Of a stretch of DNA of 64,000 bases, positions 1-64,000 are shown piece by piece; positions within the stretch are counted from its first letter, which is position 1, and each line of letters opens with the position of its first letter. Position numbers and translations under genes: made by a program. The notes below the pieces were generated by a model. It had not been told where the DNA came from, did not search any database, and worked only from the letters and a program-made list of their open reading frames with translations. Source of the stretch: Nonomuraea rubra (GTDB taxonomy: Bacteria > Actinomycetota > Actinomycetes > Streptosporangiales > Streptosporangiaceae); the NCBI RefSeq assembly GCF_014207985.1, contig NZ_JACHMI010000001.1:9779001-9843000 (forward strand). Direction: 5' to 3'.

Positions 1-2796
1 CTCCAGCGCGAAGGTCCCGGACTCGGTGTCGCCCGCGGCCAGCAGGCAGCGGCCCGCCTCCAGCATGATCTCCGGCTCCGTCTCCGGGTCGAGCGCCGCC
101 GCCCGCTCGTACGCCGCCCGCGCCCCGGCCAGGTCCCCGGTCTCGGCCAGCAGGCTGCCGAGCAGGCACTCCGACAGCCCGGACACCTCGGGCGGCGCGG
201 CCCGCATGACCGCCAGCGCCCCCTCGGCGTCACCCCGCCCCCGCAACCAGTGCGCGAGAGGCACCGTGGCCTCCGCGACGCCCAGGGCCTCGGTCAGACG
301 CTCGCGGGCCTCCTCCACGCGCCCGCACTCCACCAGCGACTCGGCGATCAGCATCGTCAGCTCGCCATCGGGATCGGGCACCCGTGCCAGCACCTCCACC
401 GCCTCGGCGTGCTCGCCCAGCTCGCGCAGGATCTCACCGGCCGAGCGCAGCGCCACGCCGTTGAGGTGCTCGTCGTCGCCCAGCGCCCCCATGAACGCCT
501 CGACCGCCCCGCGCCGGTCCCCCGCGTCGCCGCGCAGCGCGCCGAGCAGGCAGCCGGCCTGCTGGCGCTGGTCGGCGTGCCCGGCGGCGGCCACCAGCGA
601 GAGCGCCCCGTCGGCGGCGCCGGTGACGCCGGTGTGCTGCCAGGCGTTCGCGCACTCCAGGGCGAGCAGCCCGGCCATCGCCCGCTCCTCGCCCTCGGGG
701 AACGCCCGCGCCGCCGCCTCGAAGTCGAGGTCGAGCACCAGCCGCCCGAACCTGCACAGCTCACCCTCGCCCAGCTCGAACGCGGCCCGCGCCCCCGCCA
801 CGTCGTCCAGCCTGATCCGGTTGAAGGCCAGCGGCAGCGCGGCGCGCTCCGGCTCCCCCTCGGCGATCAGCCGCTCGTGCAGCCGGCACGCGGCGAGCAG
901 GTCACCCTGCTGCTCGTACACGCCGGTCAGCCCGGCCGCGGCCTCGAACCGCAGCCCCCGGTGCGCCGCCGCGAGCGCCGTCTCGTACGCGGCCCGCGCC
1001 TGCCCCGGGTCCTCCTCGGCGACCAGCCCGCCCAGCGCCCACCCCACCCAGGGGGCCAGCGCCGGATGCCCGCCGGCCAGCGCCTCGCGCAGCAGCCCGG
1101 CCACGTGCGCCTGGCCGGGGAACACGTCCTTGCAGATCACCGCCGTGTACGACAGCGCCAGCGGATCACCGCCGCCCGCCGCCGACAGGAACATCTCGGA
1201 GACCTCGGACAGGTCGTACCCGATGGAGGCCAGCACCTGCGCGAACACGGCGGTGCCGATGGCCGCCACGGCGGGGTCCGCGTGCCCCGCCGCCTCCTGG
1301 TAGCGGGCCAGCCCCGCCTCCCTGCCCAGCCGCTGGTGGTCGAGCATCGCGCCGAGCACCGGGTGCAACTCGTCACCGGACACGCGCAGCAGGTGCAGCA
1401 GGAACGCCGCGTTGAAGCCCTGGAGCACGTCGTCGCCCTCGGCCACGTACGCCAGCAGCTCGTCCGCCTGCTCCCGGTCGCCCTCGCCCAGCTCCAGCTT
1501 GGCCAGCACCACCATGGCCCGCAGCGACTGGAAGTCCGCGCCGGAGTCGACGGCCCTGCGCAGCAGCCGCCTGGCCTCGGCCAGCTCGCCGGCCTTGAGC
1601 GCCTCCATGCCGTCGTCGGTGTCCTGGAGCGCCTGCTCCTCGACGGGGTCGGCCAGCGGCTGCTGCCTGGCGGCGTGGTCGAGCAGCAGCGTGGCCTTGA
1701 ACGCGGTGTCCTGGTCGTCGTGCCGGGCGGCCAGCGTCAGCAGCTCCACGATCGCCTCGCGCGCCTCGGGGTGCTGGTCGAGCAGCACCCCGAGCAGCGT
1801 GACGCAGGCGGCGGCCCACTCGTCGTCGCCGGACTCCAGCACGGCGCGCAGCGCGGCCAGCGCCTCGGCCGGCTCGCCCGCCTCGGTGTGCATCTGGGCC
1901 AGGCACGCCTGCGCCTGCACGGCGTACTCGCGGTGGCCGCTGGCGATCACCCGGTGGAAGATCGCCTTCGTCTCGTCCTCGTCGCCGAGCTGCGCGGTCA
2001 CCTTGGCCAGCTCGATGAGCGAGGGCAGCCTCAGGTCCGGCCTGGGGTCCTCGGCGGCCACCCGGTAGGCGGCGGCGGAGTCCGCGTACTCGCCCAGGTC
2101 CACCAGCACCGCGCCGAGCAGCTTGTGCGCCATGGCGCGGTGGTCGGCGGAGCCGACGGCGATGGCGTGCTCGCAGGCCGCGCGGGCCGCCTCGAAGTCG
2201 CCTTCCTCGGCGTGGAGCTGGTAGAGCTGGAACGCCGACAGCGCCACGATCTCCGGATCCCCGCAGGTGAGCAGGGCCCGGTAGTCGTCCTCGTCCTCGG
2301 CCTCGGCGTAGAGGTCGCGGGCCGAGGCCGGGTCCTGGTCGAACTCGGGCAGCTCCAGCCGGGCTGCCAGCTCGGCCACGGCGGGGCTGGTGCACCTGCG
2401 GGCCCGCTCCAGCGACTCCTGAGCACCCTGCGCGTCGCCGAGCTGGGTCAGCACCAGCACCAGCGCCGTGTCCGCGAGCGCGGCCACCTCGAAGTCGGCG
2501 CCGTCGGAGGCGATCATCAGCACCCGGTGCGCCGCGGCCCACTCCTCGGCGTTGACCAGCATCATCCCCATGGCGATGGCCGAGCGCTGCCCGAACACCG
2601 GGTCACCCGACTGGATCACCGACCGGTGCGCCGCCTCGGCGCCCTCCAGATCTCCCCGCTCCTGCAGCAACCCGGCCAGCAGGTGGGACGCCTCTGGATC
2701 TCCGGTGGCCGCGATCTGCCTGAACAGTGCGGCGGCCCGGTCGAGGTCTCCCGCTTTCCAATGATCCATGGCCGCGTCGAGCTGTTCGGACGCCAT
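1..2796 (-). CDS. Large tetratricopeptide-repeat protein, C-terminus cut by window edge
   Basis: An open frame of 932 codons runs from ATG 2796 (MASEQLDAAMDHWKAGDLD) off the left edge without a stop, so the C-terminus is missing. The protein is an almost continuous array of alanine-rich helical pairs of about 34-37 residues with TPR-like patterns (for example AGDLDRAAALFRQIAATGD, and GEYADSAAAYRVAAEDPR further on). I see no signal peptide, membrane segment or catalytic domain, so it is probably a cytoplasmic scaffold or protein-interaction platform. The divergent gene starts 122 bases away. The function beyond TPR scaffolding is unknown, but the coding frame is secure because the repeat structure holds over the whole length. 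Confidence 0.85.
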   Translation of the reverse strand, partial: MASEQLDAAMDHWKAGDLDRAAALFRQIAATGDPEASHLLAGLLQERGDLEGAEAAHRSVIQSGDPVFGQRSAIAMGMMLVNAEEWAAAHRVLMIASDGADFEVAALADTALVLVLTQLGDAQGAQESLERARRCTSPAVAELAARLELPEFDQDPASARDLYAEAEDEDDYRALLTCGDPEIVALSAFQLYQLHAEEGDFEAARAACEHAIAVGSADHRAMAHKLLGAVLVDLGEYADSAAAYRVAAEDPRPDLRLPSLIELAKVTAQLGDEDETKAIFHRVIASGHREYAVQAQACLAQMHTEAGEPAEALAALRAVLESGDDEWAAACVTLLGVLLDQHPEAREAIVELLTLAARHDDQDTAFKATLLLDHAARQQPLADPVEEQALQDTDDGMEALKAGELAEARRLLRRAVDSGADFQSLRAMVVLAKLELGEGDREQADELLAYVAEGDDVLQGFNAAFLLHLLRVSGDELHPVLGAMLDHQRLGREAGLARYQEAAGHADPAVAAIGTAVFAQVLASIGYDLSEVSEMFLSAAGGGDPLALSYTAVICKDVFPGQAHVAGLLREALAGGHPALAPWVGWALGGLVAEEDPGQARAAYETALAAAHRGLRFEAAAGLTGVYEQQGDLLAACRLHERLIAEGEPERAALPLAFNRIRLDDVAGARAAFELGEGELCRFGRLVLDLDFEAAARAFPEGEERAMAGLLALECANAWQHTGVTGAADGALSLVAAAGHADQRQQAGCLLGALRGDAGDRRGAVEAFMGALGDDEHLNGVALRSAGEILRELGEHAEAVEVLARVPDPDGELTMLIAESLVECGRVEEARERLTEALGVAEATVPLAHWLRGRGDAEGALAVMRAAPPEVSGLSECLLGSLLAETGDLAGARAAYERAAALDPETEPEIMLEAGRCLLAAGDTESGTFALE

Positions 2797-2918
2797 CGCT
2801 CACCCCAATGTCACTCAACAATGTGAAAAAGCTACAGATGTGCCACCCGTGTCACAGCGCATTCCGAGATCTTGGGTCCGCACGCGGGAGGGTCGGGGAG
2901 CGCCGTAGCGTAGGGGGC

Positions 2919-3464
2919 ATGGGCAAGGCGTTCTGGATCGATCAGGAGTTCGACAGGGACCGTGACGGGCGCTATGCCGTACACGTGCGCAAGAACCTCG
3001 ACGAGTTCGAGTGGGGCGACATCGCGCCCGTGCGGTTCGCCTGCACGGCGTGGGAGCTGGCCACGCCGCCGTCGCTGACCCCCGGCCTCGTACGGTGGGA
3101 CCGGCGCGTCCTGGAGGCGAGCTGCCACCGCAACACCTGGGACGGCACCCTCTACGCGCGGGTCAGGGTCGTCTCCCCGCTGCCGGAGGAGCTGCGGCGC
3201 TCGCGGGCCTGGTGGCGCGACCGCGGCTGGCTGGGCTGGCAGGAGACCTTCGGCCAGTACGTGGAGCCGACCCAGCAGGACCTGGCCAGGCTGCCGTTCC
3301 TGCGGGCCTCGCTGCTGGTCGAGGCGCCGCTGCCGCTCGACGACCTGCCGCCGGAGCCCGAGGGCCCGCACATGGAGGTCGAGCAGAGCGCGCACCGCGC
3401 GGTGGCCGTGCTGACCCGCGAGCTGAACGCGCTGGTGGCGCCGGTGCTCGACCAGCTCGGCTAG
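2919..3464 (+). CDS. Conserved hypothetical protein, 181 aa
   Basis: ATG 2919 (MGKAFWIDQEFDRDRDGRYA) gives 181 residues rich in Trp, Arg and acidic residues, with no signal peptide or membrane segment. I recognise no catalytic motif; the middle reads RAWWRDRGWLGWQETFGQYV. It looks like a soluble actinobacterial orphan family. The frame is open further upstream, but the extension overlaps the likely promoter region, and the ATG is preceded by a purine-rich stretch. The 3' end overlaps the DinB-like gene tail to tail by four bases. Confidence 0.65.
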   Translation: MGKAFWIDQEFDRDRDGRYAVHVRKNLDEFEWGDIAPVRFACTAWELATPPSLTPGLVRWDRRVLEASCHRNTWDGTLYARVRVVSPLPEELRRSRAWWRDRGWLGWQETFGQYVEPTQQDLARLPFLRASLLVEAPLPLDDLPPEPEGPHMEVEQSAHRAVAVLTRELNALVAPVLDQLG

Positions 3465-3964
3465 AAGCCCGTCACCCCGTCGACCAGCTCGCGCAGGATG
3501 TCGAGGTGACCGTTGTGGCGGGCGGTCTCCTCGGTCATGTGGCCGATCACCCACCTGAGCGTGAGGTGGTTCCCCTTGCTGTCGGTGCCCTGGGAGCGCT
3601 CGTCCAGGCCGATGCCCTCGATGAGCGCGTCCACCTTGCGGCTCTGGGCCCGGTAGTCCTCCAGGACCTGCGCCAGCGGGAGCCCCAGCGAGGCGGTGAA
3701 CTCGGCGTCGGGGTCCTCGTCGGTCCACGGCCCGCGGTCCTCGCCGCCGTGGAACATCACCTCGAACCAGTAGTGCTCGTTCCACCGCAGGTGGTTCACC
3801 AGGCCGGAGACGGTCATGAGCGGGGAGGTCGCCAGCGGCGCCCGCCTGGCGTCCTCGTCGCTCAGGCCCTCGCACTTGGCCACGACGGTCGCGCGCGCGT
3901 AGTCGAGAAAGGTGATCAGGGTGCTGCGCTCGTCCCACGAGGCAGGCGTGTCCGTTCTCTGCAT
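3461..3964 (-). CDS. DinB / DUF664 family protein
   Basis: This 167-residue protein has the four-helix DinB (DUF664) pattern. NHLRWNEHYWFEV (residues 57-69) supplies the first histidines and TARHNGHLD (147-155) supplies H150 and H153, the usual metal-binding set of this superfamily. Members bind a divalent metal and often act as thiol-dependent S-transferases or detoxification enzymes (mycothiol-dependent in actinomycetes), but the substrate here cannot be read from sequence. It ends tail to tail with the preceding plus-strand gene (stops overlap by four bases). Confidence 0.88.
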   Translation of the reverse strand: MQRTDTPASWDERSTLITFLDYARATVVAKCEGLSDEDARRAPLATSPLMTVSGLVNHLRWNEHYWFEVMFHGGEDRGPWTDEDPDAEFTASLGLPLAQVLEDYRAQSRKVDALIEGIGLDERSQGTDSKGNHLTLRWVIGHMTEETARHNGHLDILRELVDGVTGF

Positions 3965-4005
3965 CGGATCAGCATGCCTGATTCTCCTGTGGGTAGCAGG
4001 GGCCC

Positions 4006-4386
4006 ATGAGGATGGCGCTCACCGTGCTGGTGATGGCACTGACTACTGTGGGTTGCGCCGTGGACACGGTGTCCCCCGCGCGCGCGGCCGAGCGCTTCCA
4101 CGCCGCGCTCTCCGCGCACCAGGAGGGGGCGGCGTGCGCGATGCTGGCCCGCAAGACCGCCGACAAGCTCCCCGGCCCCGGCCAGAGCTGCGCGGACGCG
4201 CTGCGCGAGCTGCGGCTCGGCCCCGGCGGGCAGGTCACGTCGGTGGCCGTGTGGGGTGAGGACGCCCAGGTACGGCTGGCCGGCGACACGCTCTTCCTGC
4301 ACCGCTTCAGCGACGGCTGGCGGATCAGGGCCGCGGGCTGCGAGCCGATGGGCGACCTGCCCTACGACTGCGAGGTGGAGGACTGA
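4006..4386 (+). CDS. Small putative lipoprotein
   Basis: The 126-residue product starts MRMALTVLVMALTTVGC, a short hydrophobic signal with a Cys at residue 17 that fits a lipobox (TVG-C) loosely. The mature part is small, with four further cysteines that could form disulfides (CAML, CADAL, CEPM, CEVED) and alternating strands like NTF2/Lumazine-type lipoproteins. Family function is unknown. Its stop overlaps the ATG of the 27-residue reading frame (TGATG) and the DUF6766 gene follows, so the three look co-transcribed. Confidence 0.65.
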   Translation: MRMALTVLVMALTTVGCAVDTVSPARAAERFHAALSAHQEGAACAMLARKTADKLPGPGQSCADALRELRLGPGGQVTSVAVWGEDAQVRLAGDTLFLHRFSDGWRIRAAGCEPMGDLPYDCEVED

Positions 4387-4469
4387 TGCGGGTGATGTTC
4401 ACGCTGACCGCTCTGGTGATCGTGGTCGGCCTGGCCTGGTTCTTCGCCCTGGGATGGTCGAAACTGTGA
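4386..4469 (+). CDS. Predicted 27-residue single-pass membrane microprotein
   Basis: ATG 4386 overlaps the stop of the upstream lipoprotein gene (TGATG) and is preceded by a strong GGAGG at six-base spacing. The product (MRVMFTLTALVIVVGLAWFF then ALGWSKL) is one hydrophobic helix with a basic tail. It ends inside the first codons of the DUF6766 membrane protein (16-base overlap), so it may serve in translational coupling, act as a small partner of that protein, or both. Evidence is positional and compositional only. Confidence 0.5.
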   Translation: MRVMFTLTALVIVVGLAWFFALGWSKL

Positions 4470-5137
4470 GATGGCTCAAGGAGAACTCGCTGTCGCTGGC
4501 GTTCCTGATCATGTTCCTGCTGGCGGTGGGCGGGCAGGCCGTGGCCGGGATGATGCAGTACAACGACCAGCAGGCCGCCAACGGGGCCGAGCCGGTCTCG
4601 CTGCTCCAGTACGTCGCCTCGTCGGCGTTCGCGGTGGACGTGGCGGAGAACTGGCAGTCGGAGTACCTGCAGTTCTTCCTGTTCATCATGCTCACCGTCT
4701 GGCTCGTCCAGAAGGGCTCGCCCGAGTCCAAGGAGCCGCACAAGGCCGGGGCCGAGTCCGACGAGGACCAGCAGATCGGGCCGCACGCCGACGCGGACTC
4801 CCCCGCCTGGGCCAAGGTCAGGGGGATCAGGCTGTGGTTGTTCAGCAACTCGCTCGGGCTGGTGATGGGGGCCGTCTTCCTGCTGTCGTGGCTGGCGCAG
4901 TCGGTGGCGGGGCAGGCGGCGTACAACGCCGAGCGGCTCGGTGACCTGCGGGATCCGGTCTCGTGGGGCGCCTACGTCACCTCGCCGGAGTTCTGGGACC
5001 GCAGCCTGCAGAACTGGCAGTCGGAGCTGCTGGCCGTGCTCTCGATGGTGGTGCTGTCGATCTACCTGCGCCAGCGCGGATCACCCGAGTCCAAGCCGGT
5101 GGGTGCGGCTCACGCGTCCACGGGGGTCGAGGGCTGA
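4454..5137 (+). CDS. DUF6766 family membrane protein
   Basis: ATG 4454 gives 227 residues. The sequence is internally duplicated. Each half has a transmembrane helix beginning KENSLSLAF or SNSLGLVMG, a GQAVAG/SVAGQAAYN turn, an amphipathic loop, an ENWQSEYLQ / QNWQSELLA motif, and a second helix ending in WLVQKGSPESK or YLRQRGSPESK. This is the DUF6766 pattern; the function is unknown. Four membrane helices are predicted. Start choice: the homologous core begins at VRWLKENS, and the upstream frame is shared with the lipoprotein gene. It overlaps the convergent PLP-enzyme gene by 28 bases. Confidence 0.85.
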   Translation: MVETVRWLKENSLSLAFLIMFLLAVGGQAVAGMMQYNDQQAANGAEPVSLLQYVASSAFAVDVAENWQSEYLQFFLFIMLTVWLVQKGSPESKEPHKAGAESDEDQQIGPHADADSPAWAKVRGIRLWLFSNSLGLVMGAVFLLSWLAQSVAGQAAYNAERLGDLRDPVSWGAYVTSPEFWDRSLQNWQSELLAVLSMVVLSIYLRQRGSPESKPVGAAHASTGVEG

Positions 5138-5910
5138 CCGGTGACGACGGCCACGACGCGGGTGCCGGGCGCGAAGGCGCCCCGGCGGGCCAGGTCGAGG
5201 ATCCCGTAGAGCATCTTGGCCACGTAGACGCGCTCCACCCCGTGCTCGGCGGCGAACCGCTCCAGCTCGGGGGTGGATCGGGCGTACCCGCCGAAGTGGT
5301 AGTCGAGGTTGATCGACCAGTTCGGCCACGTGCGCCCGTACGCCTCCCGCTGCAGCCTGGCCACCTCCCCCTCCAGGAACCCGGCCCCCTTCAGCACCGC
5401 GAACCCGAGCGCCCGCTTGCCCTCCGGCAGCCCCGCCGAGATGCCCGCCAGCGTCCCCCCGGTGCCCACGGGGCAGCAGATGACGTCGTAGTCGTCCTCG
5501 ATCTCCCCCGGCAGCTCCGCGCAGCCCCGTACGGCCGCGGCGTTGCTGCCGCCCTCGGGCAGGATCACCACGTCGTCGCCCCAGCGCGCCCGCAGCCGCG
5601 CCTGCACCTCCCCGGTGTGCTTGAGCCGGTAGGAGGCCCGGTCGAGGTAGGTGAGGGTCATGCCGCAGGCGGCCGCGCGGGCCAGCGTGGGGTTGAGCGG
5701 GAGGTGCTCCTCGCCGCGGATGACCCCGATGGTCTCGATGCCGTGTCGCGCCCCGGCCTCGGCCACGGCCCTGATGAGATTGGAGTAGGCGCCGCCGAAC
5801 GTCAGCAGCCGGGAATGCCCCAGGTTGTGCCTGAGCTTGCGCGGCTTGTTGTCGTCGTGCAGCAGGAACACCCGGACCTGACCGAGCCCTGGACCCAGGA
5901 GTTCCTCCAT
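5110..5910 (-). CDS. PLP-dependent D-cysteine desulfhydrase / ACC deaminase-like enzyme
   Basis: This 266-residue fold-type II PLP enzyme has the family signature near its N-terminus: HDDNKPRKLRHNL with the Schiff-base lysine K22, followed by LLTFGGAYSNLIRAVA (substrate/PLP contacts) and the phosphate loop CCPVGTGGTLAG. At about 266 residues it is shorter than typical members (about 300-330), mainly because the N-terminal strand before the lysine motif is short. Likely chemistry is beta-elimination or deamination of a D-amino acid or ACC; the substrate is not decidable. The divergent gene galK starts 43 bases away. Confidence 0.85.
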   Translation of the reverse strand: MEELLGPGLGQVRVFLLHDDNKPRKLRHNLGHSRLLTFGGAYSNLIRAVAEAGARHGIETIGVIRGEEHLPLNPTLARAAACGMTLTYLDRASYRLKHTGEVQARLRARWGDDVVILPEGGSNAAAVRGCAELPGEIEDDYDVICCPVGTGGTLAGISAGLPEGKRALGFAVLKGAGFLEGEVARLQREAYGRTWPNWSINLDYHFGGYARSTPELERFAAEHGVERVYVAKMLYGILDLARRGAFAPGTRVVAVVTGQPSTPVDA

Positions 5911-5953
5911 GGCGCTAGTCTACGGTCGGGCCTTTGTTGAGGAGTGTTCGGTT

Positions 5954-7069
5954 ATGCGCGTTGTTGAAGCTTTTCGTGCCGCCTTCGGCGCGTCCCCTCA
6001 GACCGTCTGGCATGCTCCCGGCAGGGTCAACCTGATCGGCGAGCACACCGACTACAACGACGGCTTCGTCCTGCCGTTCGCGGTGCCGTGGGGCGTGACC
6101 GCCGCTCTCACGCCACGCGACGACGACACGATCCGGCTCCTCTCCCTCCAGTCCGACTCGGGCGAGCCGGTCACCCTGGCGAGCCGCGAGGAGTCCACGG
6201 GCTGGACCCGCTACGTCGTCGGCGTCCTGGCCATGCTGGGCGACCGGGTGCGGGGCGCGGACATCGCGATCGACGGCGACGTGCCCTCGGGCGCGGGCCT
6301 GAGCTCCAGCGCCGCCCTCGAGGTGTCCGTCGCCTCGGCGCTCAACGACGTGCACGACCTCGGCATGACGCCGATGGAGCTCGCCCTGCTCAGCCAGAAG
6401 GCCGAGAACGACTTCGTCGGCATGCCCTGCGGCATCATGGACCAGGCCGCCTCTGCGCTCTGCGAGGAGGGCCACGCGCTCTTCCTCGACTGCCGCTCGC
6501 TCGGCTCCCGCAACATCCCGCTCGACCTGGCCTCCCACGGCCTGAGCATGCTCATCATCGACACGCAGGTGCACCACGAGCACGCCGGCGGCGAGTACGC
6601 CAAGCGCCGCGCCGAGTGCGAGTCCGCGGCCCGCAAGCTCGGCGTCGCCGCCCTGCGCGACGTCACCGACCTGGGAGGCGCGCTCGCGCAGCTCCAGGGC
6701 GACGAGCGCAAGCGCGTGGAGCACGTCGTCGCGGAGAACCACCGCGTCGAGGCCCTCGTCGGCCTGCTCCGCGCGGGCGCAGTCACGGAGATCGGCGCCC
6801 TGATGAACGCCTCCCATCTGTCGCTGCGGGACCTGTACGAGGTCTCGTCACCCGAGCTGGACGTGGCCGTGGAGGCCGCCGTCAAGGGCGGAGCCCGCGG
6901 CGCGCGCATGACCGGCGGCGGCTTCGGCGGCTCGGCGATCGCGCTGGTGCCGCTGGAGCGCCTCGACAGCGTCAAGGAGTCGGTGTCGAACGCCTACGCC
7001 GAGCGCGGCTTCAAGGCCCCCCGCTTCCTCCCGGCCACCGCGGCCAGGGGCGCCCACCGCCTCTCCTGA
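5954..7069 (+). CDS. galK: Galactokinase
   Basis: This 371-residue GHMP kinase phosphorylates galactose at C1 in the Leloir pathway. It has the galactokinase signature GRVNLIGEHTDYNDG (residues 23-37), the ATP loop PSGAGLSSSA (111-120), MDQAASAL with the catalytic Asp, and the C-terminal GHMP motif GARMTGGGFGG. ATG 5954 is chosen because it follows GAGGAG at nine bases; a 15-codon upstream extension lacks family similarity. No galT or galE neighbours are present, so the pathway is not clustered here. It converges on the enoyl-CoA hydratase gene with a four-base gap. Confidence 0.95.
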   Translation: MRVVEAFRAAFGASPQTVWHAPGRVNLIGEHTDYNDGFVLPFAVPWGVTAALTPRDDDTIRLLSLQSDSGEPVTLASREESTGWTRYVVGVLAMLGDRVRGADIAIDGDVPSGAGLSSSAALEVSVASALNDVHDLGMTPMELALLSQKAENDFVGMPCGIMDQAASALCEEGHALFLDCRSLGSRNIPLDLASHGLSMLIIDTQVHHEHAGGEYAKRRAECESAARKLGVAALRDVTDLGGALAQLQGDERKRVEHVVAENHRVEALVGLLRAGAVTEIGALMNASHLSLRDLYEVSSPELDVAVEAAVKGGARGARMTGGGFGGSAIALVPLERLDSVKESVSNAYAERGFKAPRFLPATAARGAHRLS

Positions 7070-7073
7070 CCTC

Positions 7074-7853
7074 TCAGGGAAGAGGCGGGAAGTTCGGCGG
7101 GCGCCGCTCCAGGAAGCTGGCGACGCCCTCCGCGAAGTCGGGCCGCCCGAACGAGGCGATCATCTCCTGCGTGGCGGCCTTGGCGGACTCCTCCAGCGTG
7201 GCGTCCCAGTCGTGCCACACCTGCCGCTTGATGATCGCCATCGACGCCGGCGCGCTGTAGCCCGCCAGCTCCGCCGCGTACTCCTGCGCCTCCCGCAGCA
7301 ACCTGTCCCCCGGGACGGCGCGGTTGGCCAGGCCCAGCTCGTACGCCTCCCGCCCGGTGAACACCCGGCCGGACAGCAGGACGTCCATGGCCCGCTGCTG
7401 CCCCATGATCCGGGGCAGCACCCAGGAGAGCCCGTACTCGGCGATCAGCCCGCGGCGCGAGAAGGCCGTCGTCCACTTGGCCTCCTCGGCCGTGAAGACG
7501 AGGTCGCAGACGAGCGCGTGCACCATGCCGAGCCCCGCGCAGGCCCCGTTGACCGCGGCCACGATCGGCTTGCCGATGGTCGTGGGGAAGGTGTTGGGCC
7601 GCGGGTCGGGCACCTCGTCGTACGAGCCGGTCTGGATGGCGTTCAGCGTCTTGAAGTCGGCCCCCGAGCAGAAGCCCTTGCCCGCGCCCGTGACCACCAC
7701 GGCACGCACGTCGGGGTTCTGCTCGGCCTCCGCCAGCAGGTCGAAGTAGCGCCGCCCCATGGCATCGGTCCACGCGTTGAGCGTGTCGGGCCGGTTGAAG
7801 GTCAGGGTGAGCACGCCCTGGTCGTCGAGGGTCGAGAGCACGAGGTCCACCAT
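7074..7853 (-). CDS. Enoyl-CoA hydratase/isomerase family protein
   Basis: This 259-residue crotonase-fold protein has the oxyanion-hole segments VVTGAGKGFCSGADF and AAVNGACAGLGMVHAL and the usual C-terminal helical region ending FLERRPPNFPPLP. Glu appears at the second catalytic position region (RGLIAEYGLS), so it may hydrate or isomerise an acyl-CoA, but the exact reaction is uncertain in this superfamily. ATG 7853 is chosen because the family core starts at MVDLVLSTLDDQGVLTLTFN; the longer frame upstream runs through the divergent phosphatase gene. The intergenic space to that gene is 39 bases. Confidence 0.9.
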   Translation of the reverse strand: MVDLVLSTLDDQGVLTLTFNRPDTLNAWTDAMGRRYFDLLAEAEQNPDVRAVVVTGAGKGFCSGADFKTLNAIQTGSYDEVPDPRPNTFPTTIGKPIVAAVNGACAGLGMVHALVCDLVFTAEEAKWTTAFSRRGLIAEYGLSWVLPRIMGQQRAMDVLLSGRVFTGREAYELGLANRAVPGDRLLREAQEYAAELAGYSAPASMAIIKRQVWHDWDATLEESAKAATQEMIASFGRPDFAEGVASFLERRPPNFPPLP

Positions 7854-7892
7854 GCCCCCAACAGAACCATGTTCTAGGCCGGGAAGGCAAGG

Positions 7893-8666
7893 ATGGGGGA
7901 CATGCGACGCGATCTGGTCTGGGACGGCTGTCACAACGTGCGCGATCTGGGCGGCCTGCGAGCGGCCGGCGGCAGGCGTACGCGCTGGGGAGCGGTGGTG
8001 CGCTCCGACACGCCCGACCGGCTCACCGCGAGCGGGTGGGCGGCAGCGGCGGCCCACGGCGTACGGACCATCGTGGACCTGCGCATCCCCGGCGAGCACC
8101 ACGCCGACCCCGGCCACCGCCCGCCCGGGATGACCGTCGTCAGCCTGCCACTGGACAGCCGCGACGACCCGGGGCACGGCCGGTACAACGGCACGCCCTT
8201 CTACCTGCGCCACCACCTCGACAGCCTGCCCCACCGCAGCGCGCGGGTGCTGCGCGCCATCGCCCAGGCGCCCCCTGGCGGGGTGCTCGTGCACTGCGTG
8301 GCGGGCCGCGACCGCACGGGCCTGATCGCCATCCTGCTGCTCGCCCTGGCCGGGGTCGCCCCGGAGGACATCCTGGACGACTACGAGCGCTCCGCGACCC
8401 GTCTGAGCGCCCTGTACGCCCTCCTGGGGCAGCCCGACGACGCCGTGCGCGTACGCGCCCGCCTGGAGGCGGCCGGCACCACGACCACCGCGGTGGTCAC
8501 GGAGCTGCTGGCGGGCCTGGACGTCGAGGAGCGCCTGAGGGCGGGCGGCCTGACCGCGGCCGAGCTGGACGCGCTACGCGAGCGCCTGACGGTGGTGGAC
8601 GAAGGCGGGAGTCAGGACGCTGGTGTCGTAGTAGCGGTGGAAGACGGGCGTGGCGCTGCCCGATAG
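7893..8666 (+). CDS. Tyrosine-protein phosphatase (Y_phosphatase3 type)
   Basis: This 257-residue protein has the cysteine phosphatase P-loop HCVAGRDRTG (C135, R141) and the upstream acidic motif IVDLRIPGEHH. Start WDGCHNVRDLGG is typical of the MptpB-like/Y_phosphatase3 family that dephosphorylates phosphotyrosine, and in some members phosphoinositides. The C-terminal 30 residues lie antisense to the end of the nitric oxide synthase gene (93-base overlap) and look like a tail without family constraint. A second ATG at codon 4 is an equally good start. Confidence 0.88.
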   Translation: MGDMRRDLVWDGCHNVRDLGGLRAAGGRRTRWGAVVRSDTPDRLTASGWAAAAAHGVRTIVDLRIPGEHHADPGHRPPGMTVVSLPLDSRDDPGHGRYNGTPFYLRHHLDSLPHRSARVLRAIAQAPPGGVLVHCVAGRDRTGLIAILLLALAGVAPEDILDDYERSATRLSALYALLGQPDDAVRVRARLEAAGTTTTAVVTELLAGLDVEERLRAGGLTAAELDALRERLTVVDEGGSQDAGVVVAVEDGRGAAR

Positions 8667-9716
8667 CGGCGGCACGATCCACGACCAGTCCGCCGGGCAG
8701 ACCCGCCCGGCCTTCTCCTCCTTCGACAGGTGGGTCAGGAACCGGCGCGACTCCGTGTGGTGGTCGGTCATCGTGACCCCCGCCCGCTCGAACGAGTACA
8801 GCACCGCCACGTTCAGCTCCACCAGCGCGTGGTCGCGCCACAGGGAACGCTCGGTGGAGGTGTCCAGGCCGAGCCGCTGCGCCACCACCGGGAGCTGGTC
8901 GTACCTGTCGGCGTCCGCGAGGTTGCGGGCGCCGATCTCGGTGCCCATGTACCAGCCGTTGAAGGGCGCGCAGGGGTAGCAGATGCCGCCGATCTCCAGG
9001 CACATGTCCGAGATGGCCGGTACGGCGTGCCAGCGCAGCCCCAGCTCCTCGAACCAGGCGTAGTCGGGATGCGCCAGCGGCACCTCCAGCACGGCGTCCC
9101 CCGGCACGTTGCACAGCAGCCGGTCGCCGAACGGCGGCTGGATGACCAGCGGCAGCACGTCGAACCGGCCGCCCCGGCCGCGCCAGCCCAGCGCCCTGGC
9201 TGTCTCCGTGAGCGCGACGTTGCGCGGGTCCCCCACGACGCCGTCGGGGGTGCGGTACCCGGCGTAGCGGATGAGCTGGTCGTTCAGCAGCCGGGGGCCG
9301 CGCAGGGCGGGCGTGTCGGGGGGCAGCACGGTGACGGTCGGCCTGATCTTGCCGTTCCCGGTGGCCTCGCGCAGGTGGGCCACGCATTCGAGGGCGACCC
9401 CCTCGGCCGTGCTCACCTGCCTGCGGTCGCGTACCTTGAGCGAGCGCCAGTACAGCCGCCCGATGCAGCGGTTGCTGTTGCGCCAGGCCACCCTGGCCCC
9501 GAACTCGAGCTCCTCGAACGTGTGCGTGTAGATCCCGTAGCGGGCCACGTCCCTGCTGATGTCGCGCAGGCGCGCGTGCAGGCCGCCCGCCGAGGGGTTC
9601 TCGGCGTGGTAGAGCCTGATGAAGCGCTCGGCCTCACGCAGGTCGGTGGTGCGCTCGAGCACCGACTGGGCGGCGAGCGCGTCGAAGGGGCGAAGGTTTC
9701 TGATCCAGGTGTGCAC
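8574..9716 (-). CDS. nos: Bacterial nitric oxide synthase oxygenase
   Basis: This 380-residue oxygenase-only NOS makes NO from L-arginine using heme, a pterin cofactor and electrons from an external reductase. Visible signatures: WRNSNRCIGR with the proximal heme ligand C84, the substrate region GGICYPCAPFNGWYMGTEIG with the arginine-binding Glu at 260, and DHHTESRRF / CPADWSWIVPP toward the C-terminus. Start is GTG 9716, the only start between the conserved N-terminus and an upstream in-frame stop. No reductase domain and no flavodoxin gene is adjacent. No thaxtomin-type nitration genes are nearby, so a general stress or redox role is more likely. Confidence 0.95.
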   Translation of the reverse strand: MHTWIRNLRPFDALAAQSVLERTTDLREAERFIRLYHAENPSAGGLHARLRDISRDVARYGIYTHTFEELEFGARVAWRNSNRCIGRLYWRSLKVRDRRQVSTAEGVALECVAHLREATGNGKIRPTVTVLPPDTPALRGPRLLNDQLIRYAGYRTPDGVVGDPRNVALTETARALGWRGRGGRFDVLPLVIQPPFGDRLLCNVPGDAVLEVPLAHPDYAWFEELGLRWHAVPAISDMCLEIGGICYPCAPFNGWYMGTEIGARNLADADRYDQLPVVAQRLGLDTSTERSLWRDHALVELNVAVLYSFERAGVTMTDHHTESRRFLTHLSKEEKAGRVCPADWSWIVPPLSGSATPVFHRYYDTSVLTPAFVHHRQALA

Positions 9717-9919
9717 GCGGCAACCAGCACTTCTCCGTCATCGGAGCGCCCCGCCGATTCCGGGTCGGCGGCACGTCCCTGGTGATGGCGCCCTCTCCCC
9801 GCCACCGACGACTTTCCCGCGGCTCCGGCCCGAGAGACCGGCCCTCCCATTTTCCGTACCACGCCCCGCTTTGTCCGCCGAACCCGAAAACGTGTCACCA
9901 TCGCACTACACGGCGTGAA

Positions 9920-9949
9920 CCGCGCCCCCGGACGGCTCCGAGGGCGCGG
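9920..9949 (-). terminator. GC-rich hairpin after the secreted-protein gene
   Basis: An eight-base perfect stem (9920-9927 with 9942-9949) and a 14-base loop lie five bases beyond the stop of the 9955 gene. There is no T-run, as is usual for high-GC actinomycete terminators. Confidence 0.45.
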
Positions 9950-9954
9950 CCGCG

Positions 9955-10374
9955 CTACCTGCTCCAGACGCAGGTGAGGTGGATGACGCGGCTGTGGTGC
10001 CGGTGCTTGCCCGCGAGCTTCTTCTTCACCACGTCACGGGGCAGCTTCTTCGCCGGGACGCTGATCGACAGCCGGTCCTCCGGCACGACCGTCACGCCGT
10101 CCTCGACGACGGCCTCGGCGAGCTCGGGCTCGATGTACTTCTCCTCGATGAGCTCGGCCACCTTGCCCTTGGAGAGCTTCACGACCTCGCCGTCGCTCAT
10201 CCAGCACGTCAGCCTGCCGCCGTGGAACCCCTTCCAGCCGTACGCTTCGTGCGCGACCTCGCCCGTCCTGCCGTGCACCCGGACCGGGCCGTCGTCGGCC
10301 AGCGCCGATCCCGCCATGACACCGAGCCCGAGCACGGCGGACGTGGCGACGATCGCGAGGCGTCGCTTCAACAT
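9955..10374 (-). CDS. Secreted hypothetical protein
   Basis: This 139-residue protein begins MLKRRLAIVATSAVLGLG and has a clear Sec signal with an ALA-DD cleavage site near residue 26-27. The mature part is rich in Lys, Val and His, with HGRTGEVAHEAYGWKGFHGG and two cysteines. The start ATG 10374 follows GGGAGGGAG. No enzyme motif is recognised. It lies downstream of the remains of a sensor kinase gene, so it may once have been controlled by that system. Confidence 0.72.
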   Translation of the reverse strand: MLKRRLAIVATSAVLGLGVMAGSALADDGPVRVHGRTGEVAHEAYGWKGFHGGRLTCWMSDGEVVKLSKGKVAELIEEKYIEPELAEAVVEDGVTVVPEDRLSISVPAKKLPRDVVKKKLAGKHRHHSRVIHLTCVWSR

Positions 10375-10481
10375 GGGAACTCCCTCCCCGAGACGATTCG
10401 ACAGCCCCGAGGGTCGCCCACCGAGCCTGAACGCAGCCTTAAGAGAGCCGAAGCCGCCTTCAGGTGCGCGGGCTCAGGGCC

Positions 10482-11243
10482 TCAGGACCGGCCGCCCAGG
10501 GGCAGGCGCAGGACCATCAGTGCTCCGGGGGCTCCGGGGGCGCGGTCGGCGCGGTCGGCGCGGTCGGCGCGGTCGGCGCGGTCGGCGCGGTCGGCGCGGT
10601 CGGCGGCGTGCAGGGTGCCGCCGTGGACCTCGGCGATCTGGCGGGAGATGGGCAGGCCCAGCCCGCTGCCTCCCGCGTCGCTGACGCGCGCGTCGGCGCC
10701 GCGGAAGAACCGGTCGAAGATCCGCTCCTTGTCGGCGGCGGGCACGCCCGGGCCGTCGTCGCTCACCTCGAGCACGGCGTGCGCTGGCGGCGCACCATCT
10801 CCCGCAGCTCCTCGGCCATCCGCCGCTGCCTGGCCTCGGCACCGCGCAGCCGCCGGTTGACCTCTTGCAGCCGCACGACCAGGCCGCGGACGGTGCCGTC
10901 GCGACCCTGCAGCGGGCAGCTGGCCACGCTCCAGTACCGCTCCGCGAACTCCCCGGCCCTGCCGGGCACCTCGATGTCGTAACGCTGCAGCAGCAGGAGA
11001 TCGGGCGCGCAGTCACCGCTGGCCAGGACCCGCTCGAACGACGCCCGCAGCACTTGCCTCCCCTCCGGCCAGGACTCGCTCGGGAACACCTCGAAGCAGA
11101 CCCGGCCGGCGCATTTCCTCGCGCGTGCGGCCGAACAACTCCTCATGGACGCGGTTCACCGCGACGAACACCAGATCGGGCGACAGCACCGCCAGCGCGA
11201 CCGGGTCCTCATCGAACACAGCCTGGAAATCCACCTCGGCCAT
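10482..11243 (-). pseudogene. Decayed PAS-domain sensor histidine kinase
   Basis: ATG 11243 opens a PAS domain (VDFQAVFDEDPVALAVLS, FVAVNRVHEELFGRTREEM). A single-base shift near 11110 moves the rest of the PAS domain (FEVFPSESWPEGRQVLRASF through RYWSVASCPLQGRDGTVRGL) to another frame. That frame then breaks near 10800, where a fragment of an HATPase domain starts in a third frame (EVSDDGPGVPAADKERIFDR and GSGLGLPISRQIAEVHGG). The dimerisation/phosphoacceptor domain and the first half of the HATPase are missing, so an internal deletion of several hundred bases is inferred. It cannot make a working kinase. Confidence 0.85.
10542..10604. repeat. Seven exact tandem copies of a 9-bp unit (gcggtcggc)
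   Basis: The repeat lies inside the HATPase fragment of the decayed kinase and encodes seven Asp-Arg-Ala triplets on the minus strand. It interrupts a conserved fold between the G2 box and the last strand, consistent with unconstrained slippage expansion in a dead gene. Confidence 0.97.
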
Positions 11244-11353
11244 CAGGGCACCCCCAAGGCGCCATGATGCCAGGATTCGGCCGGTTGACCTGGGAAGACA
11301 CCCGCCGGGCCGTGAGCGGGGAGAGCCAGGCGCGATCATGGCTCAGGAAACGA

Positions 11354-11391
11354 CTCAGGCCCCCTCTCTGTGATCAGAGAGGGGGCCTGAG
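11354..11391 (-). terminator. Strong hairpin downstream of tRNA-Asn
   Basis: A perfect 17-base stem (11354-11370 with 11375-11391) with a TGAT loop lies nine bases beyond the 3' end of the tRNA gene on its strand. Confidence 0.8.
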
Positions 11392-11399
11392 CTGTGAAG

Positions 11400-11471
11400 C
11401 TCCCGCGATAGGACTCGAACCTATAACCTGCCGGTTAACAGCCGGCTGCTCTGCCGTTGAGCTACGCGGGA
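11400..11471 (-). tRNA. tRNA-Asn (anticodon GTT)
   Basis: The reverse strand folds as a full cloverleaf of 72 bases: acceptor TCCCGCG/CGCGGGA, D stem GCTC/GAGC, anticodon stem GCCGG/CCGGC with loop CTGTTAA (anticodon GTT), T stem ATAGG/CCTAT with TTCGAGT, and discriminator G. The CCA end is not encoded, as is common in actinomycetes. Confidence 0.97.
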
Positions 11472-11598
11472 TCGAACCGTTTGCGCACCTCGCCGGGGCT
11501 CTTCGGCCCCCTCGCTGCGCGCAGGAATAGATTAGCGCACTCCGGGAGTGCGTGTCGCATCGCGAGCGGGGTAGGCCCGGAGACAGCGGAGGTGCAAA

Positions 11599-11916
11599 AT
11601 GCGTTATCGGATGACATTCGCTGTTGGTCTGGCCGTCGGCTACGTGCTCGGCAGCCGGGCGGGACGCGAACGGTACGAGCAGATCAAGCGGACGGCGCAG
11701 CGCGTCGCCGACAACCCCCGGGTGCAGGAAGTGGCCGGGGTGGTCGGGGCGCAGGCGTCGAAGTTCGCGGGGATGGCCAGGTCGAAGGTGGGGGGCACGC
11801 TGCAGCAGCGGATCCCGTTCCTCCACTCGGACGGGCACCAGCCCGAGACCGGCACCGGCTGGCCCGACGAGGAGGTCGCGGCCCAGAAGGCCCGGGAGAG
11901 CGGCATCCCCTACTGA
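11599..11916 (+). CDS. YtxH-like small protein
   Basis: This 105-residue protein has an N-terminal hydrophobic segment (MTFAVGLAVGYVLGSRAG) with the GYVLGSRAGRERYEQIK motif of the YtxH-like family in actinomycetes, then an amphipathic helical region. It is probably membrane-anchored and stress-related, with unknown function. ATG 11599 follows GGAGG at six bases. The last codons (ESGIPY) are followed 37 bases later by a partly similar stretch (see 11936). Confidence 0.8.
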   Translation: MRYRMTFAVGLAVGYVLGSRAGRERYEQIKRTAQRVADNPRVQEVAGVVGAQASKFAGMARSKVGGTLQQRIPFLHSDGHQPETGTGWPDEEVAAQKARESGIPY

Positions 11917-11935
11917 CCGAGTGCGAACGCCGGAC

Positions 11936-11996
11936 AGCGGCATGGGCGTGACAGGCCTCACACCCCCGCCCGCCTGAGACCCGGGCCCATGCCGCT
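11936..11996. terminator. Long-loop inverted repeat between convergent genes
   Basis: A 12-base perfect inverted repeat (11936-11947 with 11985-11996) spans a 37-base loop between the YtxH gene and the convergent gene ending at 12045. A bidirectional terminator is the likely role, but the long loop makes this only plausible. Confidence 0.45.
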
Positions 11997-12044
11997 CACA
12001 CCCCCGCAGGCCCCTGCCGCCTCACGGCCCGGCCTGCTCAGAGC

Positions 12045-12518
12045 TCAGACGCCCATGCTCCGCCGCACGCCCTCCAGCGCCTGCTCGGCCTGCGCGCGCA
12101 GTCCCGGGTCCGCCGGGTCGAGCCCCTCGTCGAAGACGAACGTCCAGCCCAGCACCTCGCCGCCGGGCCGGCGCCGCGCCACCAGCCGCACCCCGCCCCT
12201 GCCGGGCAGGCTGACGTGCTTGTTCACCACGATCGTGGAGTTGACCCGCTCCCGCACGGTCTCGGGCAGCATGCGCGGCTCGGAGATCCGCTCGAAGTGC
12301 CGGACGCCGTCCGTGGTGAGCACCCGCACCCCCTCCTCGTCCCACGACGCCCTGTCGATCTCCTCGTACGGCACCCTGGTCCCGTCGGACAGGTACAGCG
12401 CGAGGTTCGTGGCCACCACATGACCGTCGGCACCCTGGGAGAAGGTCAGCACCCGCTCCCCCTGCTCGGTCTTGAGAGACTTGCGCACATCGGCGGGCAG
12501 GCGGCGGAAAATGCTCAT
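12045..12518 (-). CDS. Conserved hypothetical protein, 157 aa
   Basis: ATG 12518 follows AGGGGA. It codes for 157 residues beginning MSIFRRLPADVRKSLKTEQG. The pattern (GERVLTFSQGADGHVVATNL, RVPYEEIDRASWDEEGVRVL) suggests a beta-rich PH-like fold seen in many actinobacterial proteins of unknown function. No membrane segment or catalytic motif. Its ATG overlaps the stop of the glycoside hydrolase gene (ATGA, 12515-12518), so the two are translationally coupled. The stop codon sits in a 7-bp tandem repeat (12036-12049). Confidence 0.75.
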   Translation of the reverse strand: MSIFRRLPADVRKSLKTEQGERVLTFSQGADGHVVATNLALYLSDGTRVPYEEIDRASWDEEGVRVLTTDGVRHFERISEPRMLPETVRERVNSTIVVNKHVSLPGRGGVRLVARRRPGGEVLGWTFVFDEGLDPADPGLRAQAEQALEGVRRSMGV

Positions 12519-13789
12519 TCCCCTACGTTATCGGCGAGCAGATCCAGGGTGAGCGCCGCGCTCCAGGAGAAGTCCCGGCAGCCCCGCCCGCTCCCGTCGA
12601 ACGGGTCGAAGCACTCGCGGAAGCCGGCCTGGCGGACGAGCCGCAGGGTGCCGTTGGTGAGCTGCTGGCCGAGGTGGTCGAGGGAGTGCACGGCGGCGGC
12701 GCGGCGCAGCAGCCAGTTGGTGTTCACCCAGGAGGGGCCGCGCCAGTAACGCGTGCGGTCGAACTGGGAGGCGCGGATCTCGGTGCTCGGCACGGGATAG
12801 CCCGTCGCCCCCATGAACCTGGCCGACTCCAGCACCTCCACCGCGGCCTGCAGCCGGTCGGCGGGCAGCCCCGGGTCCAGCAGCGGCCCGAACGCGCCGA
12901 CGGTGCACACCCGGATGAGCCGCCCGGCCCGCAGGTCCCTGGCGTAGAAGCAGCCGTCCCACAGCCGGTCGAGCATGGCCTGCCTGAGGCGTTCTGCGTG
13001 CTCGGCGTGGGGCGCGGGATCGGCGCCCGCCAGGGGCGCCAGCTCGGCCAGGGCCTGGCAGGAGGCCAGCCAGATCCCGTTGAACATCGGGTCCTCGATC
13101 GCGAACGGATGCTCGTCGCGCAGGTAATCGGGGCTGTATCCGGCGTCGCGGTAGCGCATCGCCAGCCAGACGTAGCGGTCGTGGTCGCTGTCGGGGTGGC
13201 GCTCGTCCATCTCGACGTTGCGGTAGCCGTACCTGATCACGGGCAGCGCGTCGAGTGCGGAGTCCCAGGCCGGGCTGTCGTCCATGCCCGACTCCCAGGG
13301 GTGCACGATCGCGGCCAGCCCCGCGCCGCCGAGGTCGCGCGCGGTGGAGAGGTAGTCGTGCTGGGCGGCGAGAGCCGGGTACGCCTTCCTGACGAACGCG
13401 GCGTCACCGGTGTGCCGGTAGAGCCACCACAGCGCCAGCCCGTGCAGCGGCGGCGCGGTGAGGCCCGAGGTGAGCACGCGCGGCGCGGCGTCGTGCTCCT
13501 GCGAACGCCACACGGACGGCCCCGGGAAGTACGCCTCGCGCGTGTGGAAGACGATGTGCGGCACCATGCCCGTCGCCCACTGCCCCCGCAGCAGGCTGAG
13601 CAGCTCGTCGCGGGCCCGGTCCGGCCGATGCCTGGCCAGGCCGATGGCGACGAACGCGGAGTCCCAGCTCCACTGGTGGGGATAGAGCCCTGGGGCGGGC
13701 ACGGTGCCGGTGCCCGTCCAGTTCGCCTCGAGCACGGCCAGCGCCTCACGCCCGAGCGCGGCATCGTCTACCGCGGGCCGCGCCTCCAT
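12515..13789 (-). CDS. GH63/MGH1-like glycoside hydrolase
   Basis: This 424-residue (alpha/alpha)6-barrel hydrolase is similar in motif layout to mannosylglycerate/glucosylglycerate hydrolases and other GH63 relatives. It has YPHQWSWDSAFVAIG near residue 37, IVHPWESGMDDSPAWD with a likely catalytic Asp, YWRGPSWVNTNWLLR, and ECFDPFDGSGRGCRDFSWSA with a likely catalytic Glu. There is no signal peptide, so it acts in the cytoplasm, plausibly on an alpha-glucoside such as a compatible solute. ATG 13789 is preceded by an in-frame GTG one codon upstream. Its stop overlaps the next gene's start. Confidence 0.87.
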   Translation of the reverse strand: MEARPAVDDAALGREALAVLEANWTGTGTVPAPGLYPHQWSWDSAFVAIGLARHRPDRARDELLSLLRGQWATGMVPHIVFHTREAYFPGPSVWRSQEHDAAPRVLTSGLTAPPLHGLALWWLYRHTGDAAFVRKAYPALAAQHDYLSTARDLGGAGLAAIVHPWESGMDDSPAWDSALDALPVIRYGYRNVEMDERHPDSDHDRYVWLAMRYRDAGYSPDYLRDEHPFAIEDPMFNGIWLASCQALAELAPLAGADPAPHAEHAERLRQAMLDRLWDGCFYARDLRAGRLIRVCTVGAFGPLLDPGLPADRLQAAVEVLESARFMGATGYPVPSTEIRASQFDRTRYWRGPSWVNTNWLLRRAAAVHSLDHLGQQLTNGTLRLVRQAGFRECFDPFDGSGRGCRDFSWSAALTLDLLADNVGE

Positions 13790-13821
13790 CACCCAACTAT
13801 GACTGGGGATCTGTCAGGAAG

Positions 13822-13980
13822 CTATGTCCTCTTGAGCAACTTCGACAGGAACATGACGCCGAGCACCACGGCGCCGATGACGAGCCCCCACTTGAGCAGC
13901 GAGAGGGCGAAGCCCACGAGGGGGCCGAGCAGCACGAGCGCGGCGACCACGGCCGCGACGATCAGAAGTATCCGTCCCAT
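13822..13980 (-). CDS. Small hydrophobic membrane protein, 52 aa
   Basis: A 53-codon frame from ATG 13980 to TAG 13822 encodes a very hydrophobic protein (MGRILLIVAAVVAALVLLG onward, ending SKLLKRT), one or two membrane helices with a basic tail. The codon pattern matches neighbouring genes, with G/C at nearly every third position. No clear ribosome site is visible upstream. It is similar in type to small actinobacterial membrane proteins of unknown function. Confidence 0.6.
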   Translation of the reverse strand: MGRILLIVAAVVAALVLLGPLVGFALSLLKWGLVIGAVVLGVMFLSKLLKRT

Positions 13981-14065
13981 GCATGCAACGCTAAGAGATC
14001 GTTAAGCGGTTTGCAGGCGACCCGGGGTTCAATCAGGGACAAGTCAGGGGTCCCCCCGAGCCAAA

Positions 14066-14105
14066 GGAACTAAAGCCCGCGAACCCGCCGTTGGGCGGGT
14101 ATAAC
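14066..14105 (+). promoter_or_regulatory. Possible promoter elements of the PknG operon
   Basis: TATAAC at 14100-14105 resembles a -10 box but has no good -35. Alternatively GGAAC at 14066 and GTT at 14090 (19-base gap) resemble an ECF-sigma layout. A small ACCCGCC/GGCGGGT hairpin (14083-14100) overlaps. All of this lies within 75 bases of the operon's first start codon. Confidence 0.25.
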
Positions 14106-14139
14106 GGGGGCATCGGGGGGCCTCTTCACGGGGAGCGTG

Positions 14140-15324
14140 ATGAGCCTGGGACCACCAATGAGCAGGGAAGGCGCGGAGCACGCGCTTCGTGCCCGCGCGG
14201 ACGAACGCGATCGCATCTCCGGTGACCTGCTCGACCTGGAATCGCACACCACCTACCAGCTGATCAAGGGCGCGTCCTTACGCGGGGCGACCGAGCGCCG
14301 CTGGGCCGCGGCCCAGGAGGCGCTGACCGCGCTGTGGTCGCTGAACGACGCCTACCGTGCGGTGCTGCGCGAGGCGGAGGAGGTCAGGGCCGCCCGCGCC
14401 CGCCTGGGCGCCGAACAGCTCGCCCGGCTCACCGAGCTGCTGGGCGGCGCGTCCGTGGTGGTGCGCGCCGCGGCCAAGCCCGTCGAGCAGCGCTCGCTGC
14501 TCCCGCAGGCCGACGAACGGCTGACCCTGGACGAGGCCGTGACCCGGATGGACACCGCCTTCCGCGAGGTCACGGGCGCGCTCAACGACGTCGACGCCGT
14601 GTGGGGCTCCGTACTGCCCCGCCTCGACGACACCGAGGCCGACCTGCGCAGGATCAGGGAACTGGAGCGCGAGCTGGGCGAGGCCGCCGGCCTGGCCGGC
14701 CAGGAGGCCGAGCTGCGGCGGATCCGCGCCGCGGTGGTCGAGGACCCGCTGGGCCCGCCCGTCGAGCAGGACCTCGACCGGCTGGCCCGGCTGCTGGCCG
14801 GCGCCCGCGCGGAGCTGGAGCTGGCGCTCGTGGTCAAGGACGAGTACGCCAGGCGCCGCGAGAACCTGGTGGCCGAGCTCGACCGGGTGCGGGCGGCCGA
14901 GAGCGAGGCCAGGCTGGCGCACGGCGCCGTCGTCGTGAAGATCGCCCTGCCGCCGCAGGCGCAGCCGCGCAGCAGGGTCGAGGGCCTGGCCGGCGCGCTG
15001 GACGCGCTCGACGTCGCCGCCGACGCCTGGGTGCAGCGCGCCAAGCGGCTGGCGGCCCTGGAGGAGAACGCCCGCAAGGCCGCCGAGCAGGCGCTGGCCA
15101 CGGCCAAGGCCCTGTACGGGCTGGTCGGCCGGCGCGACGAGCTGCGCGGCAGGCTCGGCGCCTGCCAGGTGATGGCGGTGCGCAAGGGGCTGGCCGAGGA
15201 CCCGGCCGCCATGGAGCTGTACGAGCGGGCGCGCACGTTGTTGTGGAGCGCGCCCTGCGACCTGACGAGGGCGGCCACGGCCGTCGAGAACTACCAGCGC
15301 GCGATCTCCGGAGGTAAGCGATGA
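14140..15324 (+). CDS. Coiled-coil protein, first gene of the PknG operon
   Basis: This 394-residue, mostly helical protein has long heptad-like stretches (residues about 40-110 and 170-330; for example RRIRELERELGEAAGLAG and LARLLAGARAELELALVVKD). No signal peptide, membrane helix or enzyme motif. ATG 14140 follows GGGGAG at four bases. Its stop overlaps the kinase start (ATGA, 15321-15324), so the two proteins are probably made in fixed ratio. A scaffold or kinase partner is the most reasonable guess; I know of no characterised homologue. Confidence 0.75.
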   Translation: MSLGPPMSREGAEHALRARADERDRISGDLLDLESHTTYQLIKGASLRGATERRWAAAQEALTALWSLNDAYRAVLREAEEVRAARARLGAEQLARLTELLGGASVVVRAAAKPVEQRSLLPQADERLTLDEAVTRMDTAFREVTGALNDVDAVWGSVLPRLDDTEADLRRIRELERELGEAAGLAGQEAELRRIRAAVVEDPLGPPVEQDLDRLARLLAGARAELELALVVKDEYARRRENLVAELDRVRAAESEARLAHGAVVVKIALPPQAQPRSRVEGLAGALDALDVAADAWVQRAKRLAALEENARKAAEQALATAKALYGLVGRRDELRGRLGACQVMAVRKGLAEDPAAMELYERARTLLWSAPCDLTRAATAVENYQRAISGGKR

Positions 15325-17468
15325 CCCGCTGCGCGCAGCCAGGCTGCACGGGGACGATCGAGGACGGCTACTGCGACCTCTGCGGCCACGCGGCGGTTCC
15401 ACCACCCGTCCCCGCCGCGGTGCCTTCGGCACCGTCGTCGGGGGCGTTCTCCGGCCCCGTGCCGACCCAGCCGGTGGGCAGCAGACCGGTGAGCGGCCCG
15501 GTCAGCAGCGGCAGGTCGCGGGCCGGCGTGCTGGCCACCGTCGCCGACCTGCCCTCGGTCCCCTACCGCGACCCGGCCACCGCCGTCATGGCCAATCCCG
15601 AGGTGCCCGAGGACAAGCGGTACTGCGCCAACCCGGCGTGCGCCAAGCCGGTGGGACGCTCCCGTGACGGGCGGCCGGGGCTGACGGACGGGTTCTGCCC
15701 GCACTGCCGCACGCAGTTCTCCTTCACCCCCAAGCTGGACAAGGGCGACCTGGTCGCCGGCCAGTACCGCGTGCTGGGCTGCCTGGCGCACGGCGGGCTC
15801 GGCTGGATCTACCTGGCCTCCGACGAGAACCTCGACGGCCGCTGGGTGGTGCTCAAGGGCCTGCTCAACACCATGGACGCCGAGGCGATCGCGGCGGCGG
15901 AGGCCGAGCGCAAGTTCCTCACCACGCTCGACCACCCGAACATCGTCAAGATCCACAACTTCCAGCGCTGGGCCGGCCACGGCTACATCGTCATGGAGTA
16001 CGTCGGCGGCCAGTCGCTGCACGAGCTGCGCCGCAAGGGCCCGCTGCCGCTGCGCGAGGCCCTCATGTACGGCAGGGAGATCCTGCACGCCTTCGCCTAC
16101 ATGCACGAGAACCAGACGGTCTACTGCGACCTCAAGCCCGCGAACGTGATCCGGGTCGGCAAGCGGCTCAAGGTCATCGACATGGGCGCGGTGCAGCCGT
16201 TCGGCTCGCCGGTGGGCTCGTCGTGGGGCACTGCCGGCTACCACGCCCCCGAGCTGGACACGATGCCGTCGTCGGTGACCACCGACCTCTACACCGTGGC
16301 CAGGACGCTGGCGGTGCTGGCGATCCCCGGCTGGAGCCCGGCCAAGGGCGGCGTGGCCGGGCCGCTGCCGGCGGACTGCGGGCACCCGTCGTTCACCCGG
16401 CTGCTGCACAGGGCGACCGCGGTGAACCCGGCCGACCGGTTCCAGAGCGCCGAGGAGATGGAGGAGCAGCTCGTCGGCGTGCTGCGGGAGGTCTGCGCGC
16501 AGGAGGACGGGGTGCCGTACCCGGCGCTCTCGACGTTGTTCGGGCCGGAGCGCAGGGCGGTCGGGACGGCGCTGGCGGAGTCGGACGAGGAGGTGTTCGG
16601 GCCGCTCGACCCGGCGGCGGTGGCGCGGGCGCTGCCGGTGCCGCTGGTGGACCCGGCCGACCCCGCGGCGGCCTCGCTGGCCGGCCTGATCGGGCGCGAC
16701 GGCCGGGAGCTGATCGACCAGCTCGCCGCGATGCCCCAGACGCCCGAGACCAGGCTCATGCGGGTCAGGCTGCTGGCCGAGTCGGGCGCGGCCGAGACGC
16801 CCGCCGCGCTGAACGAGCTGGACCGCGAGCTGCCCGGCGACTGGCGGGTCACCTGGTACCGCGGGGTGCTGGGCCTGGCGACCGGGCAGGCGGGCCAGGC
16901 GGTCGCGCTGTTCGACGCGTGCCTGTCGGCGCTGCCCGGCGAGGCGGCGCCCAAGCTGGCGCTGGCGTTCGCGCTGGAGTGCGCGGGCAAGCCGGCGGCC
17001 TCCTGGTACGAGCTGGTCTGGCGCACCGACAGGACCTACGTCAGCGCGGCGTTCGGGCTGGCCAGGTCGGGGCGGATGGGCGTGCTGGACGAGGTGCCCG
17101 CCACGTCCGTCTACCGGGTGCCGGCGCAGGTGGCGCTGGCCGCGTCGGTGGTGCGGCGGCCCGATCTGAGCGCGGTGAAGCCGGCCGACCTGGTGGGCGC
17201 GGTCGAACGGGTGTCGAACCAGGCCGATCTCGACCCGCGCCGCCGCGACCTGCTCGTGGCCGAGGTGCTGGGCGGGGCGCTGGCCTGGCTGGAGAACAAC
17301 CCGCCGCCCAAGGACGTGCGGCTGGCCGACGCGCCGTTCACCGAACCGGGGCTGCGCAGGCGGCTGGAGTCCCTCTTCCGCAGGCTGGCGCAGGCGGCGG
17401 ACTCCCGCAGCGAACGCCACGCCCTGATCGACCAGGCCAACGCCGTGCGCCCGAGGACGTGGCTGTGA
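15321..17468 (+). CDS. pknG: PknG-type serine/threonine protein kinase
   Basis: This 715-residue soluble kinase has PknG architecture. An extra N-terminal ribbon (C4, C9, C18, C21) comes first, then a Pro/Ser-rich linker, a rubredoxin-like metal site (C102, C107, C126, C129), and a kinase domain (about 149-400). The catalytic lysine is K179 in VVLKGL, the catalytic loop is VYCDLKPANVIR (D270, N275), and IDMGA (D287) takes the place of DFG. A C-terminal TPR-like region (about 430-700) follows. In mycobacteria and corynebacteria PknG phosphorylates an FHA protein (GarA/OdhI) to control 2-oxoglutarate metabolism. ATG 15321 follows GGAGG. The start overlaps the upstream stop, and the phosphatase GTG overlaps its own stop. 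Confidence 0.95.
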   Translation: MTRCAQPGCTGTIEDGYCDLCGHAAVPPPVPAAVPSAPSSGAFSGPVPTQPVGSRPVSGPVSSGRSRAGVLATVADLPSVPYRDPATAVMANPEVPEDKRYCANPACAKPVGRSRDGRPGLTDGFCPHCRTQFSFTPKLDKGDLVAGQYRVLGCLAHGGLGWIYLASDENLDGRWVVLKGLLNTMDAEAIAAAEAERKFLTTLDHPNIVKIHNFQRWAGHGYIVMEYVGGQSLHELRRKGPLPLREALMYGREILHAFAYMHENQTVYCDLKPANVIRVGKRLKVIDMGAVQPFGSPVGSSWGTAGYHAPELDTMPSSVTTDLYTVARTLAVLAIPGWSPAKGGVAGPLPADCGHPSFTRLLHRATAVNPADRFQSAEEMEEQLVGVLREVCAQEDGVPYPALSTLFGPERRAVGTALAESDEEVFGPLDPAAVARALPVPLVDPADPAAASLAGLIGRDGRELIDQLAAMPQTPETRLMRVRLLAESGAAETPAALNELDRELPGDWRVTWYRGVLGLATGQAGQAVALFDACLSALPGEAAPKLALAFALECAGKPAASWYELVWRTDRTYVSAAFGLARSGRMGVLDEVPATSVYRVPAQVALAASVVRRPDLSAVKPADLVGAVERVSNQADLDPRRRDLLVAEVLGGALAWLENNPPPKDVRLADAPFTEPGLRRRLESLFRRLAQAADSRSERHALIDQANAVRPRTWL

Positions 17469-17536
17469 CCGGCGACGAGACCACGGCCGGGCAAGCGGCC
17501 GTGACCGGCGACGAGACCACGGCCGGGCAAGGGGCC
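17465..17536 (+). repeat. Tandem 36-bp direct repeat at the phosphatase start
   Basis: Two copies (17465-17500 and 17501-17536) differ at one base in 36. Both begin with an in-frame GTG and encode VTGDETTAGQ plus AA or GA. The repeat therefore duplicates a possible start codon and a Thr-Thr dipeptide after acidic residues. Confidence 0.97.
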
Positions 17537-18403
17537 GGGCGCGAGGCTGCGACGGAGGGCGGGAGCGTGACCGGGAGCGCTGGGGTGTGCCCGGTGTGCG
17601 AGGCGCCGGTGCTGGCGGGCGACGCCTACTGCGAGGCGTGCGGCCACGCCCTGGGCGCGCCGGCCTGCGCGTCCTGCGGCGCGGCGGCCGTGGACGCGGA
17701 GGGGTACTGCGAGCGGTGCGGCGCCCGCCAGCCCACCGGCAGGGACCACGCCGAGATCGTGCTCGGCGGCGGGGCCGCGGCGCTGACCGACAGGGGGCTG
17801 CGGCGCAGCCGCAACGAGGACGCGGTGGCGCTGCTGGAGGCGGGCGGCACGATCGTGACCGTGGTCTGCGACGGCGTGGGCAGCTCGCCCAGGGCCGACG
17901 AGGCCTCGGCGGCGGCGATCGAGACCGCCTCGGCGGCGCTGGCCAGGGGCCTGTCGCACGAGGAGGCGTTCGAGCTGGCCGGCCGCGCCGTGACCAAGCT
18001 GGCGACCTCCCTGGACGACGCCCCCGCCTGCACCTACATCGCCGCGGTGGTGACGCGGGACGGCGGCGTCACGCTCGGCTGGGCCGGCGACACGCGGGCG
18101 TACCTGCTGCCCGCCGGCACGATGCTGACCGAGGACGACGCCGTGGAGACCGGCGAGATCACCGCGTGGCTCGGCGCCGACGCCGAGGACGCCGGCCCGC
18201 ACGTCCGCACGCTCCCCCCGGGAACGCCCGGCCTGCTCCTGATCTGCAGCGACGGCCTGTGGCGCTACCTGGACGGCTACGACTACCCCACGGCGGGGAC
18301 CCCGCTGGAGCTGGCCCGCGAGATGCTGCGCCACGCGCTGGCCTCCGGCGGCCAGGACAACGTGACGATCGCCTTGATCCCCCTAGGAGAAGCGCATGGG
18401 TGA
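17465..18403 (+). CDS. PP2C-family serine/threonine phosphatase with double zinc ribbon
   Basis: GTG 17465 overlaps the kinase stop (GTGA). The 312-residue product has a repeated N-terminal stretch, two zinc ribbons (C42/C45/C56/C59 and C68/C71/C82/C85) and a PP2C domain from about 105: TDRGLRRSRNEDAVAL, VVCDGVGSSPRADEAS, LGWAGDTRAYLL, LLICSDGLWRYL and GGQDNVTIALI carry the metal-binding Asp set. It should reverse phosphorylation by the adjacent kinase. In-frame GTG codons at 17501 and 17567 are alternative starts, and the last has a GGGCGGGAG-like site. The gene overlaps the vWA gene by eight bases. Confidence 0.92.
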   Translation: MTGDETTAGQAAVTGDETTAGQGAGREAATEGGSVTGSAGVCPVCEAPVLAGDAYCEACGHALGAPACASCGAAAVDAEGYCERCGARQPTGRDHAEIVLGGGAAALTDRGLRRSRNEDAVALLEAGGTIVTVVCDGVGSSPRADEASAAAIETASAALARGLSHEEAFELAGRAVTKLATSLDDAPACTYIAAVVTRDGGVTLGWAGDTRAYLLPAGTMLTEDDAVETGEITAWLGADAEDAGPHVRTLPPGTPGLLLICSDGLWRYLDGYDYPTAGTPLELAREMLRHALASGGQDNVTIALIPLGEAHG

Positions 18404-19682
18404 CCAGCCCGCTTTCACGCTGAACATCGACCAGAACAAGTACCTCCCCCTTGACGGCCGTGAGGTGCACGCCATCCTCACCATCGGCTCGACCGGGGCG
18501 GCGACCGCCGAGGCCGTGCCCGCCGAGGCGGCCGAGGTGATCATCATCGACACGTCGGGCTCGATGAGCGGCAGCAAGATCCGCGAGGCCCGGCAGGCGG
18601 CGGCCACGGCCGTGCGGACGCTGCGCGACGGCGTGCACTTCGCGGTGGTGGCGGGCACGGAGCGCGCCAAGGTCGTCTACCCGGGCGGCCACGCGAACCT
18701 GGTCAGGGCCAGCCCGGCGACCAGGGCCGAGGCCGAGCGGGCGATCGGACGGCTGAGCGCGCACGGCGGCACCGCGATCGGCGAGTGGCTCAAGCTGGCC
18801 GGTCACCTGCTGACCGCGCACCCCTCGGCGATCAGGCACGCGATCCTCATGACCGACGGGCAGAACAACGAGCGCCCCGAGGTGTTCGCGTCCGTGCTGG
18901 CCGGATGGAGCGGCAAGTTCGTCTGCGACAGCCTGGGTGTCGGCGACGACTGGGCGCCTGCCGAGCTGCGCAAGGTGGCCGAGGCGATGCTCGGGACGTT
19001 TGACTTCGTCCGCGATCAGGGGGATCTGCCGGAGTTCTTCCGCCGGCTCACGCAGACCTCGATGAGCAAGACCGTGGCCGAGCTGTCGCTGCGGGTGTGG
19101 GTGCCGCAGACGGCGCAGCTCAAGTTCGTCAAGCAGGTCTCGCCCACGCTGCTCGACCTGACCGGCAAGCGCACCGACGTCAACCCGCTGACCGGCGACT
19201 ACCCGACCGGTTCCTGGGGCACGGAGGAGCGCGAGTACCACATCTGCGTCGAGGTGCCGCCCGGCCAGATCGGGCAGGAGATCAGGGCCGGCTGGGTCAA
19301 GCTGGTCCGCCCCGACACGCAGGACGTCCTGGCCACCGGCAACGTGCTGGCCCAGTGGACCGACGACCTGGCGCAGTCCACCCGCATCAACAGGAAGGTC
19401 GCCCACTACACGGGGCAGGCCGAGCTGCACGAGCTGATCCAGGACGGGCTCAGCCTGCGCGCCATGGGCGACGTCGAGGCCGCCACCGCCCGCCTGGCCA
19501 AGGCCCGGCAGCTCGCCGAGGAGTCGGGCCGGGAGGACACGGCCAGGCTGCTGGAGAAGGTGGTGGAGGTGGATCCGGCCACGGGCACGGCACGGCTGCG
19601 CAGGAACGTGGACAAGGCCGACGAGATCGAGCTGGACACCGGCTCCGTGCGGACGAGCCGGCTGCGTAAGGAAGGAAACTGA
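18396..19682 (+). CDS. von Willebrand factor A domain protein of the PknG operon
   Basis: This 428-residue cytoplasmic protein has an intact MIDAS: DTSGSMSGSK (D52, S54, S56), GGTAIG for the Thr, and LMTDGQNN for the Asp. A beta-rich middle region follows, and then a helical C-terminus (about 325-400) that ends in a basic tail with several Ser/Thr. vWA proteins beside a kinase and a PP2C phosphatase recall the TerY-P triad described from comparative genomics. ATG 18396 follows AGGAGA. Its stop and the FHA start overlap (TGATG). Confidence 0.92.
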   Translation: MGDQPAFTLNIDQNKYLPLDGREVHAILTIGSTGAATAEAVPAEAAEVIIIDTSGSMSGSKIREARQAAATAVRTLRDGVHFAVVAGTERAKVVYPGGHANLVRASPATRAEAERAIGRLSAHGGTAIGEWLKLAGHLLTAHPSAIRHAILMTDGQNNERPEVFASVLAGWSGKFVCDSLGVGDDWAPAELRKVAEAMLGTFDFVRDQGDLPEFFRRLTQTSMSKTVAELSLRVWVPQTAQLKFVKQVSPTLLDLTGKRTDVNPLTGDYPTGSWGTEEREYHICVEVPPGQIGQEIRAGWVKLVRPDTQDVLATGNVLAQWTDDLAQSTRINRKVAHYTGQAELHELIQDGLSLRAMGDVEAATARLAKARQLAEESGREDTARLLEKVVEVDPATGTARLRRNVDKADEIELDTGSVRTSRLRKEGN

Positions 19683-20338
19683 TGGCGACCTGCCCGCAGG
19701 GGCACCAATCGGGCGCCGACGACTACTGCGACGTCTGCGGCACCCAGCTCGCCCCGGCCTCGCAGCCGGACCCGCAGCCGGCCTCCCAGCCCGCCTCGCG
19801 ACCCGAGCCGGCCGAGCCCGCCGAGGCGTGCCCGGTCTGCCAGACGCCGCGCGCCGGGCAGTTCTGCGAGGTGTGCGGCCACGACTACAGCGGCACCGGC
19901 GTCTCCGTCCAGGCTCCCGTGACGGGGGCGGGCGCGCGGTGGGAGGCCGTGACCGCCGCCGACCGCACCTACTACGAGAAGGTGGTCGCCGAGGGCGGTC
20001 CCGACGCCGCCGCGATGGCGTTCCCGCCGTACTGCCCCGAGCGGTCTTTCGCGCTGTACGGCGAGCAGGTACGCATCGGGCGGCGCAGCCGGGCCAGGAA
20101 CCTGCAGCCGGAGATCGACCTGAGCGGCCCGCCGGAGGACCCGGGCGTCTCGCACCTGCACGCCGTGCTGCTGGCCCAGCCTGACGGCACGTGGATGCTG
20201 GTGGACCCGGGCTCGTCGAACGGCACGCAGGTCAACGGCAAGCCGCTCAAGGTGAACGTGCCGGTCAGGGTCGGCGCGGGCGACCGGATCCACCTGGGCG
20301 CGTGGACGGTCATCACGATCAGGGAGGGCACGCCGTGA
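19682..20338 (+). CDS. FHA-domain protein with two zinc ribbons
   Basis: This 218-residue protein carries a first ribbon (C4, H8, C16, C19), a Pro-rich linker, a second ribbon (C50, C53, C62, C65) and a C-terminal FHA domain (about 118-215). The FHA domain has the phosphothreonine-binding features GRRSRAR, GVSHLHAVL and DPGSSNGTQVNG. FHA domains read phosphothreonine, and in the mycobacterial pathway the FHA protein GarA is the PknG substrate. Here an FHA gene sits in the kinase operon itself, though it lacks the GarA N-terminal ETTS tail. It overlaps both neighbours by one to four bases. Confidence 0.93.
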   Translation: MATCPQGHQSGADDYCDVCGTQLAPASQPDPQPASQPASRPEPAEPAEACPVCQTPRAGQFCEVCGHDYSGTGVSVQAPVTGAGARWEAVTAADRTYYEKVVAEGGPDAAAMAFPPYCPERSFALYGEQVRIGRRSRARNLQPEIDLSGPPEDPGVSHLHAVLLAQPDGTWMLVDPGSSNGTQVNGKPLKVNVPVRVGAGDRIHLGAWTVITIREGTP

Positions 20339-21711
20339 CCGTGGTGCCGACCGCGCCCGCTCCTCCCGTGCCGGTCTCCCCGGTCCCGGCGCGGCGCAGC
20401 GTGCCCGGCAGGATCCGGATCATCTCCGGCGTCACGGTCGCGTCGCTGGCCCTGCTGTTCGCCGCGCTCGCGGTCGGCACCTCCAGCGCCCGCGAGGGGC
20501 TGCGGGTCATCGGCCGCGACGCGGGCCCGCAGGTGGTCGCCACCGCCGGGCTCTACCTGGCGCTGAGCGACATGGACGCGCAGGTCGCCAACGTGCTCGT
20601 GATGGGCGACGCCTACGCCCAGCAGCGCCAGGCGGCGCTCGACAGGTACGACAGGCAACGGGCCGAGGCCAACCGGACGCTGCTGCAGGCGTTCGAGCTG
20701 TCGGGCGACAACGCGGCCGAGCGGAACACCGTGCAGTCGGTGCTCGACGGCCTCGGCCGCTACGAGCGGCTGGCCGGGCGGGCGCTGCTGCTGAACGAGC
20801 AGTCCAGGCACGCGCCGGGCCCGCCGCCCGGGGAGGTGGTGCGGACCTATCGCGAGGCCACCGACCTGATGCGCATGGTGCTGCTGCCGCAGGCCTACAA
20901 CCTGACGCTGGAGAGCGGCACGATCGTGCGCTCCACCTACGACTCGCAGACGGTCGTGGCGCCCCTGGTGCGCCTCGCGGTCGTGCTGGCCGGGCTGGTG
21001 GCACTGGGCTGCCTGCTGTGGCTGCAGCTGTTCCTGGCGCGGCGCTTCCGCCGGGTGTTCGGGCCCGCGCTGCTGGCCGCGACGGTGACGACCCTCGTGG
21101 CGATGCTCTTCGGGGCGAACGCGCTCGGCCAGGACGCGGAGGACCTGCGCACGGCCAAGTCGGCCGGGTTCGACTCGGTGCTGACGCTGGCCAGGGCGCG
21201 GGCGATCAGCAACAGCATGCAGGGCGACCAGAGCCGCTACCTGCTGGACAAGGAGCGGGCCGACACCTACGAGCACACGTACCTGGACCGGTCGCTGGCG
21301 GTCATGTACACGGAGGCCGGCAACCTGAGCACCTACCACACGGCGGTGGCCCGGAACTCGGCCGGTTACCTCGGCCTGCTGGGGCCCGAGCTCGTCGGCA
21401 GGCAGGGCGAGGAGGTGGCGGGCGCGTACCGGGCGTTCCAGGCGGCCGACAGGAGCTTCCGCGACCTCGTCGCGAGCGGCAGGACCAACGAGGCGGTCGC
21501 CGAGCGGCTGGGGCCGGTCACGGCGGCGTTCGACGCCTACGACCGGGCGCTGACGCGGCTGGCGGGCACGCACCAGCAGGTGTTCGAGCGCTCGATCAGG
21601 AGCGGCGAGGGCGCGCTGGACAACCTGTGGCGGCTGCTGCCGTTCGCCATCGGCGCGATCGCCGTGCTGATGGTCGCCGGCGTGTGGCCACGACTGAGGG
21701 AGTACCGATGA
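20335..21711 (+). CDS. glnX: GlnX-like four-helix membrane signal transducer
   Basis: GTG 20335 overlaps the FHA stop. The 458-residue protein has membrane segments at about 27-49, 200-225, 232-254 and 428-448. The long intervening regions are helical and lie outside the membrane (about 50-199 and 255-427; for example LSDMDAQVANVLVMGDAYAQ). This matches the mycobacterial GlnX layout, in which the protein passes the ligand state of the lipoprotein GlnH to PknG. The cytoplasmic Pro-rich N-terminus (APAPPVPVSPVPARRS) could contact the kinase. The gene overlaps glnH by four bases. Confidence 0.85.
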   Translation: MTVVPTAPAPPVPVSPVPARRSVPGRIRIISGVTVASLALLFAALAVGTSSAREGLRVIGRDAGPQVVATAGLYLALSDMDAQVANVLVMGDAYAQQRQAALDRYDRQRAEANRTLLQAFELSGDNAAERNTVQSVLDGLGRYERLAGRALLLNEQSRHAPGPPPGEVVRTYREATDLMRMVLLPQAYNLTLESGTIVRSTYDSQTVVAPLVRLAVVLAGLVALGCLLWLQLFLARRFRRVFGPALLAATVTTLVAMLFGANALGQDAEDLRTAKSAGFDSVLTLARARAISNSMQGDQSRYLLDKERADTYEHTYLDRSLAVMYTEAGNLSTYHTAVARNSAGYLGLLGPELVGRQGEEVAGAYRAFQAADRSFRDLVASGRTNEAVAERLGPVTAAFDAYDRALTRLAGTHQQVFERSIRSGEGALDNLWRLLPFAIGAIAVLMVAGVWPRLREYR

Positions 21712-22514
21712 AGCGGCTGCTGGCGATCGTGCTGGTGCTGGCCTCCGTCGCGGTCTCGGGGTGCGGGATCGGCGGCCAGGAGTCGATCCTGGACCAGGAC
21801 GAGCTGGTCATCGGGGTGCGGTCCGACCTGCCGTCGGTCGGGTTCAGGAAGGGCGACGGCACGTTCGAGGGCTTCGACGTCGACGTGGCCCGCTACCTGG
21901 CGGGCAAGCTGGGCAAGGACGTCACCTTCCTCGGCGTGCTGGCCGCCGACCGGGAGAAGGTGCTCATGGACGGGCGGGCCGACCTGGTGGTGGCCACGTT
22001 CACGATCGACCAGGACCGCAAGCGCAGGGTGCTGTTCGCGGGGCCGTACCACATCTCGTACCAGGACATCCTGATCCGGCCCGAGGAGAAGATCGCGAAC
22101 GTGCGCGATCTCGAGGGGCGCAGGATCTGCGAGGTGCAGGGGTCGAACGCGGCCCAGCGGGTGGTGACGGAGCGCGGGGTGAAGGCGGAGGTCGTGCCGT
22201 TCCCCGACTACAACCGGTGCCTGGCGGCGCTGAAGGGCGGGCAGGTGGACGCGGTCACCACGAACGACGTGATCCTGGCGGGGCTGGCCGCGCGGGACGG
22301 GTCGGGGCTGCGGCTGGCCAACGCGCTGTTCAACGAGCAGCGTACGGGGGTCGGCCTGGCCAGGGGCGACGTGCCCGGCTGCGAGGCGGTGAACCGGGCC
22401 ATCACGCAGATGTACCAGGACGGGACGGCGCAGAAGCTGCTGCGCAAGTGGTTCGGGGAGCCGTGGCTGCAGCGCGCCATCGTCGCGGTGCCGCAGTTCG
22501 AAGGCTGCTCCTGA
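21708..22514 (+). CDS. glnH: GlnH-like solute-binding lipoprotein
   Basis: This 268-residue lipoprotein has a lipobox VSGC (C19) and a type II periplasmic-binding fold for polar amino acids: ELVIGVRSDLPSVGFRKGD, FEGFDVDVARYLAGKLGKDV, ATFTIDQDRKRRVLFAGPYH and GSNAAQRVVTERG. No ABC permease or ATPase follows, so it serves sensing rather than uptake, as for GlnH in the GlnX-PknG pathway (ligand there aspartate/glutamate). ATG 21708 overlaps the glnX stop and follows GAGGGAG. The gene ends just before a strong terminator. Confidence 0.9.
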   Translation: MKRLLAIVLVLASVAVSGCGIGGQESILDQDELVIGVRSDLPSVGFRKGDGTFEGFDVDVARYLAGKLGKDVTFLGVLAADREKVLMDGRADLVVATFTIDQDRKRRVLFAGPYHISYQDILIRPEEKIANVRDLEGRRICEVQGSNAAQRVVTERGVKAEVVPFPDYNRCLAALKGGQVDAVTTNDVILAGLAARDGSGLRLANALFNEQRTGVGLARGDVPGCEAVNRAITQMYQDGTAQKLLRKWFGEPWLQRAIVAVPQFEGCS

Positions 22515-22538
22515 ACACGCGCGGATCCTGAACACGCG
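22509..22538 (+). repeat. Exact 13-bp direct repeat spanning the glnH stop codon
   Basis: TCCTGAACACGCG occurs at 22509-22521 (containing the TGA stop) and again at 22526-22538, a 17-base period, directly before the terminator stem. Confidence 0.97.
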
Positions 22539-22569
22539 AAGGGGACGGCCCCGGCGGGGCCGTCCCCTT
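22539..22569. terminator. Bidirectional terminator between glnH and the sigma factor gene
   Basis: A perfect 14-base stem (22539-22552 with 22556-22569) and a three-base loop lie between convergent genes. The A-rich and T-rich ends of the stem help both directions. Confidence 0.88.
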
Positions 22570-22577
22570 CTGCACGG

Positions 22578-23726
22578 TCAGTCCAGGTAGTCCCGCAACA
22601 TCTGCGCGCGCGTCGGGTGGCGGAGCTTGGCCAGGGTCTTCGACTCGATCTGGCGAATGCGCTCGCGCGTGACGCCGAACTCCCTGCCCACCTCCTCCAG
22701 CGTGCGCGGATGCCCGTCGGCCAGCCCGAAGCGGAGCTGGATGATGCGCTGCTCGCGGTCGGACAGCGTGGCGAGGATGTCGTCGAGCTGGTCCTGCAGC
22801 ATGATGAAGGCGGCGGCCTCCATGGGCACTACAGCGTCGGCGTCCTCGATGAAGTCTCCGAGGTCGGAGTCCTCCTCACCGATCGGCGACTGCAGCGACA
22901 CGGGCTCCTGGGCGATGCGCTGGATCTCCACCACGCGATCGACAGGGAGGTCCATCTCCTTGGCGATCTCCTCGGGGATCGGCTCGCGGCCGAGGTCCTG
23001 GTGGAGCTGGCGCTGGACCCTGACGAGCTTGTTGATGGTCTCCACCATGTGGACCGGGATGCGGATCGTCCGCGCCTGGTCGGCGATGGCCCGGGTGATC
23101 GCCTGCCTGATCCACCAGGTGGCGTAGGTGGAGAACTTGTAGCCCTTCGTGTAGTCGAACTTCTCTACCGCCCGGATGAGCCCGAGGTTGCCCTCCTGGA
23201 TCAGGTCCAGGAAGAGCATGCCGCGGCCCACGTACCGCTTGGCGATCGACACCACGAGCCTGAGGTTGGCTTCGATGAGCCGCTGTTTGGCCCGGGTGCC
23301 CTGCCAGACGAGCTCCCTGAACTCCGGGAAGGCCAGACGCGAGACCCCGTTGGCCAGCTTGTCCTCGGCGAACAGGCCGGCTTCGATCGACTTGGCGAGC
23401 TCCACCTCCTCCTCAGCGGTCAGCAGTGGCACACGGCCGATCTCCCGCAGATAAATACGGACCAGATCGCTGGTCGGCGCCCGCTTGCCTACGTCTTCCT
23501 CATCGGCGCGGGTGGTCTCCTCGTCGCCCTGGGGCTCGAGGACCTCCACGCCGTTCTCGGCGAGCATGCGTACAACGCGTTCCAGCGCGTCGGACGGCAA
23601 CTCGGATCGGTCAAGCGCGGCTGCGACGTCATCGACGGTTACGCTCCCGCGCTCCCTTCCCTTCGCGACGAGGTCCGCCACCTGATCTACGGATGGCGGT
23701 CCACTTGGCAGCACCGATGCACCCAC
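22578..23726 (-). CDS. sigA: Principal RNA polymerase sigma factor (SigA/HrdB type)
   Basis: This 382-residue group 1 sigma factor has region 1.2 ([20 protein letters not shown]), region 2 core binding and -10 recognition ([38 protein letters not shown]), region 3 and region 4.2 ([20 protein letters not shown]). The N-terminal 85 residues are an acidic region 1.1. The start is GTG 23726, since an in-frame stop lies ten codons upstream and no better start exists; a GTG at codon 5 is possible. An adjoining dnaG gene is a usual neighbour of rpoD-type genes. Confidence 0.95.
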
Positions 23727-24273
23727 GGGAGACAGTCTGCAGTATTGGTTCCATCAAATGGCAGACCCATTTTTGTCACCGAAGGTAAGACGATCGTGTT
23801 TGCCGAATTGAGATCGCCAAAATGTTTAGCCCGAGTTTGATCAGGATAGTAAAGCCAATTACGCGATCAGGATTCACGCGCCCGGCGGCGCCGAAGGGCC
23901 GGACGCACCTCTTTCGCTGCCCGGAAGTCCTTGTCCTCCTGCTTTGTCGCATCGTGGACCGCGCCAAATTTCCTGGTCAACCACTCTGGTTTGCCGCCTA
24001 CGATCGCTGCAGAACCGTTACCAACCGAGAGTGATCATCGCCCGCTGGAGCCCGCGGGCACGACTGTCCCGCCCGGCTCCCCGGCCTTGCGATCTTGCCT
24101 CGGCCGCCCGCCCTGCGCCCCGTCCGCCCGCCCGCGAGCCGGGGCCCTGCGATCACGCTCCGTGACAGCCGGTTTGAGCTGGCGCTGCGATTCGGCGGCG
24201 ACGGTGCGATCCGGGCTTTATGCAGGGCTTATGACCGGCATTCCGTTCTTCGTCATTTGCGAAATCGCCGCGC
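23727..24273. other. 547-bp intergenic region upstream of the sigma factor gene
   Basis: Roughly 23744-23870 is unusually AT-rich for this window and probably holds the sigma gene promoter, but I cannot fix boxes with confidence. The rest to 24273, beyond the 3' end of dnaG, is C-rich. I see no tRNA, convincing gene or strong hairpin. Confidence 0.6.
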
Positions 24274-26118
24274 TCAACTGCCGCCGGCGACCCGATTGCG
24301 CAGCACCCGGCGCTGCTGCTCCAGCGCCACCAGCTCCCCGAACAGCTTGTTGTACTCCTGCTGCTGCTCCACCGGGTTGAGCCGCTGGATCCGCGACTTG
24401 ACCTGCGCGATCGCCCGGTCGAGCGGCATGGCCTCCGCGGCGGTCAGGATGTCGCCCGCGTAGCGCTCCTCGGCGTGCGCGTCCACCTGGATCGCCTCCA
24501 CCGCGAAGCGGGTCACCAGCGCCCGCGAGCCCTCCTCGTGGGCGTGCTGCACCAGGCGGTCCACCCACTCGCGCCCGCCCGCCCCCGCCTGCGCGACGCC
24601 TCCGGCGGCGACGATGACCCTGTGCAGCAGCACGTGGTCGGGCGCGGTGAAAGCCTGCGGGTCGAGCGCGTCGAAGCGCGGCCCGAGCAGGGCGGGACGC
24701 TGCACGGCCAGCTTGAGCAGCTCGCGCTCCACGCGCACGCTCGGGTCGACGGGGGCCGCCTTGGGCGCGCGCTGCTGCCGGCCCTGCTGGGCGCCGCCGA
24801 CCTCGGCGATGCGCTGCATGACGAACCGCTCGTCCATGAAGCCGAGCCACCGGTCGAGGTCGATGGCGTAGCGCTTGCGCAGGCCGGCGTCCTTGATGCC
24901 GGCCACGATCGGCGCCGCGGCGTCGAGCGCGGCGATCTTGCCCTCGTTGCTGCGCAGGTCGTAGCGGGAGATCGTGCTCCTGATCGCGAACTGGAACAGC
25001 GGCTCGCGGCTGGCGATCAGGTCGCGCACGGCGGCGTCGCCCTGCTTGATCCGCAGGTCGCACGGGTCGAGCCCGTCGCTCTGCACCGCGACGTAGGTCT
25101 GCGTGACGAACTTCTGCTCGTCGGCGAACGCCCGCAGCGCCGCCTTCTGCCCGGCCGCGTCGCCGTCGAAGGTGAAGATCACCTCGCCCCTGAACTCGGC
25201 CTGGTCGAGCAGGAACCGGCGCAGGATCTTGATGTGCTCCTCGCCGAAGGAGGTGCCGCACGTGGCCACCGCGGTCGGCACGCCCGCCAGATGGCAGGCC
25301 ATCACATCGGTGTATCCCTCGACGATCACTGCCTGCGCGCGCTTGGAGATCTCGCGCTTGGCGAGATCGATCCCGTAGAGCACCTGGCTCTTCTTGTAAA
25401 GCGGCGTGTCAGGCGTATTCAGATATTTCGGACCATCATCGGAATCAAGCAGCTTCCGTGCGCCAAATCCGATCACATCGCCCGTCGCGTCCCGGATCGG
25501 CCAGATCAGCCGCCCGCGGAACCGGTCGATCGGCCCGCGCCGGCCCTCCTTGGCCAGCCCGCCCTTCACCAGCTCCTCGGCGGTGAACCCGCGCGCCATG
25601 AGGTGGCGGGTCAGCGCCTCCCACTCGGCCGGCGCGTAACCGACCCCGAACGTCTCGGCGTCGGCCCGCTCGAACCCGCGCTCCGACAGGAACCGCCGCC
25701 CGGCCGACGCGTCGGGCCCCATGAGCTTGCCCGCGTAGAACTCGGCCGCCGCCCGGTGCGCCTCGATCAGCCTGGCCCGCTCGCCGTGGTCGCGCCGGGG
25801 GACGTAGCCGCCCTGCTCGTACTGGAGCTGGATGCCGGCCCGCTGCGCCAGCCGCTCGACGGCCTCGCCGAACGACAGGTGCTCGATCTTCTCGACGAAC
25901 GTGATCACGTCGCCGCCCTCGGAGCAGCCGAAGCAGAAGTACATCCCGCGCTCGGGCGTGACGTTGAACGACGGGGTCTTCTCGTCGTGGAAGGGGCACA
26001 GGCCCTTGAGGTTGCCGCCTCCCGCGTTACGCAACTGGATGTGCTCGCCGATCACATCGGCGATGGGGGAACGCTCGCGTACGAGCGCGATGTCGACGTC
26101 ACGGATCCGGCCAGCCAC
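24274..26118 (-). CDS. dnaG: DNA primase
   Basis: This 614-residue primase makes RNA primers at replication forks. Visible features: the CHC2 zinc site (C41, H44, C62, C65 around CPFHDEKTPSF and MYFCFGCSEGG), the RNA polymerase core (GFGARKLLDSDDGPKYLNTP) and the Toprim motifs VIVEGYTDVMACHLAG and FTFDGDAAG. The C-terminal helicase-binding domain is present. GTG 26118 is preferred because the family begins MAGRIRDxDIALVRER; a GTG eight codons upstream is also possible. Confidence 0.96.
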   Translation of the reverse strand: MAGRIRDVDIALVRERSPIADVIGEHIQLRNAGGGNLKGLCPFHDEKTPSFNVTPERGMYFCFGCSEGGDVITFVEKIEHLSFGEAVERLAQRAGIQLQYEQGGYVPRRDHGERARLIEAHRAAAEFYAGKLMGPDASAGRRFLSERGFERADAETFGVGYAPAEWEALTRHLMARGFTAEELVKGGLAKEGRRGPIDRFRGRLIWPIRDATGDVIGFGARKLLDSDDGPKYLNTPDTPLYKKSQVLYGIDLAKREISKRAQAVIVEGYTDVMACHLAGVPTAVATCGTSFGEEHIKILRRFLLDQAEFRGEVIFTFDGDAAGQKAALRAFADEQKFVTQTYVAVQSDGLDPCDLRIKQGDAAVRDLIASREPLFQFAIRSTISRYDLRSNEGKIAALDAAAPIVAGIKDAGLRKRYAIDLDRWLGFMDERFVMQRIAEVGGAQQGRQQRAPKAAPVDPSVRVERELLKLAVQRPALLGPRFDALDPQAFTAPDHVLLHRVIVAAGGVAQAGAGGREWVDRLVQHAHEEGSRALVTRFAVEAIQVDAHAEERYAGDILTAAEAMPLDRAIAQVKSRIQRLNPVEQQQEYNKLFGELVALEQQRRVLRNRVAGGS

Positions 26119-26301
26119 GCCGGGAAGTCTATTCCGCCCCACCGACGGTTCTGCGCCGCGGACGTGTCCGGGACCGGTATGGCGGGGAGGAAGGCGGAGG
26201 TTACCTCCCGGCTGCTAAAGGGGGAAACCGGTGATGCGGGGTCTCCGGGTCGGCTACAAAGGTAAAGGTTGTCGGTGGAAACGGTGACACGGGTGGAGAT
26301 C

Positions 26302-27195
26302 ATGCGATCGGGGCTTGTCGGACGATGGGCGGCCGTCACGGGCGCTGTGCTGTTGACCGGTGCCTGCACCCAGGCGACCGGGCTGGCGGGTGTCGGCGCC
26401 ACGTCGCCCTCCACCGCCCCGGTGACGGGGACCCCGGCGGTCACCGCCACGATCCCCACTCCCAGCCACCTGGCGGCCGAGCAACCTCCCCAGGGCGACG
26501 AGCCGGTGGAGGTGCCGCCGCCGAAGCTGTCGAAGTACACCTACACCTTCCCCGTGAAGGGCTGTAAGACGGAGTACCAGCGCAAGCTGCTCGTGCTGCC
26601 CAAGACGACCATCTGGGCGCCGCAGGGCTGCGCGTTCGTGGCACCCGTCGGCGGCGTGGTGGACGAGGTCAACGTGCAGGACAGGTGGTCGGCGGGCACC
26701 GACGCGGGCTCCACCCGCGAGGGCAGGTTCGTCACGATCATCGGTGACGACGGCGTGCGGTACCTCGGCGGGCACCTCGACTCGGTGGCCGACGGGATCA
26801 AGCCGGGCACGCGGGTCAAGGGCGGCCAGCTCCTCGGCCGCGTGGGCCGCACGGGCAACGCCCGCGACACCGGGCCGAACCTCTACTTCGCGATCTCGTG
26901 GAAGACCGGCCCGGCCTTCTGGTGGGTCCGCAGGGGCATGGTCGAGCCGTGGGACTACCTCGACGCCTGGCAGGAGGGCAACCGTACGCTGTCGCCCCGG
27001 GAGGAGACGCTGAAGCTGCGCGGCAAGCTGGGCGAGACCCCGCAGTGCACCGTGCAGTGCTCGGCGGTCCGGTCGCAGCAGGAGCCGCAGCCGAGCAAGA
27101 CCCCGCGGCCCCAGAAGAGCACCAGCGACAACAACGACGACGATGACGACGTCATCACGCTCAACCCGACGACAGCTCCTTTGGATGGACGGTGA
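26302..27195 (+). CDS. LytM/M23-like lipoprotein with lost catalytic histidines
   Basis: ATG 26302 follows GGTGGAG. The 297-residue product has a lipobox (LLTGAC, C22), a Thr/Pro-rich linker, an M23-like beta domain (about 95-235) and an acidic disordered tail (SDNNDDDDDVI). The domain keeps GVVDEVNVQD, YLGGHLDSV and GRVGRTGNARDTGPNLYFAI. The usual HxH of active LytM enzymes (GPHLHFEI type) is replaced by NLY, and the first HxxxD motif is also missing. It is therefore likely a non-catalytic cell-wall protein or an activator of amidases. It overlaps the convergent reductase gene by 35 bases. Confidence 0.82.
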   Translation: MRSGLVGRWAAVTGAVLLTGACTQATGLAGVGATSPSTAPVTGTPAVTATIPTPSHLAAEQPPQGDEPVEVPPPKLSKYTYTFPVKGCKTEYQRKLLVLPKTTIWAPQGCAFVAPVGGVVDEVNVQDRWSAGTDAGSTREGRFVTIIGDDGVRYLGGHLDSVADGIKPGTRVKGGQLLGRVGRTGNARDTGPNLYFAISWKTGPAFWWVRRGMVEPWDYLDAWQEGNRTLSPREETLKLRGKLGETPQCTVQCSAVRSQQEPQPSKTPRPQKSTSDNNDDDDDVITLNPTTAPLDGR

Positions 27196-28318
27196 CGCCG
27201 GACCTGATCAGCTCCTGGATGTCGTCCACGACGTCCCAGACGTTGACGTTCATGCCGGCGATCACGCGGCGGTCGCGCAGCCAGTAGACGATGAACTCCA
27301 TGCTCTCCGGGTCGCCCCGGTAGACGATCTCGTCGTGGCCCTCGATGTCGCCGGAGAACTCCATGCCGAGCTCGTACTGGTCGGTGTAGAAGTACGGCAG
27401 CATGTCGTGCACGACCTCCTGGCCGAGCATCGACCTGGCGGCGACCGGGCCGCCGTGCAGGGCGTTGGCCCAGTGCTCGACGCGGATGCGGCGGCCGTAC
27501 AGGGGGTGGAGGAACTCCGCCACGTCGCCCGCCGCGTACACGTCGGGGTGCGAGGTGCGCAGGGAGGCGTCGGTGAGGATGCCCTGGCCGACGTCGAGGC
27601 CCGCGTCTCGGGCGAGCCCGACCTCGGGTGCGGCGCCGATGCCGACCACGACCACGTCCGCGGTGAGCCGCTCGCCCGAGCTGAGGCGCGCGCCGGTCTC
27701 GGTGATCTCCGCGGCGGCCGTGCCGAAGCGCAGGTCCACGCCCTTGCTCGCGTGCAGGCGGGCGAACAGCTCGCCGAGCTCCTGGCCGAGGGCCCGGTTG
27801 AGCGCGGTGGGCTCGGGCTCGACGACGGTGACCTGGCAGCCGGCCGTCCGCGCCGCCGCCGCCGTCTCCAGGCCGATCCACGAGGCGCCGATGATCAGCA
27901 CGTCCCCGCCTTCCGCGAAGCGGCGCTTGAGCGCCTCGCTGTCCTCCACCGTACGCAGGTAGTGGGCGGGTCCCGGCAGGCGTCTGGGCACGGCGCCGGT
28001 CGCGATGAGCAGCTTGTCGAACGGCCGGCGCGACCCGTCCCCGAGCCTGACCGCGTGATGAGCCGGCTCGATGCGGGTGACCCTGGTGCCGAGCCGGAGA
28101 TCCACGTCGTTGGCGGCGTACCAGCCGGGCTCGTGGACGAAGATCTCCTCCCGTTCGCTGCCGCCCTGGAGGTACCCCTTGGACAGGGGTGGTCTCTCAT
28201 AGGGCCGTTCGGTCTCCGCGCCGATCAGCACGATCTCGCCGTCGAAACCCTCCTCGCGCAGCGTCTGCGCTGCCTTCGCGCCGGCGAGGCCGGCTCCGAC
28301 GATCACATATGTGGCCAT
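27161..28318 (-). CDS. FAD-dependent NAD(P)H oxidoreductase (ferredoxin reductase type)
   Basis: This 385-residue two-dinucleotide-fold enzyme has an FAD-binding start (MATYVIVGAGLAGAKAAQTL), an NAD-binding loop (VLIIGASWIGLETAAAAR), the second FAD motif (HPDVYAAGDVAEF) and an RPPLSKGYL segment typical of the rubredoxin/ferredoxin reductase group. It transfers electrons from NAD(P)H to a small carrier protein that is not encoded nearby. The C-terminal domain ends IRSGVTVHPKELSSG. The stop lies within the convergent lipoprotein gene. Confidence 0.9.
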   Translation of the reverse strand: MATYVIVGAGLAGAKAAQTLREEGFDGEIVLIGAETERPYERPPLSKGYLQGGSEREEIFVHEPGWYAANDVDLRLGTRVTRIEPAHHAVRLGDGSRRPFDKLLIATGAVPRRLPGPAHYLRTVEDSEALKRRFAEGGDVLIIGASWIGLETAAAARTAGCQVTVVEPEPTALNRALGQELGELFARLHASKGVDLRFGTAAAEITETGARLSSGERLTADVVVVGIGAAPEVGLARDAGLDVGQGILTDASLRTSHPDVYAAGDVAEFLHPLYGRRIRVEHWANALHGGPVAARSMLGQEVVHDMLPYFYTDQYELGMEFSGDIEGHDEIVYRGDPESMEFIVYWLRDRRVIAGMNVNVWDVVDDIQELIRSGVTVHPKELSSG

Positions 28319-28342
28319 GGGCGCAGTATGCGCTCACCGGGG

Positions 28343-28426
28343 TCGTCGGGAAAGCCGGTTGTGCCAGGCGACCTGGCTCGTTGACGAACTCTTGATCAGT
28401 GGGAGAGCCGGCGGTGCCAGGCGACC
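28343..28426 (-). repeat. Echo of the dgt 3' end downstream of its stop
   Basis: 28396-28426 (the end of dgt including its stop) and 28343-28373 match at 25 of 31 positions with a 53-base period. Read on the minus strand, the second copy would encode VAWHNRLSRRP beside the real VAWHRRLSH. Confidence 0.85.
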
Positions 28427-29616
28427 GCCGAGGTGTCGGTGAGCGAGGCGATCTGGTCGATCACCACGCGAACGCGGGCGGCGTCGTTCGCGGCCTCCAG
28501 GAACGCGGGGCGGAAGGCGGGCTCCAGCGTGCCCGGCGCGCCGAGCGTGATCAGGGAGGCCAGCTCGGTGATGAGGTCGCGCTGCCTGGCCTGGTTGGCG
28601 TGGTGGTCGGCGGTCGTCATCACGTAGTGCGCGGTGACGCCCTTGAGCAGCGCGCACTCCAGCCTGGTGGCGTGCGGCACGACGAGATCGGCGCGGTGCC
28701 GGGAGCCGTACACCTCCTTGGTGGCGGCCTGCGCGGAGCGGCAGAACCGGCCGATGAGACCGCTGGTGAGCGCCTTGAGCCCGGCCAGGTCGGCCATGGT
28801 GGCCTCGAAGCGGCGCGGCCAGAGCGGGTCGGCGATCAGCTTGGCGAAGACCTCCTCCAGCTCGCCGAGGTCGGCGCCGGGGGCGTACCAGGTGCGGGTG
28901 ATCCGTGCCACCTGGGCGCGCTCGTCCGGCGACTGGAGCGCCTCCGGGGTGACGTGGCCGGAGTGCAGCGCGTCCTCCAGGTCGTGCACGGAGTAGGCGA
29001 CGTCGTCGGCCCAGTCCATGATCTGCGCCTCGAAGCTCACGCGGCCCTCGGGCGCGCCCTCCCTGATCCACCTGAACACCGGCAGGTCGTCGTCGTACAC
29101 GCCGAACTTGGCGCCCTTGTCGCACGTCCACGGGTACTTGATGGAGGCGTCGAGCGCGGCCCGCGTCAGGTTGAGCCCGGCGCTGCGGCCGTCCTCGGTG
29201 AGCACCTTGGCCTCCAGCCGGGTGAGCAGGCGCAGGCTCTGCGCGTTGCCCTCGAAGCCGCCGCACGAGGCCGACAGCGCGTTGAGCGCCATCTCGCCGT
29301 TGTGCCCGAACGGCGGGTGCCCCAGGTCGTGGGCCAGGCAGGCGGTCTCCACCAGGTCGGGGTCGACGCCGAGCGTGGCGCCCATCTCCCTGCCCACCTG
29401 GGCGCATTCGAGCGAGTGAGTCAGGCGCGTGCGCGGGATGTGCTGGCCGCCGCCGAGCGTTTCGCCAGGGCCCACCACCTGCGTCTTCGCCGCCAGCCTG
29501 CGCAGCGCGGCGCTGTGCAGCACCCGGGCGCGGTCCCGCTCGAACGCGGCGCGTTCCGGATTGCCGGGAAGTTCCGGAACCCAACGCTCCTGGTCATGCT
29601 CGTCGTAGTACGGCAT
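28396..29616 (-). CDS. dgt: Deoxyguanosinetriphosphate triphosphohydrolase-like protein
   Basis: This 406-residue HD-domain hydrolase of the Dgt family releases triphosphate from dNTPs and helps control nucleotide pools. The HD residues are visible in RTRLTHSLECAQ, CLAHDLGHPPFGHNGE and MDWADDVAYSVHDLED. ATG 29616 begins MPYYDEHDQERWVPE. The sigA-dnaG-(lipoprotein, reductase)-dgt order fits a replication/nucleotide neighbourhood found in many actinomycetes. Its divergent neighbour starts 80 bases away. The 3' end is duplicated imperfectly just downstream. Confidence 0.93.
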   Translation of the reverse strand: MPYYDEHDQERWVPELPGNPERAAFERDRARVLHSAALRRLAAKTQVVGPGETLGGGQHIPRTRLTHSLECAQVGREMGATLGVDPDLVETACLAHDLGHPPFGHNGEMALNALSASCGGFEGNAQSLRLLTRLEAKVLTEDGRSAGLNLTRAALDASIKYPWTCDKGAKFGVYDDDLPVFRWIREGAPEGRVSFEAQIMDWADDVAYSVHDLEDALHSGHVTPEALQSPDERAQVARITRTWYAPGADLGELEEVFAKLIADPLWPRRFEATMADLAGLKALTSGLIGRFCRSAQAATKEVYGSRHRADLVVPHATRLECALLKGVTAHYVMTTADHHANQARQRDLITELASLITLGAPGTLEPAFRPAFLEAANDAARVRVVIDQIASLTDTSAVAWHRRLSH

Positions 29617-29696
29617 CGGTGAAGTGATTTTATCCAGTTTCAGGTCTCCGCTAGTGTCAAGCCTCGCGAGAAACCCTTCCCCGGGAGCCCTCCCCC

Positions 29697-31196
29697 ATGA
29701 CGACAGCGTTCCGAGCAGTGCTGGCCTTTACCCTGCTCGCCGGCTTCTACGTGCTGGTCGGCCTCATCCTGGCGGCCGCGGTCTTCATCGACGTCATGCT
29801 CGTCGTCGACTTCCACGCCAACACGGTCAAGTTCGCGATCGTGCTCACCCTGGCGGCGGGCGCGCTGGTCCGCGCGCTGGTCATGGTCAGCCGCCGCCGC
29901 GTCGGCGAGCAGCCGGGAGTGCCGGTCGGGCGCGAGCACGAGCCGGTGCTGTGGCAGACAGTCGAGGAGCTCTCACAGCGCGTACGCACCGCGCCCCCGG
30001 ACGAGATCCGCCTGGTCGCGGAGGTGAACGCGGCCGTGTCCGAGGACACCCGCCTGCTGGGGCTGCGGGCGACGAGGCGGCGCATGTTCATCGGGCTGCC
30101 GCTGCTCCAGACGCTCACCGTGGACGAGATGCGCGCGGTGCTCGGGCACGAGCTCGGCCACTACAGCGGCGCCCACACCCGCCTGGGCGCGCCGGTCTAC
30201 CGGGGCCGGGTCTCGCTCATCGCCACCGTGCGCGGCCTGCACAACCACCCGTTCGTCCAGCGCCTGTTCACCTGGTACGCCAAGCTCTACCTGCGCGTCT
30301 CGCAGGCCGTCTCGCGGCGGCAGGAGCTGGAGGCCGACCAGCTCGCGGTCGCCATCGGCGGCCGGCAGGCGATGGCGGGCGCGCTGCGCAAGATCCACGC
30401 CACCGCCACCGGCTGGGACCTGTACGTCAACAACTACCTGTCCCTGGCCGGCCGGGGAGGCGCCAGGCCCGCGTCCGTGTTCGGCGGCTTCCACGCCCTC
30501 ATGAGCGACCCCGAACGCCAGGCCGAGATCGCCAAGCTGGGCGAGCAGCCCGAGGAGGTCTCCCCGTACGACTCGCACCCAAGCCTGAGCGAGCGGCTGG
30601 CCGCCGTCGAGCGCCTGCCGGAGCCGCAGCACGTGCCGGACCCGCGCTCGGCCCTGACGCTGCTCGTGGACGCCAACGTGGCGGTGCAGGCGGTGGAGCA
30701 GTCGATGTGGAGCCAGGAGGCCCTGACCGCGCTGCGGCCGGTGTCGTGGGAGGAGCTGATCTCGCAGGCCATGTACGCGGGCCGCAACGCCGACGCCGTA
30801 CGCGACCTGGCCGTGGCCGGGCAGCAGGTGATGGGGGCGGCGCGGCCGTACCTGGACGCGGCGTTCGAGGCCATCGCGCGGGGGCGGCAGGCCGAGCTGG
30901 AGGCCAAGCTGCTGGAGCAGGGCTGGAACCCGTCGCCCACGCTGCTGGCCGGGGTGCTGGGGCAGGCGCTGGAGGCGGTGCTGATCCAGCTCGGCGAGGC
31001 CAGGTGGACGCTGTCGTGGTCCGGGCCCGCGCGGCTGCTGTTCGACGACGGGGAGGAGGTGGCCCTGTCGGAGTACGCGGCTCAGGTGGCGGCCAACCCC
31101 GCGGCGGTGGCGGGGTTGCGGCAGTGGCTGGGCGATCACGGCATGCGCCACGACTACGTGCCGCTGGAGGAGCCCAGCCCGGCCGCGCTGGGATAG
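29697..31196 (+). CDS. M48-family zinc metalloprotease
   Basis: This 499-residue membrane protease has two N-terminal membrane segments (about 7-35 and 43-65) and the zinc motif HELGHY (H151, E152, H155). RRQELEADQLA follows with the downstream Glu ligand. The long helical C-terminal part (about 300-490) is unusual compared with HtpX and looks TPR-like (VEQSMWSQEALTALRPVSWE). The role is presumably membrane protein quality control. ATG 29697 sits in a short divergent promoter region shared with dgt. Confidence 0.9.
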   Translation: MTTAFRAVLAFTLLAGFYVLVGLILAAAVFIDVMLVVDFHANTVKFAIVLTLAAGALVRALVMVSRRRVGEQPGVPVGREHEPVLWQTVEELSQRVRTAPPDEIRLVAEVNAAVSEDTRLLGLRATRRRMFIGLPLLQTLTVDEMRAVLGHELGHYSGAHTRLGAPVYRGRVSLIATVRGLHNHPFVQRLFTWYAKLYLRVSQAVSRRQELEADQLAVAIGGRQAMAGALRKIHATATGWDLYVNNYLSLAGRGGARPASVFGGFHALMSDPERQAEIAKLGEQPEEVSPYDSHPSLSERLAAVERLPEPQHVPDPRSALTLLVDANVAVQAVEQSMWSQEALTALRPVSWEELISQAMYAGRNADAVRDLAVAGQQVMGAARPYLDAAFEAIARGRQAELEAKLLEQGWNPSPTLLAGVLGQALEAVLIQLGEARWTLSWSGPARLLFDDGEEVALSEYAAQVAANPAAVAGLRQWLGDHGMRHDYVPLEEPSPAALG

Positions 31197-31204
31197 CCGC
31201 CAAG

Positions 31205-31276
31205 TCGGAGGCTTCGTTCCAGCACGGGCTCAGCAGCTTCGATCCAGCACTGTTTTCAGAGGTTTCGTTCCAGCAC
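31205..31276 (-). repeat. Three tandem 21-bp echoes at the aminoglycoside-kinase-like gene end
   Basis: Copies at 31256-31276 (true gene end with stop), 31230-31250 and 31205-31225 have periods of 26 and 25 bases. The outer copies agree at 19 of 21 positions. Read on the minus strand they give VLERNL-stop, VLDRSC-stop and VLERSLR. Confidence 0.92.
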
Positions 31277-31987
31277 GTCGCGGTGTTCCGCGACCCAGTC
31301 GTGGGCGGCCCCGACCTGCTCCACGACGCCGTCCGCGCGCAGCCTGACCGCGTGCGCCATCCCGGCCTCGGCGTCCGCCTCGATGCCGCGCCGGCACCGG
31401 TCCTGCCACCACAGCACGGTGTCCACCACCTCGCCGCGCTCCGCCAGCCCGTAGCCGTCGCAGATCACCCGCACCCGCCGCGCCGCCTCCCCCGGCTCCG
31501 CGCCCGGCCCCAGGCCGGCGTACTGCCAGCAGACGTGCGCCACGTCGTGGATCCGCCTGCCCGGCCCGGCTATGTCCCAGTCGATGAACGCCACGGGCCG
31601 CAGCCCCGCGCCGCCGTCACGGTAGACGGTGTTCTTCGGTGAGAGGTCGTTGTGGCAGACGACCTCGCCGCCCTCCGCCTGCGGCGTGCCCGCCGTGAGG
31701 TCGTGGAACTCGCGGACGAGCCCCGCCACCCGCGCCAGGCTCTCGTCCGACGTGACGCCGTCCGGCTGGGTCTCCTCCCACGCCACGTGTCCGTCCACGA
31801 AGCCGAGGATCTCGCGGCCCTGCTCGTCGAGGCCGAGGTAGCGCGGCGCGCCCGCCCAGCCGTGCCGCTCGAACAGGCGCAGCAGCTCGTGCACGTACGC
31901 GGCCCGCGGGCCGGGGACGCGGCGGACGGTGTCTCCGACGCGGATGACGGCGTTGACGAAACCGCCGGGGAGAGGTGTCTCTGACAT
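31256..31987 (-). CDS. Aminoglycoside phosphotransferase-family kinase
   Basis: This 243-residue APH/choline-kinase-fold protein has the catalytic loop CHNDLSPKNTVY and the metal-binding motif VAFIDWDIAGPG. The N-terminus MSETPLPGGFVNAVIRVGDT is the usual start of this actinobacterial group; an ATG four codons upstream is possible. Such proteins phosphorylate small hydroxylated compounds; aminoglycosides are only one possibility and resistance should not be assumed. The 3' end is repeated downstream. Confidence 0.88.
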   Translation of the reverse strand: MSETPLPGGFVNAVIRVGDTVRRVPGPRAAYVHELLRLFERHGWAGAPRYLGLDEQGREILGFVDGHVAWEETQPDGVTSDESLARVAGLVREFHDLTAGTPQAEGGEVVCHNDLSPKNTVYRDGGAGLRPVAFIDWDIAGPGRRIHDVAHVCWQYAGLGPGAEPGEAARRVRVICDGYGLAERGEVVDTVLWWQDRCRRGIEADAEAGMAHAVRLRADGVVEQVGAAHDWVAEHRDVLERNL

Positions 31988-32018
31988 GTGATCCAGCATG
32001 CCCGGCCCGAACGCGCTT

Positions 32019-32084
32019 TGAGACTTTTCCGCACCTCTTTCGCGCAGATCTCGCTCAAAGTCTCACTGGGCGGTGCAGTGAGAC
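32019..32084 (+). promoter_or_regulatory. Inverted-repeat cluster upstream of the DUF6194 gene
   Basis: GTCTCACTG (32060-32068) and CAGTGAGAC (32076-32084) form a perfect 9-bp inverted repeat. TGAGACTTT (32019-32027) pairs with AAAGTCTCA (32057-32065). All lie 29-95 bases before the GTG of the DUF6194 gene, consistent with an operator for an unknown repressor. Confidence 0.45.
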
Positions 32085-32112
32085 GATTGAAGGGAGTGAA
32101 AGGAGCCTCGAC

Positions 32113-32592
32113 GTGACAGAGGACGACATCATCGAGTTCGTGCGCGGCCTGCCAGGGACGGTCGTGTTCACCGCCGGGCCCGGCGACGGGTCGCCCGAGG
32201 TGGCGTGGGGGGACTCGTTCTTCTTCTACGATCCTGACGGCCTGGACGCCATCCCGGCCGACGGCCGCCTGCCGTACGCGACGATCGTGACCAAGGACTA
32301 CCCGGGGTTCGACACCGCCTCCGGCCTCGACCGGCCGGGGGTCTTCCGGCTGAACGTGGCGGTCGGCCGGGTCGCGTTCGAGCGGCTGGTCGGGCACTCG
32401 CCCGCCGAGCACCGCGCGGGTGTCGACTACACGGTGTTCGACCAGGTCATCCCGCATCCGCTGTACGCCACCCAGTCGTGGATCTCCATCCTGAACCCCG
32501 CGGACGCCGGGCGCGCCCAGGCGATCCTGCGCGACGCGCACGCCCGCGCCGCCAAGCGCCACCGCAGGCCGTCCGGCACGTCCCCCGCCTGA
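32113..32592 (+). CDS. DUF6194 family protein
   Basis: GTG 32113 follows AAAGGAG at seven bases. The 159-residue soluble protein has the motifs FVRGLPGTVVFTAGPGDGSP, WGDSFFFYDPDG, PYATIVTKDYPGFDTASGLD and VIPHPLYATQSWISILNP, the pattern of DUF6194, a small family of unknown function found beside regulators in actinomycetes. No membrane segment or known active site. Regulation by the inverted repeats just upstream is likely. Confidence 0.82.
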   Translation: MTEDDIIEFVRGLPGTVVFTAGPGDGSPEVAWGDSFFFYDPDGLDAIPADGRLPYATIVTKDYPGFDTASGLDRPGVFRLNVAVGRVAFERLVGHSPAEHRAGVDYTVFDQVIPHPLYATQSWISILNPADAGRAQAILRDAHARAAKRHRRPSGTSPA

Positions 32593-32639
32593 TCACGGCT
32601 CGGTCGAGTTTCCCGGACGACCTTGCCACACTGCGCTTC

Positions 32640-32655
32640 GTGACCGTACGGTCAC
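32640..32655. promoter_or_regulatory. 16-bp perfect palindrome, TetR-operator-like
   Basis: GTGACCGTACGGTCAC lies between the DUF6194 gene and the methyltransferase, 33-48 bases before the latter's start. TGACCGTACGGTCA-type palindromes are frequent TetR-family operators. No TetR gene is present in the window. Confidence 0.5.
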
Positions 32656-32687
32656 CCTTAGCATTCTCACCGGCTGAAGGAGGCGCT

Positions 32688-33392
32688 GTGAGCAGGTACG
32701 ACGGCGGACCCCAGCGAGGCTCGACGATGCTCCCCCACCTGGCCTGGCGCGTGGAGGCGATGATCGCCGGCATCGCCGAGCGGCGCCCGCCCGCCCCCGG
32801 CGCGATCGCCCAGGCGCTCCGGAAGGTGCCCCGCCACTGGTTCGTCCCCTCGCTCGGCCTGGTGCTCGACGGTGACGGCGGGGCCGCGCCGATCGATCGC
32901 GACCTCGACCCGCCCGCGTGGTGGGACGCCGTCTACTCCGACCGGCCGATCGCCACGCCGCTGGTCGCGGGCGGCACCTCGTACACCTGCGTCAACCCCT
33001 CCCCCAGCTCCGTCGTCGACGTGCTGGAGCTGCTCGACCTCCGCCCCGGCCACCGGGTGCTGGAGGTGGGGACGGGCAGCGGGTGGGTCACGGCGCTGCT
33101 GTGCCGGCTGGCGGGCGAGTCGGGGCGCGTGACGTCGGTCGAGGACGACGCCGGGGTGGCGGAGGCGGCCCGGCGCAACCTGGTCGCCGCCGGGGTCCGC
33201 CCGCACCTCGTCACGGGTGACTGCGCGGGCGGATGCCCGGAGCGGGGGCCGTACGACCGGCTGCTCGCGCCGTCCGCCGCCCCGGGGCCGTGGAGCGCGC
33301 AGGCGGCACCCGGGGCGGTGATCGTCGGCGGGAGCGGGCGGGCCGTGCGGCTGGTGGTGGCGGGGGCCGAGGACGAGCCGCACAGGCCGTGA
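32688..33392 (+). CDS. Protein-L-isoaspartate methyltransferase-like SAM enzyme
   Basis: GTG 32688 follows GAAGGAGG. The 234-residue protein has the PIMT-like start (MIAGIAERRPPAPGAIAQAL, VPRHWFVPS), the substrate-loop region AVYSDRPIATPLV and SAM motif I (RVLEVGTGSGWVTALL). The C-terminus is shorter than in typical PIMT. In actinomycetes such truncated relatives are often encoded with modified-peptide precursors, but none is visible here. The last codon touches the repeat behind the convergent gene. Confidence 0.82.
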   Translation: MSRYDGGPQRGSTMLPHLAWRVEAMIAGIAERRPPAPGAIAQALRKVPRHWFVPSLGLVLDGDGGAAPIDRDLDPPAWWDAVYSDRPIATPLVAGGTSYTCVNPSPSSVVDVLELLDLRPGHRVLEVGTGSGWVTALLCRLAGESGRVTSVEDDAGVAEAARRNLVAAGVRPHLVTGDCAGGCPERGPYDRLLAPSAAPGPWSAQAAPGAVIVGGSGRAVRLVVAGAEDEPHRP

Positions 33393-33451
33393 CGGCCGCC
33401 TCATCACCGCCGTCACCGTCTCGTCGCCGCCATTGCCGTCTCGTCAGCGCC
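33392..33451 (-). repeat. Three 20-bp tandem units starting at the reductase stop codon
   Basis: On the minus strand the 20-base units at 33451-33432, 33431-33412 and 33411-33392 share GGCGNYGAYGAGRCGG. The first unit contains the TGA stop of the DHFR-like gene, and the last touches the stop of the methyltransferase. Confidence 0.88.
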
Positions 33452-34088
33452 TCCAGAAGAGGAGGTGGGTGATTCCGCTGGGGCTCGGCACGGTGTCCAG
33501 GTGGAAGCGGTCGAGCAGGTCGGTGTGGCTCTCCCACAGCCGTTCGCCCCGTCCGAGGTCGACGGGCGCGACGGCGATGTGCATCGTGTCGACCAGGTCG
33601 GCCTCGAGGAACTCGCGGACGGTGGCGACCCCGCCGCCGAGGCGCACGTCCCTGCCGCCGGCCGCCTCCTTGGCCCGGGCCAGCGCCTCGGCCGGGGTGG
33701 CGTCGAGGAAGTGGAAGGTGGTGTCGGCCAGGGTGAACGACGGGCGTACGTGGTGGGTGAGCACGAAGACCGGCGTGCGGAACGGCGGGGTGTCGCCCCA
33801 CCAGCCCTGCCAATCGTGGTTCTCCCACGGGCCGCGCTGCGGGCCGAACTTGTTGCGTCCCATGATCTCGGCGCCGATGTTGCGGGTGTGGTCGCGCGTC
33901 ATGTAGTCGTCCAGGCCCCGGGTGCCGCCGGGGTCGGTACGGTTCACCCAGCTGGCGGTGGCGCCCGCCCAGGACCAGAGCGGGGCGGCGTCCGCGTGCC
34001 CGAACGGGCGCTCCAGGCTCTGCCCCTCACCGGCGCCGAACCCGTCCCGCGACACGTTGAAGCAGTGCACCCTCAACAGCTGCGACAT
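33444..34088 (-). CDS. Dihydrofolate reductase-like (RibD C-terminal domain) protein
   Basis: This 214-residue protein of the RibD-C/DHFR-like superfamily has GAEIMGRNKFGPQRGPW, PVFVLTHHVRPSFTLADTTF, GGRDVRLGGGVATVREFLEA and DTMHIAVAPVDLGRGERLW. It probably reduces a pterin- or pyrimidine-like compound with NADPH, with the physiological substrate unknown. ATG 34088 follows GAGGAGAG. There is a three-copy tandem repeat at its 3' end. Confidence 0.87.
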   Translation of the reverse strand: MSQLLRVHCFNVSRDGFGAGEGQSLERPFGHADAAPLWSWAGATASWVNRTDPGGTRGLDDYMTRDHTRNIGAEIMGRNKFGPQRGPWENHDWQGWWGDTPPFRTPVFVLTHHVRPSFTLADTTFHFLDATPAEALARAKEAAGGRDVRLGGGVATVREFLEADLVDTMHIAVAPVDLGRGERLWESHTDLLDRFHLDTVPSPSGITHLLFWRR

Positions 34089-34270
34089 ATTCTCTCCTCG
34101 GTCTGAGGTGACGCCCGGGCCGGGCGCCCCTTCCGGGAAGTGGTCGGAGCCGCGCGGAGATTCTTGCCATGCTGCCGGCAGGGAATCCTGACCATCGCAT
34201 ATTACTGTGGAGTCCCTCATTACTACTCGGGCGAGACACCTCATTCACTGGCCCAATTGCCCGGAACCCC

Positions 34271-34296
34271 TTGACTTAATTTGCATGGACTCCATG
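34271..34296 (+). promoter_or_regulatory. Candidate promoter -35 with overlapping palindrome
   Basis: TTGACT (34271-34276) looks like a -35 box. CATGGA-C-TCCATG (34284-34296) is a perfect 6+1+6 palindrome in the spacer region, which would suit a repressor of the secreted DUF4874/DUF4832 gene starting at 34344. No clear -10. Confidence 0.4.
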
Positions 34297-34343
34297 ATTA
34301 GTCGCAAGTCCGACATCCCCCGCCGGCCTTGCCTAGGAGCCCC

Positions 34344-36083
34344 ATGCGCAAGCTCGTACGCAGCCTCGCCCTCCTCGCCTTCCTCTGCGCGTCCGTCCTC
34401 GTCGCGCCGCCGGCCGCCCTGGCCGCCATCACCGGCCAGTCGGCCACGAACACGGCCACCACCGTGACGTACCAGTTCACGTTCACCGGCAGCCCCGCCT
34501 ACGCCCGCACCTACGTCGACACCGACCGCAACCCCGCGACCGGCTTCGCCCAGGGCGGCGCCGGCGCCGACTTCTTACTCGAGAACGCCTCCCTGTACCG
34601 CCACAACGGCGGCGGCTGGAGCTGGACGCTCGTGGGCCCGGTGACGTACACGGCCTCGGGCGGCACGGCCAGGTGGACGGTGTCGCGCGCGGACCTCGGC
34701 GAGAGCGCCACGCCGAACGACGCCGACCTCGTCTTCCAGGTCGAGTCCCCGCTGGAGACCTCCGCCAAGTACACGCACGTTTACTCCGGTGGCGGCGGAG
34801 GCGGCGGCACGGTCACGTACACCCCCACGACCGCCGACTTCGCCAACCCCGAGCGCGGCCTCTACCACCACACCGGCGACTGCGACAAGAACGACTTCTC
34901 CCTCGCCACCCTGCAGACCTACCGCACCAGCCAGCACATCTCGCTGGTGATGTGCGTGTTCTACCTCGCCGAGTTCAGGACCACCGCGATCAGCCAGGCC
35001 GCGCTCGACCAGTTGCAGCAGCAGCTCGACACCGTACGCGCGGCGGGGCTGAAGATGGTCCTGCGCTTCGCCTACACCACCTCCACCGACGGCGCCGACG
35101 CCGCCAGGGACCGCGTGCTGGCCCACCTCGACCAGCTCAGGCCGTACCTGAACGCGAACCAGGACGTCATCTACCTCATGCAGGCCGGGTTCATCGGGGC
35201 GTGGGGCGAGTGGTACTACACCCAGAACTTCGGCAACGCCGGCACGGTCACGGCCGCGGACTGGGCCAACCGCAAGGCCGTCGTGGACAAGCTGCTCAGC
35301 ACCCTGCCCTCGACGCGGATGGTGCAGCTGCGCACGCCCAAGTTCAAGCGCACGATGTACACGACCACCCCGGTCACCTCCGGCCAGGCGTACGGCGGCT
35401 CGGCCGTGGCCCGGCTCGGGCACCACAACGACTGCTTCCTGGCCAGCCCGGACGACTACGGCACCTACGAGAACGCGGCCGTCGAATACCCGTACCTGGA
35501 GGCGGAGACGAGGTACGTGGCCATGGGCGGGGAGACCTGTAACCCCAACCCGCCGCGTTCCGACTGCCCGACGGCCAAGGACGAGCTGTCGCGCTTCCAC
35601 TGGTCGTACCTGAACACCGACTACCACACCGGCGTCCTGGGAAGCTGGAGCACCGGCGGCTGCCTCGCCGAGATCACCCGCAGCCTCGGCTACCGCTTCG
35701 CCCTGCAGACCGGCACGTACCCGAGCACCGCCTCACGCGGCGGCGGCCTGCCGATCAGCATCACGCTGGAGAACGACGGCTACGCCGCCCCGTTCAACCC
35801 GCGCGGCCTGCAGCTGATCCTCCGCAACACCTCGACCGGGGCGCTGCACCGCTTCCCGCTCACCGCCGATCCCCGCAGGTGGGCGGCCGGGGCCACCAGC
35901 ACGATCACCCAGACCGTCACCCTGCCCGCCTCCCTCCCCGCAGGCTCCTACGCGCTGCTGCTCAACCTGCCCGACCCGCTGCTGTCGGCCCGGCCCGAGT
36001 ACTCGATCCGCCTCGCCAACGAGGGCACCTGGGAGCCGGCCACCGGCTTCAACAACCTCCGGCACACCGTCACCGTGAGCTGA
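34344..36083 (+). CDS. Secreted DUF4874/DUF4832 protein
   Basis: This 579-residue exported protein begins MRKLVRSLALLAFLCASVLV and has an ALA-A cleavage site near residue 28. A beta-rich N-terminal domain (about 29-150) and a Gly linker come first, then the DUF4874 region (NPERGLYHHTGDCDKND, KMVLRFAYTTSTDGADAARD, GAWGEWYYT) and the DUF4832 region (HHNDCFLASPDDYGTYENAA to the end). The TIM-barrel-like layout with GAWGEWYYT suggests a sugar-active enzyme, but no activity is established for the family to my knowledge. ATG 34344 follows TAGGAG. A strong terminator follows. Confidence 0.87.
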   Translation: MRKLVRSLALLAFLCASVLVAPPAALAAITGQSATNTATTVTYQFTFTGSPAYARTYVDTDRNPATGFAQGGAGADFLLENASLYRHNGGGWSWTLVGPVTYTASGGTARWTVSRADLGESATPNDADLVFQVESPLETSAKYTHVYSGGGGGGGTVTYTPTTADFANPERGLYHHTGDCDKNDFSLATLQTYRTSQHISLVMCVFYLAEFRTTAISQAALDQLQQQLDTVRAAGLKMVLRFAYTTSTDGADAARDRVLAHLDQLRPYLNANQDVIYLMQAGFIGAWGEWYYTQNFGNAGTVTAADWANRKAVVDKLLSTLPSTRMVQLRTPKFKRTMYTTTPVTSGQAYGGSAVARLGHHNDCFLASPDDYGTYENAAVEYPYLEAETRYVAMGGETCNPNPPRSDCPTAKDELSRFHWSYLNTDYHTGVLGSWSTGGCLAEITRSLGYRFALQTGTYPSTASRGGGLPISITLENDGYAAPFNPRGLQLILRNTSTGALHRFPLTADPRRWAAGATSTITQTVTLPASLPAGSYALLLNLPDPLLSARPEYSIRLANEGTWEPATGFNNLRHTVTVS

Positions 36084-36094
36084 CCTCCCCTTCC

Positions 36095-36132
36095 CGGCCC
36101 GCCGCCCCGCCCGCTCGCGGGGCGGCGGGCCG
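36095..36132. terminator. 15-bp perfect GC stem-loop
   Basis: 36095-36109 pairs perfectly with 36118-36132 around an eight-base loop, 12 bases after the stop of the secreted protein gene. It can also serve the convergent ArsR-SRPBCC gene. Confidence 0.8.
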
Positions 36133-36237
36133 CACCGTCGTCCGGCGGCGGTTCGCCGGGCTCGGGTCAGGCGTCGTCCGGCGCCGGTTCTCCGAGCTCG
36201 CGCTCACGCGTCGTCCGGCAGCGGTTCGCCCGTCTCC
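36131..36237 (-). repeat. Three tandem echoes of the ArsR-SRPBCC gene end
   Basis: The coding end (36204-36237, minus strand GEPLPDDA-stop) is followed by a copy at 36167-36199 (GEPAPDDA-stop) and another at 36131-36166 (GEPPPDDGA). Core GTCGTCCGG positions are 210-218, 173-181 and 137-145, so the periods are 37 and 36 bases. Confidence 0.93.
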
Positions 36238-37004
36238 AGCAGCGACTTCAGGCTCGACACCACGCTCGGCCAGCCGTGGCTGACCATCTCGGCCAGGCTC
36301 GATCCCGGCTCGAAGCCGTCGTGGACGACGGTGAGCTTCACGACCTGGGCGGCCTCCGCCTCCTCGATCGTGAAGGTGACCTTCGAGCGGGACTCGCCGG
36401 ACAGCCGGGCGAGCAGCTCGTCGTCCCAGCCGAAGCGCTTGGCGAGCTCCGGGGTGACGGCGTGCCAGGTGTAGGAGAGCCGGCTGTAGGGCTCGGCCTC
36501 CAGCACGACCTGCTCCGGGTCGCTGATCAGCACACCGTGGTTGTCCCAGGTCATCGACGATCCGGCGGACCAGTCCGTGATGAACTCCGTGGCCCAGTAG
36601 CGCCGGGTGAAGGCGGGCTCGGTCAGCGCCTGCCAGAGCTTCTGCGGGGTGGTGCGGATGTAGGTGGTGTAGACGAAGGTCGGCGCGTCGTCCATCGGGG
36701 TCTCCTCCAGAGCGTTCTTCAGGTCGGCCAGGGCTTGGACCCTGGCCCGGTCGTAGCGGCTGATCCACCGGTGGGCGATCTCGTGCACGGGCGCGGCGTT
36801 GAGGTAGTGCAGCTTCTCCCGGCCCCGCCGCACGGTGGTGACGAGCCCGGCTTCCTCCAGCACCGCGAGGTGCTTGCTGACGGACTGCCTGGCCATGTCG
36901 AGCCCGGCGCACAGCTCGCGCAGCGTCTGCCCGTTGCGGGCGTTCAGCGAGTCGAGCAGCGCGCGCCGGCTCGGATCGGCCAGCGCCTTGAACACCTCGT
37001 CCAT
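36204..37004 (-). CDS. ArsR-type regulator fused to an SRPBCC (AHSA1) domain
   Basis: The 266-residue protein has an N-terminal winged helix (MDEVFKALADPSRRALLDSL, ARQSVSKHLAVLEEAGLVTT) and a C-terminal SRPBCC/AHSA1 ligand-binding domain (FVYTTYIRTTPQKLWQALTE, RRYWATEFITDW, SYTWHAV). The fusion suggests a small hydrophobic ligand is sensed directly, with repression relieved on binding. ATG 37004 is chosen because it follows GAGGGCGG and matches the ArsR family start. The longer frame begins inside the operator. Twin palindromes at 37042-37084 strongly suggest autoregulation. Confidence 0.9.
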   Translation of the reverse strand: MDEVFKALADPSRRALLDSLNARNGQTLRELCAGLDMARQSVSKHLAVLEEAGLVTTVRRGREKLHYLNAAPVHEIAHRWISRYDRARVQALADLKNALEETPMDDAPTFVYTTYIRTTPQKLWQALTEPAFTRRYWATEFITDWSAGSSMTWDNHGVLISDPEQVVLEAEPYSRLSYTWHAVTPELAKRFGWDDELLARLSGESRSKVTFTIEEAEAAQVVKLTVVHDGFEPGSSLAEMVSHGWPSVVSSLKSLLETGEPLPDDA

Positions 37005-37041
37005 GTCCGCCCTCACTACCCTGCTCGCCACCCATCGATAT

Positions 37042-37084
37042 GCAGCCATCTGGCTGCCTTTAAATTAGGCAGCCAGATGGCTGC
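37042..37084. promoter_or_regulatory. Twin palindromic operators of the ArsR-SRPBCC gene
   Basis: Two 16-bp palindromes, GCAGCCATCTGGCTGC (37042-37057) and GCAGCCAGATGGCTGC (37069-37084), are themselves arranged as an 18-bp perfect inverted repeat around TTAAATT. They sit 38 bases upstream of the regulator start and between it and the divergent carotenoid oxygenase gene. Confidence 0.75.
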
Positions 37085-37248
37085 CTGTCAAGCGCCCTCG
37101 TTGGGGGCCGCGCAGGGTCTTCTGAGGTGGCTCTCACCTGCGCTCTTTCCGGGCGGCTGAGGCGGGCGGGAAGAACAAGACTGTTGTCCGGCGATTTTTT
37201 CGTGCACGGTTGTCGGCATCCTCACCACCTGCCGGCAGGAGTTCCAGC

Positions 37249-38595
37249 ATGTCCGAATCGGTGCCGCTGCATCTCGCGGGCAACAACGCGCCGGTCGCCG
37301 AGGAGGTGACCCTGGAGCCGTCCAAGGTCGTCGGCGAGATCCCGGCCGAGCTGAGCGGGCAGTTCTTCCGCAACGGGCCCAACCCGCGTACCGGCTGGTC
37401 GCCGCACTCCTTCGCGGGCGACGGCATGATCCACACCATCGCGCTCGACGGCGGCAGGGCGCGCTGGTACCGCAACCGGTACGTGCGCACGCCGCTGTAC
37501 GAGCACCCCGGCGAGTCCCGTCTCGCCCTCGCCTTCGACCAGGAGACCCGCCGGATCGACTACCGGGTCACCACTGCCAACACCCACCTGATCGCGCACG
37601 GGGGCCGGCTGTTCGCGCTGGAGGAGGGCGGCTTCCCGTACGAGGTGACGCCGGACCTCGCCACGATCGGGGCGCACACCTTCGACGGAGCCCTGCGGAC
37701 CCCGATGACCGCGCACCCGAAGACCTGCCCGATCACGGGCGAGCTGCTGTTCTTCGGCTACCGGCTGCGCCCTCCGTACCTGACCTGCTACCGCGCCTCT
37801 GCCGCCGGCGAGGTGGTGCAGACGCGGGTCGTGGACGTGCCGCGCGCGACGATGATGCACGACTTCGCCATCACCCGCGATTACATGATCTTCATGGACC
37901 TGCCGGTGGTCTTCGACCCCGCCCGGGCCGCGGCGGGCGGGCCGCCGTGGCGCTGGGACGACGCGCACCGCGCCCGGTTCGGCGTGCTGTCGCGCACGTC
38001 CGGCGACGACGCGCCCGTACGATGGTTCGACGTCGCCCCGTGCTACGTGTGGCACACCATGAACGCCTTCCAGGACCCACAGGGCGAAACGATCACCGTC
38101 ACCGGCACCCGCGTCCCCACGCTCTGGCGCGGCGGCGCCGGCGACCTGGAGGGCGGGCTCCCCGTCGTGTACCGCTGGACGCTGAACCTGAGGTCCGGCG
38201 CGGTCTCCGAGGAGCCACTCGACGACGCGCCCAGCGAATACCCCCGCGTGGCCGACTCGACGCTCGGCCTTCCCCACCGTTACGGCTACACGACGAGCTT
38301 CTCCCTGGACGCCGAGCCCGAGCGGTCGGAGATCTACGCCCACGACCTCACCGGCGGCGCACGAGCGGTGCACCGCCTACCCCCGGGCCACACCTGCGGA
38401 GAAGCCGTCTTCGTGCCCCGGTCCGGCATCGGTGAGAACGAGGGTTACCTGATGACGTTCGCCCACGACCGAGGCGCCGGTACGAGCTACCTGGCCATCC
38501 TGGACGCCGCCGACCTGGCCGCGCCCCCACTCGCCGAGGTACACGTACCGGTGCGCATCCCCACCGGCTTCCACGGCAACTGGATCCCGGTCTGA
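37249..38595 (+). CDS. Carotenoid cleavage oxygenase family protein
   Basis: This 448-residue non-heme iron dioxygenase of the RPE65/CCD family cleaves polyene double bonds. The four iron-binding histidines are visible at H156 (TAHPKTC), H204 (MMHDFAIT), H269 (YVWHTMNAF) and H442 (GFHGNWIPV). The start signature LSGQFFRNGPNPRTGW is typical. ATG 37249 follows GCAGGAG at eight bases. The divergent ArsR-SRPBCC regulator with operators between the two genes is a plausible controller. The substrate may be a carotenoid or a stilbene-like compound. Confidence 0.93.
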   Translation: MSESVPLHLAGNNAPVAEEVTLEPSKVVGEIPAELSGQFFRNGPNPRTGWSPHSFAGDGMIHTIALDGGRARWYRNRYVRTPLYEHPGESRLALAFDQETRRIDYRVTTANTHLIAHGGRLFALEEGGFPYEVTPDLATIGAHTFDGALRTPMTAHPKTCPITGELLFFGYRLRPPYLTCYRASAAGEVVQTRVVDVPRATMMHDFAITRDYMIFMDLPVVFDPARAAAGGPPWRWDDAHRARFGVLSRTSGDDAPVRWFDVAPCYVWHTMNAFQDPQGETITVTGTRVPTLWRGGAGDLEGGLPVVYRWTLNLRSGAVSEEPLDDAPSEYPRVADSTLGLPHRYGYTTSFSLDAEPERSEIYAHDLTGGARAVHRLPPGHTCGEAVFVPRSGIGENEGYLMTFAHDRGAGTSYLAILDAADLAAPPLAEVHVPVRIPTGFHGNWIPV

Positions 38596-38654
38596 GTCAC
38601 TCATGGTCCTCGATCACGCCTGCGACGACCGTGCCTGCCCGCGCGGCCGGCCGA

Positions 38655-39158
38655 TCAGTTCATCGGCCAGGCGTACTCGAACTCGGGCAGTTCGAAACCC
38701 TGCTGGAAACGGCACATCCGCTCGTCCGTGCGGCGGGCGCCGTGCCGTTCGTAGAAGGCGATGGCGCGCGTGTTCGCGCTCAGCACCTCCAGATAGACCT
38801 CCCTGCCGGGGTGCTCGTCCGCCGCCCACGCCAGCCCTCGCCGCAGCAGTCGCGTTCCGACGCCCGAGCCGGTGCTCCCCGGGCGCACATGGAGGTTGTC
38901 GAGCAGGATCCGCCCATCGGGAGCCGGAAGCAGGTAGACGAAGCCGAGCAGTTTCCCGTCGTCGTCGTGCGCGACGATCAGCCCCGACCCCCGCACCGGC
39001 GAAGCCAGCCGTTCCCGCCACAGCGCCAGCCGATCGTCGGTCAGGGGTCCGTTCAGGAAGCTGCCGGGCATGATCCCCGCATATGCCGAACGCCAGCTGT
39101 CCACGTGCAGCTCAACGATAGGGACAACGTCCTCAAGGTTGCCGTTTCTCATCCGCAT
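38655..39158 (-). CDS. GNAT-family N-acetyltransferase
   Basis: This 167-residue acetyltransferase has the acetyl-CoA loop LHVRPGSTGSGVGTRLLRRG and the C-terminal EVLSANTRAIAFYERHGAR. The start ATG 39158 (MRMRNGNLEDVVPIVELHVD) has no clear ribosome site; ATG 39152 or upstream ATG 39170 and TTG 39185 are possible. The substrate is unknown. It diverges from another GNAT gene after about 117 bases, and the two are not close paralogues. Confidence 0.88.
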   Translation of the reverse strand: MRMRNGNLEDVVPIVELHVDSWRSAYAGIMPGSFLNGPLTDDRLALWRERLASPVRGSGLIVAHDDDGKLLGFVYLLPAPDGRILLDNLHVRPGSTGSGVGTRLLRRGLAWAADEHPGREVYLEVLSANTRAIAFYERHGARRTDERMCRFQQGFELPEFEYAWPMN

Positions 39159-39275
39159 GGCGCAGAGCATCCCATGCGGGGACAAGCTTCACGCATCCCG
39201 GCATCCAGCGATATCCGCCCATACAGGCCCTAAACCATTTGACGGCGTGCGCACGCTCCCGGAACGATCTGCCGC

Positions 39276-40267
<992 letters not shown>

Positions 40268-40280
40268 CTACCCTGTCGGC

Positions 40281-40736
40281 GTGAGCACCGACATCTACGG
40301 CTTCATCGAAACTCGCCACCCGCACGCCGGCGAGGACTGGCACGAAGGCGAGGCATGGACGGTGTGCATGCCTCTCTATCCGCTCTATGACGACCAGGAT
40401 TACGAATCGTTCGGCTGCCTCTTCGGTGTTCGCAACCGGCGCGGCTGGCCTCCTGTCGCGGCCGGCCGTGGATTACCGGCCGACGCGTCGGAAATGGTCC
40501 GTGCCGATTATGAGAACTCCGCGCTGATCGATGCAGCCGTACGCGGCTGTACGTGGGTTTCCTGGGCGGAGCTTCGTGACCTCGATATGACCGTGGCGGT
40601 GCCCGAGCACGGCCCACTGACACGGCTGGATGTGCTGGGACCGGGCACCGAATGGCAGTACGTCTTCGGGGTGATGCGGGCCTTGGCACGACGGTTCGGG
40701 GCCGATGGCGTCCGTCTGGTCGTCTGGTTCGACTGA
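40281..40736 (+). CDS. Hypothetical protein, 151 aa
   Basis: GTG 40281 (MSTDIYGFIETRHPHAGEDW) codes for 151 residues that are acidic and aromatic (CMPLYPLYDDQDYESFGCLF, FGVRNRRGWPPVAAGRGLPA), with no membrane segment. The pattern resembles small soluble proteins sometimes found as immunity or accessory proteins, but I cannot assign a family. Codon use is less GC-extreme than its neighbours. No ribosome site is obvious. Confidence 0.6.
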   Translation: MSTDIYGFIETRHPHAGEDWHEGEAWTVCMPLYPLYDDQDYESFGCLFGVRNRRGWPPVAAGRGLPADASEMVRADYENSALIDAAVRGCTWVSWAELRDLDMTVAVPEHGPLTRLDVLGPGTEWQYVFGVMRALARRFGADGVRLVVWFD

Positions 40737-40744
40737 ACGCCGGC

Positions 40745-41212
40745 TCAAACAGGCCCTACGGCAGGGATGCCGAGCCTGCCTCGGTACGGGTGCGCCCGCT
40801 TGGCACCCTCCTCCCACGACAGCAGCTCCGCCCAGGCCAAGGGCAGGTCGGGACGGTAGAAATACGTGACGCCGGGCCGGCGATGATTGCGGTGGGCGAG
40901 GAGAAGCTCCCAATATCTCTCCGCGGCCTCCTTAAGCACCGACACAGGGCGCACCTGCTCCTCGGTCTCCTTCCCGAAGGTCCTGGTGAAAACAACGCCC
41001 TCGCGGGAGATGTCCACGCGGTAGGGGCCGAACTCATGAACCTCTCGGGCTGACCGGCCGGACAGTATGTCGTCGATCGCTGCGAGCACGATCAGGGCGC
41101 CGTCGAATCCACTCAGCTCGAAAGTCAGGAGCACACCCATGGCCATCTCGGCAACCCCGGCTTCGCGGTCCGCTTCATAGGTGATTCTCGCATCGGTCAC
41201 CACAAAACGCAT
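40745..41212 (-). CDS. Hypothetical protein, 155 aa
   Basis: ATG 41212 (MRFVVTDARITYEADREAGV) follows a GGGCGG stretch; ATG 41221 three codons upstream is the alternative. The protein looks alpha/beta and soluble (FGPYRVDISREGVVFTRTFG, EEQVRPVSVLKEAAERYWEL). I recognise no family. It converges with the equally unassigned 40281 gene across eight bases. Confidence 0.6.
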   Translation of the reverse strand: MRFVVTDARITYEADREAGVAEMAMGVLLTFELSGFDGALIVLAAIDDILSGRSAREVHEFGPYRVDISREGVVFTRTFGKETEEQVRPVSVLKEAAERYWELLLAHRNHRRPGVTYFYRPDLPLAWAELLSWEEGAKRAHPYRGRLGIPAVGPV

Positions 41213-41449
41213 GCCGCCCATCCTAAACCGCGTCCAACACGGGACCGGTCCGATCGCCCGGCTCCGGTCAGGTATTGCCGGACAACAATGACGCCAAATC
41301 GTGCACCGCCGGACGGCTCCGCTGCTCACGTGGCACCGCTCGCAACACCATTCTCGCGTCCATGGACCAGTACTGCCATGGGTCCGGCGGGATGAACGAA
41401 CCGGCGAGATCGTCGGTCAGCGTATTCCGAAGCGCGCCGGCGCTTGAGC

Positions 41450-41911
41450 TCAATCCATGTCGATATCGTCGAGAAGGTGGAGCAAGTGCGAGAGAACGCG
41501 CAGACAGGCGTCGATCTCGGCCTCGGACAGATCGCCGCCGATCTGGCGAAGCACCGCTCGCTCGCGATCGATCACGGCATCGATGGCCCTTTCCCCTTCT
41601 TCCGTCAACCGGATGAGCGATGACCGCTTGTGCGCCGGGTTGGCCACGAACTCGACCAGCCCCAGCCCGGCCGCGTCGTTGGTCATGCGCTGGACGAACT
41701 GCCGGCTCAGCGCCTGGGCCCGGCCCATCTGCGGGACGGTCATGGGGCCGTTCTCACGCAACATGTTGAGCACGGCTCGCACTCCGACCGACAGCCCCTC
41801 GATGGGCGCGTCCTGCTCCACCTTGCGCTGGGCGCGCCGGTACAGCGGCCCCACCAGGTCGAACACCTCCGTGAGCCGGTCGGTCACCGCGCTCGGATCT
41901 GTCTCTCTCAC
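41450..41911 (-). CDS. MarR-family transcriptional regulator
   Basis: This 153-residue winged-helix protein has VGVRAVLNMLRENGPMTVPQ, QALSRQFVQRMTNDAAGLGL (recognition helix) and the wing RSSLIRLTEEGERAID. Start GTG 41911. It diverges from an alpha/beta hydrolase with two matching palindromes in the 57-base gap, a classic layout for MarR control of both genes. The ligand is unknown. Confidence 0.92.
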   Translation of the reverse strand: MRETDPSAVTDRLTEVFDLVGPLYRRAQRKVEQDAPIEGLSVGVRAVLNMLRENGPMTVPQMGRAQALSRQFVQRMTNDAAGLGLVEFVANPAHKRSSLIRLTEEGERAIDAVIDRERAVLRQIGGDLSEAEIDACLRVLSHLLHLLDDIDMD

Positions 41912-41921
41912 CCGTCCATGA

Positions 41922-41969
41922 TGACACCTAAGTTGTCATTCTGGAGCCCATATGACACCTTGGTTGTCA
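41922..41969. promoter_or_regulatory. Two MarR operator candidates
   Basis: TGACACCTAAGTTGTCA (41922-41938) and TGACACCTTGGTTGTCA (41953-41969) are near-identical dyads 31 bases apart, about three helical turns. They lie between the MarR start and the hydrolase ATG. The second one ends on the A of that ATG. Confidence 0.8.
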
Positions 41970-42751
41970 TGAAAGATCTGTTCTGGATTGATCGTGGCAC
42001 CGGCTGTCCCCTCGTCCTGCTGCACGGCGGCTTCCTCGACCACGGCATGTGGGAGGACCAGATCCCGGTCCTGTCGTCGCGCTACCGCGTGATCGCCCCC
42101 GACGCCCGCGGCCACGGCCGCTCCGCCAACGGCACCGAGCCCTACCGGCTCACCGACGACCTCGCCGCCCTGCTACACCATCTGGACATCGGGCCCGCCG
42201 TCCTGGTGGGGGTCTCCATGGGGGCCGGGATCGCCGTCGACACCGCGCTGGAACATCCGGAGCGGGTCAGTGCCGTGGTCGTGACCGGGGCAGGGACGAG
42301 CCTGCCGTACTTCGAGGATCCGTGGACCACGAAGACCATGGCGACCTGGCACGCGGCGATGGCCGCCGGTGATCTGGACGCGTCGGTGGAGGCGTTCACG
42401 ATGCTCGGCGTGGGGCCGCGCCGCGCGCTCGGCGACCTCGATCCGATCGTGGTGAGCCGGCTGATGCGGATGGCGAGGAGCACGATGTCCAAGCATTCCG
42501 CCGGCGAGCCGAACCATCTGGTGATGGTGAATGACGCGTGGGAGCGGATCGCGTCGATCGGCGTGCCCGTGCTGGCCATTCACGGGGACGAGGATTCCGA
42601 CGATCACATCGGGATGGCGGAACGGCTCGTGCGGGCGGTGGCCGACGGGCGGTCGGTATCGATCGAGGGGGCCGCTCATTATCCGAACATGGAACGGCCT
42701 GAGGTCTACAACAAGATCCTGGAGGAGTTTCTCGACCGCCTCCGAGGTTGA
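41969..42751 (+). CDS. Alpha/beta hydrolase
   Basis: This 260-residue hydrolase has the oxyanion segment LLHGGFLDHGMWED, the nucleophile elbow GVSMGAG, an acid in the HGDEDSDDH region and the catalytic His in EGAAHYPNMERP. ATG 41969 (MKDLFWIDRGTG) is preferred; no Shine-Dalgarno is visible because the operator abuts the ATG, so the message may be leaderless. ATG 41918 and 41921 in the same frame are less likely. The gene is likely repressed by the divergent MarR protein. Substrate unknown. Confidence 0.9.
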   Translation: MKDLFWIDRGTGCPLVLLHGGFLDHGMWEDQIPVLSSRYRVIAPDARGHGRSANGTEPYRLTDDLAALLHHLDIGPAVLVGVSMGAGIAVDTALEHPERVSAVVVTGAGTSLPYFEDPWTTKTMATWHAAMAAGDLDASVEAFTMLGVGPRRALGDLDPIVVSRLMRMARSTMSKHSAGEPNHLVMVNDAWERIASIGVPVLAIHGDEDSDDHIGMAERLVRAVADGRSVSIEGAAHYPNMERPEVYNKILEEFLDRLRG

Positions 42752-42934
42752 TCTCGCCTATGCCGCTGTTTCTCCGCGACAGAAATCCGCCACTGAATCA
42801 TCGGGGGCATTCCCGCCAGCACGGCTGAAATGACGGTTGTCGCCGTTGATCGCCGGGCGGGCCTTCCTCGCCTGCGGGACGGCCGATAGGCTCAGCGCTC
42901 GTACCAGGGGCCGCATGTGCCGGGAGGGGCCGGA

Positions 42935-43657
42935 TTGCTTACCATCGGGCAGCTGGCCGCACGCGTGGGCGTGACCGTACGGGCAGTCCGGCATTATCAC
43001 CAGTGTGGCCTGCTGCCCGAGCCCGAGCGCGACGCCTCGGGGTACCGCCGCTATGGCCCGCGAGCCGTCGTCGATCTGATCCGGATCAAGACCCTGGTGG
43101 CCGCGGGCGTGCCGCTCGCGCGGGTGGAACAGCTGCTGAGAGCCGGCCGGGACGAGTTCGCCGCCGCCATCGCGGAGATCGACCGGCAGATGGCGGCCAA
43201 GATCGCCGACCTGACGGATCATCGGGCGCAACTGGCAGAGCTGGTCGCCGGTGATCGGTTGTTCCTGCCGCCGGAGGTGATCGAGCTCCTCGACCGGCAG
43301 CGGGCTCTCGGGGTGAGCGAGCGCATGAACGGCATCGAGCGTGACTCCTGGATCATGATCACCGCGCTGGCGCCCGACCAGGTTCTGGCGTGGGCGGCCA
43401 CCAAGAGCGCCGCCCTGGAGGATCCCGAGCTCGTTCGGCTCTACCTCGCCATGGACCAGGCGTGGGACTGGCCGGCCGACGATCCGCGACTTCCGGACCT
43501 GGCCGAAGCGATCATGGACTGGGACCGTCGCAACCCACGCGAGGACGAGGCGTCGGAGGGCCTGGCCGCCCTGATGAACTCCAACTCCTTCGAGTCCTCG
43601 CCCGCCTGGGCACGGCTGAGACGGCTGATGGCCGCTCGATCCGCGCAACGCCCTTGA
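42935..43657 (+). CDS. MerR-family transcriptional regulator
   Basis: TTG 42935 follows GGGAGGGG at about seven bases and gives MLTIGQLAARVGVTVRAVRH, the exact MerR start. The 240-residue protein has the wing CGLLPEPERDASGYRRYG, a dimerisation helix and a longer C-terminal effector domain (about 120-240) rich in Trp and acidic residues. The divergent or downstream target is not obvious; the serine hydrolase 35 bases downstream may be co-transcribed. The stop is in a 6-bp tandem duplication (CCTTGA twice). Confidence 0.9.
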   Translation: MLTIGQLAARVGVTVRAVRHYHQCGLLPEPERDASGYRRYGPRAVVDLIRIKTLVAAGVPLARVEQLLRAGRDEFAAAIAEIDRQMAAKIADLTDHRAQLAELVAGDRLFLPPEVIELLDRQRALGVSERMNGIERDSWIMITALAPDQVLAWAATKSAALEDPELVRLYLAMDQAWDWPADDPRLPDLAEAIMDWDRRNPREDEASEGLAALMNSNSFESSPAWARLRRLMAARSAQRP

Positions 43658-43692
43658 CCTTGACCGTGCGTCAGGGTCCGAGCATCAGGTCC

Positions 43693-44811
43693 ATGACGAA
43701 CTCAACGGCATCGCAGACGTACGACCGATCGATCCTGGAGGCCGACCTGAAGGCCATCCACGACAAGGGGGTCCCCGGGCTGCTCGCCGCGGCGCACACC
43801 GGACGGGAACTGCTGACCGCGCGGTACGGCGTGGCCGAGCTCGGTTCCGATCGGCCGATCGCCTACGACAGCTACTTCCGGATGGGCAGCACGAGCAAGA
43901 CGTTCACCGCAACCGCCGTACTCCAGCTCGTGGGCGAGGGGCTGCTCTCGCTCGACGACCTCGTCGAGGACTGGCTTCCGGGGGTGGTCCGGGGCAACGG
44001 CAACGACGGCACCAGGATCACTGTCAGGCGGCTGCTCCAGCAGACGAGCGGGCTGCCCGAATACATGTACGACGTTCCGATCTGGTCGGCGAAGGACTTC
44101 CAGGAGCATCGGTTCGACTCCTACACACCGGAGGAACTCGTCGCCATCGCCATGCGGCACGAGCCCAACTGGGTGCCGGAACCAGGCGACCAGCGCTGGA
44201 ACTACTCCAACACCAACTACATCCTGCTCGGAATGGTCATCAAGAAGGTCACCGGGATGGAGCGGGCGCACGTGGTGAGGGATCGGATCCTCCGTCGCCT
44301 CGGACTCGACCACACCTTCATCCCGGGGGACGATCCCCGGCTTCCGGAGCCGCACCCGAAGGGCTACACCGAGTTCCCCGACAGCACCGAGCCGGTCGAG
44401 ACGACCGACTGGAACCTGACCCCTGCGGACGCCGCGGGCGATCTCATCACCACGGCGGCCGACCTCGTACGGTTCTGGCAGGCATTGCTGGGGGGCGAGC
44501 TCCTGGAGCCCGCACAGCTCGCCGCGATGAAGGAGACGGTGCCCGCGCCCGAGTGGGACCCCGTCTTCCCCGGCGCCTCCTACGGCCTGGGCATCGCCCG
44601 GTTCCTATCTCCCTGCGGCCCGTACTGGGGCCACGCCGGAAACACCCCCGGCCACACCGCCCACAGCGGCTTCACCGAGGACGGCCGCCGCGGGATGGTG
44701 CTGTTCACCACGTTCTGGGCGCCGAACGAGCACGCCCTCCCGATCGAAGCGCTGGTCAATGACGCGCTGGACCACCTGATGTGCGCCGCTGACGGCCCGC
44801 GCACCGGGTGA
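43693..44811 (+). CDS. Beta-lactamase-related serine hydrolase
   Basis: This 372-residue penicillin-binding-protein-fold enzyme of the class C/EstB group has the SxxK motif STSK (S66, K69), WNYSNTNYILLG supplying the YxN, and GHAGNTPGH in place of KTG. There is no signal peptide, so it is intracellular. A role as an esterase or D-aminopeptidase fits better than antibiotic resistance. It is probably in an operon with the MerR gene just upstream. Confidence 0.9.
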   Translation: MTNSTASQTYDRSILEADLKAIHDKGVPGLLAAAHTGRELLTARYGVAELGSDRPIAYDSYFRMGSTSKTFTATAVLQLVGEGLLSLDDLVEDWLPGVVRGNGNDGTRITVRRLLQQTSGLPEYMYDVPIWSAKDFQEHRFDSYTPEELVAIAMRHEPNWVPEPGDQRWNYSNTNYILLGMVIKKVTGMERAHVVRDRILRRLGLDHTFIPGDDPRLPEPHPKGYTEFPDSTEPVETTDWNLTPADAAGDLITTAADLVRFWQALLGGELLEPAQLAAMKETVPAPEWDPVFPGASYGLGIARFLSPCGPYWGHAGNTPGHTAHSGFTEDGRRGMVLFTTFWAPNEHALPIEALVNDALDHLMCAADGPRTG

Positions 44812-44909
44812 GGCCTTCGGGTCGATGGGTTGGTGCGCGCTCGCCACGGTCTCCCGATCGACCGATGGCATCCTAGGGTGCCGCATACCGGAGGACCCGC
44901 GGAAGGGGA

Positions 44910-45363
44910 TCAGTCGAAGGCCGCCCGGATCGCCCGGCCTGTCGCGGGGTCACGGTCGATGTCCGCCTTGACGTCCGCGAGCGTCTGGGCCGCCAGCGCC
45001 TCGCGCAGGGCCTCTTCCGCCCGGCGCATCGCCGACTTGACCGGGCACGGCCCCGCGGGGCGGCGCCAGCTCGCCGATCCTGCCGCCGCAGCGGATCTCC
45101 GAGCAGTGGAACAGGAGCGCGTCGCCCTCGATGGCCTCGACCACGTCGAGAAGCGTGATCTCGCTGATGGGCCTGGCCAGGCGGAAGCCGCCGCGCGGCC
45201 CCGGCACGGAGGCCAGCGGCCCCGCCCTGGTCGGCTGCTGCAGCTGCTTGACCAGGTAGGGACCGGGCAGCCCGTGGGCCTCGGCCAGCGTGGCGCCGCC
45301 GACGGGGCCGCCGACGACCGTGTCGAGAACCGGCTCATGCAGCCATCTGGTGCCTGCGTGCAT
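44910..45363 (-). pseudogene. Frameshifted Rrf2-family regulator
   Basis: ATG 45363 opens a typical Rrf2 winged helix (MHAGTRWLHEPVLDTVVGG, EAHGLPGPYLVKQLQQ, SVPGPRGGFRLARPISEITL, DVVEAIEGDALLFHCSEIRC). Near 45050-45065, in a GC run, the family sequence shifts frame. The natural C-terminus (GPCPVKSAMRRAEEALREAL onward to 44910) continues in another frame. One extra or missing base would restore it. A sequencing error in the GC run is possible, but the divergent target gene is also destroyed. Confidence 0.75.
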
Positions 45364-45382
45364 CGACTCGAAGGAGCACGAC

Positions 45383-45457
45383 ATGAAGGACGTTCTGGTC
45401 ATCGGCGGCGGGTTCGCCGGGGTGTGGAGCGCGGCCGGGGCGATCCGGGCCCGTCAA
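45383..45457 (+). pseudogene. Remnant of an FAD-dependent oxidoreductase gene
   Basis: With a good AAGGAG site upstream, ATG 45383 begins MKDVLVIGGGFAGVWSAAGA, the dinucleotide-binding start of an NADH dehydrogenase-like flavoprotein. Recognisable coding ends after about 24 codons; what follows is unrelated sequence and hairpins. Rrf2-type genes often sit next to such flavoproteins, so the pair appears to have decayed together. Confidence 0.75.
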
Positions 45458-45480
45458 GGCGGCCGGCGACGCGGTGCGGG

Positions 45481-45534
45481 AGGGGGCTGGAAGGCCCCCT
45501 CGCCCGGGGCTCGTGGCGAAGCCGCGAGCCCCGG
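45481..45534. terminator. Two adjacent hairpins downstream of ppdK
   Basis: AGGGGGC/GCCCCCT (45481-45500, six-base loop) and a 10-base perfect stem (45504-45513 with 45525-45534). They lie 65-118 bases beyond the ppdK stop on its strand and also behind the flavoprotein remnant. Confidence 0.6.
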
Positions 45535-45598
45535 TGAACACAGCCCGAGCCGGAGGCGAGGCCCTTTCAGCAGCCACCCCGTGCATGGGATCCGGGGG

Positions 45599-48235
45599 TC
45601 AGCGGGTGTCGGAGTCGGATTGTGTGAGAGCGGCTCGGCCGGCTTCGAGTCTGGCTACCGGGATGCGGAAGGGCGAGCAGGAGACGTAGTCGAGGCCGAT
45701 CTCGTGGCAGAAGCGGACCGAGTCCGGGTCGCCGCCGTGTTCGCCGCAGATGCCCAGGTGCAGGTCCGGCCTGGCCGAGCGGCCCTCCCGCACCGCGATC
45801 TCCATCAGGCGGCCGACGCCCTCCCTGTCGATGGTCTCGAACGGGGAGACGCCGAAGATGCCGGCGTCGAGGTAGTGGGAGAAGAAGGCGGCTTCGACGT
45901 CGTCGCGGGAGAAGCCCCAGGCCAGCTGGGTGAGGTCGTTGGTGCCGAAGGAGAAGAACTCGGCGGCCTCGGCGATCTGGGCGGCCGTGAGGGCCGCTCT
46001 GGGGACTTCGATCATGGTGCCGATCAGGGCTTCCACCCCGGCCTCCGCGAGGATCTTGACGGCCTCCTCGCGTACGGACTCCAGCTCCTGTACGGCCGCC
46101 ACCAGCGGGATCATGATCTCCGGCTTGGCGCCGGGCACCTCGGCGGCGGCCTGGGCGATGGCGCGGACCTGCATGGCGAACAGTCCGGGGATGACCAGGC
46201 CGAGGCGGACGCCGCGCAGGCCGAGCATCGGGTTCTGCTCGTGCAGGCGCTTGACCGCCGTCAGGAGCTTGCGGTCCTTGTCCGTGGCCTGGCCCGTGGC
46301 GACCTTGACGGACAGGTCGACGATGTCGGGCAGGAACTCGTGCAGGGGCGGGTCGATGAGGCGGATCGTGACGGGAGCGCCGTTCATGGCCTGGAATATG
46401 CCGATGAAGTCGGACTTCTGGAGGGGCTCCAGCGCGTCCAGCGCCGCCTGACGTTCGGCATCGGACGAGGCCAGGACGAGGTCCTCCACGAGCTGGCGGC
46501 GCTCGCCCAGGAACATGTGCTCCGTACGGCACAGCCCGATGCCCTGCGCGCCGAAGCGGCGGGCGCGGGCCGCGTCCTCGGGGGTGTCGGCGTTGGCGCG
46601 GACGCCGAGCCGGCGGGCCCGGTCCGCGTGGCGCATGACCCGGTCCACGGCCTTGACCAGGTCGTCCTGCGGCTCCGTGGCGCCCTCGAAGTACTCGACC
46701 ACGGCCGAGTCCACGACCGGCACCTCGCCGAGGAAGACCTCGCCGGTCGTGCCGTCGATGGAGATGACGTCGCCTTCGGAGACCACCACGTCCCCAGGCG
46801 CGACGAAGCGCTGCTCGGCGGTGTGGACCTCCAGTTCCTCGGCCCCGCACACGCACGTCTTGCCCATGCCGCGGGCCACCACGGCGGCGTGTGAGGTCTT
46901 GCCGCCGCGGCTGGTCAGGATGCCCTTGGCGGCGATCATGCCGGCCAGGTCGTCGGGGTTGGTCTCGCGGCGGACGAGGATGACGTCCTCGCCCTGCTCC
47001 GCCAGCTCGACGGCGCGCGCCGAGGAGAAGACGGCCTTGCCGACGGCGGCGCCGGGCGAGGCGTTCATGCCCCTGGCGATCTTCTTCTTGTCCGCGCCGC
47101 CGTCGAAGCGGGGGAACATGAGCTGGGCGAGCTGGTCGCCGGTGACCCGGGTGACGGCCTCGTCCATGGTGATGAGGCCCTGGTCGACGAGCTGGGTGGC
47201 GATGCAGAAGGCCGCCGCCGCCGTGCGCTTGCCCACGCGGGTCTGCAACATCCACAACTTGCCGCGCTCGATGGTGAACTCGATGTCGCACAGGTCCCTG
47301 TAGTGGTTCTCCAGGGTCTCCATGATGCCGACGAGCTCGTCGTACGACTGCTTGTCGAGGTGTTCGAGGTCTTCCAGGGGGATCGTGTTGCGGATGCCGG
47401 CCACCACGTCCTCACCCTGGGCGTTCTGGAGGTAGTCGCCGTAGATGCCCTGCTGGCCCGAGCCAGGGTCGCGGGTGAAGGCGACGCCGGTGCCGGAGTC
47501 GTTGCCGTAGTTGCCGAAGACCATGGCCATGATGTTCACGGCGGTGCCGAGGTCGGCGGGGATGCGCTCCTGGCGGCGGTAGAGGATGGCGCGCGGGGCG
47601 TTCCACGAGTCGAAGACGGCCATGACGGCCAGCCGCATCTGCTCGCGCGGGTCGGCGGGGAAGTCCTTGCCGGTCTGGTCGCGCACGATCCCCTTGTACG
47701 TCTCCACGAGCTGCTGCAGCTCGCCCGAGTCGAGGTCGGTGTCCTGGCGGCGGCCCTTGAGCTCGTCGAGCGCGTGCTCGAACAGGTCGCCGTCGAGGCC
47801 GAGCACTGTCTTGCCGAACATCTGGATGAGCCTGCGGTAGGAGTCCCACGCGAACCGGTCGTTGCCGCCCGACTGCTTGGCCAGGCCGTGCACCGACTCG
47901 TCGTTCAGCCCGATGTTGAGGACCGTCTCCATCATGCCCGGCATGGAGAACTTCGCCCCCGAACGCACGCTCACGAGCAGCGGGTCGTCGGCCTGCCCGA
48001 GCTTCCTGCCCATCTTCGCTTCGAGGGCCTCGAGGTGCTCGGCGACCTCCTGGTCCAGCCCGCTCGGTACGGAGCCTTCCGCCAGGTAGTGGCGGCACGC
48101 CTCGGTGGTGATCGTGAATCCATGCGGAACAGGCAGCCCGAGATTGGTCATTTCGGCGAGGTTCGCACCCTTACCGCCCAGAAGATCCTTGAGATTCCTG
48201 TTGCCCTCGGTGAAGTCGTAAACGTACTTGGCCAC
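45599..48235 (-). CDS. ppdK: Pyruvate, phosphate dikinase
   Basis: This 878-residue enzyme interconverts pyruvate, ATP and phosphate with PEP, AMP and pyrophosphate. It has the N-terminal nucleotide-binding domain (KYVYDFTEGNRNLKDLLGGK, SVRSGAKFSMPGMMETVLNI), the swivelling His domain (RGGKTSHAAVVARGMGKTCV, with the phosphohistidine) and the C-terminal PEP domain (GICGEHGGDPDSVRFCHEIG, CSPFRIPVARLEAG). GTG 48235 follows GAAGGAG; the frame extends 27 codons upstream without similarity. The divergent promoter region carries GntR-type sites. Confidence 0.96.
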   Translation of the reverse strand: MAKYVYDFTEGNRNLKDLLGGKGANLAEMTNLGLPVPHGFTITTEACRHYLAEGSVPSGLDQEVAEHLEALEAKMGRKLGQADDPLLVSVRSGAKFSMPGMMETVLNIGLNDESVHGLAKQSGGNDRFAWDSYRRLIQMFGKTVLGLDGDLFEHALDELKGRRQDTDLDSGELQQLVETYKGIVRDQTGKDFPADPREQMRLAVMAVFDSWNAPRAILYRRQERIPADLGTAVNIMAMVFGNYGNDSGTGVAFTRDPGSGQQGIYGDYLQNAQGEDVVAGIRNTIPLEDLEHLDKQSYDELVGIMETLENHYRDLCDIEFTIERGKLWMLQTRVGKRTAAAAFCIATQLVDQGLITMDEAVTRVTGDQLAQLMFPRFDGGADKKKIARGMNASPGAAVGKAVFSSARAVELAEQGEDVILVRRETNPDDLAGMIAAKGILTSRGGKTSHAAVVARGMGKTCVCGAEELEVHTAEQRFVAPGDVVVSEGDVISIDGTTGEVFLGEVPVVDSAVVEYFEGATEPQDDLVKAVDRVMRHADRARRLGVRANADTPEDAARARRFGAQGIGLCRTEHMFLGERRQLVEDLVLASSDAERQAALDALEPLQKSDFIGIFQAMNGAPVTIRLIDPPLHEFLPDIVDLSVKVATGQATDKDRKLLTAVKRLHEQNPMLGLRGVRLGLVIPGLFAMQVRAIAQAAAEVPGAKPEIMIPLVAAVQELESVREEAVKILAEAGVEALIGTMIEVPRAALTAAQIAEAAEFFSFGTNDLTQLAWGFSRDDVEAAFFSHYLDAGIFGVSPFETIDREGVGRLMEIAVREGRSARPDLHLGICGEHGGDPDSVRFCHEIGLDYVSCSPFRIPVARLEAGRAALTQSDSDTR

Positions 48236-48338
48236 CACAGCTCCTTCGAACGCCTCTGTCCCGGACTCTACCGGTGAAATTGATGATGAAACTGCACTCC
48301 TCGCATAAGTCAGCATTTGTGCTGGTCAAAGCCGCATG

Positions 48339-48405
48339 ACAGGTCTAATCCAATTATACGACTCAACTACCAAATATTGGATTAGACCAATTGGTTTACA
48401 CCAAT
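48339..48405. promoter_or_regulatory. Three GntR/HutC-type operator-like repeats between ppdK and cytochrome b
   Basis: ATTGGATTAGACCAAT (48376-48391), ATTGGTTTACACCAAT (48390-48405) and ACAGGTCTAATCCAAT (48339-48354) match the TGGTCTAGACCA-type core at 10, 10 and 9 of 12 positions. GGTCTAATCCAAT (48342-48354) and its exact complement (48376-48388) form a 13-bp inverted repeat. The region is strikingly AT-rich for this genome and lies between two divergent starts. Confidence 0.7.
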
Positions 48406-48464
48406 TCTTGAGAAAGGCGGGCGGTAGGTGCAGAATCGGATCACACCCCCACCAGGAGGCCCCC

Positions 48465-49817
48465 ATGGCCACTCCTACCAAGCCCAGGCGGCGCCCGAGA
48501 ATCATCGTCGGCTCCGCCAAGGCTGCGGTCGATTCCGCGATCTACCTCGACGATCGGCTGCCGTTCGGGCGCTGGCTGCGGCCCCAGCTCCGCAAACTGT
48601 TCCCCAGCCACTGGTCGTTCCTGCTGGGCGAGCTGGCGCTGTACTCGTTCGTGCTGCTGATCCTCACCGGGACGTTCCTGACGCTGTTCTACAAGCCCAA
48701 CCCGGACGTGGCGTACGAGTCGGCCGTGCAGATCAGCCTGGAGGTGCGTGGCGGGCTGCTGATGCGGCAGATGCACCACTGGTCGGCGACGGTGTTCGTG
48801 CTGGCGATCGTGGCCCACATGTGCCGGGTCTTCTTCACCGGCGCGTTCAGGCGGCCGCGGGAGCTGACGTGGATGCTGGGCGTGCTGCTGTTCGGGCTGG
48901 CGCTGTTCGAGTCGTTCCTGGGGGTCACGCTGCCCGCCGACCAGCTCGCGCTGTCGGGCCTGCGGCAGGCGCAGGGGGTGCTGCTGTCGGTCCCGCTGGT
49001 GGGCACGTACCTGTCGGCGTTCGTGTTCGACGGGGAGTTCCCCGGCCAGGTGATCCCGCGCCTGTTCGCGCTGCACGTGCTGCTGATCCCCGGCATCCTG
49101 CTGGCCGTGGTGCCGCTGCACGCCCTCATCCTCACCTGGCGGCAGAAGCACACCGAACGCCGCGCCACGGCCGCCGGCGAGCACCAGGTCACCGGCGGGC
49201 CGTTCTTCCCGTACTTCGCGGTCAAGAACGGCGCGACGGCGCTGTTCACGATCGCCGCCATCGCGTTGCTGGCCACGTTCGTGCGGGTCAACCCGGTGTG
49301 GGAGCACGGGGCGTACCGGCCGGGCGCCCACCCGCCCTCGGCTCAGCCGTTCTGGTACGCCGGGGTGCTCGACGGCGCGCAACGGCTGGTGCCGGCGTGG
49401 GAGATCCCGGTCGGCGGGTTCGTGCTGCAGGTCGGGCTCTGGATCCCGCCGCTGGTCCTGCTGGCCTTCTTCGGCGTGCTGCTCGTGTACCCGTTCCTCG
49501 AGCGCCGCTACACCGGCGACCGCGGCGTCCACCACCTGCTGGACCGGCCGTCGCAGGCCCCGGTGCGTACGGCGCTGGGCGTCGCGGTGATCACGTTCTT
49601 CGCCACGCTCTGGGCGGCCACGTGGGTGTCGGCGGCGCCGCCCGCGATGCACTCCGCGCCCGGGCTGCCGCCGCCCCCGCCCGCCCCTCCGGCGCTGCTC
49701 ACCGTGCCGCCCGACACGTACGCGCTGATCGTCGGCGGGCTGCGGGCGGCCGTGTTCGTGCTGCCCGTCGTGGCCTTCCTCCTCACGCGGGCGATCTGCC
49801 GGAGGCGGTCAGCGTAG
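48465..49817 (+). CDS. Orphan cytochrome b (bc1-type, QcrB-like) protein
   Basis: This 450-residue membrane protein follows AGGAGG. The two heme b sites are intact: H104 or H105 with H118 (RQMHHWSATVFVLAIVAHMC) and H204/H219 (FALHVLLIPGILLAVVPLHA). At the quinol site the usual PDWY/PEWY is PFWY (295-298), so the acidic proton acceptor is lost. The C-terminus is short and ends after a Pro-rich segment and one more helix. No qcrA or qcrC is adjacent. It may be an alternative electron-transfer cytochrome. Confidence 0.88.
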   Translation: MATPTKPRRRPRIIVGSAKAAVDSAIYLDDRLPFGRWLRPQLRKLFPSHWSFLLGELALYSFVLLILTGTFLTLFYKPNPDVAYESAVQISLEVRGGLLMRQMHHWSATVFVLAIVAHMCRVFFTGAFRRPRELTWMLGVLLFGLALFESFLGVTLPADQLALSGLRQAQGVLLSVPLVGTYLSAFVFDGEFPGQVIPRLFALHVLLIPGILLAVVPLHALILTWRQKHTERRATAAGEHQVTGGPFFPYFAVKNGATALFTIAAIALLATFVRVNPVWEHGAYRPGAHPPSAQPFWYAGVLDGAQRLVPAWEIPVGGFVLQVGLWIPPLVLLAFFGVLLVYPFLERRYTGDRGVHHLLDRPSQAPVRTALGVAVITFFATLWAATWVSAAPPAMHSAPGLPPPPPAPPALLTVPPDTYALIVGGLRAAVFVLPVVAFLLTRAICRRRSA

Positions 49818-50963
49818 CCCGGCGCCGGGCAGGTCGTCCCGCGGCGGCAGCCAGAGCATGAACGTCGCCCCCCGCCCGAGCTGCGACCTCACCTCCACGC
49901 GGCCCCCGTGCGACTCCACGATCTGCCGGACGATCGCCAGCCCCAGCCCCGTGTGACGGTCCCTGCGGCTGGCCTCGCCGCGCCAGAAGCGGTCGAACAC
50001 CCGCGCCTGGTCCGACTCCCGCAGGCCGGGACCGTCGTCGCGGACCGCCACCCACAACATGCCGTCGCTCCTGCCCGCCCCGACGTTGATCGTGCCGCCC
50101 GGCGGCGAGAAGCGCACGGCGTTGGACAGCAGGTTGGACACCGCGCGGCGCAGCGCGTCGGCGTCGCCCGTCATCTCCAGCTCCGAACCCACCGCGAGCT
50201 CGAGGCTCAGGTCGCGCTCGGCGGCCGGCGTGGCGTACTCGTCGCACGCCTCCCGCACCACCCTGGCCAGGTCGAGATCGGCGTCGGCGAACGCGGTGCC
50301 CTGCCGCCTGGCGCTGGCCAGCAGGTCCTCGACCAACCTGGTCATCCGGGTCGTCGCCCGGTCCACGATGGCCACGGCCCTGGCCCGCTCGTCCTCGGTG
50401 GCGTCGGGGGCGGCCAGCACGGCGTCCACGTTGGCCCTGATGATGGTCAGCGGGCTGCGCAGCTCGTGCGAGGCGTCGTCGATGAGCTGCCGCTGCGCGC
50501 TGAACGCCTCCTCCAGCCGGGCGAGCATGGTGTCGATGGTGTCGGCCAGGTCCTTCAGCTCGTCGCGCGGGCCGTGCAGCTTGATGCGCCGCTTCAGGTC
50601 GGTGGCCTGGATCTCCTCCGTCGTACGGGTGATCGACCGCACCGGCCGCAGCACCCGGCCCGCGAGCACCCAGCCGATGCCCAGGCTCGCCACGTACAGG
50701 CCGGCCAGCGTGAGCAGCGAGAAGTCGCGCAGCGTGGACATCGTGCGCACGTTGACGGCGTTCTCCACCTCCTCCACGAAGACCACCTCGCGCTTGCCGA
50801 GGTACTGGTTGCCGCTGTACGTCTTGGCGTACTCGGTCGTGATCGGGCGCTGCTCGGTGGTCTTGGACACGGCGTAGTAGATGCCGCCGAGCACCAGCGT
50901 GGCCAGCACGAACAGCAGTCCCGAGTACAGGACCGTGATCCGGAAGCGGATGGTGTGGATCAC
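49809..50963 (-). CDS. Sensor histidine kinase
   Basis: This 384-residue membrane kinase has TM1 (about 7-28), an extracytoplasmic loop (about 29-85) and TM2 (about 86-106). The HAMP region (RVLRPVRSITRTTEEIQATD), phosphoacceptor DASHELRSPLTIIRANVD and HATPase boxes (NLLSNAVRFSPPGG, RDDGPGLRESDQARVFDRFW, HTGLGLAIVRQIVESHGG) follow. Start GTG 50963 overlaps the stop of the response regulator gene by four bases. It is downstream of an HtrA gene in the same operon, so envelope stress is a plausible signal. Confidence 0.95.
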   Translation of the reverse strand: MIHTIRFRITVLYSGLLFVLATLVLGGIYYAVSKTTEQRPITTEYAKTYSGNQYLGKREVVFVEEVENAVNVRTMSTLRDFSLLTLAGLYVASLGIGWVLAGRVLRPVRSITRTTEEIQATDLKRRIKLHGPRDELKDLADTIDTMLARLEEAFSAQRQLIDDASHELRSPLTIIRANVDAVLAAPDATEDERARAVAIVDRATTRMTRLVEDLLASARRQGTAFADADLDLARVVREACDEYATPAAERDLSLELAVGSELEMTGDADALRRAVSNLLSNAVRFSPPGGTINVGAGRSDGMLWVAVRDDGPGLRESDQARVFDRFWRGEASRRDRHTGLGLAIVRQIVESHGGRVEVRSQLGRGATFMLWLPPRDDLPGAGLR

Positions 50964-51628
50964 GATGACGGCTCCCTGAGCCGGTAACCCCGGCTGATCA
51001 CGGTTTCGATCAGGCCCTCCTCCTGCAGCTTGCGGCGCAGGTTGCCGACCGTGACGCGGACGGTGCTGGTGAACGGGTCGGCGTGCTCGTCCCAGACGTG
51101 CTCCAGCAGCTCCTCGGTGGACACGACGTGGCCCGGGCGGGTCATCAGGTAGTGCAGCACGCCGTACTCCTTGGGGGTGAGCGCCAGGGACCTGCCGTCC
51201 AGCGACACCTCCAGCCGGGCCGTGTCGATCCGCAGGCCGCCCACCTCCAGCACGGCGGTGCCGCCTCCCGAATCCCTGCGCAGCAGCGCCCGCACCCTGG
51301 CCAGCAGCTCGGGGAACGCGAACGGCTTGACCAGGTAGTCGTCCGCGCCCTCGTCGAGGCCGCGGACGCGGTCGTCCAGCCGGTCGCGGGCGGTCACCAT
51401 GATGATCCGCGCCCCCTGGCCCGCCGCGCGCACGCTCCGGCAGAGCTGGAAGCCGTCACCGCCCGGCAGGTTCAGGTCGAGCAGGACCAGGTCGTACGTG
51501 TTGACCTGCAACTTCTCGTGCGCGGCGGGCGCGTCGTAGGCGACGTCCACCGCGTAACCGGCCCGGACCAGGCCGACGCGCAGCGCGTCGACCAGGTCCT
51601 CCTCGTCCTCAACCACAAGCAGTCGCAT
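50960..51628 (-). CDS. OmpR/PhoB-family response regulator
   Basis: This 222-residue protein has a receiver domain (MRLLVVEDEEDLVDALRVGL, phosphoacceptor in LVLLDLNLPGGDGF, VTARDRLDDRVRGLDEGADD, LVKPF) and a winged-helix output domain (SLALTPKEYGVLHYLMTRPG, TVRVTVGNLRRKLQEEG). Its partner kinase follows with a four-base overlap. The start lies ten bases after the HtrA stop. Confidence 0.96.
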   Translation of the reverse strand: MRLLVVEDEEDLVDALRVGLVRAGYAVDVAYDAPAAHEKLQVNTYDLVLLDLNLPGGDGFQLCRSVRAAGQGARIIMVTARDRLDDRVRGLDEGADDYLVKPFAFPELLARVRALLRRDSGGGTAVLEVGGLRIDTARLEVSLDGRSLALTPKEYGVLHYLMTRPGHVVSTEELLEHVWDEHADPFTSTVRVTVGNLRRKLQEEGLIETVISRGYRLREPSS

Positions 51629-51638
51629 GCCCTGGACC

Positions 51639-52601
51639 CTAGTTTCGGATGATGCGTTCCGCGATGGGCGCGGCCCTGTCGATGGGGATGGCGAAGCCGA
51701 TGCCGATGTTCCCGCCTCCCCGGGAGGCCGCGATCGCGGTGTTCACGCCCACCACCTCGCCCCGGCCGTTCACGAGCGGGCCGCCCGAGTTGCCGGGGTT
51801 GATGGAGGCGTCGGTCTGCACGGCCGTGCGGCGGGAGCCGCCCAGGCGTACCTCCCTGTCCAGGGCGCTGACGATGCCCGAGGTGACCGTGCCGGACAGG
51901 CCCAGCGGCGAGCCGATGGCCAGCACCTGGTCGCCGACGGCCAGGTCCGCCGAGCGGCCGAGCGTGGCCGGGGTGAGCTCGTCCGGATAGTCCACTTCCA
52001 GCACGGCCAGGTCCTCGTCGTCGTCCGCGCCGGCCACCCGGGCGGTCAGCCGGCTGCCGTCGTGCAGCACCACCGTCACCGTGCTGTTGCCGCTGACGAC
52101 GTGGGCGTTGGTGAGGATGTGGCCGCGGTCGTCGATCACGAAGCCTGACCCGCCCGAGCTGCGCGTCTCCACGGAGACGACGCTGGGCAGCACGCGGGCC
52201 GCCGTCGCGCTCAGGCCGGTCAGGCTCGCCGACGGCGCGGGGGCCACCCTCGGCAGGGCGGCGGCGGGGGCAGGCCCGGACCCTTCGAAGAGCCTGGCCC
52301 CCGCCGCGCCCGCCGCCGCCCCGGCGAGCGCCGCGACGAGCGCGGCGGCCACCAGGATGCGACCACCCCTGGGCGGCGGCGTCACGGGAGTCTCCTGTAC
52401 GGCCTGCCGCCCCGGCGGCCCGACCGGCGGCCGGGCGACCGCTGGCGGCCCGATGAGCGGGGGACCGATGAGTGGGGGACCGATGAGTGGCGGCGCGGCC
52501 GGCGGGGGCGTGGTGGGGGCGCCGTTGGGTGGTGTCTCCGGCCGTGCGCCCACCGGGAGCGTACGGAACTCCGGCCCGCGCGGGCTGCCCAGACCTCTCA
52601 T
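51639..52601 (-). CDS. HtrA/DegP-like serine protease without PDZ domain
   Basis: This 320-residue protein has a Pro-rich cytoplasmic N-terminus, a membrane anchor (about 82-103) and a trypsin-like domain with H167 (TNAHVV), D197 (DEDLAVLEV) and S272 (INPGNSGGPL). It ends right after the protease fold (FAIPIDRAAPIAERIIRN), so the PDZ domain usual in HtrA proteins is absent. Three 15-bp units (52451-52495) encode the GPPLI repeats of the N-terminus. ATG 52601 overlaps the stop of the vWA gene. HtrA next to a two-component system recalls MprAB-PepD of mycobacteria. Confidence 0.94.
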   Translation of the reverse strand: MRGLGSPRGPEFRTLPVGARPETPPNGAPTTPPPAAPPLIGPPLIGPPLIGPPAVARPPVGPPGRQAVQETPVTPPPRGGRILVAAALVAALAGAAAGAAGARLFEGSGPAPAAALPRVAPAPSASLTGLSATAARVLPSVVSVETRSSGGSGFVIDDRGHILTNAHVVSGNSTVTVVLHDGSRLTARVAGADDDEDLAVLEVDYPDELTPATLGRSADLAVGDQVLAIGSPLGLSGTVTSGIVSALDREVRLGGSRRTAVQTDASINPGNSGGPLVNGRGEVVGVNTAIAASRGGGNIGIGFAIPIDRAAPIAERIIRN

Positions 52602-53542
52602 GGCAGCCTCGAGAACCACAACATCGACGTCGCCGCCGCGATCAACGCGAAGATCAGCCCCGCTCCCACGAACCACTGCCAGACCTCCTGCTGCTCGGTG
52701 CGGTAGCCGACCGACGTGCCGATGTCCTCGTAGACGGCCTGGAGCTCGTCGCCGCTGGCCGCCTCGTAGAAGCCGCCGCCCGCCGACTCGGCCAGGCCGC
52801 GCAGCGCGGGCCCGTCCACCGGCACCGGGACCTCGCGGCCCGACAGGCTGATGGTGCCGTCCGGCGTGCCGTACGCGATGGTGGTGACCGGGACGCCGCG
52901 CGTGGTCGCCTCGGTGGCCGCGTCGTTCACCGTGCGGCCGCTGGTGTTGGCGCCGTCGGACAGCAGGACGATGTGCGCGGGCGGCGCCTCCTCCTCCGAG
53001 TCGAGCGCGGCGATGGCCTCCAGCGAGGAGAAGACGGCCTCGCCGATGGCCGTGCCCGAGTCCATGCTGAGCCGGTCGAGCGCGCTGAGCACCGCCGGCC
53101 GGTCCGTGGTGGGCGGCACGGCGACGGACGCCGCCGAGGAGAACGCCACCAGCCCCAGGTTGAACCGCTCGGGCAGCCCCTGGACGAACTGCCTGGCAGC
53201 CTGCTTGGCCGCCTCGAACCGGTTCGGGGAGACGTCGGTGGCTCCCATGGACGCCGACACGTCGAACGCCACCATGATCGTCGCCCGTTCCCGTGGCACC
53301 TGCACCTCGGCCGTCGGCCGGGCGAAGCCCACCACGAGCAGTGCGAACATCAGCAGCAGTGCCGCCGCGGGCACGTGCCTGCGCCATCCCGGCCGCCGCG
53401 GTGCCACCTTGTCGAGCAGGTCGAGGTTGGTGAAGCGGACGGCGTAGGCGGTCCTGCTGCGCAGCGCCATGATCACGTAGGTGAGCGCGAGCAGGGCCAC
53501 CGGGATGAGCAGCAGCAGCCAGACGGGCGCGAGAAGCGTCAC
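52598..53542 (-). CDS. Membrane vWA protein (BatA-like)
   Basis: This 314-residue protein has TM segments near 6-26 and 58-75 and a C-terminal TM (about 286-308). They flank a vWA domain with MIDAS FDVSASMG (D94, S96, S98), DSGTAIGEA and VLLSDGANTSG. This is the usual partner of MoxR AAA ATPases and DUF58 proteins in a chaperone-like complex for protein maturation or metal insertion. It overlaps both neighbouring genes by four bases. Confidence 0.93.
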   Translation of the reverse strand: MTLLAPVWLLLLIPVALLALTYVIMALRSRTAYAVRFTNLDLLDKVAPRRPGWRRHVPAAALLLMFALLVVGFARPTAEVQVPRERATIMVAFDVSASMGATDVSPNRFEAAKQAARQFVQGLPERFNLGLVAFSSAASVAVPPTTDRPAVLSALDRLSMDSGTAIGEAVFSSLEAIAALDSEEEAPPAHIVLLSDGANTSGRTVNDAATEATTRGVPVTTIAYGTPDGTISLSGREVPVPVDGPALRGLAESAGGGFYEAASGDELQAVYEDIGTSVGYRTEQQEVWQWFVGAGLIFALIAAATSMLWFSRLP

Positions 53543-54576
53543 GCCGCGTCACCTCCTCCCTCTGGTGGTCGCCGCCCCCCGGACGGCGGCGACTCCTGGG
53601 TCCCGCTGCTCCGGCGGGACAACCGGTCCGGGGGTAGTCCCCGGCCGGGCGGGCCGGCCGCGCCCATCGGGGTGGCCGCGAGCGAAGCGAAGCGGCGCTG
53701 GCGCATGACGTGCTTGACCAGGTCGCGCACCCAGTCCCGGTCCGTACGCAGCCGCATGTGGGTGGCCCCGGCCCGGCGCAGCGCCTGCGCGATGGCGTCG
53801 CGCTGCCCGGCCGCGGCCTCGGCGTAGCGGCGGCGCAGCCGGGCACTGCCGGTGGCCACCTCGCGCCGCCGCCCCGTCTCCGGGTCGACCAGCGTGAGGA
53901 TGCCCACGTCCGGCAGCGTGAGCTCGCGCGGGTCGAGCACCTCCACGGCCAGCACCTGGTGCCGGGCGGTGAGCCGGCGCAGCGGCAGTTCCCAGGTCTC
54001 GGGGGTGTCGAGGAAGTCCGACACGACCACGACCAGGCCGCGGCGCCGTACCACCCGGCCGAGCTGCTCGGCCGCCACGCCGAGCAGCGGCTCGGCCACC
54101 CCCGGCGGGGTGCGGGGCAGCGCGAACGCCGCCTGCAGCAGCGCCATCAGGTGCGGCCGGCCCGTCCTGGCGGGCAGCGTCCTGACGCCGCCGCCGTGCA
54201 GCAGGTGGGCGCCGATGCGGTTGCCCGTCCGCTGGGTGAGGAAGCCGACGGAGGCCAGGGCGGACAGGGCCAGCTCCCGCTTCTCCATCGCCGCGGTCCC
54301 GAAGTCCATGCTGGCGGTGGCGTCCAGCAGCGCCCAGATCTCCAGCTCCCGGTCGGCGACCAGGTCGCGGACGTGCGGCTCGTTCGTGCGTGCGGTGACG
54401 TTCCAGTCCATCCGCCGCACGTCGTCGCCCGCCGTGTACGGCCGGGACTCCGCCGGTTCGCTGCCCGGACCTGGCACCAGGCCGAGGTGTTCGCCCTGGA
54501 GCAGTCCATCCAGCCTCCTGGTGATGGTCAGTTCGAGCCTCCGCAGCGCGGGCTCGGCGATCAGGTACGGCTTCAT
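53539..54576 (-). CDS. DUF58 family protein
   Basis: This 345-residue cytoplasmic protein has the DUF58 motif DDVRRMDWNVTARTNEPHVR and a vWA-like fold (ELEIWALLDATASMDFGTAA, GLVVVVSDFLDTPETW). The C-terminal 35 residues (after RQRRFASLAATPMG) are Pro/Gly/Arg-rich and coincide with two DNA hairpins (53568-53593 and 53600-53620), probably a late extension. It lies between MoxR and the vWA gene, overlapping both. Confidence 0.93.
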   Translation of the reverse strand: MKPYLIAEPALRRLELTITRRLDGLLQGEHLGLVPGPGSEPAESRPYTAGDDVRRMDWNVTARTNEPHVRDLVADRELEIWALLDATASMDFGTAAMEKRELALSALASVGFLTQRTGNRIGAHLLHGGGVRTLPARTGRPHLMALLQAAFALPRTPPGVAEPLLGVAAEQLGRVVRRRGLVVVVSDFLDTPETWELPLRRLTARHQVLAVEVLDPRELTLPDVGILTLVDPETGRRREVATGSARLRRRYAEAAAGQRDAIAQALRRAGATHMRLRTDRDWVRDLVKHVMRQRRFASLAATPMGAAGPPGRGLPPDRLSRRSSGTQESPPSGGRRPPEGGGDAA

Positions 54577-55580
54577 GCCACCGCGTCCTGACGCACGTCG
54601 TACCCCTGGGTCTCCTGGCTCGGCGCGATAACCGGCAGCGGTACGGCCGCCAGCACCCGGTCCACGATCTCCCTGGGCGTCACCCCGTCGGCCAGCGCGT
54701 CGAAGGAGAGCACGAGCCGGTGCGCCATGACGTCGTGCGCCAGGTCCCGTACGTCCTCCGGCAGCACGTAGTCGCGCCCCCGCAGCAGCGCCAGCGCCCG
54801 GCCGGCCGCCAGCAGGCCCAGCGTGGCCCTGGGGCTGGCGCCGAACGCCAGCAGCCGCCCGACGTCCCGCACCCCGTACCGCTCCGGGTCCCGGGTGGCG
54901 TAGACGAGGCGGACGGCGTACTCGGCGACCGCGTGGTGCACGAAGACCTCCTGGGCCCTGCGCTGCAGCGCGACGACGTGGGCCGGGTCGAGCACGGGCT
55001 GGGGCGACGGCGGGTCCACGCTCATGCGGTAGACGATCGCCAGCTCCTCCGATTCGCTGGGATAGTCGACGTCGATCTTCATGAGGAAGCGGTCGCGCTG
55101 CGCCTCGGGCAGGTGGTAGACGCCTTCCGACTCGATCGGGTTCTGGGTGGCCAGCACCAGGAACGGCGTCGGCACCTTGTACGTGACGCCGCCGATGCTG
55201 ACCTGGCGCTCGGCCATGATCTCCAGCAGCGCCGACTGCACCTTGGCGGGCGCCCGGTTGATCTCGTCGGCGAGCAGCAGGTTCACCATGACGGGCCCGA
55301 GCTCGACGTCGAACGACTCGGTGGACGGCCGGTAGATCCTGGTGCCGACGATGTCGGAGGGCACCAGGTCCGGCGTGAACTGGATGCGGGCGAACGTCCC
55401 CCCGACCACCGTGGCCATGGTCTCGGCGGCCAGCGTCTTGGCGATCCCGGGGACACCTTCGAGCAGGCAGTGACCCTTGGCGAGCACCGCCACGAGCAGC
55501 CGCTCGACCATCTGGTCCTGCCCGACGATCACTCGCTTGACCTCGAACAGGGCCCGCTCCAGCAGTGCGGGGTCGGTCAC
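54573..55580 (-). CDS. MoxR-type AAA+ ATPase
   Basis: This 335-residue AAA+ protein has Walker A GVPGIAKT (42-49), Walker B LLADEINRAP, sensor 1 LATQNPIESEG and arginine-finger region PEAQRDRFL. GTG 55580 overlaps the stop of the small secreted peptide gene (GTGA). The frame extends upstream through the peptide gene but without AAA homology. It probably works with the DUF58 and vWA proteins encoded next. Confidence 0.94.
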   Translation of the reverse strand: MTDPALLERALFEVKRVIVGQDQMVERLLVAVLAKGHCLLEGVPGIAKTLAAETMATVVGGTFARIQFTPDLVPSDIVGTRIYRPSTESFDVELGPVMVNLLLADEINRAPAKVQSALLEIMAERQVSIGGVTYKVPTPFLVLATQNPIESEGVYHLPEAQRDRFLMKIDVDYPSESEELAIVYRMSVDPPSPQPVLDPAHVVALQRRAQEVFVHHAVAEYAVRLVYATRDPERYGVRDVGRLLAFGASPRATLGLLAAGRALALLRGRDYVLPEDVRDLAHDVMAHRLVLSFDALADGVTPREIVDRVLAAVPLPVIAPSQETQGYDVRQDAVA

Positions 55581-55723
55581 GGCTGCACGCTCCCCTTGTA
55601 GCAGTCGTCCACGACCACGCGTAGCTCCAGAGCGGTCGGTTCCGGGTCGGCGAACGCGGCGCTCGCGGTCATGAGCAGCCCGCCGGCGGCGAGCAAAACA
55701 AGAGCGAAACGTGATGTACGCAT
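55577..55723 (-). CDS. Small secreted peptide, 48 aa, at the head of the MoxR operon
   Basis: ATG 55723 follows GAGG at five bases. The product starts MRTSRFALVLLAAGGLLMTA with a cleavage site at AFA-DP, and a mature part of 23 residues (DPEPTALELRVVVDDCYKGS then VQP) with one cysteine. Its TGA overlaps the MoxR GTG. It may be a secreted peptide, a truncated former lipoprotein-like gene or mainly a coupling leader. Confidence 0.6.
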   Translation of the reverse strand: MRTSRFALVLLAAGGLLMTASAAFADPEPTALELRVVVDDCYKGSVQP

Positions 55724-55835
55724 GAATTCCTCGTCCCTCGTATCGGCTTACGCCATATGTCATCAAGCGACCGCGAAAACCGGCGTAACCGCCGCCTTTA
55801 CACGATTTTTCGGTCGTTGGGGTTAGACCTCCGAC

Positions 55836-56731
55836 ATGACGCCCATCCAGCGCTACCTCGCAGAAGAGGTCGCCCTCGACCACGTGGACGGCCTGATCCC
55901 CCGCCGCGAAGCGCTGCGGCGGCTCGCCCTGCTCGGTCTGGGCCTCCCCGCGGCCACGGCCCTCCTCACGGCCTGCGGTGCCCCGCCGGAGTCCGCGGCC
56001 CCGGAGTCCCCCGCCCCCTCCTCCCCTGCCGCGTCAGCCACGCCGTCCCCGTCGGGCAGCCCGCCCGGGCCGTCGCCGCTGCCGACGGAGCCGATCACGT
56101 TCGCCGGGCCCGAGGGCACCACGCTGCAGGCCGCCTGGGCCGCCGCAGAGGACCCGAAGGGCGCGGTGCTGGTGATCCACGAGAACCGCGGCCTGACCGA
56201 CCACATCCGCTCGGTCGCCGGCCGCCTGGCCGCCAGCGGCTACTCGGCCCTGGCGCTCGACCTGCTCTCCCGCGAGGGCGGCACCGCGACGTTCGCCGAC
56301 AGCGCCCAGGCCACGGCCAGGCTCGGGGAGATCGACGACGCGCGGTTCGTGGCCGACATGAAGGCGGCGGTGGGCGAGCTCGCCAGGCGCGCCGATGGGG
56401 CGAAGCTCGGCATGATGGGCTGCTGCTGTCGTCGGCCGAGCCGCGGCTGTCGGCCGCCGTGCCCTTCTACGGGCCGCTGCCGGAGAACGCCGACATGACC
56501 GGCACCAAGGCGGCCGTCCTCGGGGTGTACGCCGAGCAGGACGACCGGGTCAACGCCACCAGGGACGCCGCCGAGGCCGCGCTGACCGGGGCGAAGCTCA
56601 CGCACGAGCTGGTGACGTTCCCCGGGGTCGGGCACGCGTTCTTCAACGACACCGGGCAGCGTTACAACGCCGAGGCGGCGGCGCAGGCGTACGAACGCGT
56701 CCTGGACTGGTTCGGCCGCCACCTGGCCTGA
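55836..56731 (+). pseudogene. Broken dienelactone hydrolase-family lipoprotein
   Basis: The N-terminal half reads as a Tat/lipoprotein-like precursor (RREALRRLALLGLGLPAATA, LLTAC) followed by a DLH fold (TFAGPEGTTLQAAWAAAEDP, GAVLVIHENRGLTDHIRSVA, KAAVGELARRADGAKLGMMG). At about 56415 the frame changes, and the rest (LLLSSAEPRLSAAVPFYGPL, GVGHAFFNDTGQRYNAEAAA) continues in another frame to 56731. The missing stretch is where the nucleophile motif (GFCFGG type) belongs, so a short deletion removed the catalytic Cys and broke the frame. Confidence 0.85.
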
Positions 56732-56760
56732 CCAGAAAGCCTCCGCCTGACCTGACGCGA

Positions 56761-56794
56761 GAGGACGGCCACCCCCTGAGGGATGACCGTCCTC
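56761..56794. terminator. Hairpin between convergent genes
   Basis: GAGGACGG (56761-56768) pairs with CCGTCCTC (56787-56794), 29 bases after the stop of the broken hydrolase and 15 beyond the end of the M14 gene. Confidence 0.55.
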
Positions 56795-56808
56795 AGCCGG
56801 TCAGGTGA

Positions 56809-59800
56809 TCAGTCGAGAAGGTGCCTCATCACCTTCCTGAGCGCCGCCGCCTGCTCGGCCGCGCTCCCCAGCTGCTCCACCCCGAACCCCAGCAGCACCG
56901 TGTCCCTGGTGGCCACGGCGGCCGTGGTGTCGGCCTGGTCGCGGGCGAAGTCGCCGGCGCCGGTCGGGCTGCCCGGCGGCGGGCCGGGGATGGCCCACGG
57001 CCCGAGCCCCGTCTCGAAGCCCTCGGACTCGACGGCGGTGCCGCCCACGACGACGCGGGTGTCGTCCACGAACGCGCCCACCCCGCCGGTGCCGGGGTCG
57101 GTCACGTAGCTGATCGACACCTCGACCTGCTGCCCGGCGTACGCGGACAGGTCGAAGGCGACCTGGTGCCAGCCGCCCGTGTCAGGGCCGGTGGTGAACC
57201 GGTTCCACTGGCCCGTGGTGCCGGTCGGCGTGCAGGGGTTGCCCGGGGTCAGGTAGTGCAGCAACCACGGGTGCTCCTCCAGCAGGAACCCGGCCTCGCA
57301 CTCGGCCGGCACGCCGGTGTCGGTGCCGCCGTTGAGGTCCGGCAGCGTCGTCCAGTTGTCCTGGCCGACGGTGTGGGCCTCGACGATGACGTTGTCGTAG
57401 CTCTCCTCGGTGTCGAAGGAGAGCTGGAAGGCCAGCTGCGGCTGCTGCGCGGCCGTCACGGAGCCCAGGTCGATCGTCCTGGTCAGCCGCATGTACGAGT
57501 CGTCGGCGTGCGGCCCGGCGACGTACCACTCGCCCTCGACCGGGTCGAACGGCCCCGGCGTGCCGAGCTGGTAGTCGGCCGCCGGCGTACCGGTGAACCT
57601 CGGGAAGTCCGTCCCCATGGGGAGCAGGACCCCGGCCTCGTCCAGCGGGTTGTCCGCCGTAGCCGGCCCGCCGAACGTGCCGCCGACCCCGGCCAGCGGG
57701 CCCGTGCCGGTGAAGCCGCTGGGGTCGGCGCGCGGGATGCGCCCGGCGACGCCCAGGTAGTACTGGGTGAAGTCGTCGGCCAGCAGCAGGCACTCGTCGA
57801 ACAGGCCCTCGATGGTGGTGACCACGCAGTCGCCGTCGGGGTTGCCGTCGATGCCGTAGTAGATGCCGCCGACGATGGTGTCGAGAATGCCGTAGTACGC
57901 GGCGGTCTCGCCGGTGTAGAGGAGCTTGCCGCCCTCGTTCAGGTAGTCGCGGACGGAGATGGTCAGGTCCTGCTGGGACCGCTTGACGTCGGCGTCGGGC
58001 AGGTTGCCGAGCGGGGTCACCGTGACCACGTCCTGCTGGTCCATGGACAGCCGGTTGTCGCCCAGCTCCCACACCAGGCCCTTGAAGTGCGAGAGCACTC
58101 CGAGGTGGTGCGGCACGCCCTGGGCGTCCACGTCCCACGTCTCGGAGCCGTACCCGGCCGCCTTCAGCGCCTGCTGGTACGTGGCGGTGTACTTGGGCGC
58201 GGTCACCGACGCCGGGTAGTCGGGGTTGAAGCCCGTGTAGTCCTCGTTGGCCATCACCAGCACCTTGGCCTTGGAGTCCTTGGCCAGCGTGTAGGTGAAG
58301 CGGCTGCTGGAGACGGTGCCGGTGCCCGCCTTGAAGCCGGTGAACCAGACCTCCACCCTGTCACCGGGTTTCGCGCCGCTCACGGTGCCCCGGTACTCGG
58401 CGAAGTACAGGTCGTTCTCGTCGCCGTACCGCTCGCCGCCCTTCCACTCGCTCACGGACCTGGTCCGGGTCGGGCCGCCGTTGATGCGGTAACGCAGCGC
58501 CTTGGCGCCCAGGGACCGGCGCGCGATGACCGCCACCGGCTGCGGGTCGCCGTAGGAGACGCTGAAGGAGTCCGGCCGGAAGTCCGGCACGGTGCGCCCG
58601 ACCACGGAGACCGGCTTGTCCGGCGTGTGCACGGACTTGGCGGTGGCGACGGCCAGGGGGACGTTCATCAGGAACTCCTCCTGGATCAGCCGCTCGTCGT
58701 CGGGGAAGGTGAAGCCGAGGCCGCCGGCGCAGGTCTCCGCCGTCCACTCGTCGTCCGGGTACTTCGCCGCCGCCGCCTCACACGTGGACATCTCGGGCGT
58801 GATGGACAGGGCGCCGCGTACGTTCGTCGTGTGCCCGTCGGTGTCGCCGTTGGTGGTGTAGAGCTCGGCGCCGATGTCCGGGTCGTACGTCGGCACGGCC
58901 GGGGTGGCGTCGTCGCCCAGCAGGGCCTCGAAGATCAGGTCGTCGGGCGCGGGGGTGGCCTGCTGCCAGCTGATCCCGTACAGCAGCAGCATGGCGGCCG
59001 AGTGGTAGTTGATCAGGTAGGTGAACTTCACCCGCCTGGTCAGGTCGTCGTACGCCGCGGTCTCCGGCTCCGAGCGCGCCGCCGCGCCGCGGTAGGTCTG
59101 GCTGGAGAACAGGCTGGAGGAGCCCTCGTCGTCGTAGCGCCACTTGTAGGGGAAGTTGCGGTTGAGGTCGACCCCGTCGTTGCTGGTGATCTGCCCGTCG
59201 CCGTCGTTGTCGCGCAGGTTCTTGCGCCACAGGCGGTTGCCGTCGGTGAACGTGTAGTCGTAGCCGTCGGGATTGGCGACCGGCAGGAACCACAGCTCGG
59301 TGGTGTTGACGAGCTGGGTCAGCTCGGCGTTGCTCCCGTAGCCGTCGAGGAAGTGGTGCAGCAGCCGCCGCACCATCTCGGGGGTGATCCACTCGCGGGC
59401 GTGCTGGGTGGCCGAGTAGAGGATGGCCCGGCGGCTGCCGTCACGCAGCTTGCGGGCGTCCTTGGTCACCTTGATCGCGGTGATCGGCGTGCCGTTGAGG
59501 CTGTTGCCGAGGTTGACGACCTTGGCGATGCCGGGCTTGGCGTCGGCCGCGGCAATGATCTCCTCGCGGATGCCGCCGGCCCCCGCGTACCTCTTGAACA
59601 CCCCGTCGGCCTGCCGGGCCGCCCGGGCGCTGGCGGCCTGGGTCCTGAGGGTGACACCCTGCCCGGCGAGCCTGTCGGCCAGCGCGGCGGCCAGGATGAC
59701 CTCGACGGTGACCTTGCCGTCCGCCCGCTTGACGATCCGCATCTCCTCGCGGTCCACGCCGGCGGCCACGAGCGTGGCCAGCTGGTCCGAGGTGAGCTCG

Positions 59801-59922
59801 CCGGTATAGACGAAGACCCCGTCCGGCCCCGCCGGGGGCTTCGGCACCGCCGAGGCGGGCGAGATCGTGAACGAGCCGAGTAACAGGAGCGTGCCGGCGA
59901 GCATGATCAGTATGCGCTTCAT
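56809..59922 (-). CDS. Large secreted M14 zinc carboxypeptidase
   Basis: ATG 59922 follows GGAGG. The 1037-residue exported protein has a signal peptide (MKRILIMLAGTLLLLGS, PASA-V), an N-terminal pro-region and an M14 domain (about 110-450). Zinc ligands H174 and E177 are in TQHAREWITPE, with DLNRNFPYKW, NYHSAAMLLLYG and SITPEMSTCE for later site residues. A long C-terminal part includes a ThuA/immune-inhibitor-like region (KAKVLVMANEDYTGFNPDYP) and a final beta-sandwich (GGWHQVAFDLSAYAGQQVEV). It is probably secreted for protein degradation. The peptidase residues are intact. Confidence 0.92.
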   Translation of the reverse strand: MKRILIMLAGTLLLLGSFTISPASAVPKPPAGPDGVFVYTGELTSDQLATLVAAGVDREEMRIVKRADGKVTVEVILAAALADRLAGQGVTLRTQAASARAARQADGVFKRYAGAGGIREEIIAAADAKPGIAKVVNLGNSLNGTPITAIKVTKDARKLRDGSRRAILYSATQHAREWITPEMVRRLLHHFLDGYGSNAELTQLVNTTELWFLPVANPDGYDYTFTDGNRLWRKNLRDNDGDGQITSNDGVDLNRNFPYKWRYDDEGSSSLFSSQTYRGAAARSEPETAAYDDLTRRVKFTYLINYHSAAMLLLYGISWQQATPAPDDLIFEALLGDDATPAVPTYDPDIGAELYTTNGDTDGHTTNVRGALSITPEMSTCEAAAAKYPDDEWTAETCAGGLGFTFPDDERLIQEEFLMNVPLAVATAKSVHTPDKPVSVVGRTVPDFRPDSFSVSYGDPQPVAVIARRSLGAKALRYRINGGPTRTRSVSEWKGGERYGDENDLYFAEYRGTVSGAKPGDRVEVWFTGFKAGTGTVSSSRFTYTLAKDSKAKVLVMANEDYTGFNPDYPASVTAPKYTATYQQALKAAGYGSETWDVDAQGVPHHLGVLSHFKGLVWELGDNRLSMDQQDVVTVTPLGNLPDADVKRSQQDLTISVRDYLNEGGKLLYTGETAAYYGILDTIVGGIYYGIDGNPDGDCVVTTIEGLFDECLLLADDFTQYYLGVAGRIPRADPSGFTGTGPLAGVGGTFGGPATADNPLDEAGVLLPMGTDFPRFTGTPAADYQLGTPGPFDPVEGEWYVAGPHADDSYMRLTRTIDLGSVTAAQQPQLAFQLSFDTEESYDNVIVEAHTVGQDNWTTLPDLNGGTDTGVPAECEAGFLLEEHPWLLHYLTPGNPCTPTGTTGQWNRFTTGPDTGGWHQVAFDLSAYAGQQVEVSISYVTDPGTGGVGAFVDDTRVVVGGTAVESEGFETGLGPWAIPGPPPGSPTGAGDFARDQADTTAAVATRDTVLLGFGVEQLGSAAEQAAALRKVMRHLLD

Positions 59923-60242
59923 CGCGCCTCCGAGAAGAAGCCCCCGAATGCCGCTAGGGATGCCCGCAATGTCCGTGTATGTGGCGGGCTTGTCAATCAC
60001 TGCGGCCACATCCGGTCAAAGTTCAACCAGATAGCGATCGCAGGCGTATGACCACGCGAACGGCCAAGCATGCGCGCGTCACGGCGAGGTGGCGGTGAGG
60101 CGGCGGAGCGTCCCCCTGGAAGGCCGCCGGCGCGGGTCGGCGGGTGGGGTGTGGTGGGCTTGCCGTAAAGAAAAAACGGGCTGCCCAAAGGAGCAGCCCG
60201 TCCAAGAAGGGCTGCCCAAAGGAGCAGCCCGTAAAGGAACCC
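59923..60242. other. 320-bp intergenic region between glyS and the M14 gene
   Basis: Its right third holds the twin terminator of glyS (60171-60230). The left part should contain the M14 gene promoter, but I see no clear boxes. No gene is apparent. Confidence 0.6.
60171..60230 (-). terminator. Tandem intrinsic terminators of glyS with a U-tract
   Basis: Two copies of the same hairpin (GGGCTGC-CCAAAGGA-GCAGCCC) lie at 60209-60230 and 60177-60200, the second extended by one pair. On the minus strand the distal one is followed directly by six T residues (60176-60171). This is a canonical Rho-independent terminator, duplicated. Confidence 0.93.
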
Positions 60243-61628
<1,386 letters not shown>

Positions 61629-61722
61629 TTTGGTTGATTCTCTTTCCGGCTGGAGGTCGGCGAGGGAAATTGGTGAGATCCCAGCTTAGGGGACGGGCAC
61701 CCGCTCTCGCGCGGGAGTAATG

Positions 61723-62010
61723 CTACGCCCCGTCCCGGGTGTAGACGTCCTCGAACGCACTGGGCTCGTTCAGCATCAGAATCATCAGCGGATACATCAC
61801 CATTCGGGCGGCGGACAACGCCCTGCGATAGAAGCCGGCGCCCTCCCATTCCGTCACCAGAGCCCACAGATTGGGCTCGTCCACCGAGCGGGACAGCCGG
61901 CCCCGCTGGTAGCCGGGCTGGCTGGCGAACGTGTCGAGGATGGTGTGGCCCTGCTTGACGAAATCTTGGGACTGGGACTCTGGAACGGTGTATCGGATCA
62001 CGGCGAGCAC
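61723..62010 (-). CDS. Antibiotic biosynthesis monooxygenase-domain protein
   Basis: This 95-residue ABM-fold protein (ferredoxin-like) starts MLAVIRYTVPESQSQDFVKQ and contains GYQRGRLSRSVDEPNLWALV and TEWEGAGFYRRAL. Such small proteins act as cofactor-free monooxygenases, heme-related enzymes or of unknown function; no biosynthetic cluster is present here. Start GTG 62010. Confidence 0.87.
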   Translation of the reverse strand: MLAVIRYTVPESQSQDFVKQGHTILDTFASQPGYQRGRLSRSVDEPNLWALVTEWEGAGFYRRALSAARMVMYPLMILMLNEPSAFEDVYTRDGA

Positions 62011-62096
62011 GCGACCAGCCTAAAGGCGCTGGCCGCGCGTGTGTCCCCGAAAACTTTCACGAGCGCCGGCCGCCGGGACTCCCGTAGGCTCTGGGA

Positions 62097-62435
62097 GTGG
62101 CCCCTGACAACAAGCAGCCCCAGGGCGAGCGGTTCTTCACGCCGGGCGCGACCGGCTTCCGCAAGGCGGTCGAGCGGCGCAGCGCGGTGCCGATGACGTT
62201 CCTGTTCACGCAGGTGCCCCGGTGGGTGGCGCCGGCCCTGCTGGTGATCCTCCTGCTGGCGGGGTTCGCCGTGACCAACCCGCTCGGCGGGGTCGCCGTG
62301 CTGCCGGTGCTGGCCTTCGTGGGGTGGCTGGCCTACCTGTCGTGGCCGTCCCTGAGCGTCAGCGGGAAGGTGTTGCGGGTCGCCATGCTCACCTTCCTGG
62401 TGCTCCTGGTGGCGACCCGCTTCGGGGCCTTCTAG
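62097..62435 (+). CDS. DUF6703 family membrane protein
   Basis: GTG 62097 encodes 112 residues: a basic N-terminus (GERFFTPGATGFRKAVERRS) and three hydrophobic segments (about 43-61, 64-84, 92-108) ending FLVLLVATRFGAF. This is the DUF6703 pattern, unknown function. The stop codon lies across a 10-bp tandem repeat at the convergent junction with the aldehyde dehydrogenase gene. Confidence 0.82.
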   Translation: MAPDNKQPQGERFFTPGATGFRKAVERRSAVPMTFLFTQVPRWVAPALLVILLLAGFAVTNPLGGVAVLPVLAFVGWLAYLSWPSLSVSGKVLRVAMLTFLVLLVATRFGAF

Positions 62436-62444
62436 GGCCTTCTA
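62425..62444. repeat. Exact tandem 10-bp repeat across two stop codons
   Basis: GGGCCTTCTA occurs at 62425-62434 and 62435-62444. The first copy contributes TA of the DUF6703 stop TAG (62433-62435), and the second ends with the reverse complement of the aldehyde dehydrogenase stop (62442-62444). Confidence 0.97.
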
Positions 62445-63971
62445 CGGCAGCAGCGTGTAGCTGGGGAAGTTGCCCGGGAGGCGTTCGCCGTCCTGGCCGC
62501 TGGTGGCGGCGCGGACGAGCAGGTCGCCGCCGACGAACGCGCCGCGCCACGACGCGCCGAGCCCGCCGAAGAGCTCCTCGCGGTCCCCGCGCGAGCGTGG
62601 CCGGTTGTGACCGACCTTGAAGGCCCGCACCTCGGGTGCCAGCCGGGCGAAGGTGTCGGCCGACTCGCAGGACAGGGTGGCCACCAGGGCGCCGTTGCTG
62701 GCGTTCATCGCGGCCAGCAGCTCCGCCTCCGTGTCCACCAGCACGATCGTGTCCACGGGGCCGAACGGCTCCGCGTGGTGGAGGGGTGAGGAGGGCGGCG
62801 GGTTGAGCAGCGCCGTCGGCGCGAAGTAAGCGGAAATATCCTGACCGGGGAGGAAGTGTCCGGAGTCGAGGGACGCGCGGTGGATCGGCACGCCGCCCCT
62901 CGTGATCGCCTCGTCCACCTGGTCGGCCAGTTCCTTGGCCTTCGAGGCGTTGATCAGCGGGCCGAAGTCGAGCGCGGGCAGGTCGTCGTCCGGGTCCGCC
63001 ACGGCCAGCGGGTGCCCGAACCGCAGCGAGCCGACCGCCTCCAGGTAGGCCGACAGGAACTCGTGGAACAGCGAGCGCTGCACGACGAAGCGCGGGTAGG
63101 CGGTGCAGCGCTGCTTGCCGTAGTCGAAGGAGCCGCGGATCTGCCGGGCGAGCAGGTCCCAGTCGCCGTACTCCCAGACGCCCCAGGAGTTCAGCCCCTC
63201 CTGTTCGAGGACGTGGCGCCGCCCGAGGTCGGCCAGCGAGGTGGCCACCTTGGCCCCGGCGTCCCTGCCGCCCACGAACGACACGCAGCCCAGCGAGCCC
63301 GAGCCGACGAGCACCGGCGACAGCTCCGCCCCTCCCCCGCTGACCAGCGTGAACGGCAGCCCCTCCCGTACGGCTAGCGCGCAGGCGAGGGTGAGGCAGC
63401 ACAGGCCGCCGTCGGTGGGCGTCTTGGCGATCACCGCGTTGCCGGCCAGCGCCTGCACGAGCATGGCGTGCATGAGCACGCTCATCGGGTAGTTCCAGCT
63501 CGCGATGTTGCTGACCGGCCCCGGCAGCGGCGTGCGGCCCGCCACCATGCGGTCGATCTCCTCGACGTACCAGCGCACGCCGTCCAGGCAGCGGTCCACG
63601 TCGGCGCGGGCCGTCTTCCAGGGTTTGCCGATCTCCCAGACCAGCAGCAGGGCCAGCAGGTCGCGGTGCGCGGCCATGGAGTCCACGGCCGCCAGGACCA
63701 TGGCCTTGCGATCGGCGAGCGGCAGGTGGCGCCACCTGTTGTGCTCCTCGACCGCGCCCGCCACCGCCCGTCCCGCGCCCGCCCGGTCGAGCCTGGGCGG
63801 GCCCGCGATGGCGGTCCCGTCGAGCGGCGAGAAGACGGGCGCCGGCCGGCCGTCGCGGTGCCAGATGCCGCCCCAGTGGTTCAGCACCCGGTCGTCGTGA
63901 AAGGCTTCGGGGGCCACCGAACAGCACTGTTCGTAGGCGTCCCGCCAGGACGTGCCCGGCTTGAGCCGCAT
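62442..63971 (-). CDS. Aldehyde dehydrogenase family protein
   Basis: This 509-residue NAD(P)-dependent dehydrogenase has PVSNIASWNYPMSVLMHAML, GNAVIAKTPTDGG, the general-base region LEQEGLNSWG, the nucleophile region FDYGKQRCTAYPRFVVQ and PFGPVDTIV. ATG 63971 is chosen because GAGGAGG lies six bases before it, whereas the ATG two codons upstream abuts that site. Some canonical segments diverge (GGGAELSPVLVGSGSLGCVS), so the substrate is uncertain and a phenylacetate-type or orphan aldehyde is possible. It is the last gene before the right edge. Confidence 0.9.
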   Translation of the reverse strand: MRLKPGTSWRDAYEQCCSVAPEAFHDDRVLNHWGGIWHRDGRPAPVFSPLDGTAIAGPPRLDRAGAGRAVAGAVEEHNRWRHLPLADRKAMVLAAVDSMAAHRDLLALLLVWEIGKPWKTARADVDRCLDGVRWYVEEIDRMVAGRTPLPGPVSNIASWNYPMSVLMHAMLVQALAGNAVIAKTPTDGGLCCLTLACALAVREGLPFTLVSGGGAELSPVLVGSGSLGCVSFVGGRDAGAKVATSLADLGRRHVLEQEGLNSWGVWEYGDWDLLARQIRGSFDYGKQRCTAYPRFVVQRSLFHEFLSAYLEAVGSLRFGHPLAVADPDDDLPALDFGPLINASKAKELADQVDEAITRGGVPIHRASLDSGHFLPGQDISAYFAPTALLNPPPSSPLHHAEPFGPVDTIVLVDTEAELLAAMNASNGALVATLSCESADTFARLAPEVRAFKVGHNRPRSRGDREELFGGLGASWRGAFVGGDLLVRAATSGQDGERLPGNFPSYTLLP

Positions 63972-64000
63972 GTCCATCCTCCTCAGTCCGACCAGTCGGC

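Follow-up and report, generated by a model that had tools for sequence, protein, structure and literature searches.

PknG, a Ser/Thr kinase of bacteria, has been studied intensively; in mycobacteria and corynebacteria it acts on GarA/OdhI, and the GlnH-GlnX-PknG arm known from these bacteria is itself partly a model. The pathway literature that I found concerns mycobacteria and corynebacteria, with an operon of three genes. In the window (the whole stretch of 64,000 nucleotides from Nonomuraea rubra analysed here), genes for all three proteins share one operon with four others, for a coiled-coil-like protein (CC), a PP2C phosphatase, a vWA protein and an FHA protein. What might PknG do in such company, and which of the two gene sets is the usual one? 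Papers are cited below by PMC number.

Seven overlapping genes around PknG

The seven-gene overlapped operon at this locus is confirmed. The genes lie on the plus strand in the order CC, PknG, PP2C, vWA, FHA, GlnX and GlnH, all as uninterrupted open reading frames, and all six junctions overlap in the sequence (in gene order: ATGA, GTGA, 8 bases, TGATG, GTGA, ATGA), in agreement with the initial annotation, which had described overlaps or contacts at every junction. The seven protein families that it named are likewise borne out by the open frames and by Pfam and NCBIfam, with CC lacking a family match. A consensus scan gave no sigma-70 promoter and no T-tailed terminator, which is weakly informative in a window of 71% GC. 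A perfect 14-bp inverted repeat with a 3-base loop (22539..22569, assigned to neither strand), read by eye and not called by the scan, lies between GlnH and a convergent sigma-factor-like gene; no T-run follows it, and it is a possible terminator.

The first gene (14140..15324) encodes the 394-residue CC protein, an open frame conserved in relatives with a conserved C-terminal module (RRDELRG..APCDL..Y), for which Pfam, NCBIfam and PADLOC gave zero matches. The C-terminal part of CC recurs at the end of the trypsin-like protein encoded in a paralogous operon, L014 (E 3e-10, 143 columns). PknG (15321..17468) has N-terminal Cys pairs and the rubredoxin, kinase and TPR domains, all above cut-off (PknG_rubred PF16919, Pkinase PF00069, PknG_TPR PF16918), and matches the solved PknG 2pzi (E 1.4e-139). 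Its catalytic K, D, N and D columns, which I take to be the K, the HRD-type D, the N and the DFG-type D, show no variation across 19 aligned PknGs. The PP2C protein (17465..18403; PF13672, PF13240, PF12773) carries a Pfam-supported N-terminal double zinc ribbon (Zn ribbon/DZR), and the NED, DG, GD, DG and DN columns of its PP2C_2 domain are invariant across 13 aligned sequences. The vWA protein (18396..19682; VWA_3 PF13768, VWA_3_C PF18571) matches the solved 4fx5 over its full length (E 7.3e-129); this homology and the invariant columns support a beta-sandwich and helix bundle with an intact MIDAS (D52, S54, S56, T126 and D154, without change in 16 aligned), an ArnB-like build. The FHA protein (19682..20338; PF00498) has an ArnA-like layout, with an N-terminal CxxC...CxxC cluster ahead of the FHA domain; the phosphothreonine-binding columns G, R, S, N and G, as well as C62 and C65, are unchanged across 11 aligned. 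For PknG and the FHA protein, the N-terminal Cys clusters that look like ribbons were identified by pattern, with no Pfam ribbon match. Among relatives, ribbons or Cys clusters occur in 50/99 FHA proteins, 85/107 PP2C proteins and 34/132 PknGs, against 245/2228 in the background, all rough counts on approximate gene starts, since the gene caller was trained on the window and missed some starts and loci; the relatives' open frame lengths are rough for the same reason.

The last two genes place a GlnX-family transducer and a family-3 solute-binding lipoprotein within the overlaps of the PknG operon. The membrane transducer GlnX (20335..21711), ending in WPRLREYR, scores 281 bits against NF058618 (cut-off 250) and 47 bits against the narrower equivalog NF041460, far under its cut-off of 780. 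GlnH (21708..22514; SBP_bac_3, PF00497), with a lipobox VSGC read by eye, matches the solved GlnH 6h1u (E 2.1e-23). GlnH contacts its ligand, Asp or Glu, through R147, T162 and W232 at the side chain and through S164, R169 and D250 at the amine and carboxyl groups (PMC6069109). In the operon GlnH, R147, T162 and R169 are kept, S164 is replaced by T, the commonest state (88/117), W232 by Y, and D250 by N (N in 5/117). Since D250 is the amino-group contact, the ligand of this GlnH is uncertain; the amino-acid response proposed in the initial annotation is plausible for most members and, with W232 and D250 both changed, uncertain for this one.

Conservation and origin of the three-gene form

Two sets of loci were compared, counted on stop-to-stop frames, so that neighbouring genes may swap in the printed order. 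The named set holds the best 80 of 582 relatives; its query was led by one divergent PknG, and Mycobacteriales are therefore under-sampled. The class sample holds 60 loci from chosen, non-random places, namely 20 among the listed matches in the window's family above 200 bits (its own two apart) and 40 from other families. Incomplete rows were left out (20/80 named, 8/60 class-sample), and four type-2 loci were set apart. PP2C, vWA and FHA genes flank PknG in 57/60 complete named loci, drawn from these best 80 of 582, and all five PknG partners are present in 31/40 complete class-sample loci outside one Mycobacteriaceae-like family (f4), which I take to be Mycobacteriaceae. Of the eight f4 loci fetched, seven have the three genes only and the eighth has PknG alone. 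In the sampled Mycobacteriaceae-like and Pseudonocardiaceae loci the PP2C-vWA-FHA-CC part is gone.

On a PknG tree with type-2 operons as the outgroup, the three-gene loci nest within seven-gene lineages, and the type-2 operons also bear the vWA gene and the CC module. Because of this nesting the three-gene mycobacterial operon looks like a reduced form, with seven genes as the common state. The presence of the fuller set in most loci sampled outside the mycobacterial group also suggests that the mycobacterial operon is the shortened one. Sensing arm and phosphatase module do form one unit, with a linkage that the neighbourhood comparison finds far beyond close relatives and in many families; the "fusion" first proposed appears, on the tree, to run in the opposite direction. 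Compared with the mycobacterial and corynebacterial GlnH-GlnX-PknG-GarA/OdhI system (PMC6069109), the solute-binding protein, GlnX and a rubredoxin-TPR PknG in one operon, with GarA elsewhere, are the same, whereas the CC, PP2C, vWA and FHA genes are extra. As the initial annotation had supposed, no description of the two modules as one unit emerged from the literature searched on PknG with vWA, FHA and PP2C; PMC1262709, which came up there, treats other kinases in its relevant passages. If the relatives do carry this fuller machine, research on PknG has missed a dedicated phosphatase, a reader and a probable substrate, among other places in Streptomyces and further antibiotic producers.

The genes could also be co-inherited neighbours without a common pathway. 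In favour of this, some species have lost the vWA gene or the whole core (L055-L057). However, all junctions overlap, two distinct gene orders among relatives keep an identical gene set, and the set is conserved over many families, and I regard this explanation as very improbable. Chance adjacency was rejected on the conserved linkage. The vWA/FHA pair is not obligatory, since FHA is kept without an intact vWA in L051, L055 and L056 and beside a truncated one in L062, and the entire core is missing from L057.

Just as hard to credit is a biological-conflict (defence) module akin to vWA/PP2C/kinase triads and trypsin-co-occurring systems. Conflict systems include a kinase-PP2C-vWA set (PMC7159879), and the paralogous operon L014 has Trypsin_2 and Trypco1. 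Yet the gene set is steady across many families, and PADLOC matched PknG in its kinase domain and PP2C once, weakly, but gave zero for CC, vWA, FHA, GlnX and GlnH, on which result a defence system was set aside.

TerY-P offers a closer comparison. Its triad consists of a vWA protein, a PP2C and a Ser/Thr kinase with a C-terminal zinc ribbon, or an OB fold in TerY-P-like modules (PMC11090510). The likeness drawn in the initial annotation extends to this parts list, with a vWA gene and a PP2C gene next to that of the kinase and TelA neighbouring in many lineages, but not to the build of the kinase: PknG ends in PknG_TPR without a zinc ribbon, its rubredoxin is N-terminal, and FHA, GlnX and GlnH are extra. 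Plain TerY-P membership was rejected on this domain build. The operon might still be a TerY-P-like module that responds to stress from metals or at the envelope by way of TelA and an AAA+ ATPase and takes GlnH-GlnX as one of its inputs, which would fit the triad composition (PMC11090510) and the co-occurrence of TelA, a ~170-residue protein and the AAA+ ATPase in 51/141 loci. I consider this improbable: besides the rubredoxin-TPR kinase, among the loci fetched with 7.5 kb upstream, those of Streptomyces, Kitasatospora, Actinoplanes/Paractinoplanes and Actinomadura lack TelA, the one exception being L119, where PknG clusters with Kribbella on the tree, and the sole TelA of the window's genome lies 5.4 Mb away.

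The vWA tail, the FHA protein and GarA

The C-terminal tail of the vWA protein (19620..19655, plus strand), DEIELDTGSVRT, contains T415, S417 and T420, and I propose it as a PknG site and FHA docking site from its conservation and its similarity to the GarA site. The consensus DEMxL[DE]TxSTKTxRV, anchored independently of the Thr motif, is found in 96/100 vWAs; among these the S and the last T are invariant (96/96 each), [DE] is kept in 95/96, and the first T, at the place used by PknG in GarA, in 90/96. This GarA-like Thr is Ala in the other 6/96 and Val in the solved 4fx5, and the position of GarA's second Thr has no Thr in the vWA tail. When the GarA core DEVTVETTSV (from the peptide printed in PMC8546545) was scanned against 2226 proteins, all 19 scoring at least 27 were vWAs, and the best site fell within the last 40 residues in 96/104 vWAs. 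Shuffled queries equalled the vWA-tail result in 3/2000 cases, a fraction that is not an independent p-value, as the similarity was noticed post hoc and in one family. By sequence, then, the tail resembles the GarA site used by PknG. The motif is absent from the last 60 residues of four SB1-linked type-2 vWAs and of L059, loci without an FHA gene, and from the aligned place in the vWAs of L014, L072 and L080.

GarA itself is encoded elsewhere in the same genome (L016), adjoining gcvP-like and MerR-like genes (neighbours identified by eye), and a GarA gene is present in 34/34 genomes searched. Both the operon and the GarA/OdhI switch combine a [DE]T-x-S motif with an FHA domain, but here the two are on separate proteins, as if GarA had been divided between them: the GarA-like TTS motif was not seen in the operon FHA protein, by sequence or alignment. 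The FHA adaptor had been placed "in place of, or beside" GarA; as GarA is a separate gene, the FHA protein would act beside it. A replacement of GarA was rejected on the 34/34 genomes and on the lack of the TTS motif in the FHA protein.

PknG may still act mainly on GarA, as it does in mycobacteria, with PP2C resetting GarA or PknG, and vWA, FHA and CC forming a scaffold by which the kinase is brought to GlnX. GarA sequences were taken from 30 of the 34 genomes, and 29 were readable. In those from module-bearing genomes, by my reading, Thr occupies the PknG place in 13/25 and S, V, Q or H in the other 12, whereas the second Thr of the motif is kept in 25/25. The reading is supported by GarA in every genome searched, by the PknG-site Thr in about half of these GarAs, by the published phosphorylation of Saccharopolyspora GarA at ETTS (PMC12321487), and, for the scaffold, by zinc ribbons or Cys clusters on several operon proteins, which suggest assembly. 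The 12 substituted GarAs speak against this reading, which also leaves the conserved vWA tail unexplained, and I judge it unlikely.

A proposed ArnB/ArnA-like switch

By its build, the pair of vWA and FHA proteins is similar to ArnB/ArnA, a phospho-switch of Archaea that depends on nutrients. In Sulfolobus this module comprises a Zn finger-FHA protein and a vWA protein, with the kinase ArnC and the phosphatase PP2A; ArnB has C-terminal phospho-sites, binds ArnA and depends on nutrients (PMC6509490, PMC12852372), and the 4fx5 fold has been equated with that of vWA2, ArnB's paralogue (PMC6509490). Both systems have a tripartite vWA of the 4fx5 type with a Thr-bearing C-terminus, a Cys-cluster/FHA partner, a kinase of the Hanks type that includes a TPR or a similar region, and a nutrient input, presumed in the present case. 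The present one differs in being bacterial, in holding kinase, PP2C (not PP2A) and membrane sensor in one operon, and in its short C-terminal tail, as opposed to the many helix-bundle sites of ArnB.

ArnA and ArnB do not stand out among the matches of the sequence profiles. The FHA profile matched 26 chains in all, with plant FHA 1uht (5.4e-10) and GarA (6.2e-8) ahead of ArnA (7e-8); it matches ArnA (5a8i, 8s05_C) through ribbon and FHA, and only in the ArnA chains among the 26 does the match start at the Cys cluster. The vWA profile matched 12 chains, with the other vWA proteins 4cn8 and 9c4f ahead of ArnB, of which it covers the vWA domain only (8s05_A), and VWA_3_C (PF18571) was not found in S. 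acidocaldarius. For these last two reasons the vWA protein is better said to work like ArnB than to be ArnB. ArnB-like proteins elsewhere, including a Catenulispora vWA, have been judged mostly outside multi-phosphorylation processes (PMC12852372), and alanine pairs in ArnB left motility unaltered, as well as binding where tested (PMC6509490). The papers found on ArnB together with PknG dealt, to judge from their titles and abstracts, with other matters.

I lean, with moderate confidence, towards a nutrient-responsive phospho-relay in which GlnH-GlnX sets PknG; for Nonomuraea rubra, all of its protein contacts and phosphorylations are inferred. In favour are the conserved linkage, the nested three-gene loci, the invariant catalytic and binding residues, the vWA tail and the ArnB precedent; against it stand the loci with FHA but no intact vWA, the tails without the GarA-like first Thr, the unspecific profile matches, the reported ArnB results and the D250 to N change in GlnH. 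GlnH would bind a small solute outside the cell, GlnX would relay its state across the membrane, and PknG would be switched via its TPR domain and phosphorylate threonines of the vWA tail. The FHA protein, loosely held by its Cys-cluster domain, would use its FHA domain to clamp this tail once phosphorylated, and PP2C would strip the phosphate, the vWA/FHA pair being a switch like ArnB/ArnA in Sulfolobus that works alongside the separate GarA. What survives of the first interpretation is a single, overlapped and conserved unit with its catalytic and binding residues kept; GarA replacement and a TerY-P kinase build do not.

More tentatively, and with the balance somewhat against it, an ArnB/ArnA-like vWA-tail/FHA pair with a dedicated PP2C could be the ancestral output of PknG, the mycobacterial pathway being a remnant in which GarA took over. 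If so, one switch design would serve nutrient sensing in Archaea and actinomycetes. The three-gene loci have no operon PP2C, which bears on the possibly slow reversal of mycobacterial GarA phosphorylation discussed in PMC5448819. Under the relay, 4fx5, a structural-genomics protein, would gain a pathway and a predicted partner.

Like the PP2C zinc ribbon, the Cys clusters of PknG and the FHA protein and the conserved vWA tail, two further features are absent from the initial annotation: the same genome also holds a second, divergent PknG operon and an orphan GlnX-GlnH pair. A second GlnX in the genome shows 50% identity to the operon GlnX and has the same C-terminal tail.

Composition of the operon

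The overlapped seven-gene unit claimed in the initial annotation is borne out, with seven open genes lying at 14140-22514 of the window (71% GC; host genome 12.9 Mb) and every neighbouring pair overlapping. Domain searches identified a PknG of rubredoxin-kinase-TPR architecture, a PP2C protein with a double Zn ribbon, a vWA protein with VWA_3_C, an FHA protein with its FHA domain, a GlnX scoring above the cut-off of the GlnX subfamily model and below that of the narrower equivalog, and GlnH, a family-3 solute-binding lipoprotein; the first gene, encoding a coiled-coil (CC) protein, matched no known family in these searches. Alignments of chosen relatives show invariant residues for kinase activity in PknG (19 sequences) and for PP2C activity (13), as well as invariant vWA MIDAS (16) and FHA phosphothreonine-site residues (11). 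A putative convergent sigma-70-family gene (22578-23567, minus strand; region 2 motif, by eye) directly follows the operon.

No description of the seven-gene unit was found in the literature (open-licence papers), in agreement with the initial annotation. As far as could be seen, the parts are of known kinds, and the combination, its breadth and the vWA tail are new.

Distribution and probable gene loss

PknG_TPR is present in 110 of the 296 genomes of the class, 108 above the cut-off. I fetched neighbourhoods for 60 chosen loci of the class and for the best 80 of 582 relatives (the named set), and counted gene sets in stop-to-stop frames. PP2C, vWA, FHA, GlnX and GlnH occur together in 31 of 48 complete class-sample loci of the window's type, with CC detected in 28. 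Eight of the remaining 17 belong to family f4, whose three-gene operon, ackA-pta neighbours and sequence of GarA lead me to infer Mycobacteriaceae; without f4, the full set is found in 31/40. In the f4 genome of locus L099, the three-gene pknG operon (3242-6347) lies close to pta-ackA. In the named set, drawn from those best 80 of 582, all five partners occur in 50 of 60 complete loci, and PP2C, vWA and FHA in 57, the exceptions being L160 (PknG alone), L169 (no partners but FHA and GlnH) and L185 (three genes; Herbihabitans). Genera in this set include Nocardioides, Kribbella, Cellulomonas, Promicromonospora, Kineosporia, Terrabacter, Streptomyces, Kitasatospora, Actinoplanes and Actinomadura. 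The genes come in two orders: CC-PknG-PP2C-vWA-FHA-GlnX-GlnH is found in the window's family, Actinomadura and one Dormibacteraeota MAG (CC not detected there), and GlnX-GlnH-CC-PknG-PP2C-vWA-FHA elsewhere.

At the thresholds used, no same-strand GlnX-GlnH pair was found beside the PP2C-vWA-FHA core in Acidimicrobiales (L166, L167) and Propionibacteriaceae (L137, L180) MAGs; L137 has a GlnX-like gene at 35 bits, and L167 a GlnX on the opposite strand. The PknG of the Candidatus Dormibacteraeota contig (L176, PknG-PP2C-vWA-FHA-GlnX-GlnH) groups with those of family f15, at a guess Frankia-like, so transfer or a binning error is possible. TelA, a ∼170-aa protein without any match in Pfam and an AAA_lid_6-bearing AAA+ ATPase are found as a trio in 51 of 141 loci (among them L107 3664-6645, L127 3376-6629 and L081 16679-18489); their genes lead straight into GlnX in L107 and L127, making a ten-gene run.

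A quick-method PknG tree (55 sequences, SH-aLRT support only, rooted on divergent type-2 paralogues) places the nine loci with three genes (seven from f4, one from f41 and one from Pseudonocardiaceae) within seven-gene lineages, with support of 98 on the enclosing branch and 91 on their own. The three-gene label costs two changes, and the second of these falls on divergent paralogues in family f15. Because of this nesting, and because the outgroup itself has a vWA (35% identical) and the CC module, reduction from seven genes to three is the simpler reading; given the long outgroup branches, loss is not proven by the tree alone. In the f15 genomes L089, L094 and L096, an additional PknG on a long branch is accompanied by GlnH-GlnX running the opposite way; L089 also has a same-strand GlnX-GlnH pair.

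The vWA tail as a candidate switch

Among 100 vWAs scoring at least 300 bits outside SB1-linked loci, 96 carry the anchor [DA][EST][MI].L, defined without the threonines, in their last 60 residues. It is followed by D or E (95/96), T (90/96), any residue, S (96/96), T (89/96), K or R (92/96) and T (96/96). Inspection by eye shows this tail in two of the four unanchored proteins (L184 and L048) and not in the other two (L089 and L059). With a more stringent motif, 95/100 type-1 vWAs and 0/4 SB1-linked ones were found, L059 being negative.

With the GarA core DEVTVETTSV as query, these tails come out on top: each of the 19 proteins with a score of at least 27, of 2226, is a vWA, and two unrelated proteins score 26. 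The likeness had been spotted beforehand and the tails form one family; 3 of 2000 shuffled queries did equally well on the tails. Several Streptomyces-type tails contain DEMTLETRST. For the first Thr of the GarA site ETTS, PMC5448819 gives PknG as the only known kinase, and for the second several. The tail keeps the first and mostly replaces the second by A, R or G. By my own reading of the GarAs of module-bearing genomes (25 readable; L211 unreadable; L190, L212, L215 and L216 excluded because their genomes lack the core or have the three-gene form), 13 have Thr in the first position and 12 have S, V, Q or H there, with Thr in the second throughout (25/25). The window's genome does have a separate GarA gene, a point the initial annotation had raised (L016 5183-5692, minus strand). 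An N-terminal CxxC...CxxC cluster resembling that of the operon FHA protein is frequent among this GarA and those at L187-L214; Pfam calls it Zn_Ribbon_1 in the window's genome, and in the others it was seen by eye.

In the proposed mechanism, PknG would phosphorylate the vWA tail, the FHA protein would clamp the phosphorylated tail, and PP2C would reset it. Counting against this, FHA is retained without an intact vWA in L051, L055 and L056, the vWA is truncated in L062, the whole core is lost in L057, and the first tail Thr is V in the solved relative 4fx5. The remnant or truncated vWA genes of L051 (10874-11332) and L062 (7996-8766) are matched solely in the region that follows the vWA domain.

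The archaeal ArnA/ArnB pair offers a likeness in design, not in membership. The vWA matches 4fx5 along its whole length (E 7e-129), and 4fx5 is described as having the three-domain build of vWA2, ArnB's paralogue (PMC6509490). ArnA binds the ArnB C-terminus, where the phospho-sites lie, a contact weakened by nutrient loss (PMC6509490); the Zn finger of ArnA is reported to hold unphosphorylated ArnB, and its FHA domain argued to take over once ArnB is phosphorylated by the kinase ArnC, which has a TPR-like stretch (PMC12852372). By sequence the parallel is weaker. The FHA profile matched 26 solved chains, a plant FHA and GarA ahead of ArnA (5a8i 7e-8, 8s05_C 7.9e-8), and only the ArnA chains matched from the Cys cluster on. 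The vWA profile matched 12, with 4cn8 and 9c4f ahead of ArnB (8s05_A 1e-9, vWA domain only). A search of S. acidocaldarius gave no PF18571 match. PMC12852372 lists the Catenulispora vWA among structural relatives mostly judged not to be multi-phosphorylation switches; for the window's vWA family, the operon context argues otherwise.

Proposed sensing input and paralogous operons

Sensing of Asp/Glu by GlnH, transmission by GlnX and reception by the PknG TPR are known or proposed (PMC6069109, PMC8546545, PMC9769921), the GlnH-GlnX and GlnX-PknG contacts being given as not yet demonstrated (PMC9769921). In the window's GlnH, for which the initial annotation suggested a test of Asp/Glu binding, R147, T162 and R169 are retained, S164 is T, a common state, W232 is Y and D250 is N. 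N at this last position occurs in 5/117 relatives, so the ligand may be something other than a normal amino acid.

An orphan GlnX-GlnH pair (L015 7953-10087; G000:C1:4846000-4863000), with no kinase gene adjoining and another lipoprotein-like gene convergent beside it, may feed the same PknG; its GlnX is 50% identical to the window's and shares the C-terminal tail WPRLREYR. The same genome has a second, divergent operon (L014 6060-14298; G000:C1:4234000-4252000), encoding a Trypsin_2 protein with a CC C-terminal module, PknG2, a vWA with a C-terminal Cys cluster, a GlnX-like membrane protein, an SBP_bac_1 lipoprotein and a Trypco1 protein, with relatives in L068, L072 and L080.
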